From positions 139,001 through 203,000 of the forward strand of contig JAGTXO010000033.1 of the NCBI GenBank assembly GCA_019448385.1: a stretch of 64,000 bases of DNA, read 5' to 3'. Numbering within the stretch: the first letter of the stretch is position 1; the number at the start of each line of letters is the position of its first letter. This stretch comes from Diacronema lutheri (Eukaryota; Haptophyta; Pavlovophyceae; Pavlovales; Pavlovaceae). This document shows positions 1 to 64,000 of the stretch, in pieces. The notes under the pieces were generated by a model, which did no database searches, was not told the DNA's origin, and saw only the letters and a list, made by a program, of their open reading frames with translations. The position numbers and the translations under genes were made by a program.

Positions 1-454
1 AGCGGGCTTTGCGGCGGAGGGCCTCGAGATCTCGCCGACCGCCGCAGCCGCCGCGACCGCGTACATTCGCGCGCAGGGCGCCAAGGCCGAGGTGCGCGTG
101 GGTGACTTCTTCGGCCTGCAGCGCGAGCGCCAGTTTGGCCTCGTGTTCGACTCGACGTTCCTGTGCGCGTTGCCGCCGAGCCAGCGCGAGGCTTGGGCCG
201 CGCAGATGGCCGGCGTGCTCGCGCCCGGCGGCGAGCTCGTCACCAACATCTTCCCGATCCGCGCCGAGGGCGAGCCGGATCCGGCGGACGGCCACGTCGG
301 CAGCGGTCCGCCATTCGCGCTCTCGCCGCGCCTGGTCGAGCGTCTGCTTGTCGGCGTCGGCTTTGTGCGACTCGCGATAGAGCCCGTGCCCGACGCGCTG
401 CGCGCGCGGTTTGGGCGCGAAGTCCTCGCCCGCTGGCGCGCGCCGACAGCGTAG
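1..454 (+). CDS. Thiol/thiopurine S-methyltransferase-like protein, 3' part
   Basis: The 3' end of a SAM-dependent methyltransferase of the TPMT/plant thiol (halide) methyltransferase family; the frame is open from base 2 and ends with TAG at 452-454. It reads FGLVFDSTFLCALPP, then REAWAAQMAGVLAPGGEL and NIFPI. These match the family's Rossmann strand 4 with the 'FCA(I/L)xP' loop, the 'R..WA..M..LL.P.GEL' helix and the 'YPI' strand, followed by a C-terminal GRWK-like tail (LARWRAP). Known members methylate thiols, thiocyanate or halides, so volatile halide/thiol methylation is a fair guess, but the SAM-binding N-terminus is outside the window. A poly-C tract begins four bases after the stop. 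Confidence 0.72.
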   Translation, partial: AGFAAEGLEISPTAAAAATAYIRAQGAKAEVRVGDFFGLQRERQFGLVFDSTFLCALPPSQREAWAAQMAGVLAPGGELVTNIFPIRAEGEPDPADGHVGSGPPFALSPRLVERLLVGVGFVRLAIEPVPDALRARFGREVLARWRAPTA

Positions 455-457
455 AAG

Positions 458-488
458 CCCCCCCCCCCCCCCCCCCCCCTCCCCCCCC
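458..488. repeat. Poly-C tract
   Basis: About 30 C with one T at 480. It lies immediately after the methyltransferase stop and before the end of the convergent gene that follows. Confidence 0.95.
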
Positions 489-540
489 TTCACCTTCCCC
501 CCCGGCCCCGGGTGGTCTTCGCAAGAAGCTGTAGTCTTCG

Positions 541-1656
541 CTAGAAGCCGCGAGACCGTGGCGATGGCTGTGATCGGTGCACCGCGGGCCGGCAAGGCTC
601 CGTGAGAGAAAGCGAAGGTGATGTGACCGCCATCATGAACGGCATCATCTCTTCCGCGTTGGCGGCGGCGGCGGCCTTGTGCAAGGCGCGTGTTCTGACC
701 ATCTCGTGCTCGAACTGGCGCCGGTACGTCTGGATGTCAGCGCGCCGCTCCTCGTCTGGCTTTGCGTTCACCCCGTCCGAGCCCGACTCGAGGAAGGCGA
801 GCGACGCAAAGAATTGCTCGCGCTTCTCGGACGCGTCGAGCTGCAGGCAGTCAAAGGATATCCGTTCGAGCTCGTGCTGGCACTCGTCCGCCGTAACATT
901 CGTCGGGCTGCGCGTGCTCCGCTTGCTCCGAACGAGCATGCCGAGGAAAGTGCACGTCTGCGCGCGCACGCCGCACGCACACCGGGTTTGGGCCCAAGCG
1001 GCGGTTGTGGTGCGCACGCGCGCCGGGTGTGCGGCGGCCAACCCGCCACGCACCTTTGACAGCTTCGTGTGAAGTGTCGTGACCTCGTTTCGCAGCCGGT
1101 CGCGATCCGCTTTGATCGCGTCGACCTTGGCCTGCATCTCGCGGATCTGATGGACGATCTGGACGAGGTCCTCCCCCCCTGCCCTTGCCTGCAGCGAGCA
1201 GCGGCCGCGATGGCCGTTTTGCTGCACGCACGTGTCGCTGCGCGTGCAGCGCGCGTGCGTGAACGGCTCGTCGCCATCGTCGCGCTCGCGTGCGAACGGC
1301 TGCGTGCGCATGTGCGGGTCGGCGCCGTCCTGCGCATGCGGCGGCGTCTGCGGCTGCATCTGCGGCTGCACCTGCGCGCAGAAGCTGAACACTGGCCGTG
1401 CGCCGCAGCACATCATCGGCTGCGCGCCGCCGCATTGCACGCCGCCGCAGTGTGGCGGCATCTGCACGTGCATCATCGCGCCCATTGGCCCCATTGGCGT
1501 CATCATCTGCATCTGCGGCATCATGGGCATCTGGCCCATAGGCATCTGGCCCATGATTGGCACCTGGCCCGGTTGCGGCATGAGCACCATCTGCCCCGCC
1601 TGCGCCTGCTGCGGTTCCTGGAGCGACGGCGCACCCATCTGCATTCGCGGCACCAT
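541..1656 (-). CDS. Met/Gln/Pro-rich coiled-coil protein
   Basis: Unrecognised protein of up to 371 residues, ATG at 1654-1656. Residues 1-105 are a Met/Gln/Pro/Gly-rich repeat (QMPMGQMPMMPQMQMM), followed by a Cys-containing stretch (CTRSDTCVQQNGHRGRC) that could bind metal or be stress-like. Residues about 160-200 form a helical heptad segment (HQIREMQAKVDAIKADRDRL) predicting a coiled coil, and a second charged helical region follows. A 96-nt stretch at about 958-1053 starts GTGCGTG and ends GCAG, like the other introns here. Its length is a multiple of three, so it may be an in-frame intron; splicing would remove an Arg/Ala-rich segment unlike the rest. Function unknown. Confidence 0.55.
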   Translation of the reverse strand: MVPRMQMGAPSLQEPQQAQAGQMVLMPQPGQVPIMGQMPMGQMPMMPQMQMMTPMGPMGAMMHVQMPPHCGGVQCGGAQPMMCCGARPVFSFCAQVQPQMQPQTPPHAQDGADPHMRTQPFARERDDGDEPFTHARCTRSDTCVQQNGHRGRCSLQARAGGEDLVQIVHQIREMQAKVDAIKADRDRLRNEVTTLHTKLSKVRGGLAAAHPARVRTTTAAWAQTRCACGVRAQTCTFLGMLVRSKRSTRSPTNVTADECQHELERISFDCLQLDASEKREQFFASLAFLESGSDGVNAKPDEERRADIQTYRRQFEHEMVRTRALHKAAAAANAEEMMPFMMAVTSPSLSLTEPCRPAVHRSQPSPRSRGF

Positions 1657-2180
1657 CCCTTCGGCGATGAACAGCGTTTTCTAATCCTCGTAAAATTATT
1701 ATAGAATTCTCAGTGCTAGGCAGCAGAGCCAGTCAGTTGGGAATATGGGGGTTACGAAGGAAAAAGGCTGCCCACTTGTGGTTCCCTGTTCAACGGCCCT
1801 CGTCGGCGATCCTGACGAGGATGCTCCCGCCCGCGGCGGCGCGTAAACGTGGACGGGAAGCTCATGAGCATGTCATGCTCACACCCGGCGCGGACCGCAC
1901 GCGCGCGCCAAGCCTTCCGACGCTGCGCGGCGCACGCGAGAGGAGACGGAGCGCCGCGCCGCGCCGCGCGCTCCGCCGCCGCGGCAGCGGCCTCGCCTGC
2001 GGCGGACGTGTCGGAATGCTCCTCGATTCCTTCTTTGATCAGAACCTCAGCGTCAAGCCGCAAGTGGGTTCTGCCCGACCTCGGCATCAGGTCTGAAGGA
2101 GTTCAGAAGGCGCGGATTGTACTGTTCCGTTTTCGCTCTGACCGGGGGGCGAGGTTTGAAGGACAGGGGCGCGCAAGCGC

Positions 2181-2181
<1 letters not shown>
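1657..2181. other. Intergenic, no supported gene
   Basis: Upstream region of the Met-rich gene (AT-rich at 1682-1710, around AAATTATTATAGAATTCTC) and downstream region of RPT6. Short frames are open on both strands, but none has a recognisable product. Confidence 0.5.

Positions 2182-2233
<52 letters not shown>
2182..2233. repeat. 52-bp poly-C tract
   Basis: An unbroken run of about 52 C, the longest in the window. It lies about 20 bp beyond the RPT6 stop codon and reads as poly-G in the RPT6 transcript sense. Confidence 0.95.
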
Positions 2234-2236
<3 letters not shown>

Positions 2237-2253
2237 CCTGTCCTCGCCCGCGC

Positions 2254-3915
2254 TCATTTCCACAGCATCTGCGCGCGGCAGCGGCGGCGTGCAGCGCGGC
2301 GGCACGAGTGAGCGCGGCACGGCGCGCGGCGCGCGGCGCGGCGCGCGGCGCGGCGCGGCCGGCGCGCGGCGCGCGGCCATACCTTGAGCGACGTGTTCTT
2401 CTCTGAGTCCTTCTTCATCACCTTCGCGGCGGCCATCTCAAAGTCGTCCTGCGTCACGTGCACGCGCCGCTCGCGCAGCGCAAACATGCCCGCCTCGGTG
2501 CAGACGGCCTTGCTCTCGGCGCCCGAAGCGTCGGTCATCATCCCCGCGATCTTCTTGAGGTCAATCCCGCGCATCAGGTTCATCTTGCGCGAGTGGATCC
2601 GCAGGATATCGGCGCGCGCGTCCTCGTTGGGGTTTGGGAACTCGATCTTTCGGTCGATCCGGCCGGGCCGGAGGAGCGCAGAATCGAGGATGTCGATGCG
2701 GTTGGTCGCCATGATCACCTTGATGTTCTGCGACGACTCAAAGCCGTCGAGCTGGTTGAGCAGCTCGAGCATCGTGCGCTGCACCTCCGAGTCGCCGCCT
2801 GACTCGCCGTCGACGCGCGACGAGCCAATTGAGTCGATCTCGTCCATGAAGATGATCGACGGCGCGTGCTCGCGCGCCATCACGAAAAGCTCGCGCACCA
2901 TGCGCGAGCCCTCGCCAATGTACTTTTGCACCAGCTCCGAACCCGACACGCGAATGAACGTGCAGTCCGTGTGGTGCGCGACCGCGCGCGCGAGCAGCGT
3001 CTTGCCCGTGCCGGGAGGGCCGTACATGAGTAAGCCTTTGGGCTGCTGGATGCCAAGCGCCTCGAAGAGCTCGGGGTGCTTGATCGGCAGCTCGATCACC
3101 TCCTTGATCTCCTTGATCTGCTGGTCCAACCCACCGATCATGTCGTACGTCGAGTCGGGCACCTTCTCGACCTTCATGAGCGAGACGAGCGGATCGACCT
3201 TTGAGGGCAGCACGAGGTGCAGCGTGTATGAGTCGTTGCGCAGCGCGACGCGGTCGTTGGTCTTGAGGCTGCTGATGTCGATCGATTTGTCCACGTCCAC
3301 CACGTACTTGCCCTCCGGGTGCACCTGCGCGCGCGGCGCCGCGCGCCGCGCACGCCGCGCGCACGCCGCGTCAGCGCCGGCCGGCGAAGAGCTGGGCGGC
3401 GCGCGCGCGCGCGTGCGCGCGCACCTTGACGAGAACCTTCTTGCGCCCCATCACTTTGGTCACCTCACCCACGTACGAGCCCGGCTCCTGCAGCAGCTGC
3501 AGCTCCTCCCGAAGCATGCGCACTGCGGCGTGCGCGGCGCGCGCGGCGCGCGGCGCGGCGCGTCGGCCAGCGCACGGGCGGCGGGGCGCAGACACGGAGG
3601 GCGGGCGGCGGTTGCGGTGCGGCGAGAGGGGGACGGCGGCGCCATGGCGCGCTGCGTCCAGCGCCGCGGCGCGCACCCTTTGAGTTGAGCTCGTTGCGCT
3701 GCGCCTCTAGTCGGCGTAGGTTTTGCGTCTTGTCGCGCACGATCACCTCGAGCTCCTCGATCTTGGACTGGTAGTAGGAGTATATGCCTGGCGGGCGGCG
3801 CGACGTGGGCGGGCGCAGCGCGGAGTAGTTAGCGGCGCGTGAGTCCCGCGCGCCACGCCTCGCCGCCCGACCGCCGCGCGCCGGCACAATGGCGCGCACC
3901 ATCGCCCTCGCCCAT
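2254..3915 (-). CDS. RPT6: 26S proteasome regulatory ATPase RPT6 (PSMC5)
   Basis: AAA+ subunit of the 19S base that unfolds substrates and opens the 20S gate. Five exons fit in phase: 3900-3915, 3677-3787, 3425-3522, 2383-3324 and 2254-2268. The N-terminal coiled coil reads [20 protein letters not shown]. The OB domain follows ([18 protein letters not shown]), then Walker A GPPGTGKT, pore loop KYIGEG, Walker [15 protein letters not shown], sensor 1 MATNRID and arginine-finger region [12 protein letters not shown]. The last exon encodes only MLWK and the stop, giving the C-terminus SLKMLWK, close to animal RPT6 (IKKLWK). Three introns start GTGCG and one GTATGG. It shares its 5' region with the carrier gene on the other strand, and the very short first exon (16 nt) sets the start. 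Confidence 0.93.
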
Positions 3916-3998
3916 CCCTGCCGCACTTGCTCGAGGCGGCCGCCCTGTCGCACGATGGCGCCCAAGAAGTGACGCTCTTTTTTTTTTCGTCAGCGAAC
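3916..3998. promoter_or_regulatory. Shared upstream region of RPT6 and carrier
   Basis: 83 bp separate the two divergent ATGs; a T-rich run (CTCTTTTTTTTTTCG) lies next to the carrier start. A bidirectional promoter is inferred from spacing only. Confidence 0.45.
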
Positions 3999-4999
3999 AT
4001 GGAGTCCACGCGGCCGGCCGGTTCGCGGCCGGCGCCCGCGTGGTGGTGGGCGGCCAAGCCGTTCATCAACGGTGGGACGGTCGCGACGATAGGGATCACC
4101 TTTTTCAATCCCATCGACGTGATCAAGACGCGCCTACAGATCGCCGGCGGCGGTAGCCCGTTTGCGATGGGCGCGCGGATGGTGCGGACGGAGGGCTTCA
4201 CGTCGCTTTACGCGGGCATCTCGGCGCAGTACCTGCGCGCGTGGACGTACCAGACGGCGCGGCTCGGTGCATACCGCTCGCTCGTCGACGTGATGCAGCC
4301 CGCGCCCGGTCAGCCTACCCCCCTCTGGCAAAAGGCCATGGCCGGGCTCACGGCGGGTGCGTTTGGCGCGGTGATCGGCAACCCGGCCGAGCTGTCGATC
4401 ATCCGTATGCAGTCGGACGCGGCGCTGCCCGAGGCGCAGCGGCGCAACTACAAGGGCATTGGCGATGCGCTCTACCGCGTCATCCGCACCGAGGGCATCC
4501 TCGCCCTCTGGACCGGCTCGGGCCCGACGATCGTGCGCGCGATGGCGCTCAACTGCGGCGCGCTCGCGTCGTACGACCAGGCCAAGGAGGCGATCGATGA
4601 GCTGGTGGGTCAGAAGGACTCGCGCGTGGGGATTGCGGGCGCGAGCCTTCTCTCCGGTGTCGTAGGCTCCGTCTTCTCCCTCCCGTTCGACTACGTGAAG
4701 ACACAGATCCAGCGGATGAAGCCCGATCCGACGTCTGGAGAGCTGCCGTTCAGTGGCGCGCTGCAATGCTTCACCAAGACGCTCGCCGAGCACGGGCCGC
4801 TCCGCTTCTACGCCGGTGCGCGCGCCGCGCGCCGTCGCGCCGCCCGCCTCGCGCCACCTTCCCTGTCCCCCACGCGCGCGAGCGCGCGCGCGCGCGCACA
4901 GGCCTTGGCACGTACACGACGCGTATCGCGCCGATGATCACGCTCACGTGGCTGTTGCTCGAACAGCTGTCCGCACTGGAGAAGCGCTACGGCTTGTGA
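3999..4999 (+). CDS. Mitochondrial 2-oxoglutarate/malate-type carrier
   Basis: SLC25-family inner-membrane antiporter, closest by eye to the oxoglutarate/malate carrier (SLC25A11). Two exons, 3999-4815 and 4902-4999, join in phase across an intron starting GTGCGCG and encode about 304 residues. Three carrier repeats are visible with signatures PIDVIKTRLQ, PAELSIIRMQSD and PFDYVKTQIQ; the second (P-A-E-L, with RMQ) is typical of the OGC/DIC branch. Matrix-side [FY]xG motifs follow (SLYAG, ALWTG, RFYAG). The second exon supplies the last helix, GTYTTRIAPMITLTWLLLEQ. Start chosen at the first ATG that leaves only a short N-terminus before repeat 1. Exact substrate not proven by sequence. Confidence 0.9.
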
Positions 5000-6057
5000 A
5001 TGCGAACGAGACGGGGGAATGTAGCGCTCCGGGAGGGGGCGTTGGCTCAAGAAGACAACGGGCTTGTGCAGGCACGGAATCCACATCCGGCGGACGGGAG
5101 CGAAGCGCGCAGTGCGTCGTCCTGCAGCTGTGCATGGCGTCGCCGCGCACGAGGCACTCGAGCCCAGGTCCGATCATTGGAGCTTCGCGCTCGGCCCGCG
5201 GGCCATCCCACCCGAGCCGCGCGACAAAGTGTTAATGTGCAGCTCGGGGAGGGGGGCGCGGCTGCATGAGCTGCCGAACGCATGCGCGCGCGCGCGGCTC
5301 TCGCCGCCGATGCAGCAGGTGCGTCATTCCAGGCTGGTTTCATGCCACCGCCTGCACAGCTGCGAGCCTTGTCCGGGCCGAGCGCGCCGTTCGTCGCCCG
5401 AGCCTTGCTGATCGTGCATTCGCGCGTCGATCCGCACCTGTCGCAGCGTGAAAGTCCAGAGGCAGCGATGGTGGGCGCCGCGTCGATGCGGGAGATCGTC
5501 AGTCAGCGCGGGCGTGGCGTCACACGTAGCTCGTTGCTGCCCCGTCCGCCTCGAAAAGCATCCGACCCACCTCGGGGCCGAGCGGCCCGCACGCGACGGC
5601 GAGGAGATCGCGCATCGGCTTGCGCGGCGCGACAATGGCGCCGGGCTGCGCCGCCGCGTCAGGCGGCAGCTCGCGGATGAACGCAAGAGGCTGACTCCTC
5701 CCGTGCGCGCGGAGAGGGGCGTCATCAGCCGCGCCTCCGACTCGACGAGCGCAATCTGGACGGCGACGGAGCACGCGCCATCGGCAGGCTCGCCGGTGGT
5801 GGAGAAGGCGCGCACGAGCAGCGCGACCGGCCGCGCGCGCTCTCGCTGGTCAAGCCGCCTGCGCGCACGCCCTCAGTTGCGCCGGGCGCGAACGGTCAGA
5901 CGCGCGCATCATAAGCCGCCAGCGTGCGAAAGCGTCGCGTCCGCCATTTTGACCGCGTCGCGCTGGAACTCGCGCACGGCGGACCGCCTCGGCGCGCTAG
6001 CCAATCAAAGAGCGAGCACCGCACCTTGGAGAACCAGAACGGCGGTTCTTCGTCGCA
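5000..6057. other. Unresolved region, possible minus-strand gene
   Basis: No gene could be established. On the minus strand, 5520-5774 ends in protein-like sequence (FIRELPPDAA, GPLGPEVGRMLFEADG, stop at 5520), and 5700-5815 in another frame reads EPADGACSVAVQIALVESEA. These could be 3' exons of one minus-strand gene. Another minus-strand patch near 5935-6000 reads EFQRDAVKMADATLSHAGG. I could not join them convincingly. Confidence 0.3.
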
Positions 6058-6700
6058 TGCCTCCCGCCAGGCCGAGGCGCAACGTTCCGCCCTCCGCACA
6101 ATGCGACACCTGCGGCCGCTACTTCATGCAGGCGGTCATGCCTTACCACGCCGGGCCGTGCGCCCGCGCAAATTTTGTCCTCGCGCCCCAGGCGCTCGCC
6201 GCGGATGGTGAGCGCTTGGTGCTCGTGCGCGTTCCGCGCACGACGGGCAGCGCGCGGAAGCGTCTGACGGCGGGGGCGGCGTGTTGCGCGCCGCAGGCTC
6301 GCCGCTTACGCTCAGCGTGCTCACCACCTTCGCGCATCGGTCGAGCGTGGCGAGACGAGCGAATGGCCAACCTGCTCCGCGATGCGACGACATCTCGATT
6401 ACGGAGGCGCCGACGGGTATCACGCGCGCGTTCGAGGTGGACGAGGTCGAGGGCCAGACGGAGGGCGATGCAGTCATGATTAAGAGCTACGATCTCACCC
6501 CTGCCCGGCCGGAGCTTTGGCAGGTGGCGGGCGCGCACTGGGCGCATTCGGAGGGCCGCAGATCATCTCCCGGCCGTGATGCGGGGCGCCGGGACCCGGC
6601 GCCCCAACAACACGGTCATGGCGATGATGTCGGCCGGGACACGCCCGCGCTGCCGCCACGCGCGCCGGGCGGGGACGTTGTCGAGGCAAGCGCGGGGTAG
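6058..6700 (+). CDS. Possible small zinc-finger-like protein
   Basis: Weakly supported. A plus-strand ATG near 6058 opens onto CDTCGRYFMQAVMPYHAGPC, a C-x2-C...H-x3-C pattern resembling a single treble-clef or C2H2-like finger, followed by LVLVRVPRTTG. In another frame, 6281-6700 reads ISITEAPTGITRAFEVDEVE and DAVMIKSYDLTPARPELWQV, so an intron near 6240-6290 would be needed to link them. The gene model, and whether this is one gene, are uncertain. Confidence 0.28.
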
Positions 6701-6778
6701 TACGGTTGGCCTCGGCGCGCCGCACCACGGCGTCTGAGCGTCGTGCACGGGGGGGCCTTGGTGAACGCTTGAGATCGT

Positions 6779-9700
6779 TCACAGGTCGACAGGGTGCACC
6801 TTGTCCGCATGCTTGCCAGCCTTGGCCGACTTACCAGCACGATGCGGGCTTTTGTCGCCGCCGATGCTGTTCGTCGACCTGTCCGTGTGCCGGTCGCTGT
6901 GCGTCTTGCCCTGTTCCGGTCGGCGGTCCTGCTGCTTGAGCACGTGCAACCCGAGCGTCTCCGACATGGCCGCCGCGACAAGGACGCCGCGCGTCGAATT
7001 GCCGTTCGCGTCGAGCCGCGGCGAGAAGACGGCGAAGCCGCACACGCCCGGCACGACGCACATGATGAGCCCGGCGACACCCGATTTCGCCGGGATGCCC
7101 ACGTCCACAATCCACCGGCCGGCACCATTGTACATGCCGCACGACATCATCACCGTGACCGTGTGGTTGGTCAGGTCCTCGCTCATGGCGCTCTCGCCAG
7201 TCACCGGGTTGACGCCGCGGTTGGCGAACGTGGCCGCCATCACTGCAGCGTCCTCGGCCGTGACGCGCATCGAGCACGCGCGCGTGTACGCGTCGAGCGC
7301 GACGTTCGGGTCTTTCTCGATGATCCCCTTGGCGTGCAGCGTGTCTGCAATCATCTTGTTGTTTGTGTTGGTCGCGGTCTCGGAGCTGAACACGCTCTCG
7401 TCAAGCACGAGCCGCTCGGGCTCCAGCGCCATTTTGCGGCACTGCGCCTCGAAGAAGTTGTACCGGGCTGCCGAGTCGCCGACACCGTCGATCATCGACG
7501 CGGAGACAATCGCGCCGGCGTTCACGTAGCTGGGCGGATCGGAGGTGATCGGTCAGGGCGGGCGCGCGCGGGGGTCACGGGACGGCGGCTCGAGCGACGA
7601 GCGCCAACGACGCGATGCGCGCACGGGTTGAAGGCGCGGTTCTGCGGGTCGATGTTCACCGCGTTGAACGGGAGGCCAGAGGGCTCCTCGCCGATCTTGC
7701 GGGCGACCTCGGCCTGGCCCTTGGCGTCCATGGCGAGCATGTACAAGATGGGCTTGCATGCGGATTGGATGGAGAAGGGCACTCTCGTGTCGCCGACCGA
7801 ATAGAGTTTGCCGTCCAGGTCGCACAGCACGACGCCAAACTTTGCCGGGTCGGCGTCGCGCAGCTCGGAGATGTACCTGCCCGCACAGCGAAGGGCGAGG
7901 GGAAGGCTCGCCAGTAAGGCATCGCTCGCGCCGCGCGCGTGCGCTGCCGCGCGCACTGAGCCGTGTCGCCGTCGTCCTTGTCGAACACCTGCTCATAGAT
8001 CTCTTCGAGCACTTGCTGCACATTGTCCGGCAGCCTCGCGCTGGCGAACTTGGCGGCGAGGTCAAGCCGGCGCTTGTACTGGTAGAGGTAGGCGAGCAGG
8101 CAGCAGATGAGCACGGCCACGCCGCTTGAGCTGCCGGCGACCGCCGCGACAGGAAACGGCTCGCCCTGGTTGTTGATCACCACCGTCGTGCTGCCCCCGC
8201 CACCCTTGTCGCCGCCGTCCACGTCGTCGTCGCTCGTGGGCGCCGGCTCCGAGCGGAGCGTCTCAACCGTCGACCAGCCCGTGACGCCGTCGGATGAGGT
8301 GCCGCGCACGCGAAAGAAGAATGCGGAGCTGGAAGATAAACCCGACACGGTGGCCGACTGCCCGTCGCCGCGGTACACCGTCGCGAGCACGGTCCCGTTG
8401 ATGCTTGCCACGCGCTGCAGCTCGTACCCGGAGAGCAGGTTGGAAGAGCAGCCCGCAAGCTGGCCCGAGGCGCCGGCCACCTTGCTCGCGGCAAGCGAGA
8501 GCCGCTCGTATGCCGAGGGTGACAGCCACCGGGCCGAGACCGATGTTGGCGTCGCTGCGGCGAGCACGGGCCCTTCGGGAATCGCATCGGCTGCCTGGAC
8601 AAACACATCCATCGTCGGCCAGAGCAGCGAGCCGAGGCCGTCGGTGACGAGGCCGGCGATGACGTACGTGAGCCCGTCCAGCTGCACCGCCGCGTGCGAC
8701 GCGTGCTCGCCGGCGGACAGGGTCATCTGCCTGGACCAGCGCTTGTCGGCCGGCGAGAAGACGAGCATGTCGGGTAAAAAGCCGGTGCTCGTGCGACCGC
8801 CGTGCACCGCGAGCAGCTGCTCGCCGGTTGCCGTCTCCCACACAAAAGCGGCGTGCGCGAAGCGGGCGCGCGGCCAGTCAGTAGCTGCGTCGTCCGCAGC
8901 GATCGTCTCCCACCCCACGCCTGGCGTGTACGCGAGGAGGCCGTTCCGCTCGCCGGTCGGTGTCGTGCCGCCAAACACGTACGCGACGCCCCCAATCGCG
9001 GTCATCGTGTGCAGTTGCAGCGGCACGCCCGAGCCCGCCAGGCGGGTCCATGCGCGCGCGGCGATGTCAAGCTGCCACAGGTCGTCGAGAAACTGGCCTT
9101 CGGCGTCGCGCCCGCCGAAGACGAGCATGGTGTCGGGCGAGACCAGCGCGGCCGCGTGCCCGCTCCGCTTGCGCGGCGCAAGGCCGGCGTCGACAGCGGC
9201 CTGCGCCGGCGCGATGGGCTCCTGCCACGTGGCGACGTACGCCGACAGGCTGATCATCCACACGTCGTTTGCGAGCGTGCCGCCGCCGAGATCGCCGCCA
9301 AACACGACCACCGTGCCGCCGCTCTGGACTTGCGTGTGCGCGGTTCGCGGCGCAGGCTCGCCGTACGCGCCCTGCGGCTCCTCGAGCGCCATGAACTGGT
9401 TGTCGAGCGGGATGTAGAGGAGCAGCTCGTTCGTCAGGGCCACGTCGGTCAGCCCTCCAAAGATTGCGATGCGCGGCCGGCCGCCGGCCTCCATGGAGAA
9501 GGCCGTGAACGCGTCCCCGCCCGACAGCTCAAACGACGAAAAGACAGTCGCCGTGTGCCCGGTCCGCGCGCGAATGCCCGGCCACACCGAGCTCGCGGCC
9601 GCGCGCTCCGCCTGGAGGTAGGCGCTGTCCGCGAACGGCGGCGACCGCACGAGGCCGCGCGCGTCGGCATTCACGTGCTCGTTCGGCGCGCCAAGCTGCA

Positions 9701-11010
9701 CCTGGACATTGCCAACCGAGTCGACGCCCGTCGAGATTGTGCCCGTGTTCGCCGCGAAGCGCGCTCGGATCACACCAAGGACGTAGGTCACCGCGGTCTG
9801 CACGGTCGTGCCGAAGGGTGCGGCCGGGTCGCAGCCGCCAACGCCACCGCACGTGAGCGGCACTGCGCACGCGTCGTGGCACGGCGCGAGCCCGACGCCA
9901 TCGAGTGACGCATCAAAGAGGCGGTCGCCGGAGACGAATGGCTCGCCGTCGCGCAGCTTGGACGCGGCCTGGTACACAACTCGGTCGACACGCTTGAGCG
10001 CAGACGTGAGCACCTTGCCCAGCACCGCTGCCTTGGTGCCGCAGTTGGCGTTGGTGTGCCGGTCGATGTCGACCCCGACGACGCCGATGACCGACGAGAC
10101 ATTGGACCCGGCGACGATGCCACACGTGCCCGTGAACCCACCGGCCTCGTAGAGCACGTCGGCACCGTCGGCCGCGAGCTTGCGCGCGACCGCCTCGCCA
10201 CGCGCCGCATCGCCAAAGCTGTTGATGTACTTTGCGTGCGTCGCGCACGGCTTGGCCACGAGCTCGCACGCGTCGCGCACGCCCTTTTGAAACCCGTTGG
10301 ACAGCTTTTGGACTGCGGGCAGCTCGACGCCGAGGACGAGGCCGATGCGCCCCGTCACGGTGACAAGCCCGGCCACGTAGCCGGCCATGTAGCCCGCCTG
10401 GTCCTCGGCGAAGAGGAGGCCGGCCATGTTCGGCGCCACGCCGGCCACCGAGACGTCGACGATGACAAAAGAGGTCTCTGGATGAAGCGCGGCCGCGTCG
10501 GTGATCGCGTTCGTGTTCTCAAAGCCCGCGGCAAAGATGCCAGTGTAGTCCTGGCGCGCGCGCCGGCGCACGTGGTCGCGCGGCTTGGCTGATGGTGCGC
10601 GGTCGCTGAGGGGGCGCCCCCACCAAACGGTCCGTCCGCGGATGGTGCTCGTCACTGCGCGCGGCCCGGCGGGCTCGGCGCAGCGGAGCGGTCGACACCG
10701 GGTGAGCGCTCACCGCATAGGCGGCAAAGACTGGGCGCGTGCTGAGGAGCGCGCAGCTGCTGCTGACCGCGATATCGACGCACACGCTGCTCGGGCTTTC
10801 GTCCCGCACGGCGACGAGGCCGGTGACCGCGAGCTCGAGGAAGCCGCCGTCAAACACGTTTGACGATCCACAATTGAAGAGGAGCAGCCGTGCCTGCGCG
10901 GCATCCGTGCACGCGCAGTTCGAGAGCTCGAGCTTCGTGTCCGGCGAGAAGCACGTCCATTCCGCGCGCGCGACCGTGACGAATACGAACAGGCGTGTGG
11001 TGCGGTGCAT
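6779..11010 (-). CDS. Transmembrane BMP-Kelch-FN3-glutaminase fusion
   Basis: Four exons (10714-11010, 7957-10550, 7625-7876, 6779-7529) join in phase to about 1297 residues. A signal peptide (LFVFVTVARA) is followed by a BMP/PnrA-type periplasmic-binding fold split by intron 1 (LLLFNCGSSNVFDGGF; then GIFAAGFENTNA, NGFQKGVRDACE, SFGDAARGEAVARKL, GADVLYEAGG). Five or six Kelch repeats follow (AIFGG, VVFGGD, LVFGGRD, YVFGG), then an FN3-like domain, an acidic/Gly linker and one membrane helix (GVAVLICCLLAYLYQY), about residues 898-921. The cytosolic part is a complete serine-type glutaminase: LEEIYEQV, FSIQSACKP (SxxK nucleophile), GLPFN, NPYVNAGAI, GIPAKSGVAGLIM and FSPRLDANGNSTRG. Glutaminase releases ammonia from glutamine. 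Introns 2 and 3 fall inside the glutaminase and both neighbouring codons rebuild its motifs, so the fusion is not a frame accident. A Lys/His-rich tail follows. Confidence 0.85.
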
Positions 11011-11295
11011 TTTCGCCGATCGGTCATCCGCGCCGTGAAGACTAGTAATAATACCACCCTCCGCTCTCCCCGACGGGGAAATGCCTTGCGCTGGCCCTGG
11101 CTCGAGTTAAAAATTGTGGAAGAATCTTGAGTCTTCCACCATAATAAGTTTTTTTAAAAAACCATAATAAGTACTATTTTCAAGTCTATGGTTGCGGTAA
11201 AATAATACTAACGACGCTTACAGGCGGGTCAGCAGGAGGGGCGCGCACGGGGCCGAGGCTGGACAAACGGAGCGAGCGAAAGGGCGCACGCAACA
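11011..11295. promoter_or_regulatory. AT-rich upstream region of the glutaminase receptor
   Basis: 11105-11215 is unusually AT-rich for this window, with two CCATAATAAGT copies around a TTTTTTTAAAAAA run. It lies just upstream of the receptor gene start and may hold its promoter. 11223-11295 resembles 17449-17510 (shared AGCGAGCGAAAG and flanks), a short dispersed repeat. Confidence 0.35.
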
Positions 11296-12071
11296 TCAGG
11301 CCGAAATCAGGGCGTCGACCCTGTGCACGCCGGCAGCGGGAACGGCCGGGACGGCAAGGACGTGGCAGGACGCGTCATGGGCGGACACCCACACACGCCT
11401 AGCCACCCCTCGCCGGCCCCCGCCGGCCGCCGCCGCCGTCGCCGCGCCGGAAGCAGAGGCCGTCCACACCGCCGCAGGCGTCCACATCCGCATGGACGCC
11501 GTGAGCCGCGTGGCGGTGCGGCGGCGCCTGTCCGCGCGCCATCTGCGCGCGCGCGAGCAGGAGCTGCGCGTGCCCACGCACGACGCACGCGGCGAGCTGG
11601 AGGCGCATGTGGCGCTCGAGGGCCGCGCGGGCGACGTCGCGCGAGGGCGCGCCCATGCGCGCCATCCACGCGTCCGCGCCCATGTGCGAGAAGGTGGCGA
11701 GCAGGTCGGCGAGGCCGGCCGACCACTCGCCGAACGAGCCGATGACCAGCGCGCGGATCGGCGGGAACGAGTTGAGGCGCGCCTGCATCGGGCCCACCTG
11801 GCCCGGCTGCATGCCGAAGAGCTCCTCGTCGAGTTGAGCGCACGCACGCCGCCGCTCGCCGCCGACGGCCGCCGCCCGCGGTAAAATAATCAAGTAATTC
11901 ACCGCGAGCCCTGCCCGAGCCGGCGCGAGCACGCCGCCAGCGCGCCAACGTCCGCGCACAGCCAAGAGCCCGCGCTGCACGTGCCAAGCGAGGCGGATTG
12001 AGGTATATCGATGGCGTCGCGCCCGCTGCGGCTGCGGCCGCGGCATCGCCGCCAGCGCATTGCGCCGTCAA
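11296..12071 (-). mobile_element. Coding remnant of a dispersed (retroelement-like) repeat
   Basis: Minus-strand protein-like sequence of low GC-independent complexity: SFPPIRALVIGSFGEWSAG, DLLATFSHMGADAWMA, RHMRLQLAACVVRGHAQLLL. Its C-terminal part recurs at 16088-16270 with divergence, so it belongs to a multicopy family. The layout (helical 'GSFGEWS...LL..' block with a basic, Cys-poor tail) resembles tails of algal reverse-transcriptase ORFs, but no catalytic motif is present. Treated as an old fragment; family and age not determined. Confidence 0.35.
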
Positions 12072-12376
12072 TATGCGACGTGCCCGGGCACGTGCACGTC
12101 GCGCTGCCGCGTCAAGGCTCGCTTCAACTTTGAGGTGAGCTCGTCCGACGCATCCGTTGGCACGACCGCCGTCTGCGCTTCAACGACGGCCTGCGGCCGG
12201 ATGCGCGCGCAGCAGAGTGATGTGACCGCTTGAACTGCGCATCGCCACGTCTGCGCTGCGCTCGCGCCTGGCACGTCGCTGATCGGCTCGCACGCTGGTC
12301 GGCTCGCACGCTTTCGCACAGCCGCAGCGACAGCTGCGCGACGCCAGCCGTGGAATCAACCACTTCGGCGGCGCGA

Positions 12377-12405
<29 letters not shown>
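12377..12405. repeat. Poly-C tract
   Basis: About 29 C, roughly 65 bp beyond the stop of the minus-strand thioredoxin-fold gene (poly-G in its sense strand). Confidence 0.95.
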
Positions 12406-12407
<2 letters not shown>

Positions 12408-12470
12408 CTTGGGCAGTTTTAAGAAAGCTCGGCTGTGCGACCGCCGCCTCATTCGTTCGGCGGCGCGCGC

Positions 12471-14189
12471 TCAAAACTGCTCGGGGAGAAGGCTCTCGAG
12501 CGCGCGCGCGCGCCGCTCGTCGGGCAGCGCACCGACCTGCTCGTGCCACATGGCGTTCTGCTCACGGTCGAGATGCGGGTTCTCGGGCAGCTCGAAGCGG
12601 TGCGTGGCGTGGTGCTGCGCAAAATAGAGCAGCCGCTTCGGCTTCATCTCGCCCTCGAGGAAGCGGAAGGGCGGCTGCTTGTCCGCGGCGGGCAGCATGA
12701 GGACGATCGGCAGGCCGTGCAGCGGCACGGGTAGCGACGGCGGCAGCGCGTGCGTCGCGAGGTCGAGGCGGCACGGCGCGACCGTGCGCACGCCGAGCTC
12801 GTGCAGCCGCGCCGCCGCCTTTGAAAAGTAGAGCGCCTGCTCGAGGCACGTGTGGCCGCACTGCGCCGACGAGAACAGGAGGAGCAGCACGTCGGTGCGC
12901 ACGTCGCCCAGCGCCTCCTCCGCGTCGGCGGCGGTCAGGTTGCGCACGTGCTCGAGGCCGCGCGGCGTCGCCGGCGTGTACACGCCGCCGCCTGCGAGCG
13001 GCACGGGGCCGGCGGGCGGCGGCGCGTCGCCGCGCGGCGTAACCGTGTCCTCGGGCAGTTTGGGGCGCAGCCTGCCAGCGAGGTAGTCGGCGACAAAGCC
13101 GCGCACGGCGCCGGGCTCGGCGATGCGGAGTTGAGGGCCGTCATACGGGTAGCGCGCGTGCTCGTCCTTGGTGTTGAGCGCCATCGCAGGCAACGCGTCG
13201 CCCGTCAGACCGAGCGCGATCTTGCGGTAACGGAATTTGACACCGTCGCACAGGACGAAGACACACCGCCCGTCAAACTCGGGCGCGACCGCGTCGAGCG
13301 CGGCGCGCTCGGCGCGGTAAGACTGCGCGGGGTCGACAAAGACGATGAGCATCGGTAGCTCCGATGCCGCGTACGTGTGGAAGTTGGCCTCCGTCAGCCA
13401 CGAGACGCGCGGGAGCGACTTGCGCGTCGCCCAGAGTGCGAGCGAGAGTCCACCGTCAAGCTGCTCGTCAAGGTTGGCGTGCGCGCGGGGCTGCGCGCCC
13501 GGCCCGACCCAGAGCGCGATGGAGGGCGTGCGCTCCACCCATCTCCTGCGCCTCGCTAGCTCGACGAGGTCGTCCGCGCTGAGCGTCGCGCGCGCGACGA
13601 CGACGGGCGCGTCGGGACGCGACGCACGCAGCGCGTCCGCGAGCTCGGCCAGGTCGTCGAGCTCGTCGGCCTCGTCGTCGTCCGGGCTGCGAAAGAGGCC
13701 AATCGCGAGCACGTCCGCCTCGCCGCGCGGCGCGCCCTGCAGCTCGTCGACCGCGCCGAGGCCGGGCGCGAGCACGCGCACGCGCGGCGCGACGCGCGAG
13801 CGCGCGTACGAGGCGAGCGCGAGCGCGTCGTGCGAGCCCTTGTACTGCTGGTGGCGCCTACCGTGCTCGGTGAGTAGCACGATGGCAGGCAGGCTTGTCG
13901 CGTCGTACCGAGCGGCCAGCTCCTTCTCGGCGGACGCGTCCACGCGCGCGAGCGGCACGGGCGGCGCGCCGGCCGCGTACGCGGCGTACTCGGGCTCGTA
14001 CGATCGGCAGAAGCGGCAGCCTGGCGAAGAGAAGGCGAGGAGCAGCGCGCCGCCGCTCTCGGCGAGGCGTGCCCTGAGTGAAGCCTTGCTCACGTTGAAC
14101 GAGCCCGCCGACAGCGCGGCGGGCAGCGCGTCGTCTGGCGGGGCGCTCAGCGCAGCGGCGCCGAGCGCGCCCAGGAGCACCCACCGCAT
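12471..14189 (-). CDS. Secretory thioredoxin-fold (PDI-like) protein
   Basis: Single open frame of about 572 residues, starting at the ATG that gives a clean signal peptide (MRWVLLGALGAAALSA). The first thioredoxin domain has FSSPGCRFCRSYEPEY, a CxxC site (CRFC) in the family position, then the cis-Pro strand SLPAIVLL. Central sequence looks like redox-inactive b/b' domains (LPMLIVFVDPAQSYR, then a fold-like FDGRCVFVLCDG). The C-terminal thioredoxin-like domain has LLLLFSSAQCGHTCLEQ, with a non-canonical CGHTC, and HGLPIVLML as cis-Pro strand. No KDEL-like signal (ends LLPEQF). Likely an ER or secretory-pathway oxidoreductase or chaperone; a true isomerase is not proven. Its start lies 30 bp from that of the gene on the other strand. 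Confidence 0.75.
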   Translation of the reverse strand: MRWVLLGALGAAALSAPPDDALPAALSAGSFNVSKASLRARLAESGGALLLAFSSPGCRFCRSYEPEYAAYAAGAPPVPLARVDASAEKELAARYDATSLPAIVLLTEHGRRHQQYKGSHDALALASYARSRVAPRVRVLAPGLGAVDELQGAPRGEADVLAIGLFRSPDDDEADELDDLAELADALRASRPDAPVVVARATLSADDLVELARRRRWVERTPSIALWVGPGAQPRAHANLDEQLDGGLSLALWATRKSLPRVSWLTEANFHTYAASELPMLIVFVDPAQSYRAERAALDAVAPEFDGRCVFVLCDGVKFRYRKIALGLTGDALPAMALNTKDEHARYPYDGPQLRIAEPGAVRGFVADYLAGRLRPKLPEDTVTPRGDAPPPAGPVPLAGGGVYTPATPRGLEHVRNLTAADAEEALGDVRTDVLLLLFSSAQCGHTCLEQALYFSKAAARLHELGVRTVAPCRLDLATHALPPSLPVPLHGLPIVLMLPAADKQPPFRFLEGEMKPKRLLYFAQHHATHRFELPENPHLDREQNAMWHEQVGALPDERRARALESLLPEQF

Positions 14190-14219
14190 CTCGCGGCGTG
14201 TGCCGTCTATTTCACAATA
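14190..14219. promoter_or_regulatory. 30-bp divergent intergenic region
   Basis: Only 30 bp separate two divergent ATGs, including TATTTCACAATA. If both starts are right, promoter elements must overlap the coding regions or act downstream. Confidence 0.4.
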
Positions 14220-15064
14220 ATGGCGGAGCAACGGTCGACGGCCGATGAGGCCGTCCACGAGGACCTGCTCTCGACCGAGCTACTCGACGCGCCGACGAGC
14301 GCGTCCGCGGCGAGCGACATCGCGGCGGTGGCCTACTCGCTCGACACCGACATTGAGCGGTGCGTGCCGCGCATTCGCGCCGCATGCGCGTCGCCGCGAG
14401 GCGCGCCGCCGCGCCTCACGCGCGCTGCGCTGAGCGCCGGCGCGCGCAGGTTTTTCGATGAGCTGACGATCGCCGAGTCGACGTACACGCCGTCGAGCAC
14501 GCTTGAAGAGTGCGCGCGCGCGCGGCGCCGAGAGCGGCGTGCGGGCGCTCTCCACCGACCGCGCACGCGCCGCGTTGCGCCGCGCCTCGCTCGGCCGCCG
14601 CGGCCCGCAGGGTGCTCGAGGAACGGCGGGAGCGCGCCGAGCGGCGCGAGCGCATCAGGCAGCGTACCGACGAGCTGCTGCAGGCCGCGCTTGCCAACGA
14701 GCACCACGCGTCCGACGTCCGCCTGCTGAGCGAGGCTGTCCACTCGCTTGGCGACAAGCAACCGCCGCCGCAGCCGGCCCACACTCCGGCGCACGCTGCG
14801 GACGGCGGGCAGCGCGGCGCCGAGGGGGCATGTGCGAGCGCTGGCGCTGAGACGCACGAGCTGCAGCTTGACGTCACGTACCCTGCGTTCGGCTCGGTCG
14901 ACGGCTCGCGGCTCGGCGGCGCGGACGGCAAGGCGGCCGAGCTGAAGCGCGAGGCAGACCTCCTGCGCGCCTACCTGCAGCACGGCGCCTACGCGGACGC
15001 GTACAAGGCCTTCATCGACAAGGCCAAGGCGGACGATGGCGTGGCAATCGCTCGGGGCCTGTGA
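14220..15064 (+). CDS. Acidic/coiled-coil protein, unknown function
   Basis: Two exons (14220-14509 and 14611-15064) join in phase across an intron starting GTGCGCG and ending CCGCAG, giving about 247 residues. The N-terminal third is acidic (DEAVHEDLLSTELLDAP, SLDTDIERCVPRIRAA) and contains FFDELTIAEST. The intron junction rebuilds a continuous helix (LEERRERAERRERIRQRTDE) predicting a coiled coil, followed by a Pro/Gly-rich linker and a conserved-looking C-terminal helix pair (LLRAYLQHGAYADAYKAF). No family recognised; the size and layout recall small adaptor or vesicle-tethering subunits, which is only a guess. Confidence 0.65.
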
Positions 15065-15232
15065 GTTCCGGGGTCTGAAACGCCCCGTCCGGCGGTTTAG
15101 GAAAAGGAACGGAGGCGCGACAACAGTCCTCGCAGGGGTTCCCGACCGGTCTCCATGCACCGCGCGAACGAGCTCACCGGCGCTCGCGACCGGGGCACGG
15201 CGCGCTGTCGGCTGCGCGCCGCCGCTTCGCGC

Positions 15233-15947
15233 TCACTTGGCATGGAGGGCCTGCATCGGCCATTTCTTGCCCGCCTCCTTGGACGGTGGTGGCCTGCTCA
15301 CCCACTTGGACTCGGCCGCGCTCTTGAGCCGCGTCTGCTCGGGCGCGATCATCACGTGCGTGTGGATCATCCAGTAGGGGAACCAGAGCTTCTGTCGGTG
15401 ATCGAGCGCAGTCGTCTTGCGCACGACGACGGTCGAGCCTGCAGACGTTGGCGCGGCGCGCGCGCGTGCAGAACGCGCGCATGGGCAGCGGGTGCGCGCG
15501 GACATAGCTCCGTGCTCGTGGTGGCCGCGCGCCGCGCCGAGGCGCCGCGCGCTCGCGCGCACCGGGCTGGCCGGGGCAGTCGGTGAGGAAGAACTGCTGC
15601 TTGAACTTGAAGTCGTAGTTCTGCTTGATCCAGAGGTGCGTGTTCTCGCTGATGGCGGGGCCCCAGCCGCATGCATAGAAGGTCCACTCGACGTAGCAAC
15701 CCACGCCGTTCTTGTCCGCCGCCTTGTCGTTCATCTCGATGTAGTCCGTTGCGTCCGAGAAGCCTGTCTTGCAAAGCATGCCAGGCGCCACATCGCCGTC
15801 GCGCTTCGGGATAACCTGCTTGATCTCGGGGAACCAATCCCAGCACGCCTCGGTGCTCAAGATGTTCTCGTACACACGCTGCCGGTCGCACCGCAGCGTC
15901 GTGATCACATCGGGCCAGTTCTGTTGCTTGGTGTTGAGGGCGCCCAT
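15233..15947 (-). CDS. SRPBCC/START-like small protein
   Basis: Two exons (about 15563-15947 and 15233-15438) join in phase across an intron starting GTGCGCG and give about 197 residues. The N-terminal half begins WPDVITTLRCDRQRVYENIL with CWDWFPEIKQVIP, the helix-strand pattern typical of the SRPBCC ligand-binding fold (polyketide cyclase/START type), then GMLCKTGFSDATDYIEM. Exon 2 supplies STVVVRKTTALDHRQKLWF and the amphipathic C-terminal end. No catalytic residues can be assigned; lipid or hydrophobic-ligand binding is inference. The fold call rests on pattern only. Confidence 0.6.
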
Positions 15948-16087
15948 GGTCGCGAAAATTGGGAGCGTGCGGTTTTCTAGGCGCCCGAAAAGAAGTCCGG
16001 ACGGCTCCGGAGGTGCCCTCGCGTCTTCTTATCTTCTCATTGATTATGATCCTGAAGCATAAACATTACGCACTCACAGTTCACGCC

Positions 16088-16270
16088 GGGCGGCGTTCAT
16101 TTACTTTCGGGCGAGTCAGCGGCCGCCGCCGCGCCCCGCCGGCAGCAGGCGCCGTCCACACGTCGCAGGCGTCCACGTCAACCTGCACGCCGTGGTCAGC
16201 TCGGCGCTACGGCGGCGCCTGACCCCGCGCCATCTGCGCGCGCGCGATCACGCCCATGATCAAAGCGGCT
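16088..16270 (-). repeat. Second copy of the 11.4-kb repeat tail
   Basis: Matches 11405-11575 with substitutions and small gaps: shared blocks include CATCTGCGCGCGCGCGA and the flanking GGCGGCGCCTG. Read on the minus strand it continues the same coding-like tail. Old, diverged fragment. Confidence 0.6.
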
Positions 16271-16285
16271 TGGTTGACCATGCAT

Positions 16286-16306
16286 CCCCCCCCCCCCCCC
16301 CCCCCC
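16286..16306. repeat. Poly-C tract
   Basis: About 21 C in intergenic DNA. Confidence 0.95.
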
Positions 16307-16557
16307 GGAAACTAGCGAGCAGTCGTCCATGCCACCACATCCATCCTTCCTCGAGCGACATGTGCGCGCGTTGTGGGGACAATCGAGCGCGGCGCGCTCA
16401 CCGTGAGTGGACGAGAGCGCGATCGCGCGATGGATGGCTGAGGCGGCCGAGCCGCCAAGGGCGTGCCGATGGCGGCCCTTTCATCCCGGCGCACGCCCTC
16501 GGCGTTCTCGATGCGCACCAACCGAAAGCTTGCGGCCGTGCCGGGTCGTCGCCGCAC

Positions 16558-17328
16558 TCAAGGGCGAGGCGCTCGTGCAGTAGCTCCGAGTCGATCGTCG
16601 CCCGTTTTGTGAGGCAGCGCCAAGAGCCAGTCGTACAGCTCGGCGGTCGAGAAAGCGGGGATCCACGAGGCGTGGCCCTCGTACGACGGCCATCCGACGG
16701 GCGCCGGCGCATGCTCGAACTGCGTGTACTTGAGCCCGGCGCTCCCCGGGCGCCCGGCCCGGCGTCTGGCGAGGAGCGCGTGCGCAGAGTCGCTGTGCTC
16801 GATGCCGACGACCACATCGTTGGCGCCGTGGAAGAACCAGACCGCGGTGTCGTCGCCGATTGCGGACGCGTCGCCTCCGGTCGCACACACTGGGACGGCC
16901 GCAGCGAAGAGGCCCGTCGACGCCGCCGCGATCGCACCCGCGCCGCCCATGCTTACGCCAGTCACGAAACGACGGCTCGCGTCGATGCGCAGGCGCGCGT
17001 CTTGGCTGATGGCGCGCGTGAAGGCGGCAATGTCGCGCGCGCGCCAGCCGCGGCTCGTCTGCGGCGAGACGACGACGAAACGCTCGGACAATGCTGCCGG
17101 AGTGGCAATCTCGCCAACGTAGATTGGCGGCGGCGGCTGCTGCAGCCTGTGCGCGGGCAAGCCCGTCGCACCCTCGCTGAGCAGCTGACGCACGTCGCGG
17201 CCGAGCTCACCGGCACCGTGCAGGCAAAGGAGCAGCGGCCAGAGTGGCGCGGACAAGTGCTTTGGCGGCAGGTAGAGCAGGTAGGGGACGCCATCGGGCG
17301 TGCGCTGCGCGATCTGCTTGCCGGCCAT
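16558..17328 (-). CDS. Alpha/beta hydrolase (esterase-type)
   Basis: Predicted esterase/feruloyl-esterase-like or phospholipase/carboxylesterase-type hydrolase of about 256 residues. The fold begins LLYLPPKHLSAPLWPLLLCL with oxyanion-region HGAGELG. The nucleophile elbow is GVSMGGAG (Ser in GxSxG). The acid is probably the Asp in FFHGANDVVVG and the base the His in YEGHASWIPAF. Start placed at the ATG before AGKQIAQRTPDGVPYLLY; an in-frame ATG at 17394 would add 22 residues. No transmembrane segment. Substrate unknown. Catalytic-residue spacing is normal for the fold. Confidence 0.8.
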   Translation of the reverse strand: MAGKQIAQRTPDGVPYLLYLPPKHLSAPLWPLLLCLHGAGELGRDVRQLLSEGATGLPAHRLQQPPPPIYVGEIATPAALSERFVVVSPQTSRGWRARDIAAFTRAISQDARLRIDASRRFVTGVSMGGAGAIAAASTGLFAAAVPVCATGGDASAIGDDTAVWFFHGANDVVVGIEHSDSAHALLARRRAGRPGSAGLKYTQFEHAPAPVGWPSYEGHASWIPAFSTAELYDWLLALPHKTGDDRLGATARAPRP

Positions 17329-17544
17329 CGGAAATTCATGTTGGCTCTCTTTTGACGCGCTTCCGGGCGCGAGTCGGTTCTCCAAGAGTAGCATACACAG
17401 GGCCGAGACGCGGCTCACGTAGCGAGCGAATATGGGTAATGCTTAAGGGCGGATCAGCGCCGAGGCGTGACGAGGCGTGACGAACGCAGCGAGCGAAAGT
17501 GCACGCGGCGTCGGTGCCGGTCTCCATCGTGCATGCGAGCGCCA

Positions 17545-18705
17545 TAGGCAGCTCCGCGCGGCCGCATGCCCGCATCGCGTGCCGCGGCGCGGCATGCCGT
17601 GGCTCGATCGGAGTGCGGACAGATGTGCGGCGCATGTTTGGCCGGCGGGCGGCGGCGCGGAGCGTGCGCCGCTGTCGCTCGCGCATCACGGCGCGAGCCA
17701 CCAAATGAAATGCGGGCGTGCTCAGACGTAGATGGGCGAGAAGCACTGCACCTCGCGCTCGTCCTTGTTGTTCCACTTTGGCTTCCACATCGACTCGAAG
17801 GTGGGCGGGTCGTATTCGCCAAAGAAGAGGTCGCGCCCGTTGCCCGCAAATGTGCGCGTGCCAAACTGGGTCGCACGCTCGGTGGACTCGCGGATGATGA
17901 GGTGCATGGACGTCGAGTACCACTCCCACAGCAGCTTGTACATCCAGCTGAACGGCGGCAGCACGGTGCAGCCAATCGACCAGTAGCCCTCCTTGCGGTC
18001 GGTGAAGAAAAGCGTGACGTGGTTGTTGTAGCCGGGGTGCGTACCGAGCAGGTCGTTGCGGAACGTGACGTGGTGGTCCGAGTAAATGACCGGCAGCGAA
18101 CCGAAGCCGGCGTACGGCCCGATCACGTAGACGTTGATGCAGATGGTCGGCGAGACAATGTTGGGGTAGATGATCGGCCACCAGTACGTGTGGCCCTTCT
18201 TGAACTGGCGCGGCTTGTTGAGGTCCATCGCCATCTTCGTGTAGTCCTTGAGCGTCATCCCGCCCTGCGGCACCGTCACCTTGTACATCTTGCCGCGGTC
18301 GTCGAAGAAGATGTTGCACGAGTGGACGGCGAGCGCGGCGAGCTTCCAGATGTTGAAGAGCAGGCAAAGCGTGTGCGTGTAGATGAAGCAGTGCGGGTAG
18401 CGCCAAGTCAAGTACGCATACCCCTTGATGCCGCCGTAGTACCACACCTGGAAGTGGAAGCGGAACACCATCGCCGCCCACGCCGCGCCGAAGCCGACCA
18501 TGTACCACTTGCCGAGCAGGCTCGTCGCATAGTAGTAGCCGTACGAGACGCCGCCACCGACGATGAGCGAGAGGATGAGCTCAAGCGGCGTCGTCCGGTC
18601 GAGCGGCGGCGGCGAAGCGCTCGACTTCTCCGCGCCCGTCGGGAGCAGCGCCGAGGGCGTCGCTCTGCCGTTGCGCATGGCCTCGTTCGCGGGCGGCGCG
18701 CCGAC
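17545..18705 (-). repeat. Inverted duplication, arm 1
   Basis: Left arm of an about 1.1-kb inverted repeat with 19190-20345. The CDS part is almost base-for-base identical (I saw one silent change, GTG/GTT near the 3' end). The 3' flanks still align past CATTTCATTTGGTGGCTCGC but with gaps. Identity stops on the 5' side at TCAAATCGATTGTCGG. Confidence 0.88.
17722..18678 (-). CDS. Unknown membrane-associated protein, copy 1
   Basis: 318-residue protein, ATG at 18676-18678, identical to the copy at 19224-20180. A hydrophobic region near residues 30-75 (LELILSLIVGGGVSYGYYYA, MVGFGAAWAAMVFRF) suggests two N-terminal membrane helices, with more hydrophobic sequence at CFIYTHTLCLLFNIWKLAAL. The rest is Tyr/Trp/Phe-rich (WEWYSTSMHLIIRES, NGRDLFFGEYDPPTFES). 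I know no family with this sequence. Codon use matches the host. Transcription runs away from its twin, so the two share the 18706-19189 spacer as upstream DNA. Confidence 0.8.
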   Translation of the reverse strand: MRNGRATPSALLPTGAEKSSASPPPLDRTTPLELILSLIVGGGVSYGYYYATSLLGKWYMVGFGAAWAAMVFRFHFQVWYYGGIKGYAYLTWRYPHCFIYTHTLCLLFNIWKLAALAVHSCNIFFDDRGKMYKVTVPQGGMTLKDYTKMAMDLNKPRQFKKGHTYWWPIIYPNIVSPTICINVYVIGPYAGFGSLPVIYSDHHVTFRNDLLGTHPGYNNHVTLFFTDRKEGYWSIGCTVLPPFSWMYKLLWEWYSTSMHLIIRESTERATQFGTRTFAGNGRDLFFGEYDPPTFESMWKPKWNNKDEREVQCFSPIYV

Positions 18706-19189
18706 AATCGATTTGAGAATTCTTGAATTCTGGTCACCTGTGACGACGGACCAACGAGGAAGGCCGAAGGAGTAGAGGACTCACTGTGGATCGTTGGCCA
18801 GATGACCGCGGCCGCCGCCCGCAGAGCACCTCGCCGTTCGGTGCGCCGTTTGCGCACAGCGCGCCGCTGCGCGCGCGGCGCGCCGCCGCGCGCGCGGCGC
18901 GCCGCCGCGCGCGCGGCGCGCCGTTGCGCGCCGGCTCACCGGTCACCGCCGTTTCGCGCGAGAGTGGTCCAGCCAGCCGGTGCTGACGCGCACGACTCGC
19001 GCGCGCTAAACTTCCGCAGCTCAGCTTGACATGCCGAAAGTCGTCCACATGGTCAAGGCACGGCGCACAGCCCGGCGGCCGCACGCGGCCGAGGCCGTGG
19101 CCCCCCGCGACCGGCCGACCGCCGGAAGTGAGCAAACTATTGCACGCGGCAGCGCGCGTTTAAACGCGCTTGTGTTTAGGCTTCTTCAA
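18706..19189. promoter_or_regulatory. Spacer between inverted gene copies
   Basis: About 485 bp of unique sequence between the two arms, hence the presumed 5' region of both copies. 18858-18935 is a run of GCGCGCGGCGCGCC-type palindromes. GTTTAAAC lies next to copy 2 and GAATTCAAGAATTC next to copy 1, so the immediate upstream sequences differ. Confidence 0.4.
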
Positions 19190-20345
19190 ATCGATTGTCG
19201 GCGCGCCGCCCGCGAACGAGGCCATGCGCAACGGCAGAGCGACGCCCTCGGCGCTGCTCCCGACGGGCGCGGAGAAGTCGAGCGCTTCGCCGCCGCCGCT
19301 CGACCGGACGACGCCGCTTGAGCTCATCCTCTCGCTCATCGTCGGTGGCGGCGTCTCGTACGGCTACTACTATGCGACGAGCCTGCTCGGCAAGTGGTAC
19401 ATGGTCGGCTTCGGCGCGGCGTGGGCGGCGATGGTGTTCCGCTTCCACTTCCAGGTGTGGTACTACGGCGGCATCAAGGGGTATGCGTACTTGACTTGGC
19501 GCTACCCGCACTGCTTCATCTACACGCACACGCTTTGCCTGCTCTTCAACATCTGGAAGCTCGCCGCGCTCGCCGTCCACTCGTGCAACATCTTCTTCGA
19601 CGACCGCGGCAAGATGTACAAGGTGACGGTGCCGCAGGGCGGGATGACGCTCAAGGACTACACGAAGATGGCGATGGACCTCAACAAGCCGCGCCAGTTC
19701 AAGAAGGGCCACACGTACTGGTGGCCGATCATCTACCCCAACATTGTCTCGCCGACCATCTGCATCAACGTCTACGTGATCGGGCCGTACGCCGGCTTCG
19801 GTTCGCTGCCGGTCATTTACTCGGACCACCACGTCACGTTCCGCAACGACCTGCTCGGTACGCACCCCGGCTACAACAACCACGTCACGCTTTTCTTCAC
19901 CGACCGCAAGGAGGGCTACTGGTCGATTGGCTGCACCGTGCTGCCGCCGTTCAGCTGGATGTACAAGCTGCTGTGGGAGTGGTACTCGACGTCCATGCAC
20001 CTCATCATCCGCGAGTCCACCGAGCGTGCGACCCAGTTTGGCACGCGCACATTTGCGGGCAACGGGCGCGACCTCTTCTTTGGCGAATACGACCCGCCCA
20101 CCTTCGAGTCGATGTGGAAGCCAAAGTGGAACAACAAGGACGAGCGCGAGGTTCAGTGCTTCTCGCCCATCTACGTCTGAGCACGCCCGCATTTCATTTG
20201 GTGGCTCGCGCCGTGATGCGCGAGCGACAGCGGCGCACGCTCCGCGCCGCCGGCCAAACATGCGCCGCGCGATCGGCCGCAAGGGCCGAGAGCCGCACAG
20301 CATCCGCGCCGCGGCACGCGGTGCGGCAGCCGCGGAGCTGCCAGC
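19190..20345 (+). repeat. Inverted duplication, arm 2
   Basis: Right arm of the inverted repeat; see 17545-18705. Confidence 0.88.
19224..20180 (+). CDS. Unknown membrane-associated protein, copy 2
   Basis: Encodes the same 318 residues as copy 1. The ATG at 19224 is used in both; in this copy the frame stays open upstream (FFKSIVGAPPANEA), but the shared part begins only at SIVGAPP and no upstream ATG exists, so the downstream ATG is preferred. As in copy 1, the N-terminal hydrophobic region suggests membrane insertion. The protein contains KDYTKMAMDLNKPRQFKKG and SDHHVTFRNDLLGTHPGYN, blocks that would serve as search seeds. Function unknown. Confidence 0.8.
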   Translation: MRNGRATPSALLPTGAEKSSASPPPLDRTTPLELILSLIVGGGVSYGYYYATSLLGKWYMVGFGAAWAAMVFRFHFQVWYYGGIKGYAYLTWRYPHCFIYTHTLCLLFNIWKLAALAVHSCNIFFDDRGKMYKVTVPQGGMTLKDYTKMAMDLNKPRQFKKGHTYWWPIIYPNIVSPTICINVYVIGPYAGFGSLPVIYSDHHVTFRNDLLGTHPGYNNHVTLFFTDRKEGYWSIGCTVLPPFSWMYKLLWEWYSTSMHLIIRESTERATQFGTRTFAGNGRDLFFGEYDPPTFESMWKPKWNNKDEREVQCFSPIYV

Positions 20346-20399
20346 ACCGGGGGTGTGACGCATTCCCCCCCTGACGCGGGAAGGAGTTAGTTCTGTCAG

Positions 20400-22522
20400 T
20401 CATCGTGTGAGCACTGGCCGCAGGACTCCCACCGGTGGCCCGCTCGCCGCGGCGGCTGGCGACGACGCCTTCGTTGGCGGCGGCGCGCGGCCCACGCGCG
20501 GCGAGCGCGACCCGGCGGGCTGCAGCGCGTCAAGTCCGCTCGCGTGCGAGTGGCGGAGCGGGCGCGCTCTGGCGTCGACGGCGACGGTGGAGAACGCGGG
20601 CGCTTGGCGGCGCGGCGCGGCGGGCGTGGGCTGCGCAAAGATGCCCTGGTGCCGCAGCTGCTCCTCCTTGAGCGTCTCGACCCACACCTGCATCTCGCGC
20701 AGTGTGCGCGAGCGGAACTGGTAGAGCCTCGAGTCGCACCGCATGTGGAACTCGAAGCGCTCGGTGGAGGAGACGTCAACAGACGAGATGGAGGTGAGCG
20801 GGATCTGCTTCTCAAGCGACTGCTGGATCGTCGAGTCCGTCCTGCCCGAGCAGTAGCAGAGCGCGCCCTGCTTGAGGTAGAAGTAGCGCTTGTAGTAGGC
20901 GAGCTTGCCCAAAGACGACGTGCCGCGCTTCCACAGGAAGCCGCAGAGCGGTAAGTCGTTCTCCGAGTTGAACGGCGAGCCGGGCGACACGCGGCCCGCA
21001 TCGGTGCCGAGCGGCATGCCGCCGCCCTGCTCGGTCGCTGGCGCGCCCTCGGGCAGCGCCATGCCCTGCCCGGCCGCAGCGGCGAGACGCCGCTGCTTGT
21101 CGGCAGCGCTCACGACGCGCGCGCGTGGCGTGCGCGCGCCGCCCGCGGCCTGCTGCAGCCTGCTGCGCAGCTCCTCCGCCGCGGGCGAATCGTCCGCGCC
21201 CGGCGCGGGCGTGCCCTCGGACGAGAGCCACGATGTCTCGTGGTCGACCGTGTGCGTCATGAACGCCGGCAGCGAGTCGGAAATGTCGCGGCTGAGAGCG
21301 AGGTGCGATCGCGAGCTCGACGTGAGCCACGGGTGCGCGCGCAGCTCGGACGCGCGCGCGCGCCTGTGCACGTCCTTGACGAAGCACTTCATCAGAAAAT
21401 CGCGCAGCTCGTCCGTGAGCCCGTCAGGTAGCGGTGGGTGTGCATCGTTGACGATGTGGTACATGGCGGACATCTGCGTCAGCTCAAAGTGCGGCGGCAC
21501 GCCGGTCAGCAGCTCGAGCACCGTGCAGCCGACCGACCAGATGTCCGACGCGGTCGTGAAAGCGGACATCTCGATGATCTCAGGCGCCACTGCGCGCCGC
21601 AGGCGCACGCGGGGAGTCGCAGGCGCGCCCTCCGGCGCGTGAGCGCGAGCCGCGCGCGCTTGCGGCCAGGAGCACGCGTGCCAGCGGATGGGCTGGGCCG
21701 AAGGGCTCGGCGCGCGCGCGCGCGCACTCCAGTAGGGCGTGCCCGCCACCGACTGCGTCTTGGTCGTGTGGTCGTCGGCGAGCCGTGCAACGCCAAAGTC
21801 TGCGAGCTTCACGTGCCCGTCCTTAGTGACAAGTACGTTGGCACCCTTGATGTCGCGGTGGATGATGGCGCGCTCGTGCAGAAAGTCGAGCGCCTCGAGC
21901 ACCTGCGCGATGTACCGGATGACCAGCTGCTCGGGTAGCCGGCCAAACTTGCGCAGGATGTCGGAGAGCGAGCCGTTCTCGACGTACTCGAGAACGATGT
22001 AGAGCTGCTTGGCGTCTGTGATGCACTCGTAGTACTGGACGATGCGCGGATGCGAGAGGCGACGGAGCATGTTGATTTCCGTCTCAATCCCGTGCAGCCG
22101 CGCCTCGGAGATGCCCGTCAGCGCGATCGCCTTGATGGCCGCAAAGTCGCCGTTCTCCGTGTTGAGCGCCTTAAATACGCGTCCGCTCGAGCCGCGGCCG
22201 AGGTCGTCACCCAGAGCCTACGCGCGGGACGTGGACGCGAAGAACCGGACGCGTGCCGCGTGCACGCGTGAGCGCGCGCCGCGCCGCACTGCGGCGCGGC
22301 GGCGCGCGGCGGCGCGCGTGCGCGCACGCGCGCGTTGCACGCGCGAGCTTGTCGGCACGCGCTCGCGCCGACGGCAGCGCGCACAAATTTGCTGCCGATG
22401 AGCGTCTGATTCCGTCTCCTCGAACGGATCTCTTCCGCCACGTCGGGCACCTCCGGCGGCCGCTCCTCTGGCCCCCGCTCCTCGCCCGCCGCTGTGGGAG
22501 GCGGCGCGCCAACCTCCGGCAT
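20400..22522 (-). CDS. MAP3K-epsilon/Cdc7-like kinase with PH domain
   Basis: Three exons (22385-22522, 21728-22217, 20400-21589) join in phase to about 605 residues. The kinase domain reads LGRGSSGRVFKALNTENGDF (Gly loop), AIKAIAL (Lys), LYIVLEYVENGSL, HRDIKGANVL (HRD), LADFGVA (DFG), then GTPYW with MAPEII rebuilt across intron 2 (A + TG gives Met). DIWSVGCTVLELLTGVPPH matches the plant MAP3K-epsilon/fission-yeast Cdc7 group (septation/Hippo-like signalling) rather than MEKK. A Ser/Pro-rich linker leads to a PH domain (LCGFLWKRGTSSLGKLAYYK, YFYLKQGALCYC, MQVWVETLKEE). Kinases of this group usually carry HEAT/ARM repeats instead. Start at the ATG giving MPEVGAP. Both introns start GTGCG. Confidence 0.87.
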
Positions 22523-22610
22523 CAGCCCCAACCGGGACCTCACCCAAAAGTGTGGACGCGAGCGCACCGGCGCGCGAGTCGTAAGAGAGACTACCGGTTT
22601 GCTTCTCATC

Positions 22611-22624
22611 ATAAAAGTTGGTCT
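22611..22624 (+). repeat. 14-bp direct repeat, left
   Basis: ATAAAAGTTGGTCT, repeated exactly at 23457-23470 and flanking an 832-bp insertion. Confidence 0.75.
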
Positions 22625-23456
22625 AAATCCAAAGGCTTTTGAACAGCTGCGAGGCACCGTGGTCCCCGTCGGCGCGGCGCGCGCCGGCGCGGCCGTGCCG
22701 GCCGGCAGCTTCGAAACGCCGGCTGCCTTGACGACGCCTGCCTTTGCCATCCAGGCTGCGCCCTCGCGCTCTGCTGGCCGCGCTCCGCGCGCCCCGCCGC
22801 CCCTGCCCATCGACTGCGCCGGCACCGCGAACAACGTACTTTTCGCCCCGGTCGGTGGGTTTGGGGGTGGCGGGGCGCGCGCGCACGGCCGCACGAGCGA
22901 CGGCGGCGTGGCCTTCTCTACGACGAAACCTTCGCTTGCGACGGCTGCGCCCTCGCGCTCTGCTGGCCGCGCTCCGCGCGCCCCGCCGCCCCTGCCCATC
23001 GACTGCGCCGGCACCGCGAACAACGTACTTTTCGCCCCGGTCGGTGGGTTTGGGGGTGGCGGGGCGCGCGTGCGCGGCCACGCGGCCAGCATCGCGGCGC
23101 TTGCCACGCTGGCGGCGGGTGGCGGTGCGCTTCGCGGCGGCGGCAGGGGGCTGCGACGCGGCGGGGAGGGCGGCGGCTCGCTGGCGGCGGGCGTCGCGCT
23201 CTGCAGCGGCGGCGGGCGGCTTGGCGACGTGGCAGGCGGCGGCTCGGGGGTGGCGGTCGTCGCCGACGATCTTGGGGCCTCGGCGTGCGCGTGCGCGTCG
23301 GCCGGTGGTGTGATTGACGGCGGCCACCGGTGCGGCGGCGCGCGGGCGGCGGCGCGCGGTGGCTAGGCGCGTGTGGGCCTTTGGGCCTGCTCCGCCTGGC
23401 GCCTCGCTGCGCACTTCCTGACCCCATCTGTTGACCCGTCGGAAAGCGTCGTTAGT
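22625..23456. mobile_element. Dispersed repeat insertion with target-site-like flanks
   Basis: 832 bp between exact 14-bp direct repeats, consistent with a target-site duplication. Inside, a block of about 140 bp occurs twice (about 22741-22880 and 22949-23090), including GCGCCCTCGCGCTCTGCTGG and GACTGCGCCGGCACCGCGAA. A third, more diverged copy lies at 52123-52500. Differences between copies change amino acids in every long frame, so no frame looks selected. No terminal inverted repeat and no recognisable protein; a non-autonomous element is the simplest reading. It lies about 100 bp upstream of the kinase start codon. Confidence 0.6.
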
Positions 23457-23470
23457 ATAAAAGTTGGTCT
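23457..23470 (+). repeat. 14-bp direct repeat, right
   Basis: Second copy of ATAAAAGTTGGTCT. Confidence 0.75.
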
Positions 23471-24046
23471 CCCCGAGGAAGAGAGCTAAAGGACGGCCTC
23501 CGGAGGCGTCTTCCACAACTGCCGCCGCGCCGGCACCTCGCGATCGTTTGCACGTCCTCGCCGACGTCGGCCGAGGCTCGATACCGGTGATACGGCTCGC
23601 GCGTGGGTCCTGACATGTACGAGTGGCCTGAATGAGGACGGCCGACGCGCGACCGGACGCCGGCCTCACCGAACACTAGCCGCGACAGGCCGCTGTCCTG
23701 TGCCTCGTCGGCGCGCGCGCGCCCAATGAGCGGCCGTGCCACCCCGACGCACGCTCGCGCCACCCCGCTCTGCAACGCACCGCACGGCACGCGATGCGCC
23801 ACCGCGATCGGCAGCCCGCGCTCGCGCGCTGCACGGCGCGAGCGGTGGTGGACCCGGCGCGCGCGCGCGCGCTCTGCAAGGCCATGGCATCCGCGCGCGG
23901 GCGCCAAAAATGGCTCGCCGCGCCCGCCAAGCACGCCGCGCCGCCACGCCGCGCGTCGGCTCTCGTGTGCCGGCCGAGCGGCGGCGGCCAAGCGGCGATG
24001 ACACGCGCCGTCCTCGGCCGCGCCGTACGCGCCGCGCGGGGCGGGA
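23471..24046. other. Intergenic, no supported gene
   Basis: GC-rich sequence downstream of the uL23m gene; several frames are open but none has recognisable protein features. Confidence 0.5.
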
Positions 24047-24298
24047 TCAGCTGGCGGGCGGCACGACGAAGTTCACGACAGCCTTCTTGATCACCTTGGA
24101 CGGGTCGCCCTTCTTGGGCAAGTTGACTGTCGTGATGCCTGTGACGACGAGGTTGTACACTTTCGAGAGGTACTCGCGCAGCTCGAGCTTGGTCATGCGC
24201 GGCTCGATGAGGAAGGTGGCCGAGTTGGCGTGGCCAAAGGTGCGCACGAACTCGTGGTGCACCATCTTGACGCGGAAGTTTGGGATCAGCCGCACCAT
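24047..24298 (-). CDS. Mitochondrial ribosomal protein uL23m
   Basis: 83 residues from the ATG at 24296-24298. The sequence MVRLIPNFRV, then FLIEPRMTKLELREYLSKVY and VVTGITTVN, matches the uL23 mitochondrial type: 'P...MTKLEI..YL.KIY' followed by the basic loop (LPKKGDPSKV). Encoded by nucleus, acts in the large mitoribosomal subunit near the exit tunnel. An in-frame upstream extension without ATG (KAAHLGYA) exists. Divergent from the RND gene, 116 bp between starts. Short compared with animal MRPL23 but close to fungal/plant core length. Confidence 0.85.
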   Translation of the reverse strand: MVRLIPNFRVKMVHHEFVRTFGHANSATFLIEPRMTKLELREYLSKVYNLVVTGITTVNLPKKGDPSKVIKKAVVNFVVPPAS

Positions 24299-24414
24299 CG
24301 CGTATCCCAGGTGCGCCGCCTTGCCACCGCCGCGGGTGCGTCGTGCACCCGGGACCAGCTGGGTGGGATGGCGTCCCGTCGCGGTGCGCGCCCGAAAAAG
24401 GGCGCGGCCGGGGG

Positions 24415-26794
24415 ATGGTGACGGATGCGAGCGGTCCGTCGCTGGCGTCGCAGGATGGCGCGGGCGAGGCGCGCGCGGCGGGCGGAGGGCGCGGCGCGCT
24501 CGCCGGGCTGTCGATGCGCTTCCAGCGCTTCGTCGCCGAGCGCTTCGAGGCCGTTGGCGTGGTCTGCGCCGCGCGCCCGCGGCTCGCGTTTGGCCTCTGC
24601 CTGCTCGCGTGCGCCGCGTGCTCGCTTGGCGTGCGCGAGGCGCGGATGGACGGCGACCCGTACTCGATGTTCACCGTGTACCGCGGGCAGTGGGAGCTGG
24701 GTAACGAGTACACCCTCGCACACCAGGGCGGCGAGCGCGGCGTGCAGCCCACGTTCGAGTACGTGATGCTCGAGCCGCGCGCGGGCGTCGGCGCGGTGTC
24801 GGTCGCCGCGCTCGAGGACGAGCTGCGGCTGCTGACGGCGCTGTCGGCACTGCGGGTGCGCGGGCCGCACGGGCGCGAGTACGCGCTCTCCGACCTCTGC
24901 GAGAGCGTCAACATCTCGGCCGCCATCCCCGACCTCACGCCGCTGCTCGACGCCAACCTGACGGGCGACGGCGGGCTGCTCGCCGCGTGGGCGCGCGCGC
25001 CGTCGTCGCTGTCGATGCACGACGAGCTCGCGACGCTCGCGCAGGACGGCACGCTGAAGCGGCTGGCGGACCAGGCGCTGCGTATCTCGCCGCTCAATGT
25101 ATCCTCCGTCGACGAGCTTTCGGCGCTGATCGTCGCGGCCAATTTGACCAACCTGGGCAACCCCAACATAACCGAGGCAGAGGCGGATGCGCTCAACGAG
25201 CGCGTTGCCGGCCTCTTCCTCAGGCTCGGGCTCGCGCGCGACGGGCCCGAGCCGCCAAACGACGGCAAGACCGGCGCGCATTACGACCCCGTCACCGGCG
25301 CGTACGTCGTGCGCGTCTCTGACGACGACATGCAAGCGTCGATTGGTCTCAACGGGACGGAATTGAACGACGTGCTTCGTCACTTTAAGGCGACCGCGTC
25401 GCGCGAGACGGGCGGCGAGCCGCGGCTGCGGATGCCCAAGTTGAGCGCGGAGCAGGCGCGGCGCGTGCGCGAGTCCGTTGTCGGCGCAGCGATCAACGGA
25501 GACCCGTACGCCGCCGCCGCGACCGCCGCCGCGCTCGCCGAGTTGTACGACCTTGCCGACTCCTTCGCGGCGCGCGCGGCGGCGAAGCACGGCCTGCCGC
25601 CGCCCGAGCCCGACGCGCGGCCCGACGGGCTGCCCGCGCAGTACGACCCGAACGTTCCCGCGCTCTTCGTCTATCGTAACGGCTCGCTCAACCCCGCCTT
25701 TGCCGCGCACCTTGTTCGACGCTTTCGCCTCGCGCCCCCACACGCGCTCGCGCGCCCGCGCGCGCAGCCGAGCGCCGAGTCATGGCCAGGCACGGAGACG
25801 CCGGCGTGGGCGTTGCGCGCGCCCGAGACGGGCGGACGCGACGCGCGCGCGCCGCGCAGCACCGTCGCGCGCGCCGGTCTGCCCGGCGCCAACGGCAGCG
25901 CACCGCTTGCGTGGGCCTGGCAGCGCGCGCGCGACGCGGAAGGCGGGCTGCAAATCGGCGGTTCCGATGGCGCGCCCGCGACCGCGCCGGCCGGCAATGC
26001 GGGCGGCGGCGGCCGCGCGCCGCCTGTTGGTGCCCTCGACGCACTCTCCGAGTGGCTTGAGGCCGTCGCCTTCTCGCTCTACGGCCCGCCCGCCGACGGC
26101 GTGCGCGCGCGGCCCGACGACGGCGAGCGCGCGCGGTCGGACGAGCGCGCCGCTCGGCCGACAAACGCGGCCGAGCGCGCGCCGCGCAGCTCAGACGGCG
26201 ACGGCGACGGCGGCGGGGGCGGTGACGGCGACGGCGACGGCGGCGGCGACGGTGACGGCGGCGGCGGCGGCGACACACGCACGCCGACGCTCGCGCCGCT
26301 CGACGTGCGACGCGCCACGCGTCCGGCGGACGGCGGCGGTGCCGGCCCGCCCTCGCAGGCCAGCGCGCCGGAGCGCGCGCCCGACGCGCCCAACGGTGCG
26401 CGCGCGCGCCTGCCCGTGCCGCCGCGCGACGTGCTCGCGTCGGCGGCGTGGGAGGCGTGGCTCGGGCTGCTCGACGTGTACAACTTGACCGCGCCGGAGG
26501 CGCGCGAGAGGCACGCGCATGCCGCCGCGCAGCACCGCCGACAGTTTGGCTTTGTAGACGGCGCGCCACCCAGCCGCGCGGACGGCGCGCGCGCCGGCGC
26601 GCCCGCCGGTGCGCATGTGCCGCCGCCTCCCTCTGAACTCGGCACGCTGCTCGACCTGGCGTTCGCCAAGGCGCTCCTCTCGCTCAACCGCACCGCCGCC
26701 GGCCTCGACGCGCGCATCCCCCTTCTCGACGAGACAATTGCCACGATGCCCGCGCGCGGCGTCTCTCGCGCAGCCAACGCGACTCGGCACGCAC

Positions 26795-26834
<40 letters not shown>

Positions 26835-29800
26835 CGATGGCGGTGACGGCGGCGACGCGGCCGAGTGGGAGGCGCGCGCGCGCGAGGCGACGGCGGCGCT
26901 TGACGGCGGTATATCGCGCGCGACATCCGATCTCACGCCCGCCGAGCGCGTTGAGCGCCTCGGCGGCCTGGCCGAGCTCATTGGCGCGCTCTTCATCGGG
27001 CGCGAGGCAAGCGCGCTCGGCATCGCCGACGTCGATGTCGTCACGCTGCTCTCGGGCGCGGCGGCGCGCGCGGCAGTGGCGCGCGGCGCGGCGGCGGGCG
27101 CGGCCGCGCCCGAGCGCGCCGCGCCGCTCACGCTCTCGCGCGCGCTTCAGGCATTCCTCGCCGCGCGCGAGCGGTACGGTGCTGGCGTCGCGACGGCAAG
27201 CGGCGGCGGCGCGGGCGGCGCGTCGCGCGAGGCGCAGGCGGCGGCGCTGCTCGCCGACGTGCACGGCGCGCTCCGTCGCGCGGTCGCGTCGCCATGCATC
27301 CGCTCGACACCGCTTGACTGCTTTGCGGAGGGCGGTTACGACTTCCCGATCACGCAGGGCGAGTGGCGGCTGCTGCGGCTCGTGCCACAGGCCAAGGCGG
27401 TGCTCGACGCGGCGGGCGTCGACGCGTACACGCGCCGGCCCTCCTTCCGCGACCCCGCCGTCCCGCTTGGCGCCGTGCTCGCCGGCGGCTGCCCAGGCTT
27501 CGCCGCGCGCGTGCCCGCGCTCCAATGGCGAGAGGAGGCGATCCTCGGCGGCATCTCGCGCGCCGCGCCGGGCGGGCCGATCGAGGGCGCGCGCGCGATG
27601 CGCGCGACGCTGCTCCTCGCCGGCGAGATGACGCTCTCGCGCCGCCTCGGCCTCACCGTCGCCGAGGCGTCCGCCGTCGCGTCCGCCTTCCGCGTGCAGA
27701 TGGAGCGCACGGTGCCGGCGGTGCCGCTGCGCGACAGCCGCGCGTCGATCTTCGTCTCCGACGCGTTCCTGCGCGTGATCGAGGAGCACATGGGCAGCGC
27801 GTCCGCCGCGGTGTGCGCCGGCTACGTGCTCATGTTTGTGTACGTGCTCGCCGTCCTGCGCACGCCCAAGCTCGCGCTCGCGGGTCTCGCGCTGCTCCTG
27901 TGCGATTTGGCGGGAGGCTTTGGGCTGGCGTGCGCGCTCGGCGTGCCCTCATCCATCCTGACGGTGACGGTGCTGCCCTTCGTCGCGCTCGGCATTGCCG
28001 TCGACGGCCTCTTCCTCATCTTGCACACCTTCCAGGCCGAACGCAGCAAGGCGCTCGCCGCCGAGGCGGCCGGCGCGACGGGCACGGGCTTGGACGCGGA
28101 CGCCGACGCGGCCGTCGACTCTGCGAAGGACGGCGCGCACACGAGCGCGCCGCGCGCGTCGAGCGTAGCCGTGCTTGTGCCCGCCGTCACGCGCGCCGTC
28201 GGTCCGTCAATCCTCTTCACCGGCTGCACGAACGGCGCGGCGTACGCTGCCGCATCGACCATCCCGCTGCATGCGATCATGAACTTTGCGCGGCAGTGCG
28301 GCATCCTCCTCTTCTTCAATGCGGCGCTCACGCTCATCGGCGTGCCCGCGCTCATCGCGATCGTGTATGGCGGTGAGAGGGCAACCGGCGGCGGTGGCGG
28401 CGGTGGCGGCGGAGTGAGCGGCCGCGAGCGCGCGCGACGCAAGGCGCCACGCACTGAGCCAGCGCGCACCGAGCCCGCGCCCGCCGCCGCGCGCGAGCGC
28501 TCGCCGCAAGGGCCGAGGGCGGCAGCGCGCGCCGACGCGCGCGTGCGCGACGGTGGTGCTCCGGGCGGCGCCGGCAGCGGCAGCCGCCGCAGCGGCGGCG
28601 GTGGCGGGCACGGCGGCGGGCATGGCGGCGGGCACGGCATCATGGCCGCGTGCGCGCGCGCGCTCGCCACCCTCGTCGTCCGTCGCAGCGGCCACGTCTC
28701 GCTGATTGCGGGCTTTGGCGCACTCACTGTGCTGTGCATGTGGGCAGTTTCGTGGATGCAGCCCGGACTGATCCTGTCGGTGGGCGCTCGGCACTGACAC
28801 GCGAGCGCGCGCACGCGTGGCAGGCGACGAGCGCGCGGCCCGCGCGGCGGCGCGCATCCGCGCGATCGGCGCTCGCTCGAGCGCGCGCGCGTTCTGACCT
28901 GCGCGCTTGCCTGCTTGCCCCCGAATGTGTGCCAACCGACGGCGGCAGGAGCTGGTGCCGTCGACCGACATCACCTCCACCTACTTGACTGCCGAGGCTG
29001 ACTACTTCTCCTTCTTCCCCGTGCGTCGCGAGCTCTCGCGCGGAGAGCGCACGCGCGCGCGCACGCGTGCGCGCGTACACGAGCGCACCTTCACGCCTTG
29101 GCGCGGCGCTGGTCGTCACGACGGCGCTGTTGTTCGTCACGACACTTTCGTCCGCCGCCGTGCTGCGCTGCGCTCCTCTCACGCGCCGCCCCTTCGCCCC
29201 CATCTCCGCCCGCGCGCTCTCAGGTGACGGTCGCGACCAAATCGGTCGACTACGCGTCGCCCGCCGTGCAGGCCGAGCTGCTCGCCTTCCGCGCTCGGAT
29301 CGCGCAGATGGCGGAGGCGGTGCAGCCGCTGCCGCCTTTTTGGCTGCACTACCTCCTCGCGTACGCCAACGCGACCGGCGTGCTCGGCGCCGACGGGCTG
29401 CTTCCAGCGGACGCCTTCTATCCGACGCTGCGAGAATGGAGGTCGGTCGACGGCCTCTCCTACGCGCAGTCGCAGGGCAACTTTGGGTACGGCGCGCGCG
29501 GCGAGTTGGTGTACGCGGAGATGCCCCTCTTCGTGCACGGCGTGCAGGAGCCGACGCAGTGCATCGCCTTTGTCGGTGCGCTGCAGGGGCTGTGCGACGA
29601 AGCGACGGGCGACGGTCTGCCCGCGTACGCGCTCGGCCTCCCCTTCTACAGGTGCGAGCGGTACGTGCACTTGCGCTTCTGGTGCGCGCGCGGCGTGGGC
29701 ATCGCGCTCGCCGTCGTCTTTTGCGTGTCGGTCGGCTTCATGGGCGCGGTGCGCGAGGCTCTGCTCATGACAATCTCCCTCTTTGCAAACCTCGCGCAAC

Positions 29801-30227
29801 TTGCGGGGCTGCTCGCCTTCCTCGGGATGAAGATCAACGGGGCACTCGTCATGGCGACCGTCGCGTCGATCGGCTGTGCGAGCGAATACGCGGGGCACTT
29901 CACGATGGCCTTCTTGCAAGCGCGCGGCACAGCGCCCGAGCGAATCGCCTTTGCCTTCGATCGGTCGCTGCACCCGCTCTTTGACTCTGCGTGCTCTACT
30001 GTGCTTGGGGTGGTGATGATCGCATTTGCCGCCTTCCCCTTCGTCGTGCGCTACTTCTTCGTGCCAATGGTGCTGCTCACGCTGCTCAACTTTGCGAACG
30101 CGGTGTTGCTGCTCCCCTGCCTATTGCTGCTGCTCGGCAGCCCGTGCCCCGCAGACGACGCGCTTGGCTCTGATGACCTGCACCACTGCACGTCGGACGT
30201 CGAGACGCCATGCGAGCCGCGCGCGCA

Positions 30228-30260
<33 letters not shown>

Positions 30261-30621
30261 CATGCCCTCGCGATCACGCTCGCCCGTTTCGCCGCGCACG
30301 CCCGACGCGCCCACGCCGCCGCCGCCGTACAATCCGGCGTACGCCTCGGGCGCCGAGCCGGTCTGGGCCGTCGGGCCCGACGGGACGTTGGTCGCCGACG
30401 CCGCGCAGCCGCCCACGCCAGCCACGCCCGAGCCGCCCCGTGAATGGGCGGACGAGCGCGAGTTGGCGTGGGAGCCGTCGCCCGCGCCGCCGCCCACCCA
30501 GCCGCACGCGGCGCGAGACGCGCCGGCGAGCGGTGCAAAGGAGCGGACGGTGCTCTTCTCCGGCTTCGACCTGAGCGATGAGCTGTGGGGCGAGCGGCAA
30601 GGGCAGGGCCAGATGCTCTGA
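24415..30621 (+). CDS. Patched/Dispatched-type RND membrane protein
   Basis: Three exons (24415-28779, 28949-29020, 29224-30621) join in phase to about 1944 residues. After an N-terminal helix (LAFGLCLLACAACSLGV) comes a very long lumenal/extracellular loop with Ala/Gly/Asp-rich inserts (GGD repeats at 26203-26270 and 26800-26855). A sterol-sensing-like block follows: VCAGYVLMFVYVLAVL, LALAGLALLLCDLAGGFGLA and ILTVTVLPFVALGIAVDGLFLIL, the last being the NPC1/Patched 'GIGVDDxF' signature, here GIAVDGLF. The 72-nt middle exon encodes TSTYLTAEADYFSFFP, matching the start of the second loop in Patched/NPC1. A second half with helices (LLMTISLFANLAQLAGLLAF, ATVASIGCASEYAGHFTMAF) ends in a Pro-rich tail. 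Likely a sterol/lipid transporter or Dispatched-like exporter; substrate unknown. Start at the first ATG after the shared upstream region. Confidence 0.86.
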
Positions 30622-30698
30622 CACTCGTGCCAGAAGACAGCTGATGGGGTTCTCTTAAATCTGACTCGCAGTCGCGTCGTCGTGACTCGTGATTCGGC

Positions 30699-31784
30699 AT
30701 GGCGCCCAAGCCCCGCGATCGCGAATCGTCCGAGGGAAGCGCGGTCGAGGACGAGCTCGAGAGTGTCTTTCATCCGATGGCCAACCTCGCGCTGCACGGT
30801 GACGCGTGGGACGACACGGCCCTCATCCAAGCCTACGACGACGCCATCGACTCGTATCGCCGCAAACACGGCGGCGGCCGCGAGGTCGAGGGCGACCGCG
30901 GCCAGCCTCGCAGGCCGCGCGCCGACCGCGTGGCGGAAGCTGGGCCGCGCGGCGCTTCCGCGTCGGGCGCATGCGCACCATGTGCGCGCGCCAGCGCGTC
31001 GGGCACGCCCGGCACGCCCAACAGAACGGCGAGCGCGGCTGCCACGAGCGCCGCGCTGGGAACGCACGAAGTCGGAGCGAACGGCGCCGCTCGCAGCGCC
31101 GGCACAGACGAGGCGCGGCGCGCTCGCGGAGAGGCGGGCGATGCGAACGGGCTGGACGACGAGCAGCAGCGCGCCGAGCTGTGGAGCGAGTATTGGCGCA
31201 GTCAGCAAGCATGGCACGCGTACGGCGCAGGCGTGCACCTTCCCGCTACTGCGGCGGCTGGCTCGCCGGGGCACGTAGCGGGTACGTACGCCGCGCAGGC
31301 GAGCTGGCCGCCGCAGCCCAGCCCGTACGCCGCCTGGCCATCCGCGCCGCCTTCCGCGCTGCACGCGCCGGCCGCGCCACCTCCGTGGGGCGGTCACACG
31401 ATCGCTTCAGCGTACGGTTCCGCCCAGCAGCCGCATGCGGGCATGTCCGCTCCTGCCCAGGCGTGGTGGGCGCATATGCCGTCGCCCATGCCCGCCTGGC
31501 CGCAGCCCGCGCAACCGCCGCACGATGCGGCGGCGTGGGCGCACGCCCACGCACCGCGCGCGCCGCCGGCGCCGCAGCCGCCCACAGCGCCCAACTACGC
31601 GCAGCCGCCGTGGCCGCCGCGCGATGCGGCCGCCGGCCCGGCCGTGGGCGTGCACACGCCGCCAATGCCGCTTGGCGGCAGCGAAGAGCTCGCCAACCTG
31701 CTGCTCGCATGGTACTATTCGGGCTACTACACGGGCAAGTACGCGGCTTCGCACGGCGGGCCGCCGCCACGCCCCTTCGGTTGA
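30699..31784 (+). CDS. SMN1: SMN (survival of motor neuron) orthologue, Tudor-less
   Basis: 361 residues. The N-terminal Gemin2-binding segment DAWDDTALIQAYDDAIDSYR matches the SMN 'DIWDDTALIKAYDKAVASF' motif, and the C-terminus LLLAWYYSGYYTGKYAA is the YG box that makes SMN oligomerise. Between them lies Ala/Pro/Trp-rich low-complexity sequence (QAWWAHMPSPMPAWPQPAQP). The aromatic-cage Tudor domain that binds symmetric dimethylarginine in Sm proteins is not visible, as in the shorter fission-yeast Smn1. The expected role is spliceosomal snRNP assembly. An intron could hide more sequence, but the frame is open throughout. Start ATG is the first after the RND gene, 77 bp downstream of its stop. 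Confidence 0.85.
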   Translation: MAPKPRDRESSEGSAVEDELESVFHPMANLALHGDAWDDTALIQAYDDAIDSYRRKHGGGREVEGDRGQPRRPRADRVAEAGPRGASASGACAPCARASASGTPGTPNRTASAAATSAALGTHEVGANGAARSAGTDEARRARGEAGDANGLDDEQQRAELWSEYWRSQQAWHAYGAGVHLPATAAAGSPGHVAGTYAAQASWPPQPSPYAAWPSAPPSALHAPAAPPPWGGHTIASAYGSAQQPHAGMSAPAQAWWAHMPSPMPAWPQPAQPPHDAAAWAHAHAPRAPPAPQPPTAPNYAQPPWPPRDAAAGPAVGVHTPPMPLGGSEELANLLLAWYYSGYYTGKYAASHGGPPPRPFG

Positions 31785-31946
31785 GCTCAGACTGACAGAG
31801 CTGTGCAGTCGGCTGCGCTGGGGAGGCGGGAGCCGAACGCATCGTCGGTGGAGGGCGCCAGCTTTCGCCTGGCACATGTGAGTGTGGAGATCGCTTGCGG
31901 CAAGACGGAGCCGGTGTGGTGCGTCTGCTCGCGCCCGGCTCCGTTG

Positions 31947-33370
31947 TCAAAAGATGAGCCAGAGCGACCCACCTCGTAACTCCACGCCGCCACCAAACTT
32001 TGCACACTCGCGGTCCATGATGGCTGCAAGCCACGCCGCGTCCACCGGCGCCGCGCGCACGAGCTGAAACCGCCGGATCTGCAACGGCCACATCTCAAGG
32101 CTGCGCAGCTCACCGGTCGCGCTGTCGAGCGATGGCAAGAAGGCGAGGGCCAGGTCGCCGCGAAACACGGCGTGGTGCTCGATCCTGTGGACCGCGTCAC
32201 GCGCCGCGTGTCGCGTTGCACCTCAGCACAAACGCCAGGGAAGGGGGAAGGGGGGGGGGGGGGGGGGGGGGGGGGAGGGAGGGAGGAGAAGCGCACCCTT
32301 CATAGTCATTGATGAAATCGCCGCAAGAGAAGACGATCAGCTTGCGGTTGCGCACCTCCACACCGATCGGGTGGTGCGACGAATGGCCGTGCACGAGGTC
32401 GAAGCCCGCCTGGTCGACGAGCGCGTGCGCGACGCGCCGACGCTCAGGCGGGATCTCGTACCCCCAGTTGCTGCCCCAGTGCACCGAGGCAATCGCGAGG
32501 TCGCCCGGCCGCTTGTGCGCGTGCACGAGCGCGTGCAATTCGGCGAGGGAGACGCGGACTGCATTGGCGCACGCGCGGCGGCCGTCGCGGTGCCGGCGTG
32601 TGGCGCTCCACTGAGCCGACAGCGCCATGGGCGGAGGGCGGCGCGGGCGAAAGCGCGCGCGCGCGTGGGCGCGACGCACACGGGCCGTCGAGCATGAGCA
32701 CGCCCGGCTTGCTGCCAGAGGCTCCCCACTCTGGTGGCACGCCGGCGGTGGTCGAGCCGAGGGAGAAAACAAGCAGCCGTCGCTGCGCGCCGAGCTCGAC
32801 GACCGCGGGTGCTGCCGCAGTCGCGCGGGTGAGCCCTGCGCCGGCGGTCGCGATGCCCGCCGCGCGCAACGTGCGCACCGTCTCGTCCAGACCGCCGAGC
32901 CCCCAGTCGAGCACGTGGTTGTTAGCGAGGGCGCAACAGTTGACGCCGATTGCCGACAATACCGGCGCGGCGTTTGCCGGGTGCATCCGGTAGTGCACCG
33001 CCTTGCCTCGCCAAAGGTCGTCTGACGTCGTGACGGCCGTCTCCAGATTGATGACGATAGCGTCGATGCGCGGCGTGGCGGTGCGAAGCATGAGCGGCAC
33101 GTCGCCCCACACGTAGGCGTTCGAGACGTTGCGCGGGATAGGTCCGTTCACACGCTCGGCGATGTCTACGTAGTCCACCGCCGAGCGCATGTATCCCTCG
33201 TGCAGTGTTGCGTCCCCCGGGCGCTTGAGGATCTGGTCGATGCCGCGCCCGAGCATCACGTCGCCGCAGAGCAGGACGGTCGTCGTGCTGGCCGCCGTAC
33301 AGGAGAGTGAAGTGTGGCTCGCTGTCCCGCTGATGCGCACGCGGTCCACCGAGCAAGCCGCGGCAAGCAT
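31947..33370 (-). CDS. CapA-like (PGA_cap) metallophosphatase-fold protein
   Basis: Three exons (32682-33370, 32297-32605, 31947-32184) join in phase to about 411 residues. Features of the CapA/PgsA family: LLCGDVMLGRGID (metal-binding GD), VINLETAVTT (N-LE), CCALANNHVLDWG (NNH), DLAIASVHWGSNW (HWG), DLVHGHSSHHPIGVEV (H-x-S/P-H) and IVFSCGDFIND (G-D/N-F). All expected metal ligands are present. In bacteria CapA is needed for poly-gamma-glutamate synthesis or export; the eukaryotic homologues have unknown function. Intron 2 contains a 26-base G run. The N-terminus (MLAAACSVDRV) has a short hydrophobic segment. 114 bp separate its start from the RibD-like gene. Confidence 0.82.
32250..32275. 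repeat. Poly-G tract inside a CapA intron
   Basis: 26 G in the second intron of the CapA-like gene, followed by GGGA repeats. Confidence 0.95.
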
Positions 33371-33484
33371 GGCGAGGACGAGGACGGACGGTCGCCGAGG
33401 GGGGAAACTCAAAAACGGAAAACCTGAAACCTGTGGGACTCCTATAGAAACGAAAAAACTTGCAGTCCCACAGCCAGGCCGCCA

Positions 33485-34339
33485 ATGGCGCAGATCGCGC
33501 GCCATTTGCACCGCTTCCCGCCGCAGCCCACCCAGCCGTGGCGCCCTGCGGTAACACTCACGTACGCGCAATCGCTCGACGGGTGCATTGCGGCCGTGCG
33601 CGGCGCCCCCACGCGCCTAAGCGGCGACGACTCGATGCTGCTCACGCACGAGCTGCGCGCTCGCCATGATGCCATTCTCGTCGGCGTCGGCACGGTGCTG
33701 GCCGACGACCCGCAGCTTTCGACGCGGCTCGTGCCGGGGCACTCGCCTCGGCCGATCGTGCTTGATTCGAACCTGCGCACGCCCCTGTCCGCTCGTCTGC
33801 TGCGCGACAGCAACGGTGTGCCACGCAGCGCAATCGTCGTGTGCTCGCCTGAGCGCATGAGCTCGGAGCGCGCAGCCGCGCTCACGGCGGCTGGCGCATT
33901 CGTCCTGCCAGTCGCTCGCCATGCAGACGAACATGCGAGCGCAGCGCGCGCGCCCGCGAATTCACGTTTGGAATGCTCCGCGCCCCCGCCTGCGGGCGCG
34001 CCGTGTTTGCCGGGTCGGCTCGAGCTGCGCGCCGTACTGTGCGCGCTTGCCGCCTGCTCTGTGCGCACGCTGATGGTCGAAGGGGGTGGGCACGTCTTGC
34101 GCAGCTTCATCGCAGAGCCAGAGCTCTTCGACGCGCTTTGCGTGACGATTGCGCCCACCCTTCTCGCCGGCGGCCCACGATTTGGCGAGCCGACGGGCGA
34201 TGGCGCCTCGCTCACTTCACTCAGTCCACGGGCGCGACTTGACCTCGAGCACGTCTCGTACGCGCAGCTCGGGGCCGACGTGGTGTTATTCGCCACGCCC
34301 GCGCGCCCGCGGCAGAGCACGGCCGAAGGCGCCGCGTGA
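33485..34339 (+). CDS. RibD-C-type reductase (riboflavin pathway)
   Basis: 284 residues with the DHFR-like RibD C-terminal fold: VTLTYAQSLDGCIA (substrate-site S-DG), LTHELRARHDAILVGVGTVLADDP (the 'LR...DAI.VG..T...DDP' signature), PRPIVLDSNLRTPL and LMVEGGGHVLRSFI ('EGG..L...F'). Homologues (fungal RIB7, archaeal and plant reductases) reduce 2,5-diamino-6-ribosylamino-pyrimidinone phosphate with NADPH. No deaminase domain is attached. An insertion at about residues 140-175 (ADEHASAARAPANSRL) is unusual. Poly-G starts 18 bp after the stop. Confidence 0.87.
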   Translation: MAQIARHLHRFPPQPTQPWRPAVTLTYAQSLDGCIAAVRGAPTRLSGDDSMLLTHELRARHDAILVGVGTVLADDPQLSTRLVPGHSPRPIVLDSNLRTPLSARLLRDSNGVPRSAIVVCSPERMSSERAAALTAAGAFVLPVARHADEHASAARAPANSRLECSAPPPAGAPCLPGRLELRAVLCALAACSVRTLMVEGGGHVLRSFIAEPELFDALCVTIAPTLLAGGPRFGEPTGDGASLTSLSPRARLDLEHVSYAQLGADVVLFATPARPRQSTAEGAA

Positions 34340-34354
34340 CTGGAGGCGCGAAAG

Positions 34355-34357
<3 letters not shown>

Positions 34358-34385
<28 letters not shown>
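34358..34385. repeat. Poly-G tract
   Basis: 28 G, immediately downstream of the RibD-like stop codon. Confidence 0.95.
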
Positions 34386-34388
<3 letters not shown>

Positions 34389-34650
34389 TCACTCTGAGCA
34401 CGAGGGGGGTGTCGCTGAAGTTGAGACCAAAGCGCCTCGCTCGCCGCGCAGAACGGGAACCTAGAAACTCAGTGTCAGGCTGTCAGTATCACCTCAACTG
34501 CCCGCCAACCACTCGCTCGACGGAGCATTGGGGTCACGATCGCCGTCGAGGGGAAACGTGGGGCGGCTGACAGGGCCAGGGAGGGCGCAGGGGGGGCGCA
34601 GGTGTGCGCCGATCGGCACTTGCGGTCGGTGGTGCCCGTGCCGTCGGGTC

Positions 34651-35462
34651 TCAGTAAAGGCCTGTCACAGCGCGCACGGCAGTCGACATGGCGGCAGTCA
34701 TCACACCGAGCAAGGAGAACCAGATGAAGCGCGACCAGAAGGACTCGTAGCGCGCCTTGGGGTCGCCTGTCGCGTAGCCGCCCTGCAAAGTACGCAGGCG
34801 GCGAGCAGGCGAAGAACGGGCGCGCAAGAACGGGCACGCAACCACTGCGTTGGACGTCGCGCGGGCTCGCGTCGCGCGCACATCACACCGTCGCGCGCGC
34901 GCGCGCCGCGCGCGCCGCGCGCGCCGCGCGCACCGCCCACTTCCAGCGGCCGACGATCCACGCGATGCCGGCGGCTGCGACGAAGTAGGGGTGCGTGATG
35001 CCGCCGATGAGCGAGCACGCAACGAAGGAAGTGTACGTCTCGAGCGCCTGCTGGTGCCCGCGCTGCGTGCAGTTGAACTTCGTGCTCTTCGCGTCGGTGC
35101 CCGTCGCGTACCTGTGTTAAGGGGCACGAGGGAGCGGCGCGCGTGCGCTCAGCAAGGATGGGCCCAGGCGAAAGCGTGGGGCGACGGCGCGACCAAAAAG
35201 GAGAAGGAATAAGGCTGAGCGCGCACATCGTGGGGTACTCGACGCCGTACTCTTCGCGCGCCTTGCTGACCTTGAAGCCGAGGCCCATGAGCGTGAACGT
35301 CGAGCCGACGAGGTTGACCGCAACGACGGCGCTAAAGGCGGCGGGCAAGCCGAGCGGGGCACAGGCCACGCCAAGCAAGCCGAGCTTCGAGCAGATCGCG
35401 AACTCCGTCGCGCACGCCGCGACCGACGCCGCGATCGACTTGGTCAGAATCGAGGTCGCCAT
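34651..35462 (-). CDS. MGST3: Microsomal glutathione S-transferase 3 (MAPEG)
   Basis: Three exons (35227-35462, 34934-35111, 34651-34782) join in phase to about 181 residues. The MAPEG signature is clear: FKVSKAREEYGVEYPTM (human SKARKKYKVEYPIM), then FNCTQRGHQQALETY (FNCIQRAHQNTLEVY), ACSLIGGITHPYFVAAAG and IAWIVGRWKWA. The final exon gives GGYATGDPKARYESF, matching 'YTGEPSKR'. Four membrane helices. The Asn and Arg that contact glutathione (FNC.QR) are present. Role in glutathione-dependent peroxide or eicosanoid metabolism follows from the family. Both introns start GTGCG. The N-terminus (about 35 residues before the first conserved helix) is longer than in animals. Confidence 0.9.
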
Positions 35463-35586
35463 AGCACCACACGCTTCGGGTGTCCGTGAGGAGCGCCTGA
35501 CCTTCCTTTCCCGACGCTTTGAAAATCAGCGGTGCATCCCACCGGAAAATCCCGAATCCGTTGGATGACATCACGTTTTCGTAACG

Positions 35587-36654
35587 ATGATCACGTTGTG
35601 GGCAGAGAGGCGGCTGCACGCCGAGCCCAGCGCTGCGCAGGGCTACCTGCTCGACTCGCGCGCCGAGTGGCATGCGCGCGCGCTCGTATCGCACGCACGC
35701 ACACCGCCGCCGATACCCCCGCGGCTGCCACGACTGCCATTGGTGCAGCCGCGCCGTCCAAATCTGCCGCAGCGGCCAGCGCGCGCCGCGCCCTACTGGC
35801 CCTCGGCCACGGCTTCGGAGCACCCGTCCGGCGCGCAAACGGAGCGCACTCAACGCACCGCCTGCAAGCTTCTCGCTGCCGCGAGCAGCGTGGGTGCACC
35901 GCCCGCGGGTGGCGCGTCGGCCGACGGTGACGACGGCATGCGCGCCGGCGCAAGCGGAGGCGTGGCCACGGGCGAGGGCTGCTCGAGCGCGGGCGCCAGG
36001 GCGTGCTCGACGACCGCTCTTACGTCTCCGCTCAAGAGCCGTGCGCCGCGCGAGCGCTGGAGCCGCACGGACGGTGCGCGTATCGCCGGCTCGGTCGCTG
36101 AGCCGACGGTGCCGCTCTCGCGCCTCGCCCACCAGCTCGCGGCGCTCGCGCAGCTGCACCGCGCGGCGCGCGTGCTCGACGCGCAGCGCGTGCTCCACCT
36201 CGCGCGTCAGCTCATGCACGCCGTGCTCGGCGCCGAAGAGTCGAGCATCTTCCAGCCGGGCGCGACGATCGGCAGCAGCTCGCTCTGCGCCGGTGCGCTC
36301 CAGCTTGGCCTCCTCGACCATGCTGCCGCCATCGGGATGACGGTGCGCGTGCCGCCGTTCCCAGCCATCGGCGCAGACGGGCGCGACCATATGGCGCGCG
36401 TGCGCTCGATGCTCTGCGTGCCCGCCGTTGCGGACGAGGGCACGCCGTCCGCGCGCACGCTCGCCGTGCTCGTGATGGTCAACCCACAGGACTCGGATAC
36501 ATTCAGCACCGCGGACGAGCGCTTCGCGACGCTGCTCGCAATGCACGTCGCCGACGCGCTCGCGCTCGACGAGGCGCGCGCGCGCGCACAGCGCGAGGCG
36601 GACGGGGCCGACGCGGCGGCGCTTGGCGACGAAACTCGAGGACCTGGTGACTAA
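35587..36654 (+). CDS. GAF-domain protein
   Basis: 355 residues. The N-terminal half is Pro/Ala-rich low complexity (RLPRLPLVQPRRPNLPQRP) with WSRTDGARIAGS. The C-terminal half is a GAF fold: LHRAARVLDAQRVLHLARQL (helix), VLGAEESSIFQPG, VPPFPAIGADGRDHMARVRS, MLCVPAVAD ('LCVPV' strand), LAVLVMVNPQDSDTFSTADE ('V..N......F...DE') and FATLLAMHVADAL. This is the pattern of cNMP-phosphodiesterase/adenylyl-cyclase GAF domains. No catalytic domain follows before the stop, so it may be a stand-alone sensor. Ends close to the convergent methylthioribose kinase gene (28 bp between stops). Confidence 0.78.
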   Translation: MITLWAERRLHAEPSAAQGYLLDSRAEWHARALVSHARTPPPIPPRLPRLPLVQPRRPNLPQRPARAAPYWPSATASEHPSGAQTERTQRTACKLLAAASSVGAPPAGGASADGDDGMRAGASGGVATGEGCSSAGARACSTTALTSPLKSRAPRERWSRTDGARIAGSVAEPTVPLSRLAHQLAALAQLHRAARVLDAQRVLHLARQLMHAVLGAEESSIFQPGATIGSSSLCAGALQLGLLDHAAAIGMTVRVPPFPAIGADGRDHMARVRSMLCVPAVADEGTPSARTLAVLVMVNPQDSDTFSTADERFATLLAMHVADALALDEARARAQREADGADAAALGDETRGPGD

Positions 36655-36682
36655 ATCTCCTCCCACCCCTTTGGCCTATTCC

Positions 36683-38043
36683 CTAGTGAGACATGAGTTC
36701 GAGGACGTCGTCGATTGTCTCGACCCGCCGCCAGCCCTCGAGCGCGGCTACGCCGCATGCAAGCGCGCTACGCTCCGCCTCGAGCCGCGCTTTCTCGTCC
36801 GCAATGTCGTCGAGATCGGGCACGTGCGCGGCGCCGATGACGCGGCGCGTAAGCTCGGCGCCCATGAAGCCCGCCGCTTCGCGCAGCGTCTGCGGCAGCA
36901 GCGCCTCTGCGAGCAAGCGCGGCACGGCGGGCGCGCCGTCCGCCGCGGCGCGCGCGCTCTCGTGTGCACCGGCGAGGAGCCCGCGCAGCTGCGCCGCGTA
37001 CTCGCGCCACAGCGCGCGCACCGCGACGTCGACCGCAGCGACGACGTGCGCGCGCGCGTGCGCGCCGTGGTGAAAGCGCGCGAACGCGTACGCCGCGAGC
37101 GCGAGGCCGAGGTCGAACGAGGCGGGCCCAACCGTCGCGAATTCGGAATCGATCACGCGCAGCCGGCCGGCCGCGTATGCGCGCGCGTGCGGCTCGGCGC
37201 GCGCGTGCGGCTCGGCGGCGCGCGCGACCATCACACTGCCCGCGTGCAAGTCGCCGTGCACAAGGCACTGCTTCTTCTCGCGGAAAATGGTTTCGAGCGC
37301 TGCGGCGGCGGCGGCGGCCCCTCCGCCCTCGATCGAGCGCAGGCGTGCAACCTGCGCGTCGAGCGCGGGCGAGTGGCGGTTCGACGGCTCGGCGGGGTCA
37401 TACGGCTTGAGGAAAACGTACGCGGACGTGATCGCGCAGAGCAGCTCGTTGTCGAAGCGCGCTGAATGCACCGCGCCCGCGGCATCGCCCGCGCGCATCG
37501 TGCGCGCGTGCACGCGCGCCATGAACTGGGCGAGCGCGCTTGCGTCCGCCGCGAACACGCGCCCCGCGAGCAGCTCGTCGCGTAATAGAACGTGCTCGCG
37601 CAGGTCCTCCATGACCATTGCCGCACGTGCCCCGTCAAAGTGCAAGTGCCGCGGCGTGTACGCCGGCGCGAGCGAGTTGAGGACGACGAGCGCCGCGCTC
37701 TCGAGCGCGGCGCGCGCCGAGCTGAGCTGAGCGCCCGGCCCGAGGCACTTGATGAAATCGGGCGCCTGCTTGACGAAGACCGAGCGCGTCGCATCAGAGG
37801 CGCTCGAGACGCGAAACGCGTAGTTCAGGTTCCTGCGTGGCGCGCGGGCACGCGCGCTCGCTGAGAGCGCCGAGCCGCCAAACGGGCAGCTCGCGCGCGC
37901 ACGCGCGCGCACCCGCCGTAGACCTCTTCGCACACGAGCTCGTCGCCCGGAAGGAGAGGCGCCCCATCGAGCGGGAGCAGCCCGCGCACGTACTCGCACG
38001 CGTTGGACGTGGTAATGCGCACGCCTGCGTCCGCGGCGGCCAT
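36683..38043 (-). CDS. mtnK: 5-methylthioribose kinase
   Basis: Two exons (37913-38043, 36683-37832) join in phase to about 426 residues. The intron junction rebuilds EEVYGG-GNLNYAFRV, matching MtnK 'EVGDGNLNLVFRV'. Further motifs: SVFVKQAP (ATP-binding Lys), ARAAMVMEDL and LREHVLLRDELLAG, the catalytic LVHGDLHAGSVMV (HGD-H-GS) and RVIDSEFATVGPASFDLG (DxE, family 'DPEFAFYGP.GFD'). It phosphorylates methylthioribose in methionine salvage. The usual Pro of the DPEF motif is Ser here. Insertions at AEPHARAEPHARA are low complexity. Starts 27 bp from the UCH gene start on the other strand. Confidence 0.87.
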
Positions 38044-38070
38044 TCTTGAATCTCGTCTCCCCGGCGGCCG
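38044..38070. promoter_or_regulatory. 27-bp divergent intergenic region
   Basis: Only 27 bp separate the methylthioribose kinase and UCH start codons, the tightest divergent pair here. Confidence 0.4.
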
Positions 38071-38844
38071 ATGCCCACGCTGGACGTGGACTCGGCGCTT
38101 GCGTCAAGCGCGTGGCTGCCGCTCGAGAGCAACCCGGAGATCTTCAATGCGTTTGGCAAGCGGATCGGCCTACCCGACGACTGGGGCTTCGTCGACGTGC
38201 TCGGCCTTGACGATGAGCTGCTTGACATGGTACCCGAGCCGTGCGCCGCGCTCATCCTGCTGTTCCCGTGCGAGCCCGAGATCATGGCGCGGCGCAGGGC
38301 GGCCGCCTCGGCGCACGATCCGGTCACCACCGACGATATCTACTTCCTCGCGCAGCACGCTGCCGCCGGGAACGCGTGCGGCACGTTTGCGGCGATCCAC
38401 GCGATCAGCAATTCGCAGCACGCGTTCGAGCTGCGGCGTGGCACGCCGCTGGACCAGCTGTTGAGCATGGGGCACGGGATGTCGGCGGACGAGCGCGGGC
38501 GAGTGCTCCTCACGATGAGTGACCTGCGCGAGCGCTCGGACGCCGCCGCGGAGGACGCCGCCGCGCAGACCGCGTGCCCGCGGCGCGATGGGCCCGACCT
38601 TGAACACCACTTTGTCGCCTTCGTCTGCTCGTCCAAGGGGCGGCTGGTCGAGCTCGACGGGACCAAAGCGCATCCGATCGACCACGGCGAGGTCTCGTTA
38701 CGCACGTTCAAGCGGCGCGCGGCTGCTGTCGTGCGCGAGCTTTTCCTACCGCGCGATGGCGGGGGCACGGGCGCGTCGATCGAGTTCGCGCTTTGTGCGC
38801 TCTGCCGATTGGCGCGCCGGGCCGAGGGCGAGCAGGGCGCATGA
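38071..38844 (+). CDS. Ubiquitin C-terminal hydrolase, UCH-L3 type
   Basis: 257-residue cysteine protease of family C12. WLPLESNPEIFNAF is the UCH N-terminus. AAAGNACGTFAAIHAI holds the catalytic Cys with oxyanion Gln five residues upstream of GNAC (QHAAAGNACG). LEHHFVAFV contains the catalytic His and GRLVELDGTKAHPIDHG the catalytic Asp. The crossover loop (MSADERGRVLLTMSDLRERS, then an Ala/Asp-rich stretch) is a little longer than in human UCHL3. It removes small adducts from ubiquitin C-termini in the cytosol. Single exon. Confidence 0.92.
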   Translation: MPTLDVDSALASSAWLPLESNPEIFNAFGKRIGLPDDWGFVDVLGLDDELLDMVPEPCAALILLFPCEPEIMARRRAAASAHDPVTTDDIYFLAQHAAAGNACGTFAAIHAISNSQHAFELRRGTPLDQLLSMGHGMSADERGRVLLTMSDLRERSDAAAEDAAAQTACPRRDGPDLEHHFVAFVCSSKGRLVELDGTKAHPIDHGEVSLRTFKRRAAAVVRELFLPRDGGGTGASIEFALCALCRLARRAEGEQGA

Positions 38845-39081
38845 GCGCGCCGCCAGCCACCGCGCCGGCTGGGCGTGCGCGCGGGTGTCCTTTTTGTTGT
38901 GCAGAATCTGACAGAAAGGGGCCGGAGGGAAAGCTGACGCGCACGGCTGACGACGACACTGGACACGTCACACGCCACACGGTCGCGAACTCTCCGGACT
39001 TTTTGTAACAGCTGTGGCACAGCAGAAGACGGCCATCGTGCACGAGGGCGGCACGAGGTCCCCAGCCCGCCGGCCGTCCCG

Positions 39082-39864
39082 ATGGCGCAAGGCGACCACA
39101 TCGACCTGCACCGGAGGCGGCACGGGCGGCGGCTGGACCACGATGAGAAGGCGCGCAAGAAGGAGGCGCGCGGCGCGCACACCCGCGCCAAGTACGCGCA
39201 GAAGGTGAAGGGCCTGCGCGCCAAGCTGCTCAACAAGAAGCGCTACTCCGAGAAGGCAACGATGCAGAAGACGATCAAAGAGCACCAGGAGCGCGACACG
39301 AAGCACCGCGACAAGGAGGGCGGGCCCAAGGACGCCGTGCCTGGCTACCTCATGGATCGTGAGAACATGTCGCACGCCAAGGTCCTCTCCAACACGATCA
39401 AGCAGAAGCGCAAGGAGAAGGCCGGCCGGTGGAACGTGCCGATCCCAAAAGTGCGGCCCGTGGGCGAGGACGAGGTTTTCAAGGTGATGCGCTCGGGCAA
39501 CCGGCGTAAGAAGGCGTGGAAGCGCATGATCACCAAGGTGACCTATGTCGGCGACACCTTCACGCGCAAGCCGCCAAAGTACGAGCGGTTCATCCGGCCG
39601 TCCGGCCTGCGCATGAAGAAGGCGCACGTGACACACCCCGAGCTGCAGACCACCTTCTCGCTCGACATCATCGGCGTGAAGAAGAATCCGCAATCCTCCC
39701 TTTACACCTCGCTCGGCGTGATCACCAAGGGCACGATCATCGAGGTGAACGTGTCCGAGCTCGGGCTCGTGACGCCCGCGGGTAAGGTCGTGTGGGGCAA
39801 GTTTGCGCAGGTCACGAACAACCCGGAGAATGACGGGTGCATCAACGCGGTGCTGCTGGTCTAA
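39082..39864 (+). CDS. NSA2: Ribosome biogenesis protein NSA2
   Basis: 260 residues, full length and uninterrupted. Nearly every segment is conserved with NSA2/TINP1: [96 protein letters not shown] and [14 protein letters not shown]. It belongs to the eS8-like fold and is needed for 27S pre-rRNA processing in nucleolar pre-60S particles. Start at the ATG of [15 protein letters not shown]; other species start MPQNEY/ GDYIELH. Confidence 0.95.
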
Positions 39865-39930
39865 TTCGCGTCGGCGGCAGAGTGGGAGGGGCGGGGCGCA
39901 TACTCTTGCACACATTTTAGTCAGATCGCA

Positions 39931-42396
39931 TTAGCTGGCGCGCATCCGCGGCGCAGTCCAGCCGGCCGGCGGCTGTGCGAGGCCAGCCGTCCCGCCGGCG
40001 GCGTGGCCCGCGTGGCGCGCTGCAGCCACGCGCGACTCGCCGGCGTGCGCCGCGCCGAGCCTCAGATGTGCGGCCGCAAGCTGGCCGTGCGCTGCGCTTG
40101 TGACCGGGCGCGTGGCGTGGGCAGAGGCAGACAGCTGCCAGGAAGCGGCTGCGCTGCGCGGGCGCACGACCGCGTGCGGCGCTGGGTGCGGCGTGAGTGC
40201 CGCGCGCATCTGCTCGCGCCGCGTCGGCGCATCGCGCGGTTCGAGTCTGCGAAAGTCGGAGAGCTTGTACGCGTATCCGCCGCCAGCGGCCATCGTTGCT
40301 GAGAGCAGCGCGTCAAGGCCCGCCCTGCAAGCCCCACACTCTGCGGCACTGCCAAGCGTCCGGGGCGCGCCGGAGCCGCCAGCGCCGGGCGCGGCGCACA
40401 TGCTGCCCGCCGACGACGCGGTGCGCACACCGCCGTCGCGACCCGCGGAGAGCGCGGTAGCGCGGAGCGAGCGCGCGACTTGCGCCGCACGCAGCCGCGC
40501 GTCGCCATCGTTCGAAGCCGCGTTCGAGTACGCGCCATGCGCGTGCGCGTGCGCGCCATGCGCAGGCAGCCGTGCGCGCACTCCAACGCCTGCCGCGTAC
40601 CCCGCATAGCCCGCCGCGCCCGCCGGCGGCTCGGCGGCATGCCAATCGGGGCGAGCGGGCGGGTGGCGCGCGCGGGTGAGCGCTTCGACACGTCGCGCAA
40701 GCGCCTCACGCGCCACGTGGACAGCGCTCGCCCATCGGCGCCAGCTGCCGCCGAGTGAGAGCACGCGGTGCGCGGCCGACCCGCGCGTCGCGAGCGTTGA
40801 GAAAACCGCGCCAATGCGCGCGCTGCGGGCGACGCACGCGAGCGGCGCGGTGGGGCGGGGCGGCGCCCGGCGGTGAGGAGAGATGGGCAAGGGGGGGCGC
40901 GAGTTGCGTCCGTGCCGCCGCCGGCGCGCGCTTGTGGCGCGGCGGCGCGGTGGCGCACGCGCACACCGTGTGCCCAGCGTGTGCATCGCCACTGTCAGCG
41001 CCGCGAGCCGCGCCCAGCGCAGCCCGTGCGCGACGCACGCGCGCGTGCGCGCAACCTCGGATGCCCACGCATCCCACGCGCGCTGCCGGCGTGCGGCGAG
41101 GCGTGCCACGCGCGCAGACCGCCGGCGCCATCGCGTTGCTGCGGCGCGCCACGCGTGCTGGCAGAGGGCGAGGGCGCGCGCGCCGAAGAAGCGCGCGCCG
41201 TGCTGCGCAAGCAGCTGGCCGCGCGCGCGCGCCGCCGACGGGCGCAGCCGCTCGAGCGCGACGCGCAGTGCGCGCCGGCGCGCCGCCACGCCGCCGTCGC
41301 CGAGCAGCTGGGCGAGCGCAAAGCGCGACGCGGCGGCGGCGCGCAGCGCGCGCAGCGGCCGACGCAGCAGCCGCGCGCGCGCCGCGCGCGCCGTGCCGCC
41401 GCCCTCGCGCGCCCCCCACGCCGCGCGGGCGCGCAGGCGCGCCCAGCCGCGCGCGCGCCGGCGCGTGCGGCTGTGCGCAGCCCACGCACCGGCGCGCGCG
41501 TCGCTCGCGGCGGCACGCGCGGCGCCGGTGGGCGCGCTGCGCCACGCGCGCGCGAGTTCTCGCCGCCGGAACGTCCGCACCGCCACCTCGAGCAGCCGCG
41601 CGCGCCGCGCGCACGCACGGGCATCGTCTACCCACGCGCCTAGCGCGGATGCATGCGCCGACGCGCGCCAGCGGCGTGCGGCGCGCGCAGCGGCCTCGTT
41701 CGCGCGCGCGCGGCGCGAAATGCCCTGCAAGCCGAGGTCGAGGCGTGGGCGCATGTGTGGCAGCACCACGAGGTGCCGCCGCCGCACCATCGCGAACGAG
41801 CGCCAGATCGCAAGCGCGGCGTAGCGCGCGCTCGCGCCCGCGCGCAGGAACTGGCGCGACGCGGCCGCCACGCACACCTCGTCGCGCGCGCGCGCAGCGG
41901 CGGAGCGCGCGGCGCGGTTGGCGAGCTGCGCGAACGCGTCGGGCAGCCGCCCGAGCTGAAAGTGCCGTGCCGCGTCCTCGAGCAGCAGCCGCTCGCGCAC
42001 CGCGTCGATCTCGGCGTGCGTGCCGTGCGGCATCGAGCGGAGCGAAGCTGCGTACGTGCCGATCACGCCGTGCTCGCGGCCCCAGCCGGGAGAGGATACG
42101 CGACTGTCGGACGCGCTATGCGATAGCCGGCCCACCCCGCCCTCCGCGTCGCCCTCCGCGCCCGTCGCCTCGCTCTCCGCCTCTTCCGCCAGCCGGCGCG
42201 CGACGGCGATTGCATCGCGCAGCGGCGCGAGTACCTGCGCCGAGACAGAGATGAGCACGTCGGGCAGCGCGGCGCCCATCGCGTTGGGCTCGAGCGACGG
42301 GAATGCACGCGGCGCCGGTGTGACCAGCTCGCGCCCCCCCACGTCCGATGCCTCCGACGACCCTCCAGTCGATGCCGACTGGATCGCGCCGCTCAT
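39931..42396 (-). CDS. Trp/Arg-rich, Sfi1-like repeat protein
   Basis: Open frame of up to 821 residues, ATG at 42394-42396. Residues about 200-500 carry spaced Trp in Arg/Ala-rich helices (ALAIWRSFAM, AARRWRASAHASALGAW, ELARAWRSA, LCQHAWRAAATRWRRR), roughly every 25-35 residues. That is the pattern of Sfi1 centrin-binding repeats found in centrosome or basal-body fibres. A stretch near 40800-40985 (starts GTGTGCG, ends CGCAG) looks like an intron. The N-terminus is acidic/Ser-rich. No other domain. The start lies 16 bp from the end of the transposon at 42413, so an upstream exon may have been displaced. Composition alone could mimic such repeats, hence moderate confidence. Confidence 0.5.
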   Translation of the reverse strand: MSGAIQSASTGGSSEASDVGGRELVTPAPRAFPSLEPNAMGAALPDVLISVSAQVLAPLRDAIAVARRLAEEAESEATGAEGDAEGGVGRLSHSASDSRVSSPGWGREHGVIGTYAASLRSMPHGTHAEIDAVRERLLLEDAARHFQLGRLPDAFAQLANRAARSAAARARDEVCVAAASRQFLRAGASARYAALAIWRSFAMVRRRHLVVLPHMRPRLDLGLQGISRRARANEAAARAARRWRASAHASALGAWVDDARACARRARLLEVAVRTFRRRELARAWRSAPTGAARAAASDARAGAWAAHSRTRRRARGWARLRARAAWGAREGGGTARAARARLLRRPLRALRAAAASRFALAQLLGDGGVAARRRALRVALERLRPSAARARGQLLAQHGARFFGARALALCQHAWRAAATRWRRRSARVARLAARRQRAWDAWASEVARTRACVAHGLRWARLAALTVAMHTLGTRCARAPPRRRATSARRRRHGRNSRPPLPISPHRRAPPRPTAPLACVARSARIGAVFSTLATRGSAAHRVLSLGGSWRRWASAVHVAREALARRVEALTRARHPPARPDWHAAEPPAGAAGYAGYAAGVGVRARLPAHGAHAHAHGAYSNAASNDGDARLRAAQVARSLRATALSAGRDGGVRTASSAGSMCAAPGAGGSGAPRTLGSAAECGACRAGLDALLSATMAAGGGYAYKLSDFRRLEPRDAPTRREQMRAALTPHPAPHAVVRPRSAAASWQLSASAHATRPVTSAAHGQLAAAHLRLGAAHAGESRVAAARHAGHAAGGTAGLAQPPAGWTAPRMRAS

Positions 42397-42412
42397 CTCT
42401 GTCTCGGCGCAG

Positions 42413-42442
42413 GTATGGGGGGGGGTTCGGTTAGTTTTGGAG
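42413..42442 (+). repeat. Outer element left inverted terminus
   Basis: GTATG followed by a G run, then TTCGGTTAGTTTTGGAG; interrupted on its inner side by the MULE. Confidence 0.75.
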
Positions 42443-42453
42443 GTGGAATAACC
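42443..42453 (+). repeat. MULE target-site duplication, left
   Basis: GTGGAATAACC, identical to 46489-46499. Confidence 0.93.
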
Positions 42454-42793
42454 GCCCGTCGTGCAACGAGATAATCTCCTGGGGAGATAATCTCCCGGGG
42501 AGACTATCTCCAGCCGCCATAAGCTGGAGACTGTCTCTTCAGGCCAAGAGACTAGTGCTAACGGCGCAGCGCGCGCGCGCGAAAAAGGTGCGCGACGCGC
42601 GGCAGCGCGCGACGCGCGGCGGCGCGCGGCGCAGCGCGCACGCCGACCGCGCGCACCGCGCCGCGCGCACCGCGCCGCCCGATCGCGCTCTGCGCCGAGC
42701 TCACACGCGCCCGCGCGCGGCGCGCCCGCGCGCCGCGCGCCCGCGCGCGCCGCGCCGCGCGCCCGCGCCGCGCCGCGCGCAGCGTGATGCCGC
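42454..42793 (+). repeat. MULE left terminal inverted repeat
   Basis: About 340 bp ending at GCAGCGTGATGCCGCT; the transposase ATG (42787) lies within its last bases. Confidence 0.88.
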
Positions 42794-45700
42794 TCGGATC
42801 CATGTTTGGTCGCGCGGCGGCCAGCCTATTCTACGCGACGGGCGGCCCGTCATTCGCGCCGTCATCGCCGCGTTCGCCGCTGGTGTCGCCGCGTCGCGTA
42901 ACAGCGTCGCCAAGCCCTTTGCCGCCGGCGCAGCCGGCGATGACGTCGCCGACGCGGCAGGAGGGCCGCGGCAAGTCGCCGACGCCGACGCGGTCGAGCC
43001 CGCGGCTCTTAAGCCGGTCGCCCTCCGCCGCATCACCCGCCGCCGTCGCCACTGCCGCCGCTGCCGCCGCGGATGACTTCGCGGAGATCAAGGACCCGCG
43101 CCGCGAGCTCGTTGCGGTCAACGCGGCCTTCGACAAGCTCCAGATCCAGGTGCCCTCCGACCTGCCGAGGGGTCCGTGGCCCAAATTTGAGGACGCGAAC
43201 AATTGCTTGCAGGCGTGGGCGCTCCGGAACGGCTTCAGGCTCGTCTTCACGACATCGGTGCGGCGCCCGACAAGCAGAGCGGGAGCCAAGCGCTACCTCA
43301 ACTGCTGGTACGCAAAGGCGGCCCCGAGCGGGGCGACGGCACGCGCAACCACGGCCAAGGGCGACCGCTGCGAGAAGTGCAACTTCTTCATCTTCCTCGA
43401 GGAATCGCTCCAGGGCTGGGCCATCCTCAACGCCAACTTCACCCATTCCGACCACACACTCTCCGACCCGTTGGGCGAGAAGGCGGCAAACGCGCTCGCG
43501 GCCGCAGGCAAGGGCAAGATCCCAAACTCGCTCACAGAGCTCGGCAAGGCGCTGCGACGCGGTGGGCTGTCGGGGTCCGACATAAACAAGGTGCTGTCGA
43601 GCGAGGCCGAGGCCAAGCAGATTCCAAAGACGTGGAATGCCGACGACATCTACAATTGCTTCTGCCGCGGCACGAACGAGGAGAACTTGTTCGACGCGCA
43701 GCTCTTCAGCGAGCGGCTGCGCGAGCGGGAGCGCTGCACGGGCTGCGCGCACGAGCTCAAGCTGTCGTTGTCCAACGAGCTGGTCGCCGCCTTCTGGGTG
43801 GCCGATGGCGGCGCCGAGCGATGGGCCGCGCTCCGCGACGCCAAGGTCGTGCTCTACGACACCAAGCACGGCACTAACAAGTACCGGTGTAAGCTTGGCT
43901 GCTGGACGTCCGTCGACGAGAACGGCGACACGCGGATTATCGCCTTCTCGCTCGTCGACGAGGGTGAGTCGAAGGAGTCCTTCACCTGGGCCTTCCAGCA
44001 GTTTGCCAAGCACCTCTCGCCGCCCTCCGTCATCTTCACAGATGGCGACGTCGGCATGGCGGGCGCGATAGAGACTGTCTTCAGCAAGGCGGGCACGGTG
44101 CACCTGCTGTGCGTGTACCACATCTACACCAACGTCTACAAGCACATGCACGGACTCATCCGCGACAAGAAGGAGTGGCGCACGTTCGTGTCGAAGTTCT
44201 GGTCGATCGCGAAGAAGACAGACATCCGGTCGGTCGATGACTTTCACAGAGACTGGGTCGCCCTCACCAACCTCGCGACCGGCTCGCGAGGTGGCTCGGA
44301 TGACGAGCGCCGCAAGGCGCTCAAATGGCTCGCCAACCTCGGAACTCGCGCGTCAAAGTGGGCGGCGCGCTGGACGTGGCAAAAGCTGACGCTCGGCATC
44401 CACTCGACGCAGCGCGCTGAGGCGTTGCACAGCGCTTTCTCGCACATCATCCGCAACTCGGACAACCTCGCTACGCTGTTTGACAAGCTCGAGCGCTTTG
44501 AGGACAACCAGGCCATCGTCAAGCAGATGAAGAACGAGCGCGTCGCGCTGGTCCATGTGAGCGCACGTGCAGCAGCATCCGCGCGCGCCCTGCATCCTCA
44601 GCACTCGCGCGCGCCGCGCGCCTCGCGCATGTCCCACCCGCCCTTTCCCTCCTTACCCTCTCCACCTAATCCTTCCCCCTTTCACCCCTACACGCAGGGC
44701 TTGCCTATGAACAGCGATGTTGCGCTCGTGAAGAACTTGCTCGCAAAGATCCTCACGCCGCACGCGTTGATGCGGGTGCGTAAGCAGGCGAGCCTCTCGC
44801 TTAACTATTGCGTGACGCAAGCCGACGTGGGCGGCGCGGGCGGCAGCGCGCAGGGCTTGTCGACATCGACCAAGTGGCGTGTGCAGGTGATCGGCGCGGT
44901 CGAGCTAACGCGTGGCGAGGACGAGGAGGAGGCTGCGCAAGACGCGCTGCTAAACGGCATTGATGTGCGTGTGGTTCCACCATACGTCCTGCACTCCGAT
45001 CTCGGGCAACTCACGGACGACATCTCGCACGAGGTCACCATCTCGAGCTGCACGTGCCAGCTGCCGAGCTGCTCTGGGCTTCCGTGCCGGCATCAGCTCG
45101 CAGTCTACCAAATGCTGCTCTCGGCCGGCACGGAGGACGTCGGCAGCCTCACTGCCTTCGTCACAACCCAGGTCGCGCCCATATGGCTGGCGAACAGCCA
45201 CACGGACGCAAAGGTAATCTTTTACGCGACGCGCAACAGCGCAGCGTGCAACGGCTCATGATCGCCACGGATCGCCCGACGTCTCGCACCGCCACGCGCG
45301 CCCGCCGCCACTCGCGCAGCGCGCCGGCGTGTTCACAGAGTGGCTGCTCCGCGAGCGAGGCCGCATTGTCGACAGATCGGCCCCCAGCAGCTCGCGCGAC
45401 ATCACGTTTACGCAAAGCGAGCTCGCCTCCTACGCGTTGGGGCAGCTCCGGCCCATAACTCAGCTGATCGCGCAGAGCGAGCAAGACATGATGGACTTCC
45501 TCAATTACGTCAACAAGTGGCCGAAGCTGGCAGCGCTCAAAGGTATGCCTTGCGTGGTATGCGCGTGGGCGACGTGCGCTTGGCTGCAGGCCGGGCCGTC
45601 CTTCTTGCCCAAGTGTTTGATGCATTGGCGCCTGCATTGCGCGCGCACCGCCCGCTGATCGATAACGCGCAGGCGGCAACGTCGCGGCCAAGAAGAAGCG

Positions 45701-45851
45701 CAAAGGCAAGGACCCAACGCGCGATAAGGCAGGCGAGCACGAGGTGGAAGACGATGACGGCGCCTTTGTCCTCAACCCGCCGGCGCACATCAAGCCGGGC
45801 GCGAAAAGGCAGAAGCGCCTCCCGGGCGTTCACGAACACGGCCGCAAATGA
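42787..45851 (+). CDS. MULE transposase (MuDR/FAR1 type)
   Basis: Four exons (42787-44556, 44698-45213, 45341-45542, 45673-45851) join in phase to about 888 residues. After a Ser/Pro-rich N-terminus, a FAR1-like WRKY/GCM1-type zinc region spans GFRLVFTTSVRR to GDRCEKCNFFIFLEES and FTHSDHTLSD. The catalytic core has LYDTKHGTNKY (first Asp), VIFTDGDVGMAGAI (second Asp) and LLCVYHIYTNVYKHM (MULE 'C.WH...N'). The acidic third residue lies further on. A SWIM zinc finger follows: SSCTCQLPSCSGLPCRHQLA. The C-terminal exons end in a nuclear-localisation-like KKKRKGK and an acidic block. The three introns start GTGAG, GTAAT and GTATG, not GTGCG like most host introns here, and the first has a clear pyrimidine tract. 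No stop interrupts the model. Confidence 0.92.
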
Positions 45852-46154
45852 CACAAATGATCTTCAACGTGCGGGACTCTTTTGTTCAGTGCTGAGCTGG
45901 CGGACATCCTCGCGGGACCCGCGCACCGGAGCATACGCCAGCTCCTTGGTTCGTCTATAAACTTGATAGCTCGTTCACGGTCACGCCGCGCGCGCCAGCC
46001 GCGGGACATCGCGCCGCGCTACACGCGCAGCGCCACGCGCGCCGCGCGCGCCGCGCGCGCTCTCGCGTATGTGTGCATCCTCCGAGCATTGTAACCGCGG
46101 GGCGTCATTCGAGCATACATCGAAGCCGCCTGGTTGTCGCCGTGTGGCCACCTC
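45852..46154. other. MULE 3' untranslated/subterminal region
   Basis: About 300 bp between the transposase stop and the right inverted repeat; no further gene seen. Confidence 0.6.
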
Positions 46155-46488
46155 CAAGCGGCATCACGCTGCGCGCGGCGCGGCGCGGCGCGGGCGCGCG
46201 GCGCGGCGCGCGCGGGCGCGCGGCGCGCGGGCGCGCCGCGCGCGGGCGCGTGTGAGCTCGGCGCAGAGCGCGATCGGGCGGCGCGGTGCGCGCGGTCGGC
46301 GTGCGCGCTGCGCCGCGCGCCGCCGCGCGTCGCGCGCTGCCGCGCGTCGCGCACCTTTTTCGCGCGCGCGCGCTGCGCCGTTAGCACTAGTCTCTTGGCC
46401 TGAAGAGACAGTCTCCAGCTTATGGCGGCTGGAGATAGTCTCCCCGGGAGATTATCTCCCCAGGAGATTATCTCGTTGCACGACGGGC
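46155..46488 (-). repeat. MULE right terminal inverted repeat
   Basis: Reverse complement of 42454-42793 with few differences; ends GCACGACGGGC. Confidence 0.88.
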
Positions 46489-46499
46489 GTGGAATAACC
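46489..46499 (+). repeat. MULE target-site duplication, right
   Basis: GTGGAATAACC, second copy. Confidence 0.93.
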
Positions 46500-46786
46500 G
46501 CCAAAAGTACCCGCGCTTCGAAGGCTTCTCGTGGAAGCAAGACGGACGATGGCGACGAATGGACGACAGGGCGTCCTTCCAGAGCCACGTCTCGGACGAA
46601 CGTGCCAGTGCGCGACGAGCTGCGCGCTCTCCTTCAGGCACGAGAGCACGTCAAAGTTGACCAAAAGTTGGCTAACCTCCAAAACTAACCGGAGCCATGC
46701 GCGTGTGCGTGGCTTCCTCTTCGGGCATTGGATGCTTCCCCACGGGCCAGCCTTTGCATCACAGCTCGACCCGGCGTGGCACGCAC

Positions 46787-46787
<1 letters not shown>

Positions 46788-46820
<33 letters not shown>
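46788..46820. repeat. Poly-C tract
   Basis: 33 C followed by a C/T-rich stretch, about 50 bp beyond the stop of the minus-strand zinc-ribbon gene. Confidence 0.95.
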
Positions 46821-46823
<3 letters not shown>

Positions 46824-46869
46824 CTTCCCCCTCCCTCCCCCCCTCTCAACCCCCTTCTTCCCTCGCGAC

Positions 46870-48103
46870 TCATTCGCTAAGTGAGCGCGCCCCTCGAAGG
46901 GTTGGATGTACTTGTCTCATGCGCCCGTCGTGGTGGGTTCGAGGCGTCTCGTGTTTATCACACTCAATCATCGTCAGACGCGCGTTGCAACCACCGCACC
47001 AGACGTACCCGTTCTCGTCCGGAGCGAGCTTGTCGTTCACGTGCCCGCAATGCGGGCACACAAGGCCGTCGACGTCGGAGTTAGACTCCGTGCCAACGGC
47101 ACTGTCGGCACTGAGCGAGGCGGGGCGAGGCGGAGTCGGCGGAATGAGAGTGGTGTCGCGCGCGGTGAGCGCCGCGCGCGCCTCCTCGAGCATGCCGCCC
47201 TCTTTGTTGCTTTTGGCCTTGCTGGTGCGACCGGTGCGCGAGAAGACAAGCGCCCTGAGCGACGCGACCGGCAGCCCCTGCGCATCGCCGTTCGCCGCCG
47301 CGAGCCGCTCCTCAGCCAGGCGCACCGCAACACGGTGCCTGTCCCACATAGTCCGCTCGCAGGCGGCCTTCTTGGCCCGCTGATTGATCTCGGCAGCGGT
47401 CTTGGCTTCCTGCGATGCCGTCCACTCTGCCCCACCGATCACGCAGCCGTCGCGGTTGTGCTTGCGCGCGCTCTGGCCGCGCGGGTTGGCGTGCGCGGGT
47501 CGTGGCACGACTGGCTCTTGTCCGTCTGCAGGTGTGAACATTCAGCGTGCCCGCTTTGATCACCGCGCCGGCCGCGCAGATGTCGTCCCACGTGTACTTG
47601 CGGTACGTCGCCGTTGTGATCACAGCGAGCTGCTCGCCGCGCCTTGCCTCGCTGAGAATCTCGCGGTCCAACGGCGCCGTGCCGCGCGCACGCGCTGGGG
47701 CCGAACTTGCCCGGCCTGCGGCAGGCGCCGCGGGCGGGACGGGCACGACGGGCGCGGCAGCTGCGGAGCCTGCGCTGCCCATTGACCTCGTCCGGAGCGA
47801 TGCGCTCGCACGACACGTGCTGATGCTCATGAGGCTCTGCCGCCTCAGCTCTGCGATCTCAGCTTCGAGCTGCTTGTTCTTCTCCTCCATCGCCTCGAAT
47901 GCGAGCACGTACATGCGGGCGGCGGCGGTCGGCGCGTCGCGCCCGCCCGCGCTCAGACCCGGAGCCGCGGGCTCGGCGGAGAAGGGGACAACGCGGAGCT
48001 GCACCGTCTTCTTAAGCGACGTCCGCAATCGTGCCGCGCCGCCAATACAGCCTCCCTGCGCTCCGTGAGCGCCGCCCATGCGGCCCGTGCCCAACGACGA
48101 CAT
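46870..48103 (-). CDS. Zinc-ribbon/coiled-coil protein of the outer element
   Basis: Protein-coding sequence in two overlapping frames, ATG at 48101-48103. The first frame has a leucine-rich coiled coil (EEKNKQLEAEIAELRRQSLM), a Pro/Ala linker and REILSEARRGEQLAV then TTATYRKYTWDDICAAGAVI. Near 47530 the protein-like sequence passes into another frame (GQEPVVPRPAHANPRGQ, EWTASQEAKTAAEINQRAKK), so either a short intron or a frameshift lies there. The C-terminal part has a zinc ribbon, VCPHCGHVND...YVWCGGCNARL (C-x2-C-x17-C-x2-C). No known transposase motif, so it may be a DNA-binding accessory protein of the element. Function inferred from context only. Confidence 0.5.
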
Positions 48104-48116
48104 GTTCCCGCGCACG

Positions 48117-48164
48117 ACCTCCAAAACTAACCGACCTCCAAAACTAACCGAACCCCCCCCATAC
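48117..48164 (-). repeat. Outer element right inverted terminus
   Basis: Two tandem ACCTCCAAAACTAACCG units, then AACCCCCCCCATAC. Confidence 0.75.
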
Positions 48165-49259
48165 TCGCGCCGCTGCGCGAGTACCTATGGCGGCGGCGGC
48201 GATGACGGTGACGAAGACGACGACGAAGGCGGCGACGACGGCGGCGACGGCGGCCGCGGCGGCCGCGGCAGCCAGGGCGGCAGCGGCGGCAGCGGCGCTG
48301 CGCGCGGCGCGCGCAGTGGAGGTGGCGCGCGCGGTGGGCGCGGTGCGGCTGCCGCGCGCGGCGCGGCGAGTGGCGGGCGCGGTCGGGGTCGGAGCGGCAG
48401 AGGTGCAACGGACGACGCGCTCTCGCCGACGTGCGACGGCGCGGCTTGCCGGCCAGGCGGACCCGACGAGGCGCCCACAGCCACCCACGTGCAGCCGCCA
48501 AGGCCCAGCGCGACGCCGCCGACGGCCAGCTGGCCCGCGGCGCGAGGCGCGCTGGGCGACGCGTCGCTCGATGCGACCGCGGGCGGCGTCGCCTGCGCCG
48601 ACAATCGGCATAACGTGCACGACCCGCGACCGCTCGCTGCGACAGGCGGCCGCTTTGGGCCGCCATGTGCGGCACCCCCGCGACACCCGGCGCCCCGAGC
48701 GCCCCGAGAGACGCAACATCAGGCCGATAGAACCCTATTCGCGTCTCTCGTCCACGGCTATTTTTGCCGGCCTCTCTGGCTCTCGTGCCCCGTCGTGCAT
48801 CCGCACGGCGTCCTTTGATGGCACCAAGCAGCGCGCGACCCTTACAACAACTCGGGTCGAGTTGGCCGTTGGCGGCGCGACAGTCGATTTGGCCCAGGCG
48901 GCGCGACGGTCGATTTGGCCCACGGCGCGCGCCGCGTGCAACGCAATGGGCTCGCGCGCAGCTGAGCGCTCACCGTGCGCAGTGCTCCAAGCTGGGGCGC
49001 GGCGGCGCGCTCGCGGCAGGTTCCGGCGTGACCTCGCGCAGCGCACGCGCCTCCGTGGGGCTCCGCTCGCCAATCGAAGGGCCCCCTTCCGTGGACCCCA
49101 TTCCGAACGACCCGCGCCGCACCTGGGCTGCCCATCAAGCCCTGTATACCTCACGCGAAGCACGATTGCAACTTTTTGCCTGGGTGCTTGTTGATGAACT
49201 TCTTGAGCAGATGAGGTGAACACTTCAGCTCTGCGGCGAAGAAGCGCATCATGCTCTTT
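48165..49259. other. Flank of the outer element, no firm gene
   Basis: 48185-48720 is Gly/Ala/Asp-rich on the plus strand (GGGGDDGDEDDDEGGDDGG), possibly an exon of a host gene next to the insertion, but all frames are open because of composition. 48713-48729 (ACGCAACATCAGGCCGA) is also present at 11288. 48876-48925 has a tandem pair of GTCGATTTGGCCCA units. 49140-49259 on the minus strand reads ELKCSPHLLKKFINKHPGKK, likely once joined to the repeat protein downstream. Confidence 0.35.
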
Positions 49260-51410
49260 TCAAAGCCTGCATTCTCCGCAAAGAGACAAATCAATCAATG
49301 TGCCTTTGCCGAAGATTGACACGAAGCACGAATGGTCGATATCGCCCTTGATCCAGAGCAACGCCCACCAGCACATGAGGCGATCGTGGAGGGCGGCGTC
49401 GGCGAGGCGCGCGGCGACGCCGTTGCACATGAACCTGACGAGCGCCCTTGGACTGCCGAGCACGCCCAGCCAGAACACGAGGCGATCGTGGAAGGCGGCG
49501 TCGGCGAGGCGCGCGGCGACGCCGCCGCACATGAACGTGACGAGCGCCCTTGGACTGCCGAGCTCGCGCAGCCAGAACACGAGGCGATCGTGGAAGGCGG
49601 CGCCGGCGAGGCGCGCGGCGACGCCGTTGCACATGAACGTGACGAGCGCCCTTGGGCCGCCGAGCTCGCGCATCCAGAACACGAGGCGATCGTGGAAGGC
49701 GGCGCCGGCGAGGCGCGCGGCGACGCCGTCGCACATGAACGTGACGAGCGCCGCTGGGCCGCCGAGCTCGCGCAGCCAGAACACGAGGCGATCGTGGAAG
49801 GCGGCGCCGGCGAGGCGCGCGGCGACGCCGTTGCACATGAACGTGACGAGCGCCGCTGGGCCGCCGAGCTCGCGCATCCAGAACACGAGGCGATCGTGGA
49901 AGGCGGCGCGGGCGAGGCGCGCGGCGACGCCGTTGCACATGAACGTGACGAGCGCCCTTGGGCCGCCGAGCTCGCGCAGCCAGAACATGAGGCGATCGTG
50001 GAAGGCGGCGCGGGCGAGGCGCGCGGCGACGCCGCCGCACATGAACGTGACGAGCGCCCTTGGGCCGCCGAGCTCGCGCAGCCAGAACACGAGGCGATCG
50101 TGGAAGGCGGCGCGGGCGAGGCGCGCGGCGACGCCGTCGCACATGAACGTGACGAGCGCCCTTGGGCCGCCGAGCTCGCGCAGCCAGAACACGAGGCGAT
50201 CGTGGAAGGCGGCGCGGGCGAGGCGCGCGGCGACGCCGTCGCACATGAACGTGACGAGCGCCCTTGGGCCGCCGAGCTCGCGCATCCAGAACATGAGGCG
50301 CTCGTGGAAGGCGGCGCGGGCGAGGCGCGCGGCGACGCCGTCGCACATGAACGTGACGAGCGCCCTTGGGCCGCCGAGCTCGCGCAGCCAGAACATGAGG
50401 CGATCGTGGAAGGCGGCGCGGGCGAGGCGCGCGGCGACGCCGCCGCACATGAACGTGACGAGCGCCCTTGGGCCGCCGAGCTCGCGCAGCCAGAACACGA
50501 GGCGATCGTGGAAGGCGGCGCGGGCGAGGCGCGCGGCGACGCCGTCGCACATGAACGTGACGAGCGCCCTTGGGCCGCCGAGCTCGCGCAGCCAGAACAT
50601 GAGGCGATCGTGGAAGGCGGCGCCGGCGAGGCGCGCGGCGACGCCGCCGCACATGAACGTGACGAGCGCCCTTGGGCCGCCGAGCTCGCGCAGCCAGAAC
50701 ACGAGGCGATCGTGGAAGGCGGCGCGGGCGAGGCGCGCGGCGACGCCGTCGCACATGAACGTGACGAGCGCCCTTGGGCCGCCGAGCTCGCGCAGCCAGA
50801 ACACGAGGCGATCGTGGAAGGCGGCGCGGGCGAGGCGCGCGGCGACGCCGCCGCACATGAACGTGACGAGCGCCGCTGGGCCGCCGAGCTCGCGCAGCCA
50901 GAACATGAGGCGCTCGTCGTGCATCGCGAGGTCAAGGTATAGAGTTCCGTGCATGAGAATCGCGAGCAGCGTCGCACGGCCGAGCGCGTGCCACTTGCGC
51001 AGCAACGTTTGCACCTCTGACACGTGCGCGTCCATGTGCCGCAGGTGTGCGTGCTCGGGCAAGAATCGGTCGCTCGTCGTCTGCGGGCCGTACAGCAACT
51101 TCGTGACGAAGATTCGCGCCCCTGCGCGGGCGACGACAATTTCCGCCAAGTCGCCGAGGGCTTTAAGCACGTACTCGTCGATGCCGACGCCGGCGCCTTG
51201 CGAGCCGCCCGAGCGGCACCACTCCCGCATGCCGTTGAGGGTGCACATGGTCTGCTTGAAGATTTGCACCGCCCGTGGCTCTCGCCCTGACATCAGGTGC
51301 CCAGAGGGGTGCGGCCCGTCCTCGAGCGCGACGAAGCTGAAACTGCCCACCTGCAGAATCGAGATGCCATGCATGTCGGACACGACCGACACGCGTTTGA
51401 CGATGCCCAT
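49260..51410 (-). CDS. 34-residue tandem-repeat protein
   Basis: 716 residues, minus strand. Residues 1-165 are non-repetitive (MGIVKRVSVVSDMHGISILQ, FKQTMCTLNGMREW, LGDLAEIVVARAGARIFV, EVQTLLRKWHALGRATLLA). They lead into fifteen units of exactly 34 residues, each two helices (HDRLVFWLRELGG; ALVTFMCDGVAARLARA), plus a partial unit. This is the coding frame by third-base GC: in a unit nearly all third positions are G or C, unlike the two plus-strand frames. Almost all variation among units sits at five or six fixed residues (V/M, L/M, R/A, D/G/N, R/G/D), all amino-acid-changing. No known repeat family matched by eye. An in-frame TGA lies just upstream, so the true N-terminus, and whether the gene is still functional, are unclear. 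Confidence 0.5.
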   Translation of the reverse strand: MGIVKRVSVVSDMHGISILQVGSFSFVALEDGPHPSGHLMSGREPRAVQIFKQTMCTLNGMREWCRSGGSQGAGVGIDEYVLKALGDLAEIVVARAGARIFVTKLLYGPQTTSDRFLPEHAHLRHMDAHVSEVQTLLRKWHALGRATLLAILMHGTLYLDLAMHDERLMFWLRELGGPAALVTFMCGGVAARLARAAFHDRLVFWLRELGGPRALVTFMCDGVAARLARAAFHDRLVFWLRELGGPRALVTFMCGGVAARLAGAAFHDRLMFWLRELGGPRALVTFMCDGVAARLARAAFHDRLVFWLRELGGPRALVTFMCGGVAARLARAAFHDRLMFWLRELGGPRALVTFMCDGVAARLARAAFHERLMFWMRELGGPRALVTFMCDGVAARLARAAFHDRLVFWLRELGGPRALVTFMCDGVAARLARAAFHDRLVFWLRELGGPRALVTFMCGGVAARLARAAFHDRLMFWLRELGGPRALVTFMCNGVAARLARAAFHDRLVFWMRELGGPAALVTFMCNGVAARLAGAAFHDRLVFWLRELGGPAALVTFMCDGVAARLAGAAFHDRLVFWMRELGGPRALVTFMCNGVAARLAGAAFHDRLVFWLRELGSPRALVTFMCGGVAARLADAAFHDRLVFWLGVLGSPRALVRFMCNGVAARLADAALHDRLMCWWALLWIKGDIDHSCFVSIFGKGTLIDLSLCGECRL
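49378..50930 (-). repeat. Fifteen 102-bp tandem repeats
   Basis: Unit length constant at 102 bp; each contains CGATCGTGGA or CGCTCGTGGA (plus strand) near its start. The outermost units at the 49.4-kb end are the most diverged, the central ones nearly identical, as expected from unequal exchange. Confidence 0.95.
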
Positions 51411-51502
51411 CTTGATGGCCTTTTCGAGCGCGGCTCAGCACACGGCGCCGGCGATGTAGACGCAGTGTGTAGAACCGGCGCCGAGCGCGCGCAGATGCGC
51501 GG

Positions 51503-51952
51503 TTAGGCGCTCGAAATAATGCGCACCAGCTCGTCGTCATCGGCCAAGCTCGCCATTTTGTGCTGGTCGAAGACACCATTGTTGGTTCTCGAGCTGAGCA
51601 CGAACAGGTCCACCCAATCGACACGGTCGAACCCCTTGAGCAGCGAGCACATGGCCTTCTCCGTCGAGCACGGCTCTTTGACGGTGTCCGCGTTGGCGAT
51701 CGGGTACAGTCCCGCGACGATGAGCACGAAGACGCTTGCGGCGCCGAGCACGCGGCGTCTGGGCGGCGCGTCGGCGCTGCGGACGCCTTCGCCGACCACG
51801 TAGCATCTGGGCGCCTTGTGCACGAAGACATGCCGCTCTTTGCCCTTCTTCACGACCTCCATCTGCTTGGCAATGAGGGGTGCAGGCACGTCGTGGCCGT
51901 CCGCCTCGCGCAAACGCTGGCGCTTCGCCGATCCGTCGTTGCACGCGAGCAT
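51503..51952 (-). CDS. Unknown protein upstream of the repeat protein
   Basis: 149 residues with ATG at 51950-51952. It contains KQMEVVKKGKERHVFVHKAP, a hydrophobic helix AASVFVLIVAGLYPIANA, and KAMCSLLKGFDRVDWVDLFV then FDQHKMASLADDDELVRI. The sequence between its stop and the next frame (51411-51502) still looks coding (AHYFERLTAHLRALGAG), so it may once have been the 5' part of the repeat-protein gene. No family recognised. Confidence 0.4.
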   Translation of the reverse strand: MLACNDGSAKRQRLREADGHDVPAPLIAKQMEVVKKGKERHVFVHKAPRCYVVGEGVRSADAPPRRRVLGAASVFVLIVAGLYPIANADTVKEPCSTEKAMCSLLKGFDRVDWVDLFVLSSRTNNGVFDQHKMASLADDDELVRIISSA

Positions 51953-52122
51953 GTTTCTCGCACGGTTAAATTGTTGAGGAACTCTCCTCGCGCCGCCTTT
52001 GACGCAGCAGATTAAGCCTGGCCGTTAGGAGGACTTTTCCTCGTCAGAATTCTCGTCTGTGATTCCGGAGGTACTCATACGCGAAAAAAAGGGGAAAATC
52101 CGACCCCACTATTCAAATCTTG

Positions 52123-52500
52123 AACAGCTGCGAGGCGCCGTGGTCCCCGTCGGCGCGGCGCGCGCCGGCGCGGCCGTGCCGGCCGGCAGCTTCGGAACGC
52201 CGGCTGCCTTGACGACGCCTGTCTTGGCCATCCAGGCTGCGCCCTCGCGCTCTGCTGGCCGCGCTTCGCGCGCCCCGCCGCCCCTGCCCATCGACTGCGC
52301 CGGCTCCGCGAACAAGGTACTTTTCGTTCTTGTCGGTGGGTTTGGGGGCGGCGGGGCGCGCGTGCGCGGCCACGCGGCCAGCATCGCGGCGCTTGCCACG
52401 CTGGCGGCGGGTGGCGGTGCGCTTCGCGGCGGCGGCAGGGGGCTGCGACGCGGCGGGGAGGGCGGCGGCTCGCTGGCGACGTGCGTCGCGCTCTGCAGCG
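52123..52500. repeat. Third copy of the 22.6-kb dispersed repeat
   Basis: Aligns with 22636-22880 and 22990-23215: GAACAGCTGCGAGGC start, CTGCCTTGACGACGCCTG, GCCAGCATCGCGGCGCTTGC. About a dozen substitutions in the first 250 bp, nearly all amino-acid-changing in any frame. No flanking duplication seen. It lies directly upstream of the DJ-1 gene. Confidence 0.75.
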
Positions 52501-52636
52501 TTCGCGCGGATTTTTGCACGACGCCCCTCGTCCGCCATTTTTGATGGGCGTCGGCCTCTTCTGCGCCATCACCCTCGATTTCTCGCCGCTCGTGCAGCAC
52601 ACCGCCTCGCGCCCGCCCGCCGCCTGCCGCCTCGCC

Positions 52637-52935
52637 ATGGCTGACGTGAAGAAGCAGGTGCTTGTGCCCATCGCCGACGGCTCGGAGGAGATCGAGGCCG
52701 TCTGCATCATCGACACGCTCGTGCGCGCTGGCGCGCACGTCACGGTCGCGAGCGGGATGGACCAGCACCAGGTGACGTGCAGCCGCGGGGTGAAGATCGT
52801 GGCGGACGCGCTGATCGGCGAAGTGGGTGCGCGCGCCTTTGACGCGATTGTCATCCCCGGCGGCATGCCCGGCGCCGAGCACCTTGCCAAATCGGAGCCG
52901 CTCGCGTTGCAAAATATCAAAACCCGAGGCTTTGA
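52637..52935 (+). pseudogene. DJ-1/PfpI family gene, truncated
   Basis: Begins as a normal DJ-1 (PARK7-like) protein: KKQVLVPIADGSEEIEAVCI (with the conserved acidic residue), DTLVRAGAHVTVASGM, VKIVADALIGEV, FDAIVIPGGMPGAEHLAKSE. After about 92 residues homology stops, before the nucleophile-elbow 'A(I)CAGP' Cys and the second half of the fold. The frame then runs into unrelated sequence (NIKTRGFETENGGQQ) that leads to the next gene. An intron to a distant exon is possible, but no remainder is seen before the zinc-finger gene. The dispersed repeat next to it suggests rearrangement. Such a fragment could not be an active deglycase or chaperone. Confidence 0.65.
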
Positions 52936-52977
52936 AACCGAAAACGGGGGACAACAAGTGGACGCGTTGCACAAGGC

Positions 52978-54219
52978 ATGGAGACGGAGGTGGCGAACGT
53001 GCTCGCTATGTTGTCGGACGCGCGCGCGCACGCGCACGGCGCGGCGGGACCGAGCGCGCCGTCCGCAGCGTTCCTCGACAATGCACAGCCGGGCAGCGAC
53101 GCGCTCGACCTTCTGAGCGGCATCGTGGTGACCAAGCAGGCCAAGCCGCGGCCAGACGCGAGCCTCGCGTGGAAGTGCGCGCACCCGCAGTGCGGCAGCC
53201 TCTTCGCGCATTACGACTCGGCGCGCAAGCACGCGCGCATCAAACATCCGCAGTGGGTGCGCGCGCGCGCGACAGGCTCGTGCGCCGTGCGCGCGCGGCC
53301 GGTTGGCCGCATGACGCGCGCGCGCGGCGCGCGCGCGCGCGCGCGCGCGCGGGATCGCTCAGCCACCTCGCGCACGCGCCGCCGCACCGCCGCGTGGCCG
53401 CAGGTGGCTGAGTGCGACCTGCGCGACGACCCGGTCTACGTCCGCCGTTTCGACGACAGCGCGTACGTGCAGCCCAAGCGCCGCTGGCAGCGGGCGGACG
53501 ACGTCAGCGGTCGGCCCGCCTTTTGTCGGCTCAGCCGGCGCGCGCGGCAGGCGCAGCGCAAGGCGGAGGCGGACATCAGCGCGGCGGTGAGCGAAGAAGG
53601 CGCAGCAGCCGCAGTGGGCGGCACTGACGCGTCCGCGAGCGACGAGCGCGCGCCAAGCCATGCGCACGACGGGAACAGCGGGGGCGCCGCGACGCTGGCG
53701 GTTGGCGCCGGCGCGCCGCTGCATGCGTCGGCGCGCGGCGAGCACGCGGCGCGCTGCGAGTCGGTTACGGCAGCCGCGTCGGTTACGCTGGTGCACGCGC
53801 CGTCCTTCTCGCCGCCCAGCTCGCCGCCACCGTCGCCGCCAGCGCCGCTGCAGCCGCCATGCCTTCTCACGCGCACCGCCGCGGCCGACGTGGCGTCCGC
53901 TGCGGCCAACGGGCCCTGGCGCGATGCCGCGGAGGGGTCGCGGTTGGCGTGCTCGCACCGCGGGGAGCCGGGCGCGGAGGAGCGCGTGCTGGCATGCCCG
54001 TTGCGCGTATGCGCGGCCGCGCTGCCGGCGAACTGGCCGGCCGACGGCGCTCCACGTCCGGTGCCGTTCAGTCCGGCAATGTCCAGTCCGGCACAGTCCA
54101 GCGGCGCCTGCTCGCTACCGGCGCGCGTGCGCGCGACATCCGCCGCGGTGCCCGCGCACGACGCGCTCGAGGCACGCAGCGATGAGCGCAGCCATCGAGC
54201 GTCTGGCACGCAGCGATGA
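52978..54219 (+). CDS. C2H2 zinc-finger protein
   Basis: Two exons (52978-53256 and 53404-54219) join in phase across an intron starting GTGCGCG, about 364 residues. Residues 64-92 hold one C2H2 finger: WKCAHPQCGSLFAHYDSARK then HARIKH (C-x4-C-x12-H-x4-H). Exon 2 continues ECDLRDDPVYVRRFDDSAYV and KRRWQRADDV, then Ala/Ser/Pro-rich low complexity. A short tandem repeat (GCACGCAGCGATGAGCGCAG units, 54170-54285) interrupts or ends the frame, so the 3' end is uncertain. A transcription factor or RNA-binding role is plausible. Single fingers of this kind are not specific. Confidence 0.55.
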   Translation: METEVANVLAMLSDARAHAHGAAGPSAPSAAFLDNAQPGSDALDLLSGIVVTKQAKPRPDASLAWKCAHPQCGSLFAHYDSARKHARIKHPQWVRARATGSCAVRARPVGRMTRARGARARARARDRSATSRTRRRTAAWPQVAECDLRDDPVYVRRFDDSAYVQPKRRWQRADDVSGRPAFCRLSRRARQAQRKAEADISAAVSEEGAAAAVGGTDASASDERAPSHAHDGNSGGAATLAVGAGAPLHASARGEHAARCESVTAAASVTLVHAPSFSPPSSPPPSPPAPLQPPCLLTRTAAADVASAAANGPWRDAAEGSRLACSHRGEPGAEERVLACPLRVCAAALPANWPADGAPRPVPFSPAMSSPAQSSGACSLPARVRATSAAVPAHDALEARSDERSHRASGTQR

Positions 54220-54290
54220 GCGCAGCCATGAGCTCGGGCGATGAGCTCGAGCGTCTGGCACGCAGCGATGAGCGCACGCTTGGCATTGGC
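54160..54290 (+). repeat. Minisatellite
   Basis: Three or more copies of a unit of about 34 bp containing GCAGCGATGAGCGCA and GAGCGTCTGGCACG, with partial copies. Confidence 0.7.
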
Positions 54291-54358
54291 GGGGTCGGCG
54301 CTGGGCGTGCCGCGCGCTGTGGCGAGCGCTGCGGAAGTGGCGACCGCGTTGCCGGCGT

Positions 54359-55801
54359 GTGCGCTTGCGCGCGGCGCAGACGCCGGCACGGGCGCGCAGC
54401 AGCGCACGCCCGGCACGAGCGTCGCGGACGCGCCCGCCGCCGCGTACGCTCCGCCCCGGCCGCCGCCGCCGCCAGCGCACCCATCCCGCGCGGACGGCGT
54501 GCGAGCCGCACAAAGCGAGCGCGCATGCGGCCGCAGCGCCATGGACGCGGGGGTGTCACAGCGCCCGCCGCACATCTGACGGCGGGCTGTCTCGGCGGCC
54601 GTCTCCGCGCCCGCGCCCGTCGAGCTCAGCGCGCAAGACGATGCACTGCGTGCAGCTCGCCCCCCGTTTGTCGTGTCGCGCAGCGGCCACTGGCCGGGCG
54701 AGGCGGCAAACGAGCGGGTTTGCGCGTCAGGCGGGGGGGGGGGGGGGGGGGGGGGGGCGGCACGATGGCAGCGTCAGCGATGGCGGCGTGAGCGATGGCG
54801 GCGTCTGCTCCTGCAAAAGCGACGCAGGCTCGAAGCGCGCGAGGGGAGGCAGCTGCCACAGCGCCACTGCGAGGTCAACTCTCGGGCGGCGGCGCCGCCA
54901 CGATGCGTCCGGTGAGTCCGGCGGCCTCGAGGCGCGCTCTGGCGCGCCGACTGCCGAGGAGGCGGACGCCGGCGGCGACGGCGGCGGCGACGGTGGCGAC
55001 GGTGACATCGAGGCCGCGGCGCGCGCGCGCGCGCAGTCTTGCGCAACGCATGGATGGGGGCAGCACGCTCGCAGCGAGGGCGGTGCGCACGATCGCTGCC
55101 ACTCTGTCCGGGGCTGTCCGGGCTGTCCGGGCCGCAGCCGGTCGTGGCCGCCGCCCGTTGCGCCGCCGTCCGCCGCGGGCTCGCGCGTGGCGGAGCAGGC
55201 GGCTGCAACCGCGCGCAAGGTCTCGCACAGCCTCGCGTGCGCTGGTGACGCGCACACGCTCGCCATGCACGCACCGTCACCGTCACCGTCACCAGCGGCC
55301 GCGCAAAGCATGCCGCCGCGGCACGCGCCGAGCGCGCAGCCGGCTGGTCCGCTCGCCAATGCGCTCGTGGCCGCGGGCCGCGCCACGGTAATGGGCCCAC
55401 TGCGCCGCACGCCGGTCGTGCGCTCACTGACGAATGGCAGAGCCGCAAGCTCAGAGGAGGGGCGCTCGGTGGCCGGAGGCAGCAATGGCGGCGGGATTGG
55501 CGGATGGCGCGCGACGAGCGACGATCGCGAGGGCAAGCGAGTACGGCTCGGCGCGGCGTCGCCCAGCGTGCCGCCGCCGGACGCGTTTCGTGCAGCCGCC
55601 GGCACCCAGCTGACGCATGGCATGACTGGCGGCACGCAAGCACGGGCTATGACCGTGCCACGCGGCGACACAAGAGATTCGGAAAAAGGGTGTAGAGATA
55701 CACCGGATTGGGTGGCGCGCTTTACGCGTTGGAAGTGTACTTCGTCACCGCCTTGGTGCCCTCGGACACCGCGTGCTTGGCGAGCTCGCCGGGCAAGATG
55801 A
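54359..55801 (+). CDS. Possible low-complexity continuation
   Basis: Plus-strand open frame of up to 480 codons; its last 150 codons look protein-like ([36 protein letters not shown]). It may be a further exon of the zinc-finger gene after the minisatellite. It overlaps the antisense H2B gene at its 3' end, and the first half is Arg/Pro composition only. Weak. Confidence 0.25.
54733..54757. repeat. Poly-G tract
   Basis: 25 G within the low-complexity region. Confidence 0.95.
55689..55704 (-). terminator. Histone mRNA 3' stem-loop
   Basis: On the minus strand GGTGTATCTCTACACC: a perfect 6-bp stem with the four-base loop TCTC, 17 bp after the H2B stop. Replication-dependent histone mRNAs end in exactly this architecture (16 nt, GG...CC, loop UYUC), bound by SLBP in place of a poly-A tail. 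Confidence 0.75.
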
Positions 55802-56087
55802 GGCGCACGGCCGTCTGGATCTCGCGCGACGAGAGCGTGCCCTTCTTGTTGTAGCGCACGAGCTTGCCCGCCTCGGTGGCGATGCGCTCGAAAGCGTCGT
55901 TGATGAACGAGTTCATGATCGACATGGCCTTGCTCGAGATGCCCGTGTCGGGGTGCACCTGCTTCAGCACCTTGTAGATGTACGACGAGTAGGACTCGAC
56001 ACGCTTCTTGTTCTTCTTGCTCTTCTTCTCGGCCTTGGGCTTGACCTTCTTCTCGATCTTCTTCGACGGCGTCTTCTTGGCGGGCAT
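55722..56087 (-). CDS. H2B: Histone H2B
   Basis: 121 residues, intronless. A Lys-rich tail ([20 protein letters not shown]) is followed by the canonical histone fold: [60 protein letters not shown] and [15 protein letters not shown], with the Lys of the ubiquitination motif (AVTKYTS) in place. Core nucleosome component. A 3' stem-loop 17 bp after the stop marks it as a replication-dependent gene. Divergent from the CPAP-like gene (474 bp between starts). Confidence 0.97.
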
Positions 56088-56561
56088 GGCGGCTGCGATG
56101 CGAGCACGAGGCGCCAGAGGGAGAAACGCGCGCGTCACGCAGTGCCCAACCCACCGCGGGACACGAGCGCGCAGCCACGCGAGCCGAGAAGATCGCACAC
56201 GCGCGCGCGCGCAGCGTATGCACGTGAGGGCGAGGGCAGCGTGTGCCCGTGCGCACGCGCGCAGCGCATGCGCGCGCGCGTAGGCGGTGGAAGGCGCGGG
56301 CGAGGAGCAGGAGCGGCGGAGGGTACGCGCAGCATGCGCGCGCCGTGCGCCGGGCGCGGCGCGCGCGCGCCGCGCCACGCCACGCCACGCCACCCTCGCC
56401 CCTCGCACCGGCGGCTCACCGACTTTGGTTTGAGCGGGAGCTGCGGGACCACTGGTCGTCTCGGACTCGAGCGGCAGGAGTCCGGCTCGAATTTTGAACC
56501 CGCGGGCCGGAGAAAGCGCGCGAACCGCCAGGGCCCTCAAAGTTTGAACACGGAGGTGCGG
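56088..56561. promoter_or_regulatory. H2B / CPAP-like shared upstream region
   Basis: 474 bp of GC-rich sequence between divergent starts, with several CGCGCGC alternating tracts. No TATA box or clear histone-promoter element seen. Confidence 0.35.
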
Positions 56562-58979
56562 ATGGCGCTGCGCGCCGAGCACAGCGAGCCGTTCCGGCCC
56601 GAAACGGCGGCCGAGGGCGAGACGCCGACTTGCGCACCGGCGATGCGCCCGTTCTTGCGCAAGGGCGCATACAAGCAGCGCTACGAGCCCCGCGCGGTCC
56701 GCGAGCGGATCGGCGCGCGGCTCGCGGCAAAGGCGAGCGGCGCGGCCGCGAGCGCCCGCACGCCGCAGCCACGTGGCGGCAGCGAGATGCCGCATCGGCA
56801 CACGCCGCTCAGCGACGCGACGACCGCCGAGCGCGATGCCCTTCCGCGCGCGCACCGTGAGCTGCACCCGCCGCAGCCGCCGCTGTCCGAGAGGTTCGGG
56901 CTCGGCGTCAATTTCGCGGCGGCCAAACACGGCACGGATAGCGGCGCGGCGGTGGGCGTGGTTTGGCGCGGGCGCGCATCCGATGCAACATCCGTCGCCG
57001 AGTTTGAAGCGCTCGAGCAGATGGTGCGTACCGAGCAGCTCGCCGCCGCCAACGCCGCCGTGCGCGCGCACGAGCGCGACACACGGTCGCCGTCGCCGCC
57101 GACCACCGTGCGAACGCGCGCGATAGGCGTGGCGAGCCCTGTCGGCACGCCCGAGCGCAGCGCGCCCGCCACCTCTCGCGCCATTCTGATCGATACGCCG
57201 CCGCCCGCCGCGACCGCGACATCGACGGCGGCGTCGGCGGCCATCGAGGGTGGCTCCGCGTGGTGGGACTCGTTGTATGCAGACCTCAACCTTCACCTGC
57301 CGCGCTCGCCGCAGCACGCGGGCGCGCCCGCGAGCGCGGCCGGGCCGCTGCGCCCGCCCGCCCGCTCGGCAACCGCGCCGCCGCCGCCCGCGCCGCCTGC
57401 CGACCAACCGCCGCCCACCTCAAAGCTCGTGGCGTCCCTCTTTCACGCGGCGGTGCGCGCGCCCGCTGCTGAAGCCGGCGGAGGCCACGGCGCGCCTGCC
57501 GCCGCGCGCCGCCCGGCGACGGCGTGCGTGCGCGGTGCGAGCGCCTTGCCCCGAGCGACCGTGGTGAACGTGTCGCCGGCCTCGGCCGGCACGCCGCTCT
57601 CCCAGCCGACCGCCCAGCAGATCGCCCAGCCGACGGACCATCCGACGGACCCAGCCGATGCGGATGCGCACGCAGACGCGCACGCGGTGCGCACGGCGAT
57701 CGCGCACGAGAGGCTGCGGCTCGTGCGCGCTCGAGAGCGGCACAAGGCGGCCAGCCGGCAACTCGCCGAGCGCGAACGCGAGCTCAACGCCAAGCGAGCA
57801 GCACTGGTCAGCACGCGAGCAGCTGCACCAGCCCAGCCACATGCCCCCGTGCGCCCCGCGTGCGCGCGCGCGGCCGCCCACGCGCCGCCTTGCGAGCGCG
57901 CGCCTCCGCCGTGCACCGGCACGCTGCGCGCGCAGGAGGGCGAGCGTGCCGAGTTCGACAAGTGGCGCGAGGACGAGGGCCAGCGCATGGGCAAAGAGCA
58001 ACGTCATCTCGAGCGGCAGGCGCGGGTGCGCACGCCGCGCGCCGCCCATCGCGCGCGCATCTGCGCACGCCGTCCGGGCGTGCGCCGCCGTGCACCGGCC
58101 GCCGCGCGCGCTCTCGCGCCTTTCTGACGCACGCCACCGGTCGTGCGCTCGCGGCGGCGCGCGCAGGTGCTCCTCAAGCTGCCCGACCGCGACGAGCGCA
58201 AAGAGGTCGCCGAGCTGCGCGCGCAGCTGCACGAGGCGCACGAGCAAGGCGCGCAGCGCGAGCGCAGGGCGCGGCTCGCGCACGACCGGCTGCGCGCGCA
58301 GCTGCATGCGGCCGCCGCGCAGAACGACGAGCTGCACAAGGAGGTGCAGCTGCTCTCGAGTGCGGCTATCAGCGCGCCCGTGCACGTGCCGATTGATGCA
58401 GGCAAGGCGCGCACGCGCGACGCGTTCTGCGAGCCGTCGTGCGACGAGCCGCCGCGCCCGCGCGACGCGCCCGCGCGCGTGGGCGAGCGCGAGGCGGCAC
58501 GCGGCGGCGCCGTCAAGTCGTGCGCGCCCGCGTTCGACGTGCGCGCGCTGATCAAGCAAAGCTGGCCCGTCGACACGACGTGCGCCGAGCGGCCTGTGCT
58601 GGCAGTCGCCGGCTGCGTGGGCGAAGCCGGCGCGCGCGCGCACGACGATGACGACGAGCACGAGGGCCGGCCCGCGCGCCGCATGGCGGGCGGCCTGTTC
58701 CACTCGCCGCCGCCGCCGCCGGGAACGATGGCTGCTGCGCCGCCCTCGGCCGAATGCACCGCCGGCTCGTACAATCACCTCGCGTACGAGTATGCGGAGC
58801 GGTCGCCGCGTCAGCCGATGCATTGTGTCCAGCCGCCTCTTCAGGCCGTGCCTGCGTCCGTCTACGCCGACGCTCGGCCCGCGCTCGCGCCGGTGTGCGG
58901 CAACGGCAACGGCCGTGCGCAACACGTCGCGGCCGCGGCCGGGTACGCGCTGTACGCCCAGCCGGCGCACGCGTGGTGA
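56562..58979 (+). CDS. CPAP/SAS-4 (CENPJ)-like centriole protein
   Basis: Two exons (56562-58025, 58167-58979) join in phase to about 758 residues. Around the junction the sequence [20 protein letters not shown], then [20 protein letters not shown] and [20 protein letters not shown] matches the CPAP coiled-coil block 'FEKY...KKEREEI..LKQQI..L......RLR.QI..L..EN..L..E'. N-terminal sequence is Pro/Ala-rich with [15 protein letters not shown]. The C-terminal G-box/TCP10 domain of CPAP is not visible; the protein ends in Tyr/Pro-rich sequence ([15 protein letters not shown]). Expected role: centriole or basal-body assembly, implying a flagellated stage. The intron starts GTGCG. Confidence 0.65.
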
Positions 58980-59486
58980 TTATATACTCGTCAGCTTCTA
59001 CTCTATATACGGAGCGTCGCCGCTGCCGCAGATCCCCTCAAGCCCCTCCGAGCCGAAGCCGAGAGAGTAAGGGTGCGCCACTGTTGTGCCTCTGTGTGAG
59101 GGCATCCCTGGGGGCTCGAAGACCGTCCAGGGTGGTGGCACGTGCAGATTCCTCTGCGGGTTTCGTGAGTGTGTGCAGTCTGCGTGCTGTGCAGTGTGCG
59201 GAGTGCGCCGCACGGCGCGCGCGCGCAGCCAAGCGCAACGGCCGGCAGAAAGCCGGCCGCGGCTGCGAGGCCTGCGCGCGCGCGCTACGGCGCGCTTGGC
59301 TTCACAATGGGAGAAAGGGGTGGCGATGTGGGGAAAGGGGGCGGCGCGGCCGCGCCGGCGGCGGCGGCAACGCCAGCTGGCGGCGCGGCCGGGGCGAGCG
59401 CAGCGGCGGCCGCGGCCGCCGCCTGCGAGCGCGTCGCGCGCGCGGCTCCGGGGGGCGGCGGCAGCGGCGTGCGCGCCGACGCGCGC

Positions 59487-59520
<34 letters not shown>

Positions 59521-59644
59521 GCGACACGGCGGCCGCCCAGTCGCCGCGCGCGCGCCACTCGCACGCGCGCCGGTGGATGTTGCGCGCCCCCGAGAAATCG
59601 CGATCGAAGAAGGTGTCGCAGCAGTGGCACAGCCCGACCGCCCT
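58980..59644. other. Intergenic/low complexity
   Basis: Downstream of two convergent genes. A plus-strand Gly/Ala-rich frame (MGERGGDVGKGGGAAAPAAA, from about 59307) is open but is composition only. No supported gene. Confidence 0.4.
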
Positions 59645-60328
59645 CTAGGCGGCAGACGCAGCGCTGTAAGCTGGGCGCCGAGTGCCGAGGGCGTGCGCCC
59701 AATCGGCGAGCTGGTGCTCAGGTGCGAGGATTTTGAGCTTCTTGCCATGCGGCGCGAGGATGTGAATCGCCGAGCTCGCCGGCCGCGCGACGCCTCGCCC
59801 AGCGCCGGAACCCGCCGCGGCACCGTCGAGGAGCTCCACGTCGGCGTCTGCGGCGCCGGCGCTTGTCACCTCGACGCTCAACTCGGCCGCGTTGAGCACG
59901 AGTGTAGGCTCCTCGCCTTCGACGCGCGCGACCGCGAGCACGCCGTCGTCGTCTAGCGTCGCCCAGCGCGGCTGCCACGCGTTCCATCGGTTGCGCTTGA
60001 GGATGGAACCTTGGAGGACCGCCTTGGGAGCGTTGCGCGAGCGTGTGCCAGGCGCCTTGGCAGGCGACGCCCGGCGCGCCGGCTGGTGCGCAGCCAGCTC
60101 TGGGAGGAGCGGGTGAATCGCCGCGGCGCTCGGCGTCCCATCCGACGCGGCGTCGCCCGAGGAAAGGCGCGCCGTGCTCGGGCGGCGCCCGGTGGGCGAG
60201 AAGAGCGCAAACTCGGCGTCGGTCACGCTCGTTGCCACACTCAGCTTCGCCGGCGCGCGCGCCGGCTTGAACATGCGCTCCATGAAGGCGCACAACGACG
60301 AAGACGTTATGGACTCCGCGCCGAACAT
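59645..60328 (-). CDS. PH-domain protein
   Basis: 227 residues from the ATG at 60326-60328 (MFGAESITSSSLCAFMERMF). The N-terminal half is Ser/Ala/Pro-rich. The C-terminal half is a PH fold: LQGSILKRNRWNAWQPRWAT, LDDDGVLAVARV, then a long Ala/Gly insert, IHILAPHGKKLKIL and LADWAHALGTRR (final helix with the conserved Trp). Probably phosphoinositide or protein binding at membranes. No other domain. Divergent from the Elg1-like gene with 111 bp between starts. Confidence 0.75.
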   Translation of the reverse strand: MFGAESITSSSLCAFMERMFKPARAPAKLSVATSVTDAEFALFSPTGRRPSTARLSSGDAASDGTPSAAAIHPLLPELAAHQPARRASPAKAPGTRSRNAPKAVLQGSILKRNRWNAWQPRWATLDDDGVLAVARVEGEEPTLVLNAAELSVEVTSAGAADADVELLDGAAAGSGAGRGVARPASSAIHILAPHGKKLKILAPEHQLADWAHALGTRRPAYSAASAA

Positions 60329-60439
60329 CGCGCCGAAATCTGCGGCACTCAAGTTTCGGGATGCGCGCCAAAGAAGGAACGGGCTGCGGAGGTCCTCGCA
60401 GAAATGGCGCCAACCGCGTGAGTGGTCCAAGTGAGTCGA

Positions 60440-63400
60440 ATGGCCGCGTTGGACCCCGGTGCGGCGCCCGGGCGCGTGGCACGCGGCGCGCGCGCGCGCG
60501 CGTGCGATCTGCGTTGCAGCCGCCACTTGAGTGCGCGCCTTGCCGCCCGCCGCCCGGCCAGCAGACCTGTGCGACGATGACGATGACTTCCAACGGTCAG
60601 CCCACTGGCGACCGCCGGCTTCGCTCTCCGCGCCGCTGCCGGCAACGGCCAAGGGCGATGCGTTCGCCGTGCTGATGGGTGCCAAGCGTGCGCGCCGCGT
60701 CTTAAACCCGCTGCGCCGTGCGCCCCACTTTTGCCCGCTCCCCACAAGCTCACGCGCGTGCGCCGCGTGGCACCCCTGCGCGCCGCGCGCGCGCGGCGCC
60801 CTGACGCGCGTGCGGACGGCGCGCAGGCTCTGCCGGCGGCACGCCACCGCCGGGTGTCGAGCAGGCTGTAGCACCGCCCGCCGTTCTCGCGCCCGTCCAG
60901 CCCATGCTGCCGCCCGCCGACGCTCTCGCGCCTCCTCAGCACGCGGCGGCCGACGCTGTGACCGCCGCCGTAGCCAAGCGAGGTGGCACGCGCGGTGCCA
61001 AGCGGCGCGGCGCTGAGCTGCAGAATGAGACGCGGGATGCGCCGCGCGCGTTCGACGCGTTGTCGGGCGGCACGCGCGCGCCAACGGACGCGAGCGCGCG
61101 CCCAACGGCTGCAGCGGAGATGGCGACGCCCGTTGCCGCTAGGCAGCGTACGGTAAGCGATGGCGGCGGTGCTGCGCCGGCAGTGAGCGCCCCGCGCGCA
61201 TCGGCGCGGTTGCGCCTCGGTCGCTCGCCCTGCCAGACCGCGCCGCAGCCGCAGCCGCAGCCGCAGCCGCAGCCGCAGCCGCAGCCGCAGCAGCAGCAGC
61301 AAGTGCAGCCGCTCACGCACGATGCCGCAGAACGCGAGGCCGTGGCCGACGCCGACGCCGACGCCGAGTCCCACACGCAGCCGACGAGCACCGCGCTCGA
61401 CGCTGCTCGTCCGCGCGGCGCCAGCGCGACGCGCAGCCCCAAGCGGTGTCGCGCGCGCGAGCTCGAAGCCACGCAAGCCGCCGGCATTCGGGTGCCCGCC
61501 GCCACGCCCGCCGCGCCGCCTGCGCTGCGCTCTCGCGCCAACGGCAGGGACGACGCGGAGGTGCACGGCGCGCGCGCGCAGGCCGCAGCGTCCCGTCCCG
61601 ACCTCGACGTCGAGGGTGAGGGCTGCGCGCGAGCGCACGCAGAGCGGCAGCCGCCGCCGCAGCACGCGCAGCAGCCCAAGGCGCCGGCGCTGCCCAAGGC
61701 GCGCTTCTTCATGACGGCGGCCGAGCGCGCGGCCGCGGACGAGCATGCGGCCGCGGACGCGGCGGCCAGCGCGGAGGCGGCGAGGGCGGCCGCGGCGCAG
61801 GCGCGCTTGTTGGCGCGCGCGTCGTCGGCTGCGACGGCTGGCCCGCTCGCACCACTCTTCCTTGGCCACGAGGCGCGCGTGGCGGCGAGCGCGGCGGCGG
61901 CAGCGTCGCGTGCGGCTGCGGGCGGGGTCGGTGCGGGCGGTGGCGCAGTGGCAAGGCTGCTTCGGCTGACGCCCGCGTGGCAGCCGCTGCACGGCGAGGA
62001 CGTGGACGACTTTGTGCGAGCGGCCGCGCAAGACGCGGCCGCGGCCACGGCCGAGCCGACCGCAGGCGCGGTCGTGGGTGGCGTGGGCCATCCGCGCGAG
62101 GGCGCGGATGGCCCACGCCCACGGCCAGCGTGGGCGTGGGCAACGTCGGCGGGCGAGCCGCGCACCGCGCGCGCCGCGCGCGGGCCCGACCAGGCCGCCC
62201 CCGCGCCTCGCGCGCGCGCCGCCGAGCCGCCCGATCGCACGGCCATCGTGCGCGCCGCATCTTTCCGGCAATTTCTCGGAATCGACCCCGATGCGTTCGC
62301 CGCGGCCGAGCGCGCGGCGAGCGACGAGCCAAGGGGCCGAGCGCTCGTGCCGGTGGCGTTGGACGTGCCCGCGCCCGCCATGCCGCACGCCGCGCCGCGC
62401 GCGCGCACGCTGCCCGGTGAGCCTGAGCTTCTGACGCCTGCCGAGCTTGCGGCCAACGGGCCGTGCATCGAGCAGCTCAGCGTGTGGCTACGCTCGTGGG
62501 CGCAGCGCGCGCCGGCGCAGCGGCCGTCGCCGCGCCGTGAGGAGCCCGCGCGGCGCGGCCGGCTGGCCAAGCAGCCGCGGCCAGTTGTGCGCGAGCTGAG
62601 CTCCGAATCCGATGCGCACGATGGCGGCGATGCGCACGATGGCGGCGATGCGCACGATGGCGGCGATGGCGGCGACGGCGCGCGGGGCGCGGGCGGCGCG
62701 CGCCAATCGGATGCTGAGCTTGTGAGCCCTTCGCGCCTGGTGGGCCCGGCGGCGGCCCAATTTGGCGGTGCGCGCATGGACTGCGGCGCGAAGGGCCTTG
62801 CGCGCCGCATGGCGCGCAAGCTCCACGCGGACGCGCGCACGAAAGCGCCAAAAGTCCGGGGCGCGCGACGTGCGGCCGCGGACGATTCATCGTGCGATGG
62901 CGGCAGCGACGACAGCGGATGCGAGTGCGAGCACGTGGCGGCGGTCGCGCTCGTCGGTCCGACGGGCGTGGGCAAAAGTGCCGCCGTGTACGCGTGCGCG
63001 CACGCGCTGGGTATGCGCGTGATCGAGGTGAACCCGGGCGAGCTGCGTTCGGCCAGGGCGATGAGCCGTTACGAGGAGGCGACCCAATCGAGGCACGTCG
63101 CCTTTGCACGGCCGGCGGGCGCCTGCGCGGGCGCGGGCGCGGGCGCGGGCGTGCAGGCTGTGCAGGGCGCACAGGGCGCGCGGAGCGCGCGCTACGGCTA
63201 CGGCGCGGCGGAGGCGCACGCTGTCGCGCCGTCGCGCAAATCGCGCAGCGCGCTTGCGGCCGGCGATGTTGACGCTGACGACGACGACGACCATGGCGGC
63301 GACGGCAGCGAGGCGCAGGCGGCGTCGCGCGCGGGCAAGCGCAAGACTCAGCCCGCCACGATGGAAGCGGACGCGGCGCGCGCGTGCGCGCGCGGCGCGC

Positions 63401-64000
63401 CGCCCAGCTCCGCCGACCTGCACGCCGCCGCCTCCGCCTCCGCTGCCGGCGCGGGCGCGGGCGGCGCGGCTGCTCCAGTCGGGGGCGGTGTGAGTGTGCT
63501 GCTGCTCGACGAAGCTGACGTGCTGTTCGACGACGAAGCCGGCTTCCTGCCGTGCGTCGCGCGGTTGCTGGGCAGCGCGAGCGGGCCGGTCGTGCTGACG
63601 TGCCACGCGCTCCCCCCCGCGCTGCTCGTGCTGCCCCGCGCGCGCGCGCTGCTGCACGAGCTGCGATGGCAGGGCGCACACCCGGCCGCGCTCAGCGGCG
63701 CGCTGCGCGCGCAGGCGCAGCGGCTTGGCGCTCGCGTCTCGTCACGCGCGCTCGATGCGCTCGCTCTCGCCTCCCTCGGTGACGTGCGCCGAGGGAGCCG
63801 CGCGTTGCATCTTGCGGCCGCCTGCTGCCCGCCGTTACCGCTGCCGCCGCCGCTGCCGCCGCCGCCGCCGCCGTGCGCCGCCGCCGCGCCGGCGAGCAGC
63901 GATGGCGGCGGACGCAGCGATGGCGGCGGACGCAGCGATGGCGGCGCACGCAGCGATGGCGGCGCACGCAGCGATGGCGGCGGACGCAGGGATGGCGGCG
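60440..64000 (+). CDS. Elg1/ATAD5-like PCNA unloader, 5' part
   Basis: Exons 60440-60458, 60562-60687 and 60827 onward join in phase (all GTGCG introns) and continue past the window end. The N-terminus is acidic (DPADLCDDDDDFQRSA) with GDAFAVLMGAKR, then a long Ala/Pro/Gln-rich region including a (PQ)n tract and the minisatellite at 62621-62668. The ATPase starts ALVGPTGVGKSAAVYACAHA (Walker A), IEVNPGELRSARAMSRYEEA then TQSRHV, closely matching ATAD5 'EVN...RSGR.......EATQSH'. After an acidic insert comes VLLLDEADVLFDDEAGFLPC (Walker B) and GPVVLTCHA. Elg1-RFC removes PCNA from chromatin after replication. The ring-forming C-terminal domain lies outside. Confidence 0.82.
61246..61306 (+). 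repeat. CCGCAG trinucleotide-pair repeat
   Basis: About ten CCGCAG units, coding Pro-Gln, inside the Elg1-like gene. Confidence 0.9.
62618..62668 (+). repeat. Coding minisatellite
   Basis: Three to four GATGCGCACGATGGCGGC units coding Asp/Ala/His/Gly, in frame within the Elg1-like gene. Confidence 0.85.
63895..64000 (+). repeat. Coding minisatellite at window end
   Basis: Repeated AGCGATGGCGGCGGACGC / AGCGATGGCGGCGCACGC units, coding Ser-Asp-Gly-Gly-Gly/Ala-Arg, continuing off the window. Confidence 0.85.

Follow-up and report, generated by a model that had tools for sequence, protein, structure and literature searches.

A receptor-like glutaminase gene with a BMP and Kelch ectodomain in the haptophyte Diacronema lutheri

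Known receptor enzymes deliver their output through kinases, phosphatases or cyclases and, to our knowledge, the sensing of phosphate and organic nutrients by marine algae is poorly known. The receptor guanylyl cyclases of the ANF receptor type combine an ectodomain of the periplasmic-binding-protein type with a single membrane helix and a dimeric enzyme, and produce a second messenger. In the GrlJ-type family-3 G-protein-coupled receptors of Dictyostelium, a signal peptide and a BMP/PnrA-like ectodomain form part of a eukaryotic membrane receptor (PMC1885808); these Grl proteins have seven membrane helices, are of the G-protein-coupled type and contain no enzyme. PnrA, BmpA and BmpD (PF02608) are substrate-binding proteins of ABC importers, and the glutaminases of PF04960 and TIGR03814, human GLS and GLS2 and bacterial GlsA, have no ectodomain.

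The gene described here lies in a 64,000-nucleotide stretch of the Diacronema lutheri genome, hereafter the window. Its product shares with the Grl receptors a putative signal peptide and a BMP ectodomain, with PnrA and its relatives residues that, placed by motif, probably correspond to the aromatic sandwich and to the ribose-binding Asp/Lys, and with GLS, GLS2 and GlsA the full catalytic domain, including the SxxK and the other catalytic residues. Unlike in the importer proteins, the BMP domain is joined to a Kelch region, a membrane helix and an enzyme; the mammalian Pi pocket is not conserved, and the output would be a catabolic glutamine enzyme instead of the second messenger of the cyclases. 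An earlier note on this DNA knew of no described protein of this kind, and our search of open-licence PMC papers found none. We assign a probability of about 0.58 to the reading that the protein is a receptor enzyme with a single membrane pass, in which glutamine hydrolysis is gated by a Venus-flytrap ectodomain. If true, such an output would short-circuit the path between the sensing of nutrients and metabolism.

Table 1 Features of the receptor-like glutaminase gene, numbered from the first letter of the window
Feature	Position	Strand	Basis or remark
Whole gene, receptor-like glutaminase	6779..11010	-	joined exons stop-free, GT-AG introns
Exon 1: putative signal peptide, start of BMP domain	10714..11010	-	hydropathy
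Exon 2: most of BMP, Kelch, FN3-like region, linker, membrane helix, juxtamembrane segment, first glutaminase helix	7957..10550	-	one open frame, 2,594 nt
Exon 3	7876-7625	-	joined-exon translation
Exon 4	7529-6779	-	joined-exon translation
Intron 1, interrupting BMP domain	10551-10713	-	GT-AG
Introns within glutaminase	7877-7956 and 7530-7624	-	GT-AG
Putative signal peptide	10963-11010	-	hydropathy; LFVFVTVA stretch, then ARA|E; short
BMP/PnrA-type ligand-binding domain, residues 17-345	9813..10962, split by intron 10551-10713	-	PF02608; outer limits by eye
Kelch repeats, residues 419-738, of which Pfam matches 555-732	8634..9593	-	PF24681 E 3e-34, Kelch_4 E 9e-23; outer limits by eye
FN3-like or purple-acid-phosphatase-N-like region, weak	8256..8573	-	region scanned by itself: fn3 E 6.7e-4, PF16656 E 0.0012, neither reaching cut-off
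Low-complexity extracellular linker	8154..8255	-	paralogue similarity starts near linker end (residues 886-890)
Single membrane helix, residues 899-921	8085..8153	-	hydropathy; recognisable in paralogue C11 and in C86
Basic juxtamembrane segment, YQYKRRLD...	8034..8084	-	YKRRLD identical in paralogue C11
Glutaminase domain with N-terminal helix	6941..8033, introns 7877-7956 and 7530-7624	-	PF04960, TIGR03814
Catalytic S1002-x-x-K1005	7753..7764	-	sequence alignment
Basic C-terminal tail, poorly conserved	6782..6925	-	dN/dS 1.17, 45 aligned codons

Ectodomain and predicted topology

A Pfam search of the joined protein placed Bmp (PF02608) at residues 104–319 (E 2e-25, 89.7 bits against a cut-off of 24.1), the sole match to this family in the genome, and S. 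pneumoniae PnrA structures matched the domain at E 3e-25. The N-lobe is divergent, with the Pfam match spanning profile positions 64–267 of 301. Residues D131, F211, D260 and K285 align to identical residues in S. pneumoniae PnrA, and F57 aligns with Lbp, in whose solved structure (7x0r) DGSFNQ is aligned to DGGFLEL in exon 1. Together with V259, these are the likely pocket residues, assigned by motif to the pocket listed for BmpA (PMC13325309), in which the placement of Phe151 is uncertain. Where BmpD has an Asn beside the pocket Phe (Phe27-Asn28), this protein has Leu, and the ligand may therefore differ; a nucleoside is the most likely ligand predicted for the flytrap.

The earlier assignment of BMP, Kelch and glutaminase (PF04960) domains was borne out by Pfam matches, whereas the FN3 label is weak: fn3 scored E 0.11 on the whole protein and 20.3 bits, under the Pfam cut-off of 25, when the region was scanned alone. 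Despite this sub-threshold score, the region may adopt an FN3-like fold. Hydropathy and the basic juxtamembrane segment fit a plan of signal peptide, ectodomain, one helix and cytosolic enzyme, from which we infer a type I single-pass topology. A second hydrophobic stretch (residues 1198–1216) falls inside the glutaminase domain and is present in the paralogue too. AlphaFold2, run on exon 2 without an alignment, returned a pLDDT of 33.5.

The glutaminase domain

The glutaminase matched PF04960 over residues 960–1244 (profile positions 1–285 of 286, E 8e-97, 324 bits against a cut-off of 27) and the TIGR03814 equivalog at 296.5 bits (cut-off 255.4), and it aligns across the entire catalytic domain of the human GLS and GLS2 structures. 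As the earlier note had claimed, the catalytic motifs are intact, with S1002, K1005, Y965, N1051, E1098, N1105, Y1129, Y1181 and V1199 all located. Their human counterparts include Y249, N388 and V484; the others, S286, K289, N335, E381, Y414 and Y466, are named in published papers. The domain is complete and is predicted to hydrolyse glutamine. Between the window gene and its paralogue, dN/dS is 0.21 for the glutaminase, which is under purifying selection, 0.54 for the helix and juxtamembrane segment, and 1.17 for the tail.

The mammalian Pi pocket (R317, K320, R387, Y394 and K398; PMC10770349) reads P, A, N, T and K in both D. lutheri genes. With one of the five positions kept, direct phosphate activation of the mammalian type is unsupported by the residues. 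The first two substitutions fall at the activation-loop positions R317/K320 of human GAC, in which the K320A mutation gives a constitutively active enzyme, and a 2026 review describes bacterial glutaminases as not requiring Pi. The enzyme may therefore be always on and merely tethered. This is the main rival to gating: a constitutively active glutaminase would sit under the membrane beside uptake systems, and the ectodomain would serve binding, adhesion or placement. Adhesion is a frequent role of Kelch and FN3-like modules, which suits such an arrangement; both ectodomains that occur over this enzyme, however, retain likely small-ligand pocket residues. We regard constitutive tethering as unlikely, though with a claim to serious attention.

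Exchange of ectodomains and outputs

The paralogue on contig 11 (C11) has the helix, juxtamembrane segment and glutaminase in common with the window gene, at 72% identity, and the genome holds these two copies of the fused form. Similarity runs from the last extracellular residues of the window protein (residue 886–890) onward, with no BLAST match outside it. The C11 ectodomain is unrelated and consists of tandem PstS-like phosphate-binding domains; PstS proteins share its phosphate-binding motifs but not the tandem arrangement or the fusion to a helix and glutaminase. The motifs kept are GAGAT, GSS, SD and RNDGSGTT, which correspond to the PstS contact residues; no list of these residues was found in open papers. 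The N-terminal PstS-like domain scores under the TIGR00975 cut-off (166.6 against 205 bits). The receptor-like layout that the earlier note read from one gene is supported by this second gene, in which the same membrane-glutaminase module stands under another nutrient-binding ectodomain.

Exchange extends to the other side of the membrane. C86 carries a PstS2 ectodomain (~39% to C11) and a nucleoside-hydrolase-like cytosolic domain that scores under its own Pfam cut-off; its similarity to C11 covers ectodomain, helix and juxtamembrane segment and ends at the start of the enzyme, at about residue 884. In a second such case, C54 joins an ANF_receptor ectodomain to the same juxtamembrane segment and hydrolase-like start as C86. 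C74 has an ANF_receptor ectodomain, matching that of C54 weakly (29% over 198), and a different cytosolic domain. Within this one genome, proteins have thus exchanged whole ectodomains on one side of the membrane helix and whole outputs on the other. Such exchange is typical of modular receptors and resembles that of sensor families, which argues, though not decisively, against a purely tethered enzyme.

In the receptor-enzyme reading that we prefer, the signal peptide would direct the BMP/Kelch ectodomain to the cell exterior or to the lumen of a vesicle, a single helix would span the membrane, and the glutaminase would lie on the cytosolic face after ~17 juxtamembrane residues. The flytrap would take up its ligand, most likely a nucleoside, and close; in a dimer, closure would alter how the two membrane helices are spaced or twisted. 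This movement would shift the N-termini of the paired glutaminases, the end to which the helix is joined, and so switch the cytosolic hydrolysis of glutamine to glutamate and ammonium. C11 would act in the same way through its PstS-type (phosphate) ectodomain. With the enzyme under nucleoside- or phosphate-type ectodomains, outside supply would thus be coupled to nitrogen metabolism, the enzyme itself being the output. More tentatively, at somewhat under even odds, haptophytes may possess combinatorial single-pass receptors in which BMP-, PstS- and ANF-type ectodomains directly gate cytosolic hydrolases (glutaminase, nucleoside-hydrolase-like) without a kinase, cyclase or G protein, setting phosphate and nucleoside supply against glutamine use. 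The window gene and C11 form a natural experiment, with one output under two ectodomains; ligand and gating are therefore open to testing by swaps.

A signal peptide and one helix do not fix the plasma membrane as the site of action, and GFP-tagged Dictyostelium GrlJ, a BMP-domain receptor, is found at both plasma and internal membranes (PMC1885808). The protein might accordingly reside in an endosome, a vacuole or the plastid envelope, where it would sense lumenal nucleoside or phosphate from digestion, a location that we consider improbable.

Glutaminases elsewhere and the gene model

A bacterial pattern search yielded 98 matching stretches and from these 51 relatives, a narrow sample mostly of Acinetobacter and actinomycetes. 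The fused form was not found among them: a hydrophobic helix, defined as a 19-residue window of mean hydropathy at least 1.8 between the preceding stop and the domain start, preceded the glutaminase at none of the 51 loci (highest mean 1.26). Glutaminase is present in 54 of 249 sampled Pseudomonadota genomes, where inspection covered the longest frame (1073 aa) and the next longest (739 aa); in each, the upstream part resembles a spurious open frame and holds no helix. Seven further frames measure 622–652 aa, and the one in genome G003 is relative L048. Viral contigs yielded no relatives of the membrane-glutaminase module or of the PstS part. In a tree of 54 glutaminases, in which the ends of 7 bacterial rows were set at a common default and lie a few to ~17 residues off, the two receptor-type D. 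lutheri genes cluster together; a third D. lutheri glutaminase (C37) has a very long branch and an unsure placement.

The four-exon model of the earlier note holds, with a start codon at 11010, a stop at 6779 and a joined translation of 1,297 residues with 0 internal stops. The introns measure 163, 80 and 95 nt; all are GT...AG and no length is divisible by 3. Both introns claimed within the glutaminase were located, and their junction motifs agree with the paralogue: at DTAQ|YIS the paralogue lacks an intron, and its continuous reading frame there is a cross-check on splicing, whereas the intron at NP|YVNAG is common to both genes. Two other paralogue introns are absent from the window gene, which is continuous there. 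Bacterial contamination is ruled out by the introns and by the intron-bearing paralogue on an 852-kb contig.

That two adjacent genes were taken as one is barely credible, even for a model built from genomic sequence in which intron 1 is backed by its splice signals and by similarity over part of its surroundings, as one uninterrupted exon carries the ectodomain, the helix and the first glutaminase helix across the fusion point, and C11 repeats the layout within its own large exon on a different contig; the chance run-through that the earlier note thought unlikely is thereby ruled out. Intron 1 is the least supported of the three, with a GTGAGC donor and the partial Lbp alignment, and no paralogue spans it. 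It connects the signal peptide and BMP N-lobe with the remaining protein.

The window gene and its encoded domains

The structure of the window gene is real and unusual. The four exons proposed in the earlier note are separated by three introns of 163, 80 and 95 nucleotides, all with GT-AG borders, and join into a single open frame that upholds the model; GC contents of 65.6, 50.6 and 87.5% at codon positions 1, 2 and 3 fit coding sequence of a GC-rich genome. Gene calls in the D. lutheri NIVA-4/92 genome paper used BRAKER2 and RNA-seq, and the word "glutaminase" is absent from its main text (PMC8379373). The BMP and Kelch domains claimed for the ectodomain were recovered by Pfam, and the FN3 domain was not: fn3 reached E 0.11 against the whole protein and scored 20.3 bits, below the cut-off of 25, when the region was scanned by itself. 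The BMP N-lobe in exon 1 is divergent, with the Pfam match beginning at profile position 64; this lobe is spanned by an alignment to the Lbp structure 7x0r. The glutaminase is complete, as had been claimed, and its catalytic residues, the motifs of which had seemed intact, are present.

Coordinates of the window gene, its protein domains and related proteins
Feature	Position	Strand or protein	Description
Exons of window gene	11010-10714, 10550-7957, 7876-7625, 7529-6779	minus	joined exons 1,297 residues, stop-free
Bmp	residues 104-319	window protein	Pfam, E 2e-25
Kelch	residues 555-732	window protein	Pfam, E 3e-34
Membrane helix	about residues 899-921	window protein	followed by YQYKRRLD
Glutaminase	residues 960-1244	window protein	Pfam, E 8e-97, profile 1-285 of 286
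Glutaminase	residues 901-1185	contig 11 protein	Pfam, E 4e-99
Contig 86 frame	L024:1818-9119	plus	open frame of 2,434 residues
Contig 54 protein	32869-33807 (L108)	minus	ANF_receptor ectodomain, one helix, hydrolase-like start as on contig 86
Contig 74 protein	273347-274504 (L107)	minus	ANF_receptor ectodomain, one helix, further domain

Minus-strand positions 12471-14279 of the window hold a 602-residue open frame, thioredoxin/PDI-like by eye.

Exchange of modules around the membrane helix

A profile search of the genome (43,492,796 bases, 103 contigs) located at least three Pfam Glutaminase loci, namely the window gene and one locus each on contigs 11 and 37. The six-exon contig 11 gene encodes 1,287 residues, in which a signal-peptide-like start is followed by two stretches that match PBP_like_2 (PstS-like), a single helix and the glutaminase. 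By BLAST the two proteins are 72% identical, the alignment starting only at window-protein residues 886-890 and covering the last extracellular residues, helix, juxtamembrane segment, glutaminase and part of the tail; the ectodomains have no BLAST match to each other. Within the glutaminase domain the two proteins have the same residue at 240 of 285 positions, with a dN/dS of 0.21 (dS 0.55), compared with 0.54 for the helix and juxtamembrane segment and 1.17 for the tail. The contig 11 gene lacks the intron at DTAQ-YIS, its frame continuing through, and two of its introns are read through in the window gene; this provides a cross-check on the splicing of the latter. The contig 37 match lies in a 633-residue frame (L009:2389-4290, plus strand) with a hydrophobic N-terminal stretch, a divergent catalytic domain, and VSTGA in place of the VNAGA of the others.

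The PstS-type ectodomain on contig 11 matches a contig 86 frame at 39-40% over 843-890 aligned positions. This frame possesses tandem PstS-like domains, one helix, a nucleoside-hydrolase-like domain (PF01156 at 27.1 and 32 bits in two scans, both below the cut-off of 34.2) and a long low-complexity tail. The similarity spans the helix and juxtamembrane segment and ends at about residue 884 of the contig 11 protein, where the enzyme starts. The juxtamembrane segment and hydrolase-like start on contig 86 in turn match contig 54 (58% over 122 residues), the ectodomain of which weakly matches that on contig 74 (29% over 198). Behind the contig 74 helix lies a domain with no Pfam match, which looks TIR-like from its FISHQW motif. 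Taken together, these matches form a linked set: BMP-Kelch/glutaminase, PstS2/glutaminase, PstS2/hydrolase-like, ANF/hydrolase-like and ANF/other. The BMP domain is the single match in the genome by profile search; the Kelch/FN3 part has at least five others at E 1e-5 or better and 33-40% identity (90 of 174 candidates scored).

Expansion of the nucleoside-hydrolase family is striking, with 41 matches, 16 of them within frames exceeding 1,000 residues. DPGPDPDD occurs near the frame start at 6 of the 12 loci opened (L036, L040, L045 and others); by eye, WD40-like repeats can be made out in some frames, or else several helices with TIR-like ends. Two further PstS-type proteins, on contig 11 near 312 kb (L025, minus strand) and contig 9 near 1.96 Mb (L026), have PstS-like ectodomains in company with Cys-rich repeats of the ephrin-receptor-like kind. 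Both end, as judged by eye, in several membrane helices, and L025 has a TRP match below cut-off.

Probable ligand pocket and possible control of the glutaminase

Closest among solved BMP structures to the window ectodomain is S. pneumoniae PnrA (E 3e-25). The pocket residues common to the family, by BmpA number, are given in PMC13325309 as F27, D98, F176, V224, D225, K242 and F151. Placed by motif, the counterparts of the first six would be F57, D131, F211, V259, D260 and K285; D131, F211, V259, D260 and K285 align to identical residues of PnrA, and F57 was aligned with Lbp. The motif-placed counterpart of F151 is uncertain, and where BmpD has Asn28 the window protein has Leu. In the contig 11 protein, the first PstS domain retains the motifs GAGAT, GSS, SD and RNDGSGTT; the second half of the ectodomain has a separate PBP_like_2 match and scant likeness to the first (E 0.003).

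We favor, at a probability of just under 0.6, a type I single-pass receptor enzyme whose ectodomain would gate the glutaminase; gating, ligand and location are what we infer, and confidence is slightly reduced because the BMP pocket was assigned partly by motif. In both algal proteins about 17 residues tie the N-terminal end of the glutaminase, an end discussed in PMC10770349, to the membrane helix, so that helix movement within a receptor dimer could drive it. The Pi pocket of the mammalian enzyme is not kept: the positions of R317, K320, R387, Y394 and K398 read P, A, N, T and K in both D. lutheri genes, and control, if any, must thus take another route. That the protein is instead an always-on tethered enzyme is less likely; the strongest argument for it is the alanine at the K320 position, as in human GAC rendered constitutively active by alanine there, together with bacterial glutaminases, for which Pi is said to be unnecessary (PMC13142944).

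By layout, the receptor-like glutaminase belongs to the single-pass receptor enzymes, and, as far as the open-licence PMC literature was searched, a glutaminase output is undescribed among them. In those papers we found no description of a receptor or membrane-anchored glutaminase, nor of a PstS-type receptor in algae; PMC3429862 concerns phosphate transporters. Eukaryotic receptors with BMP ectodomains are known from the Dictyostelium Grl proteins, which share this domain with the window protein (PMC1885808). No relatives were detected in the viral contigs searched, and no hydrophobic helix precedes the glutaminase domain in any of the 51 relatives from bacteria, which were picked by pattern and make a narrow sample. 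Glutaminase is encoded in 54 of 249 Pseudomonadota genomes sampled; in each of the two longest frames, which were the ones opened, the part upstream of the glutaminase looked spurious.
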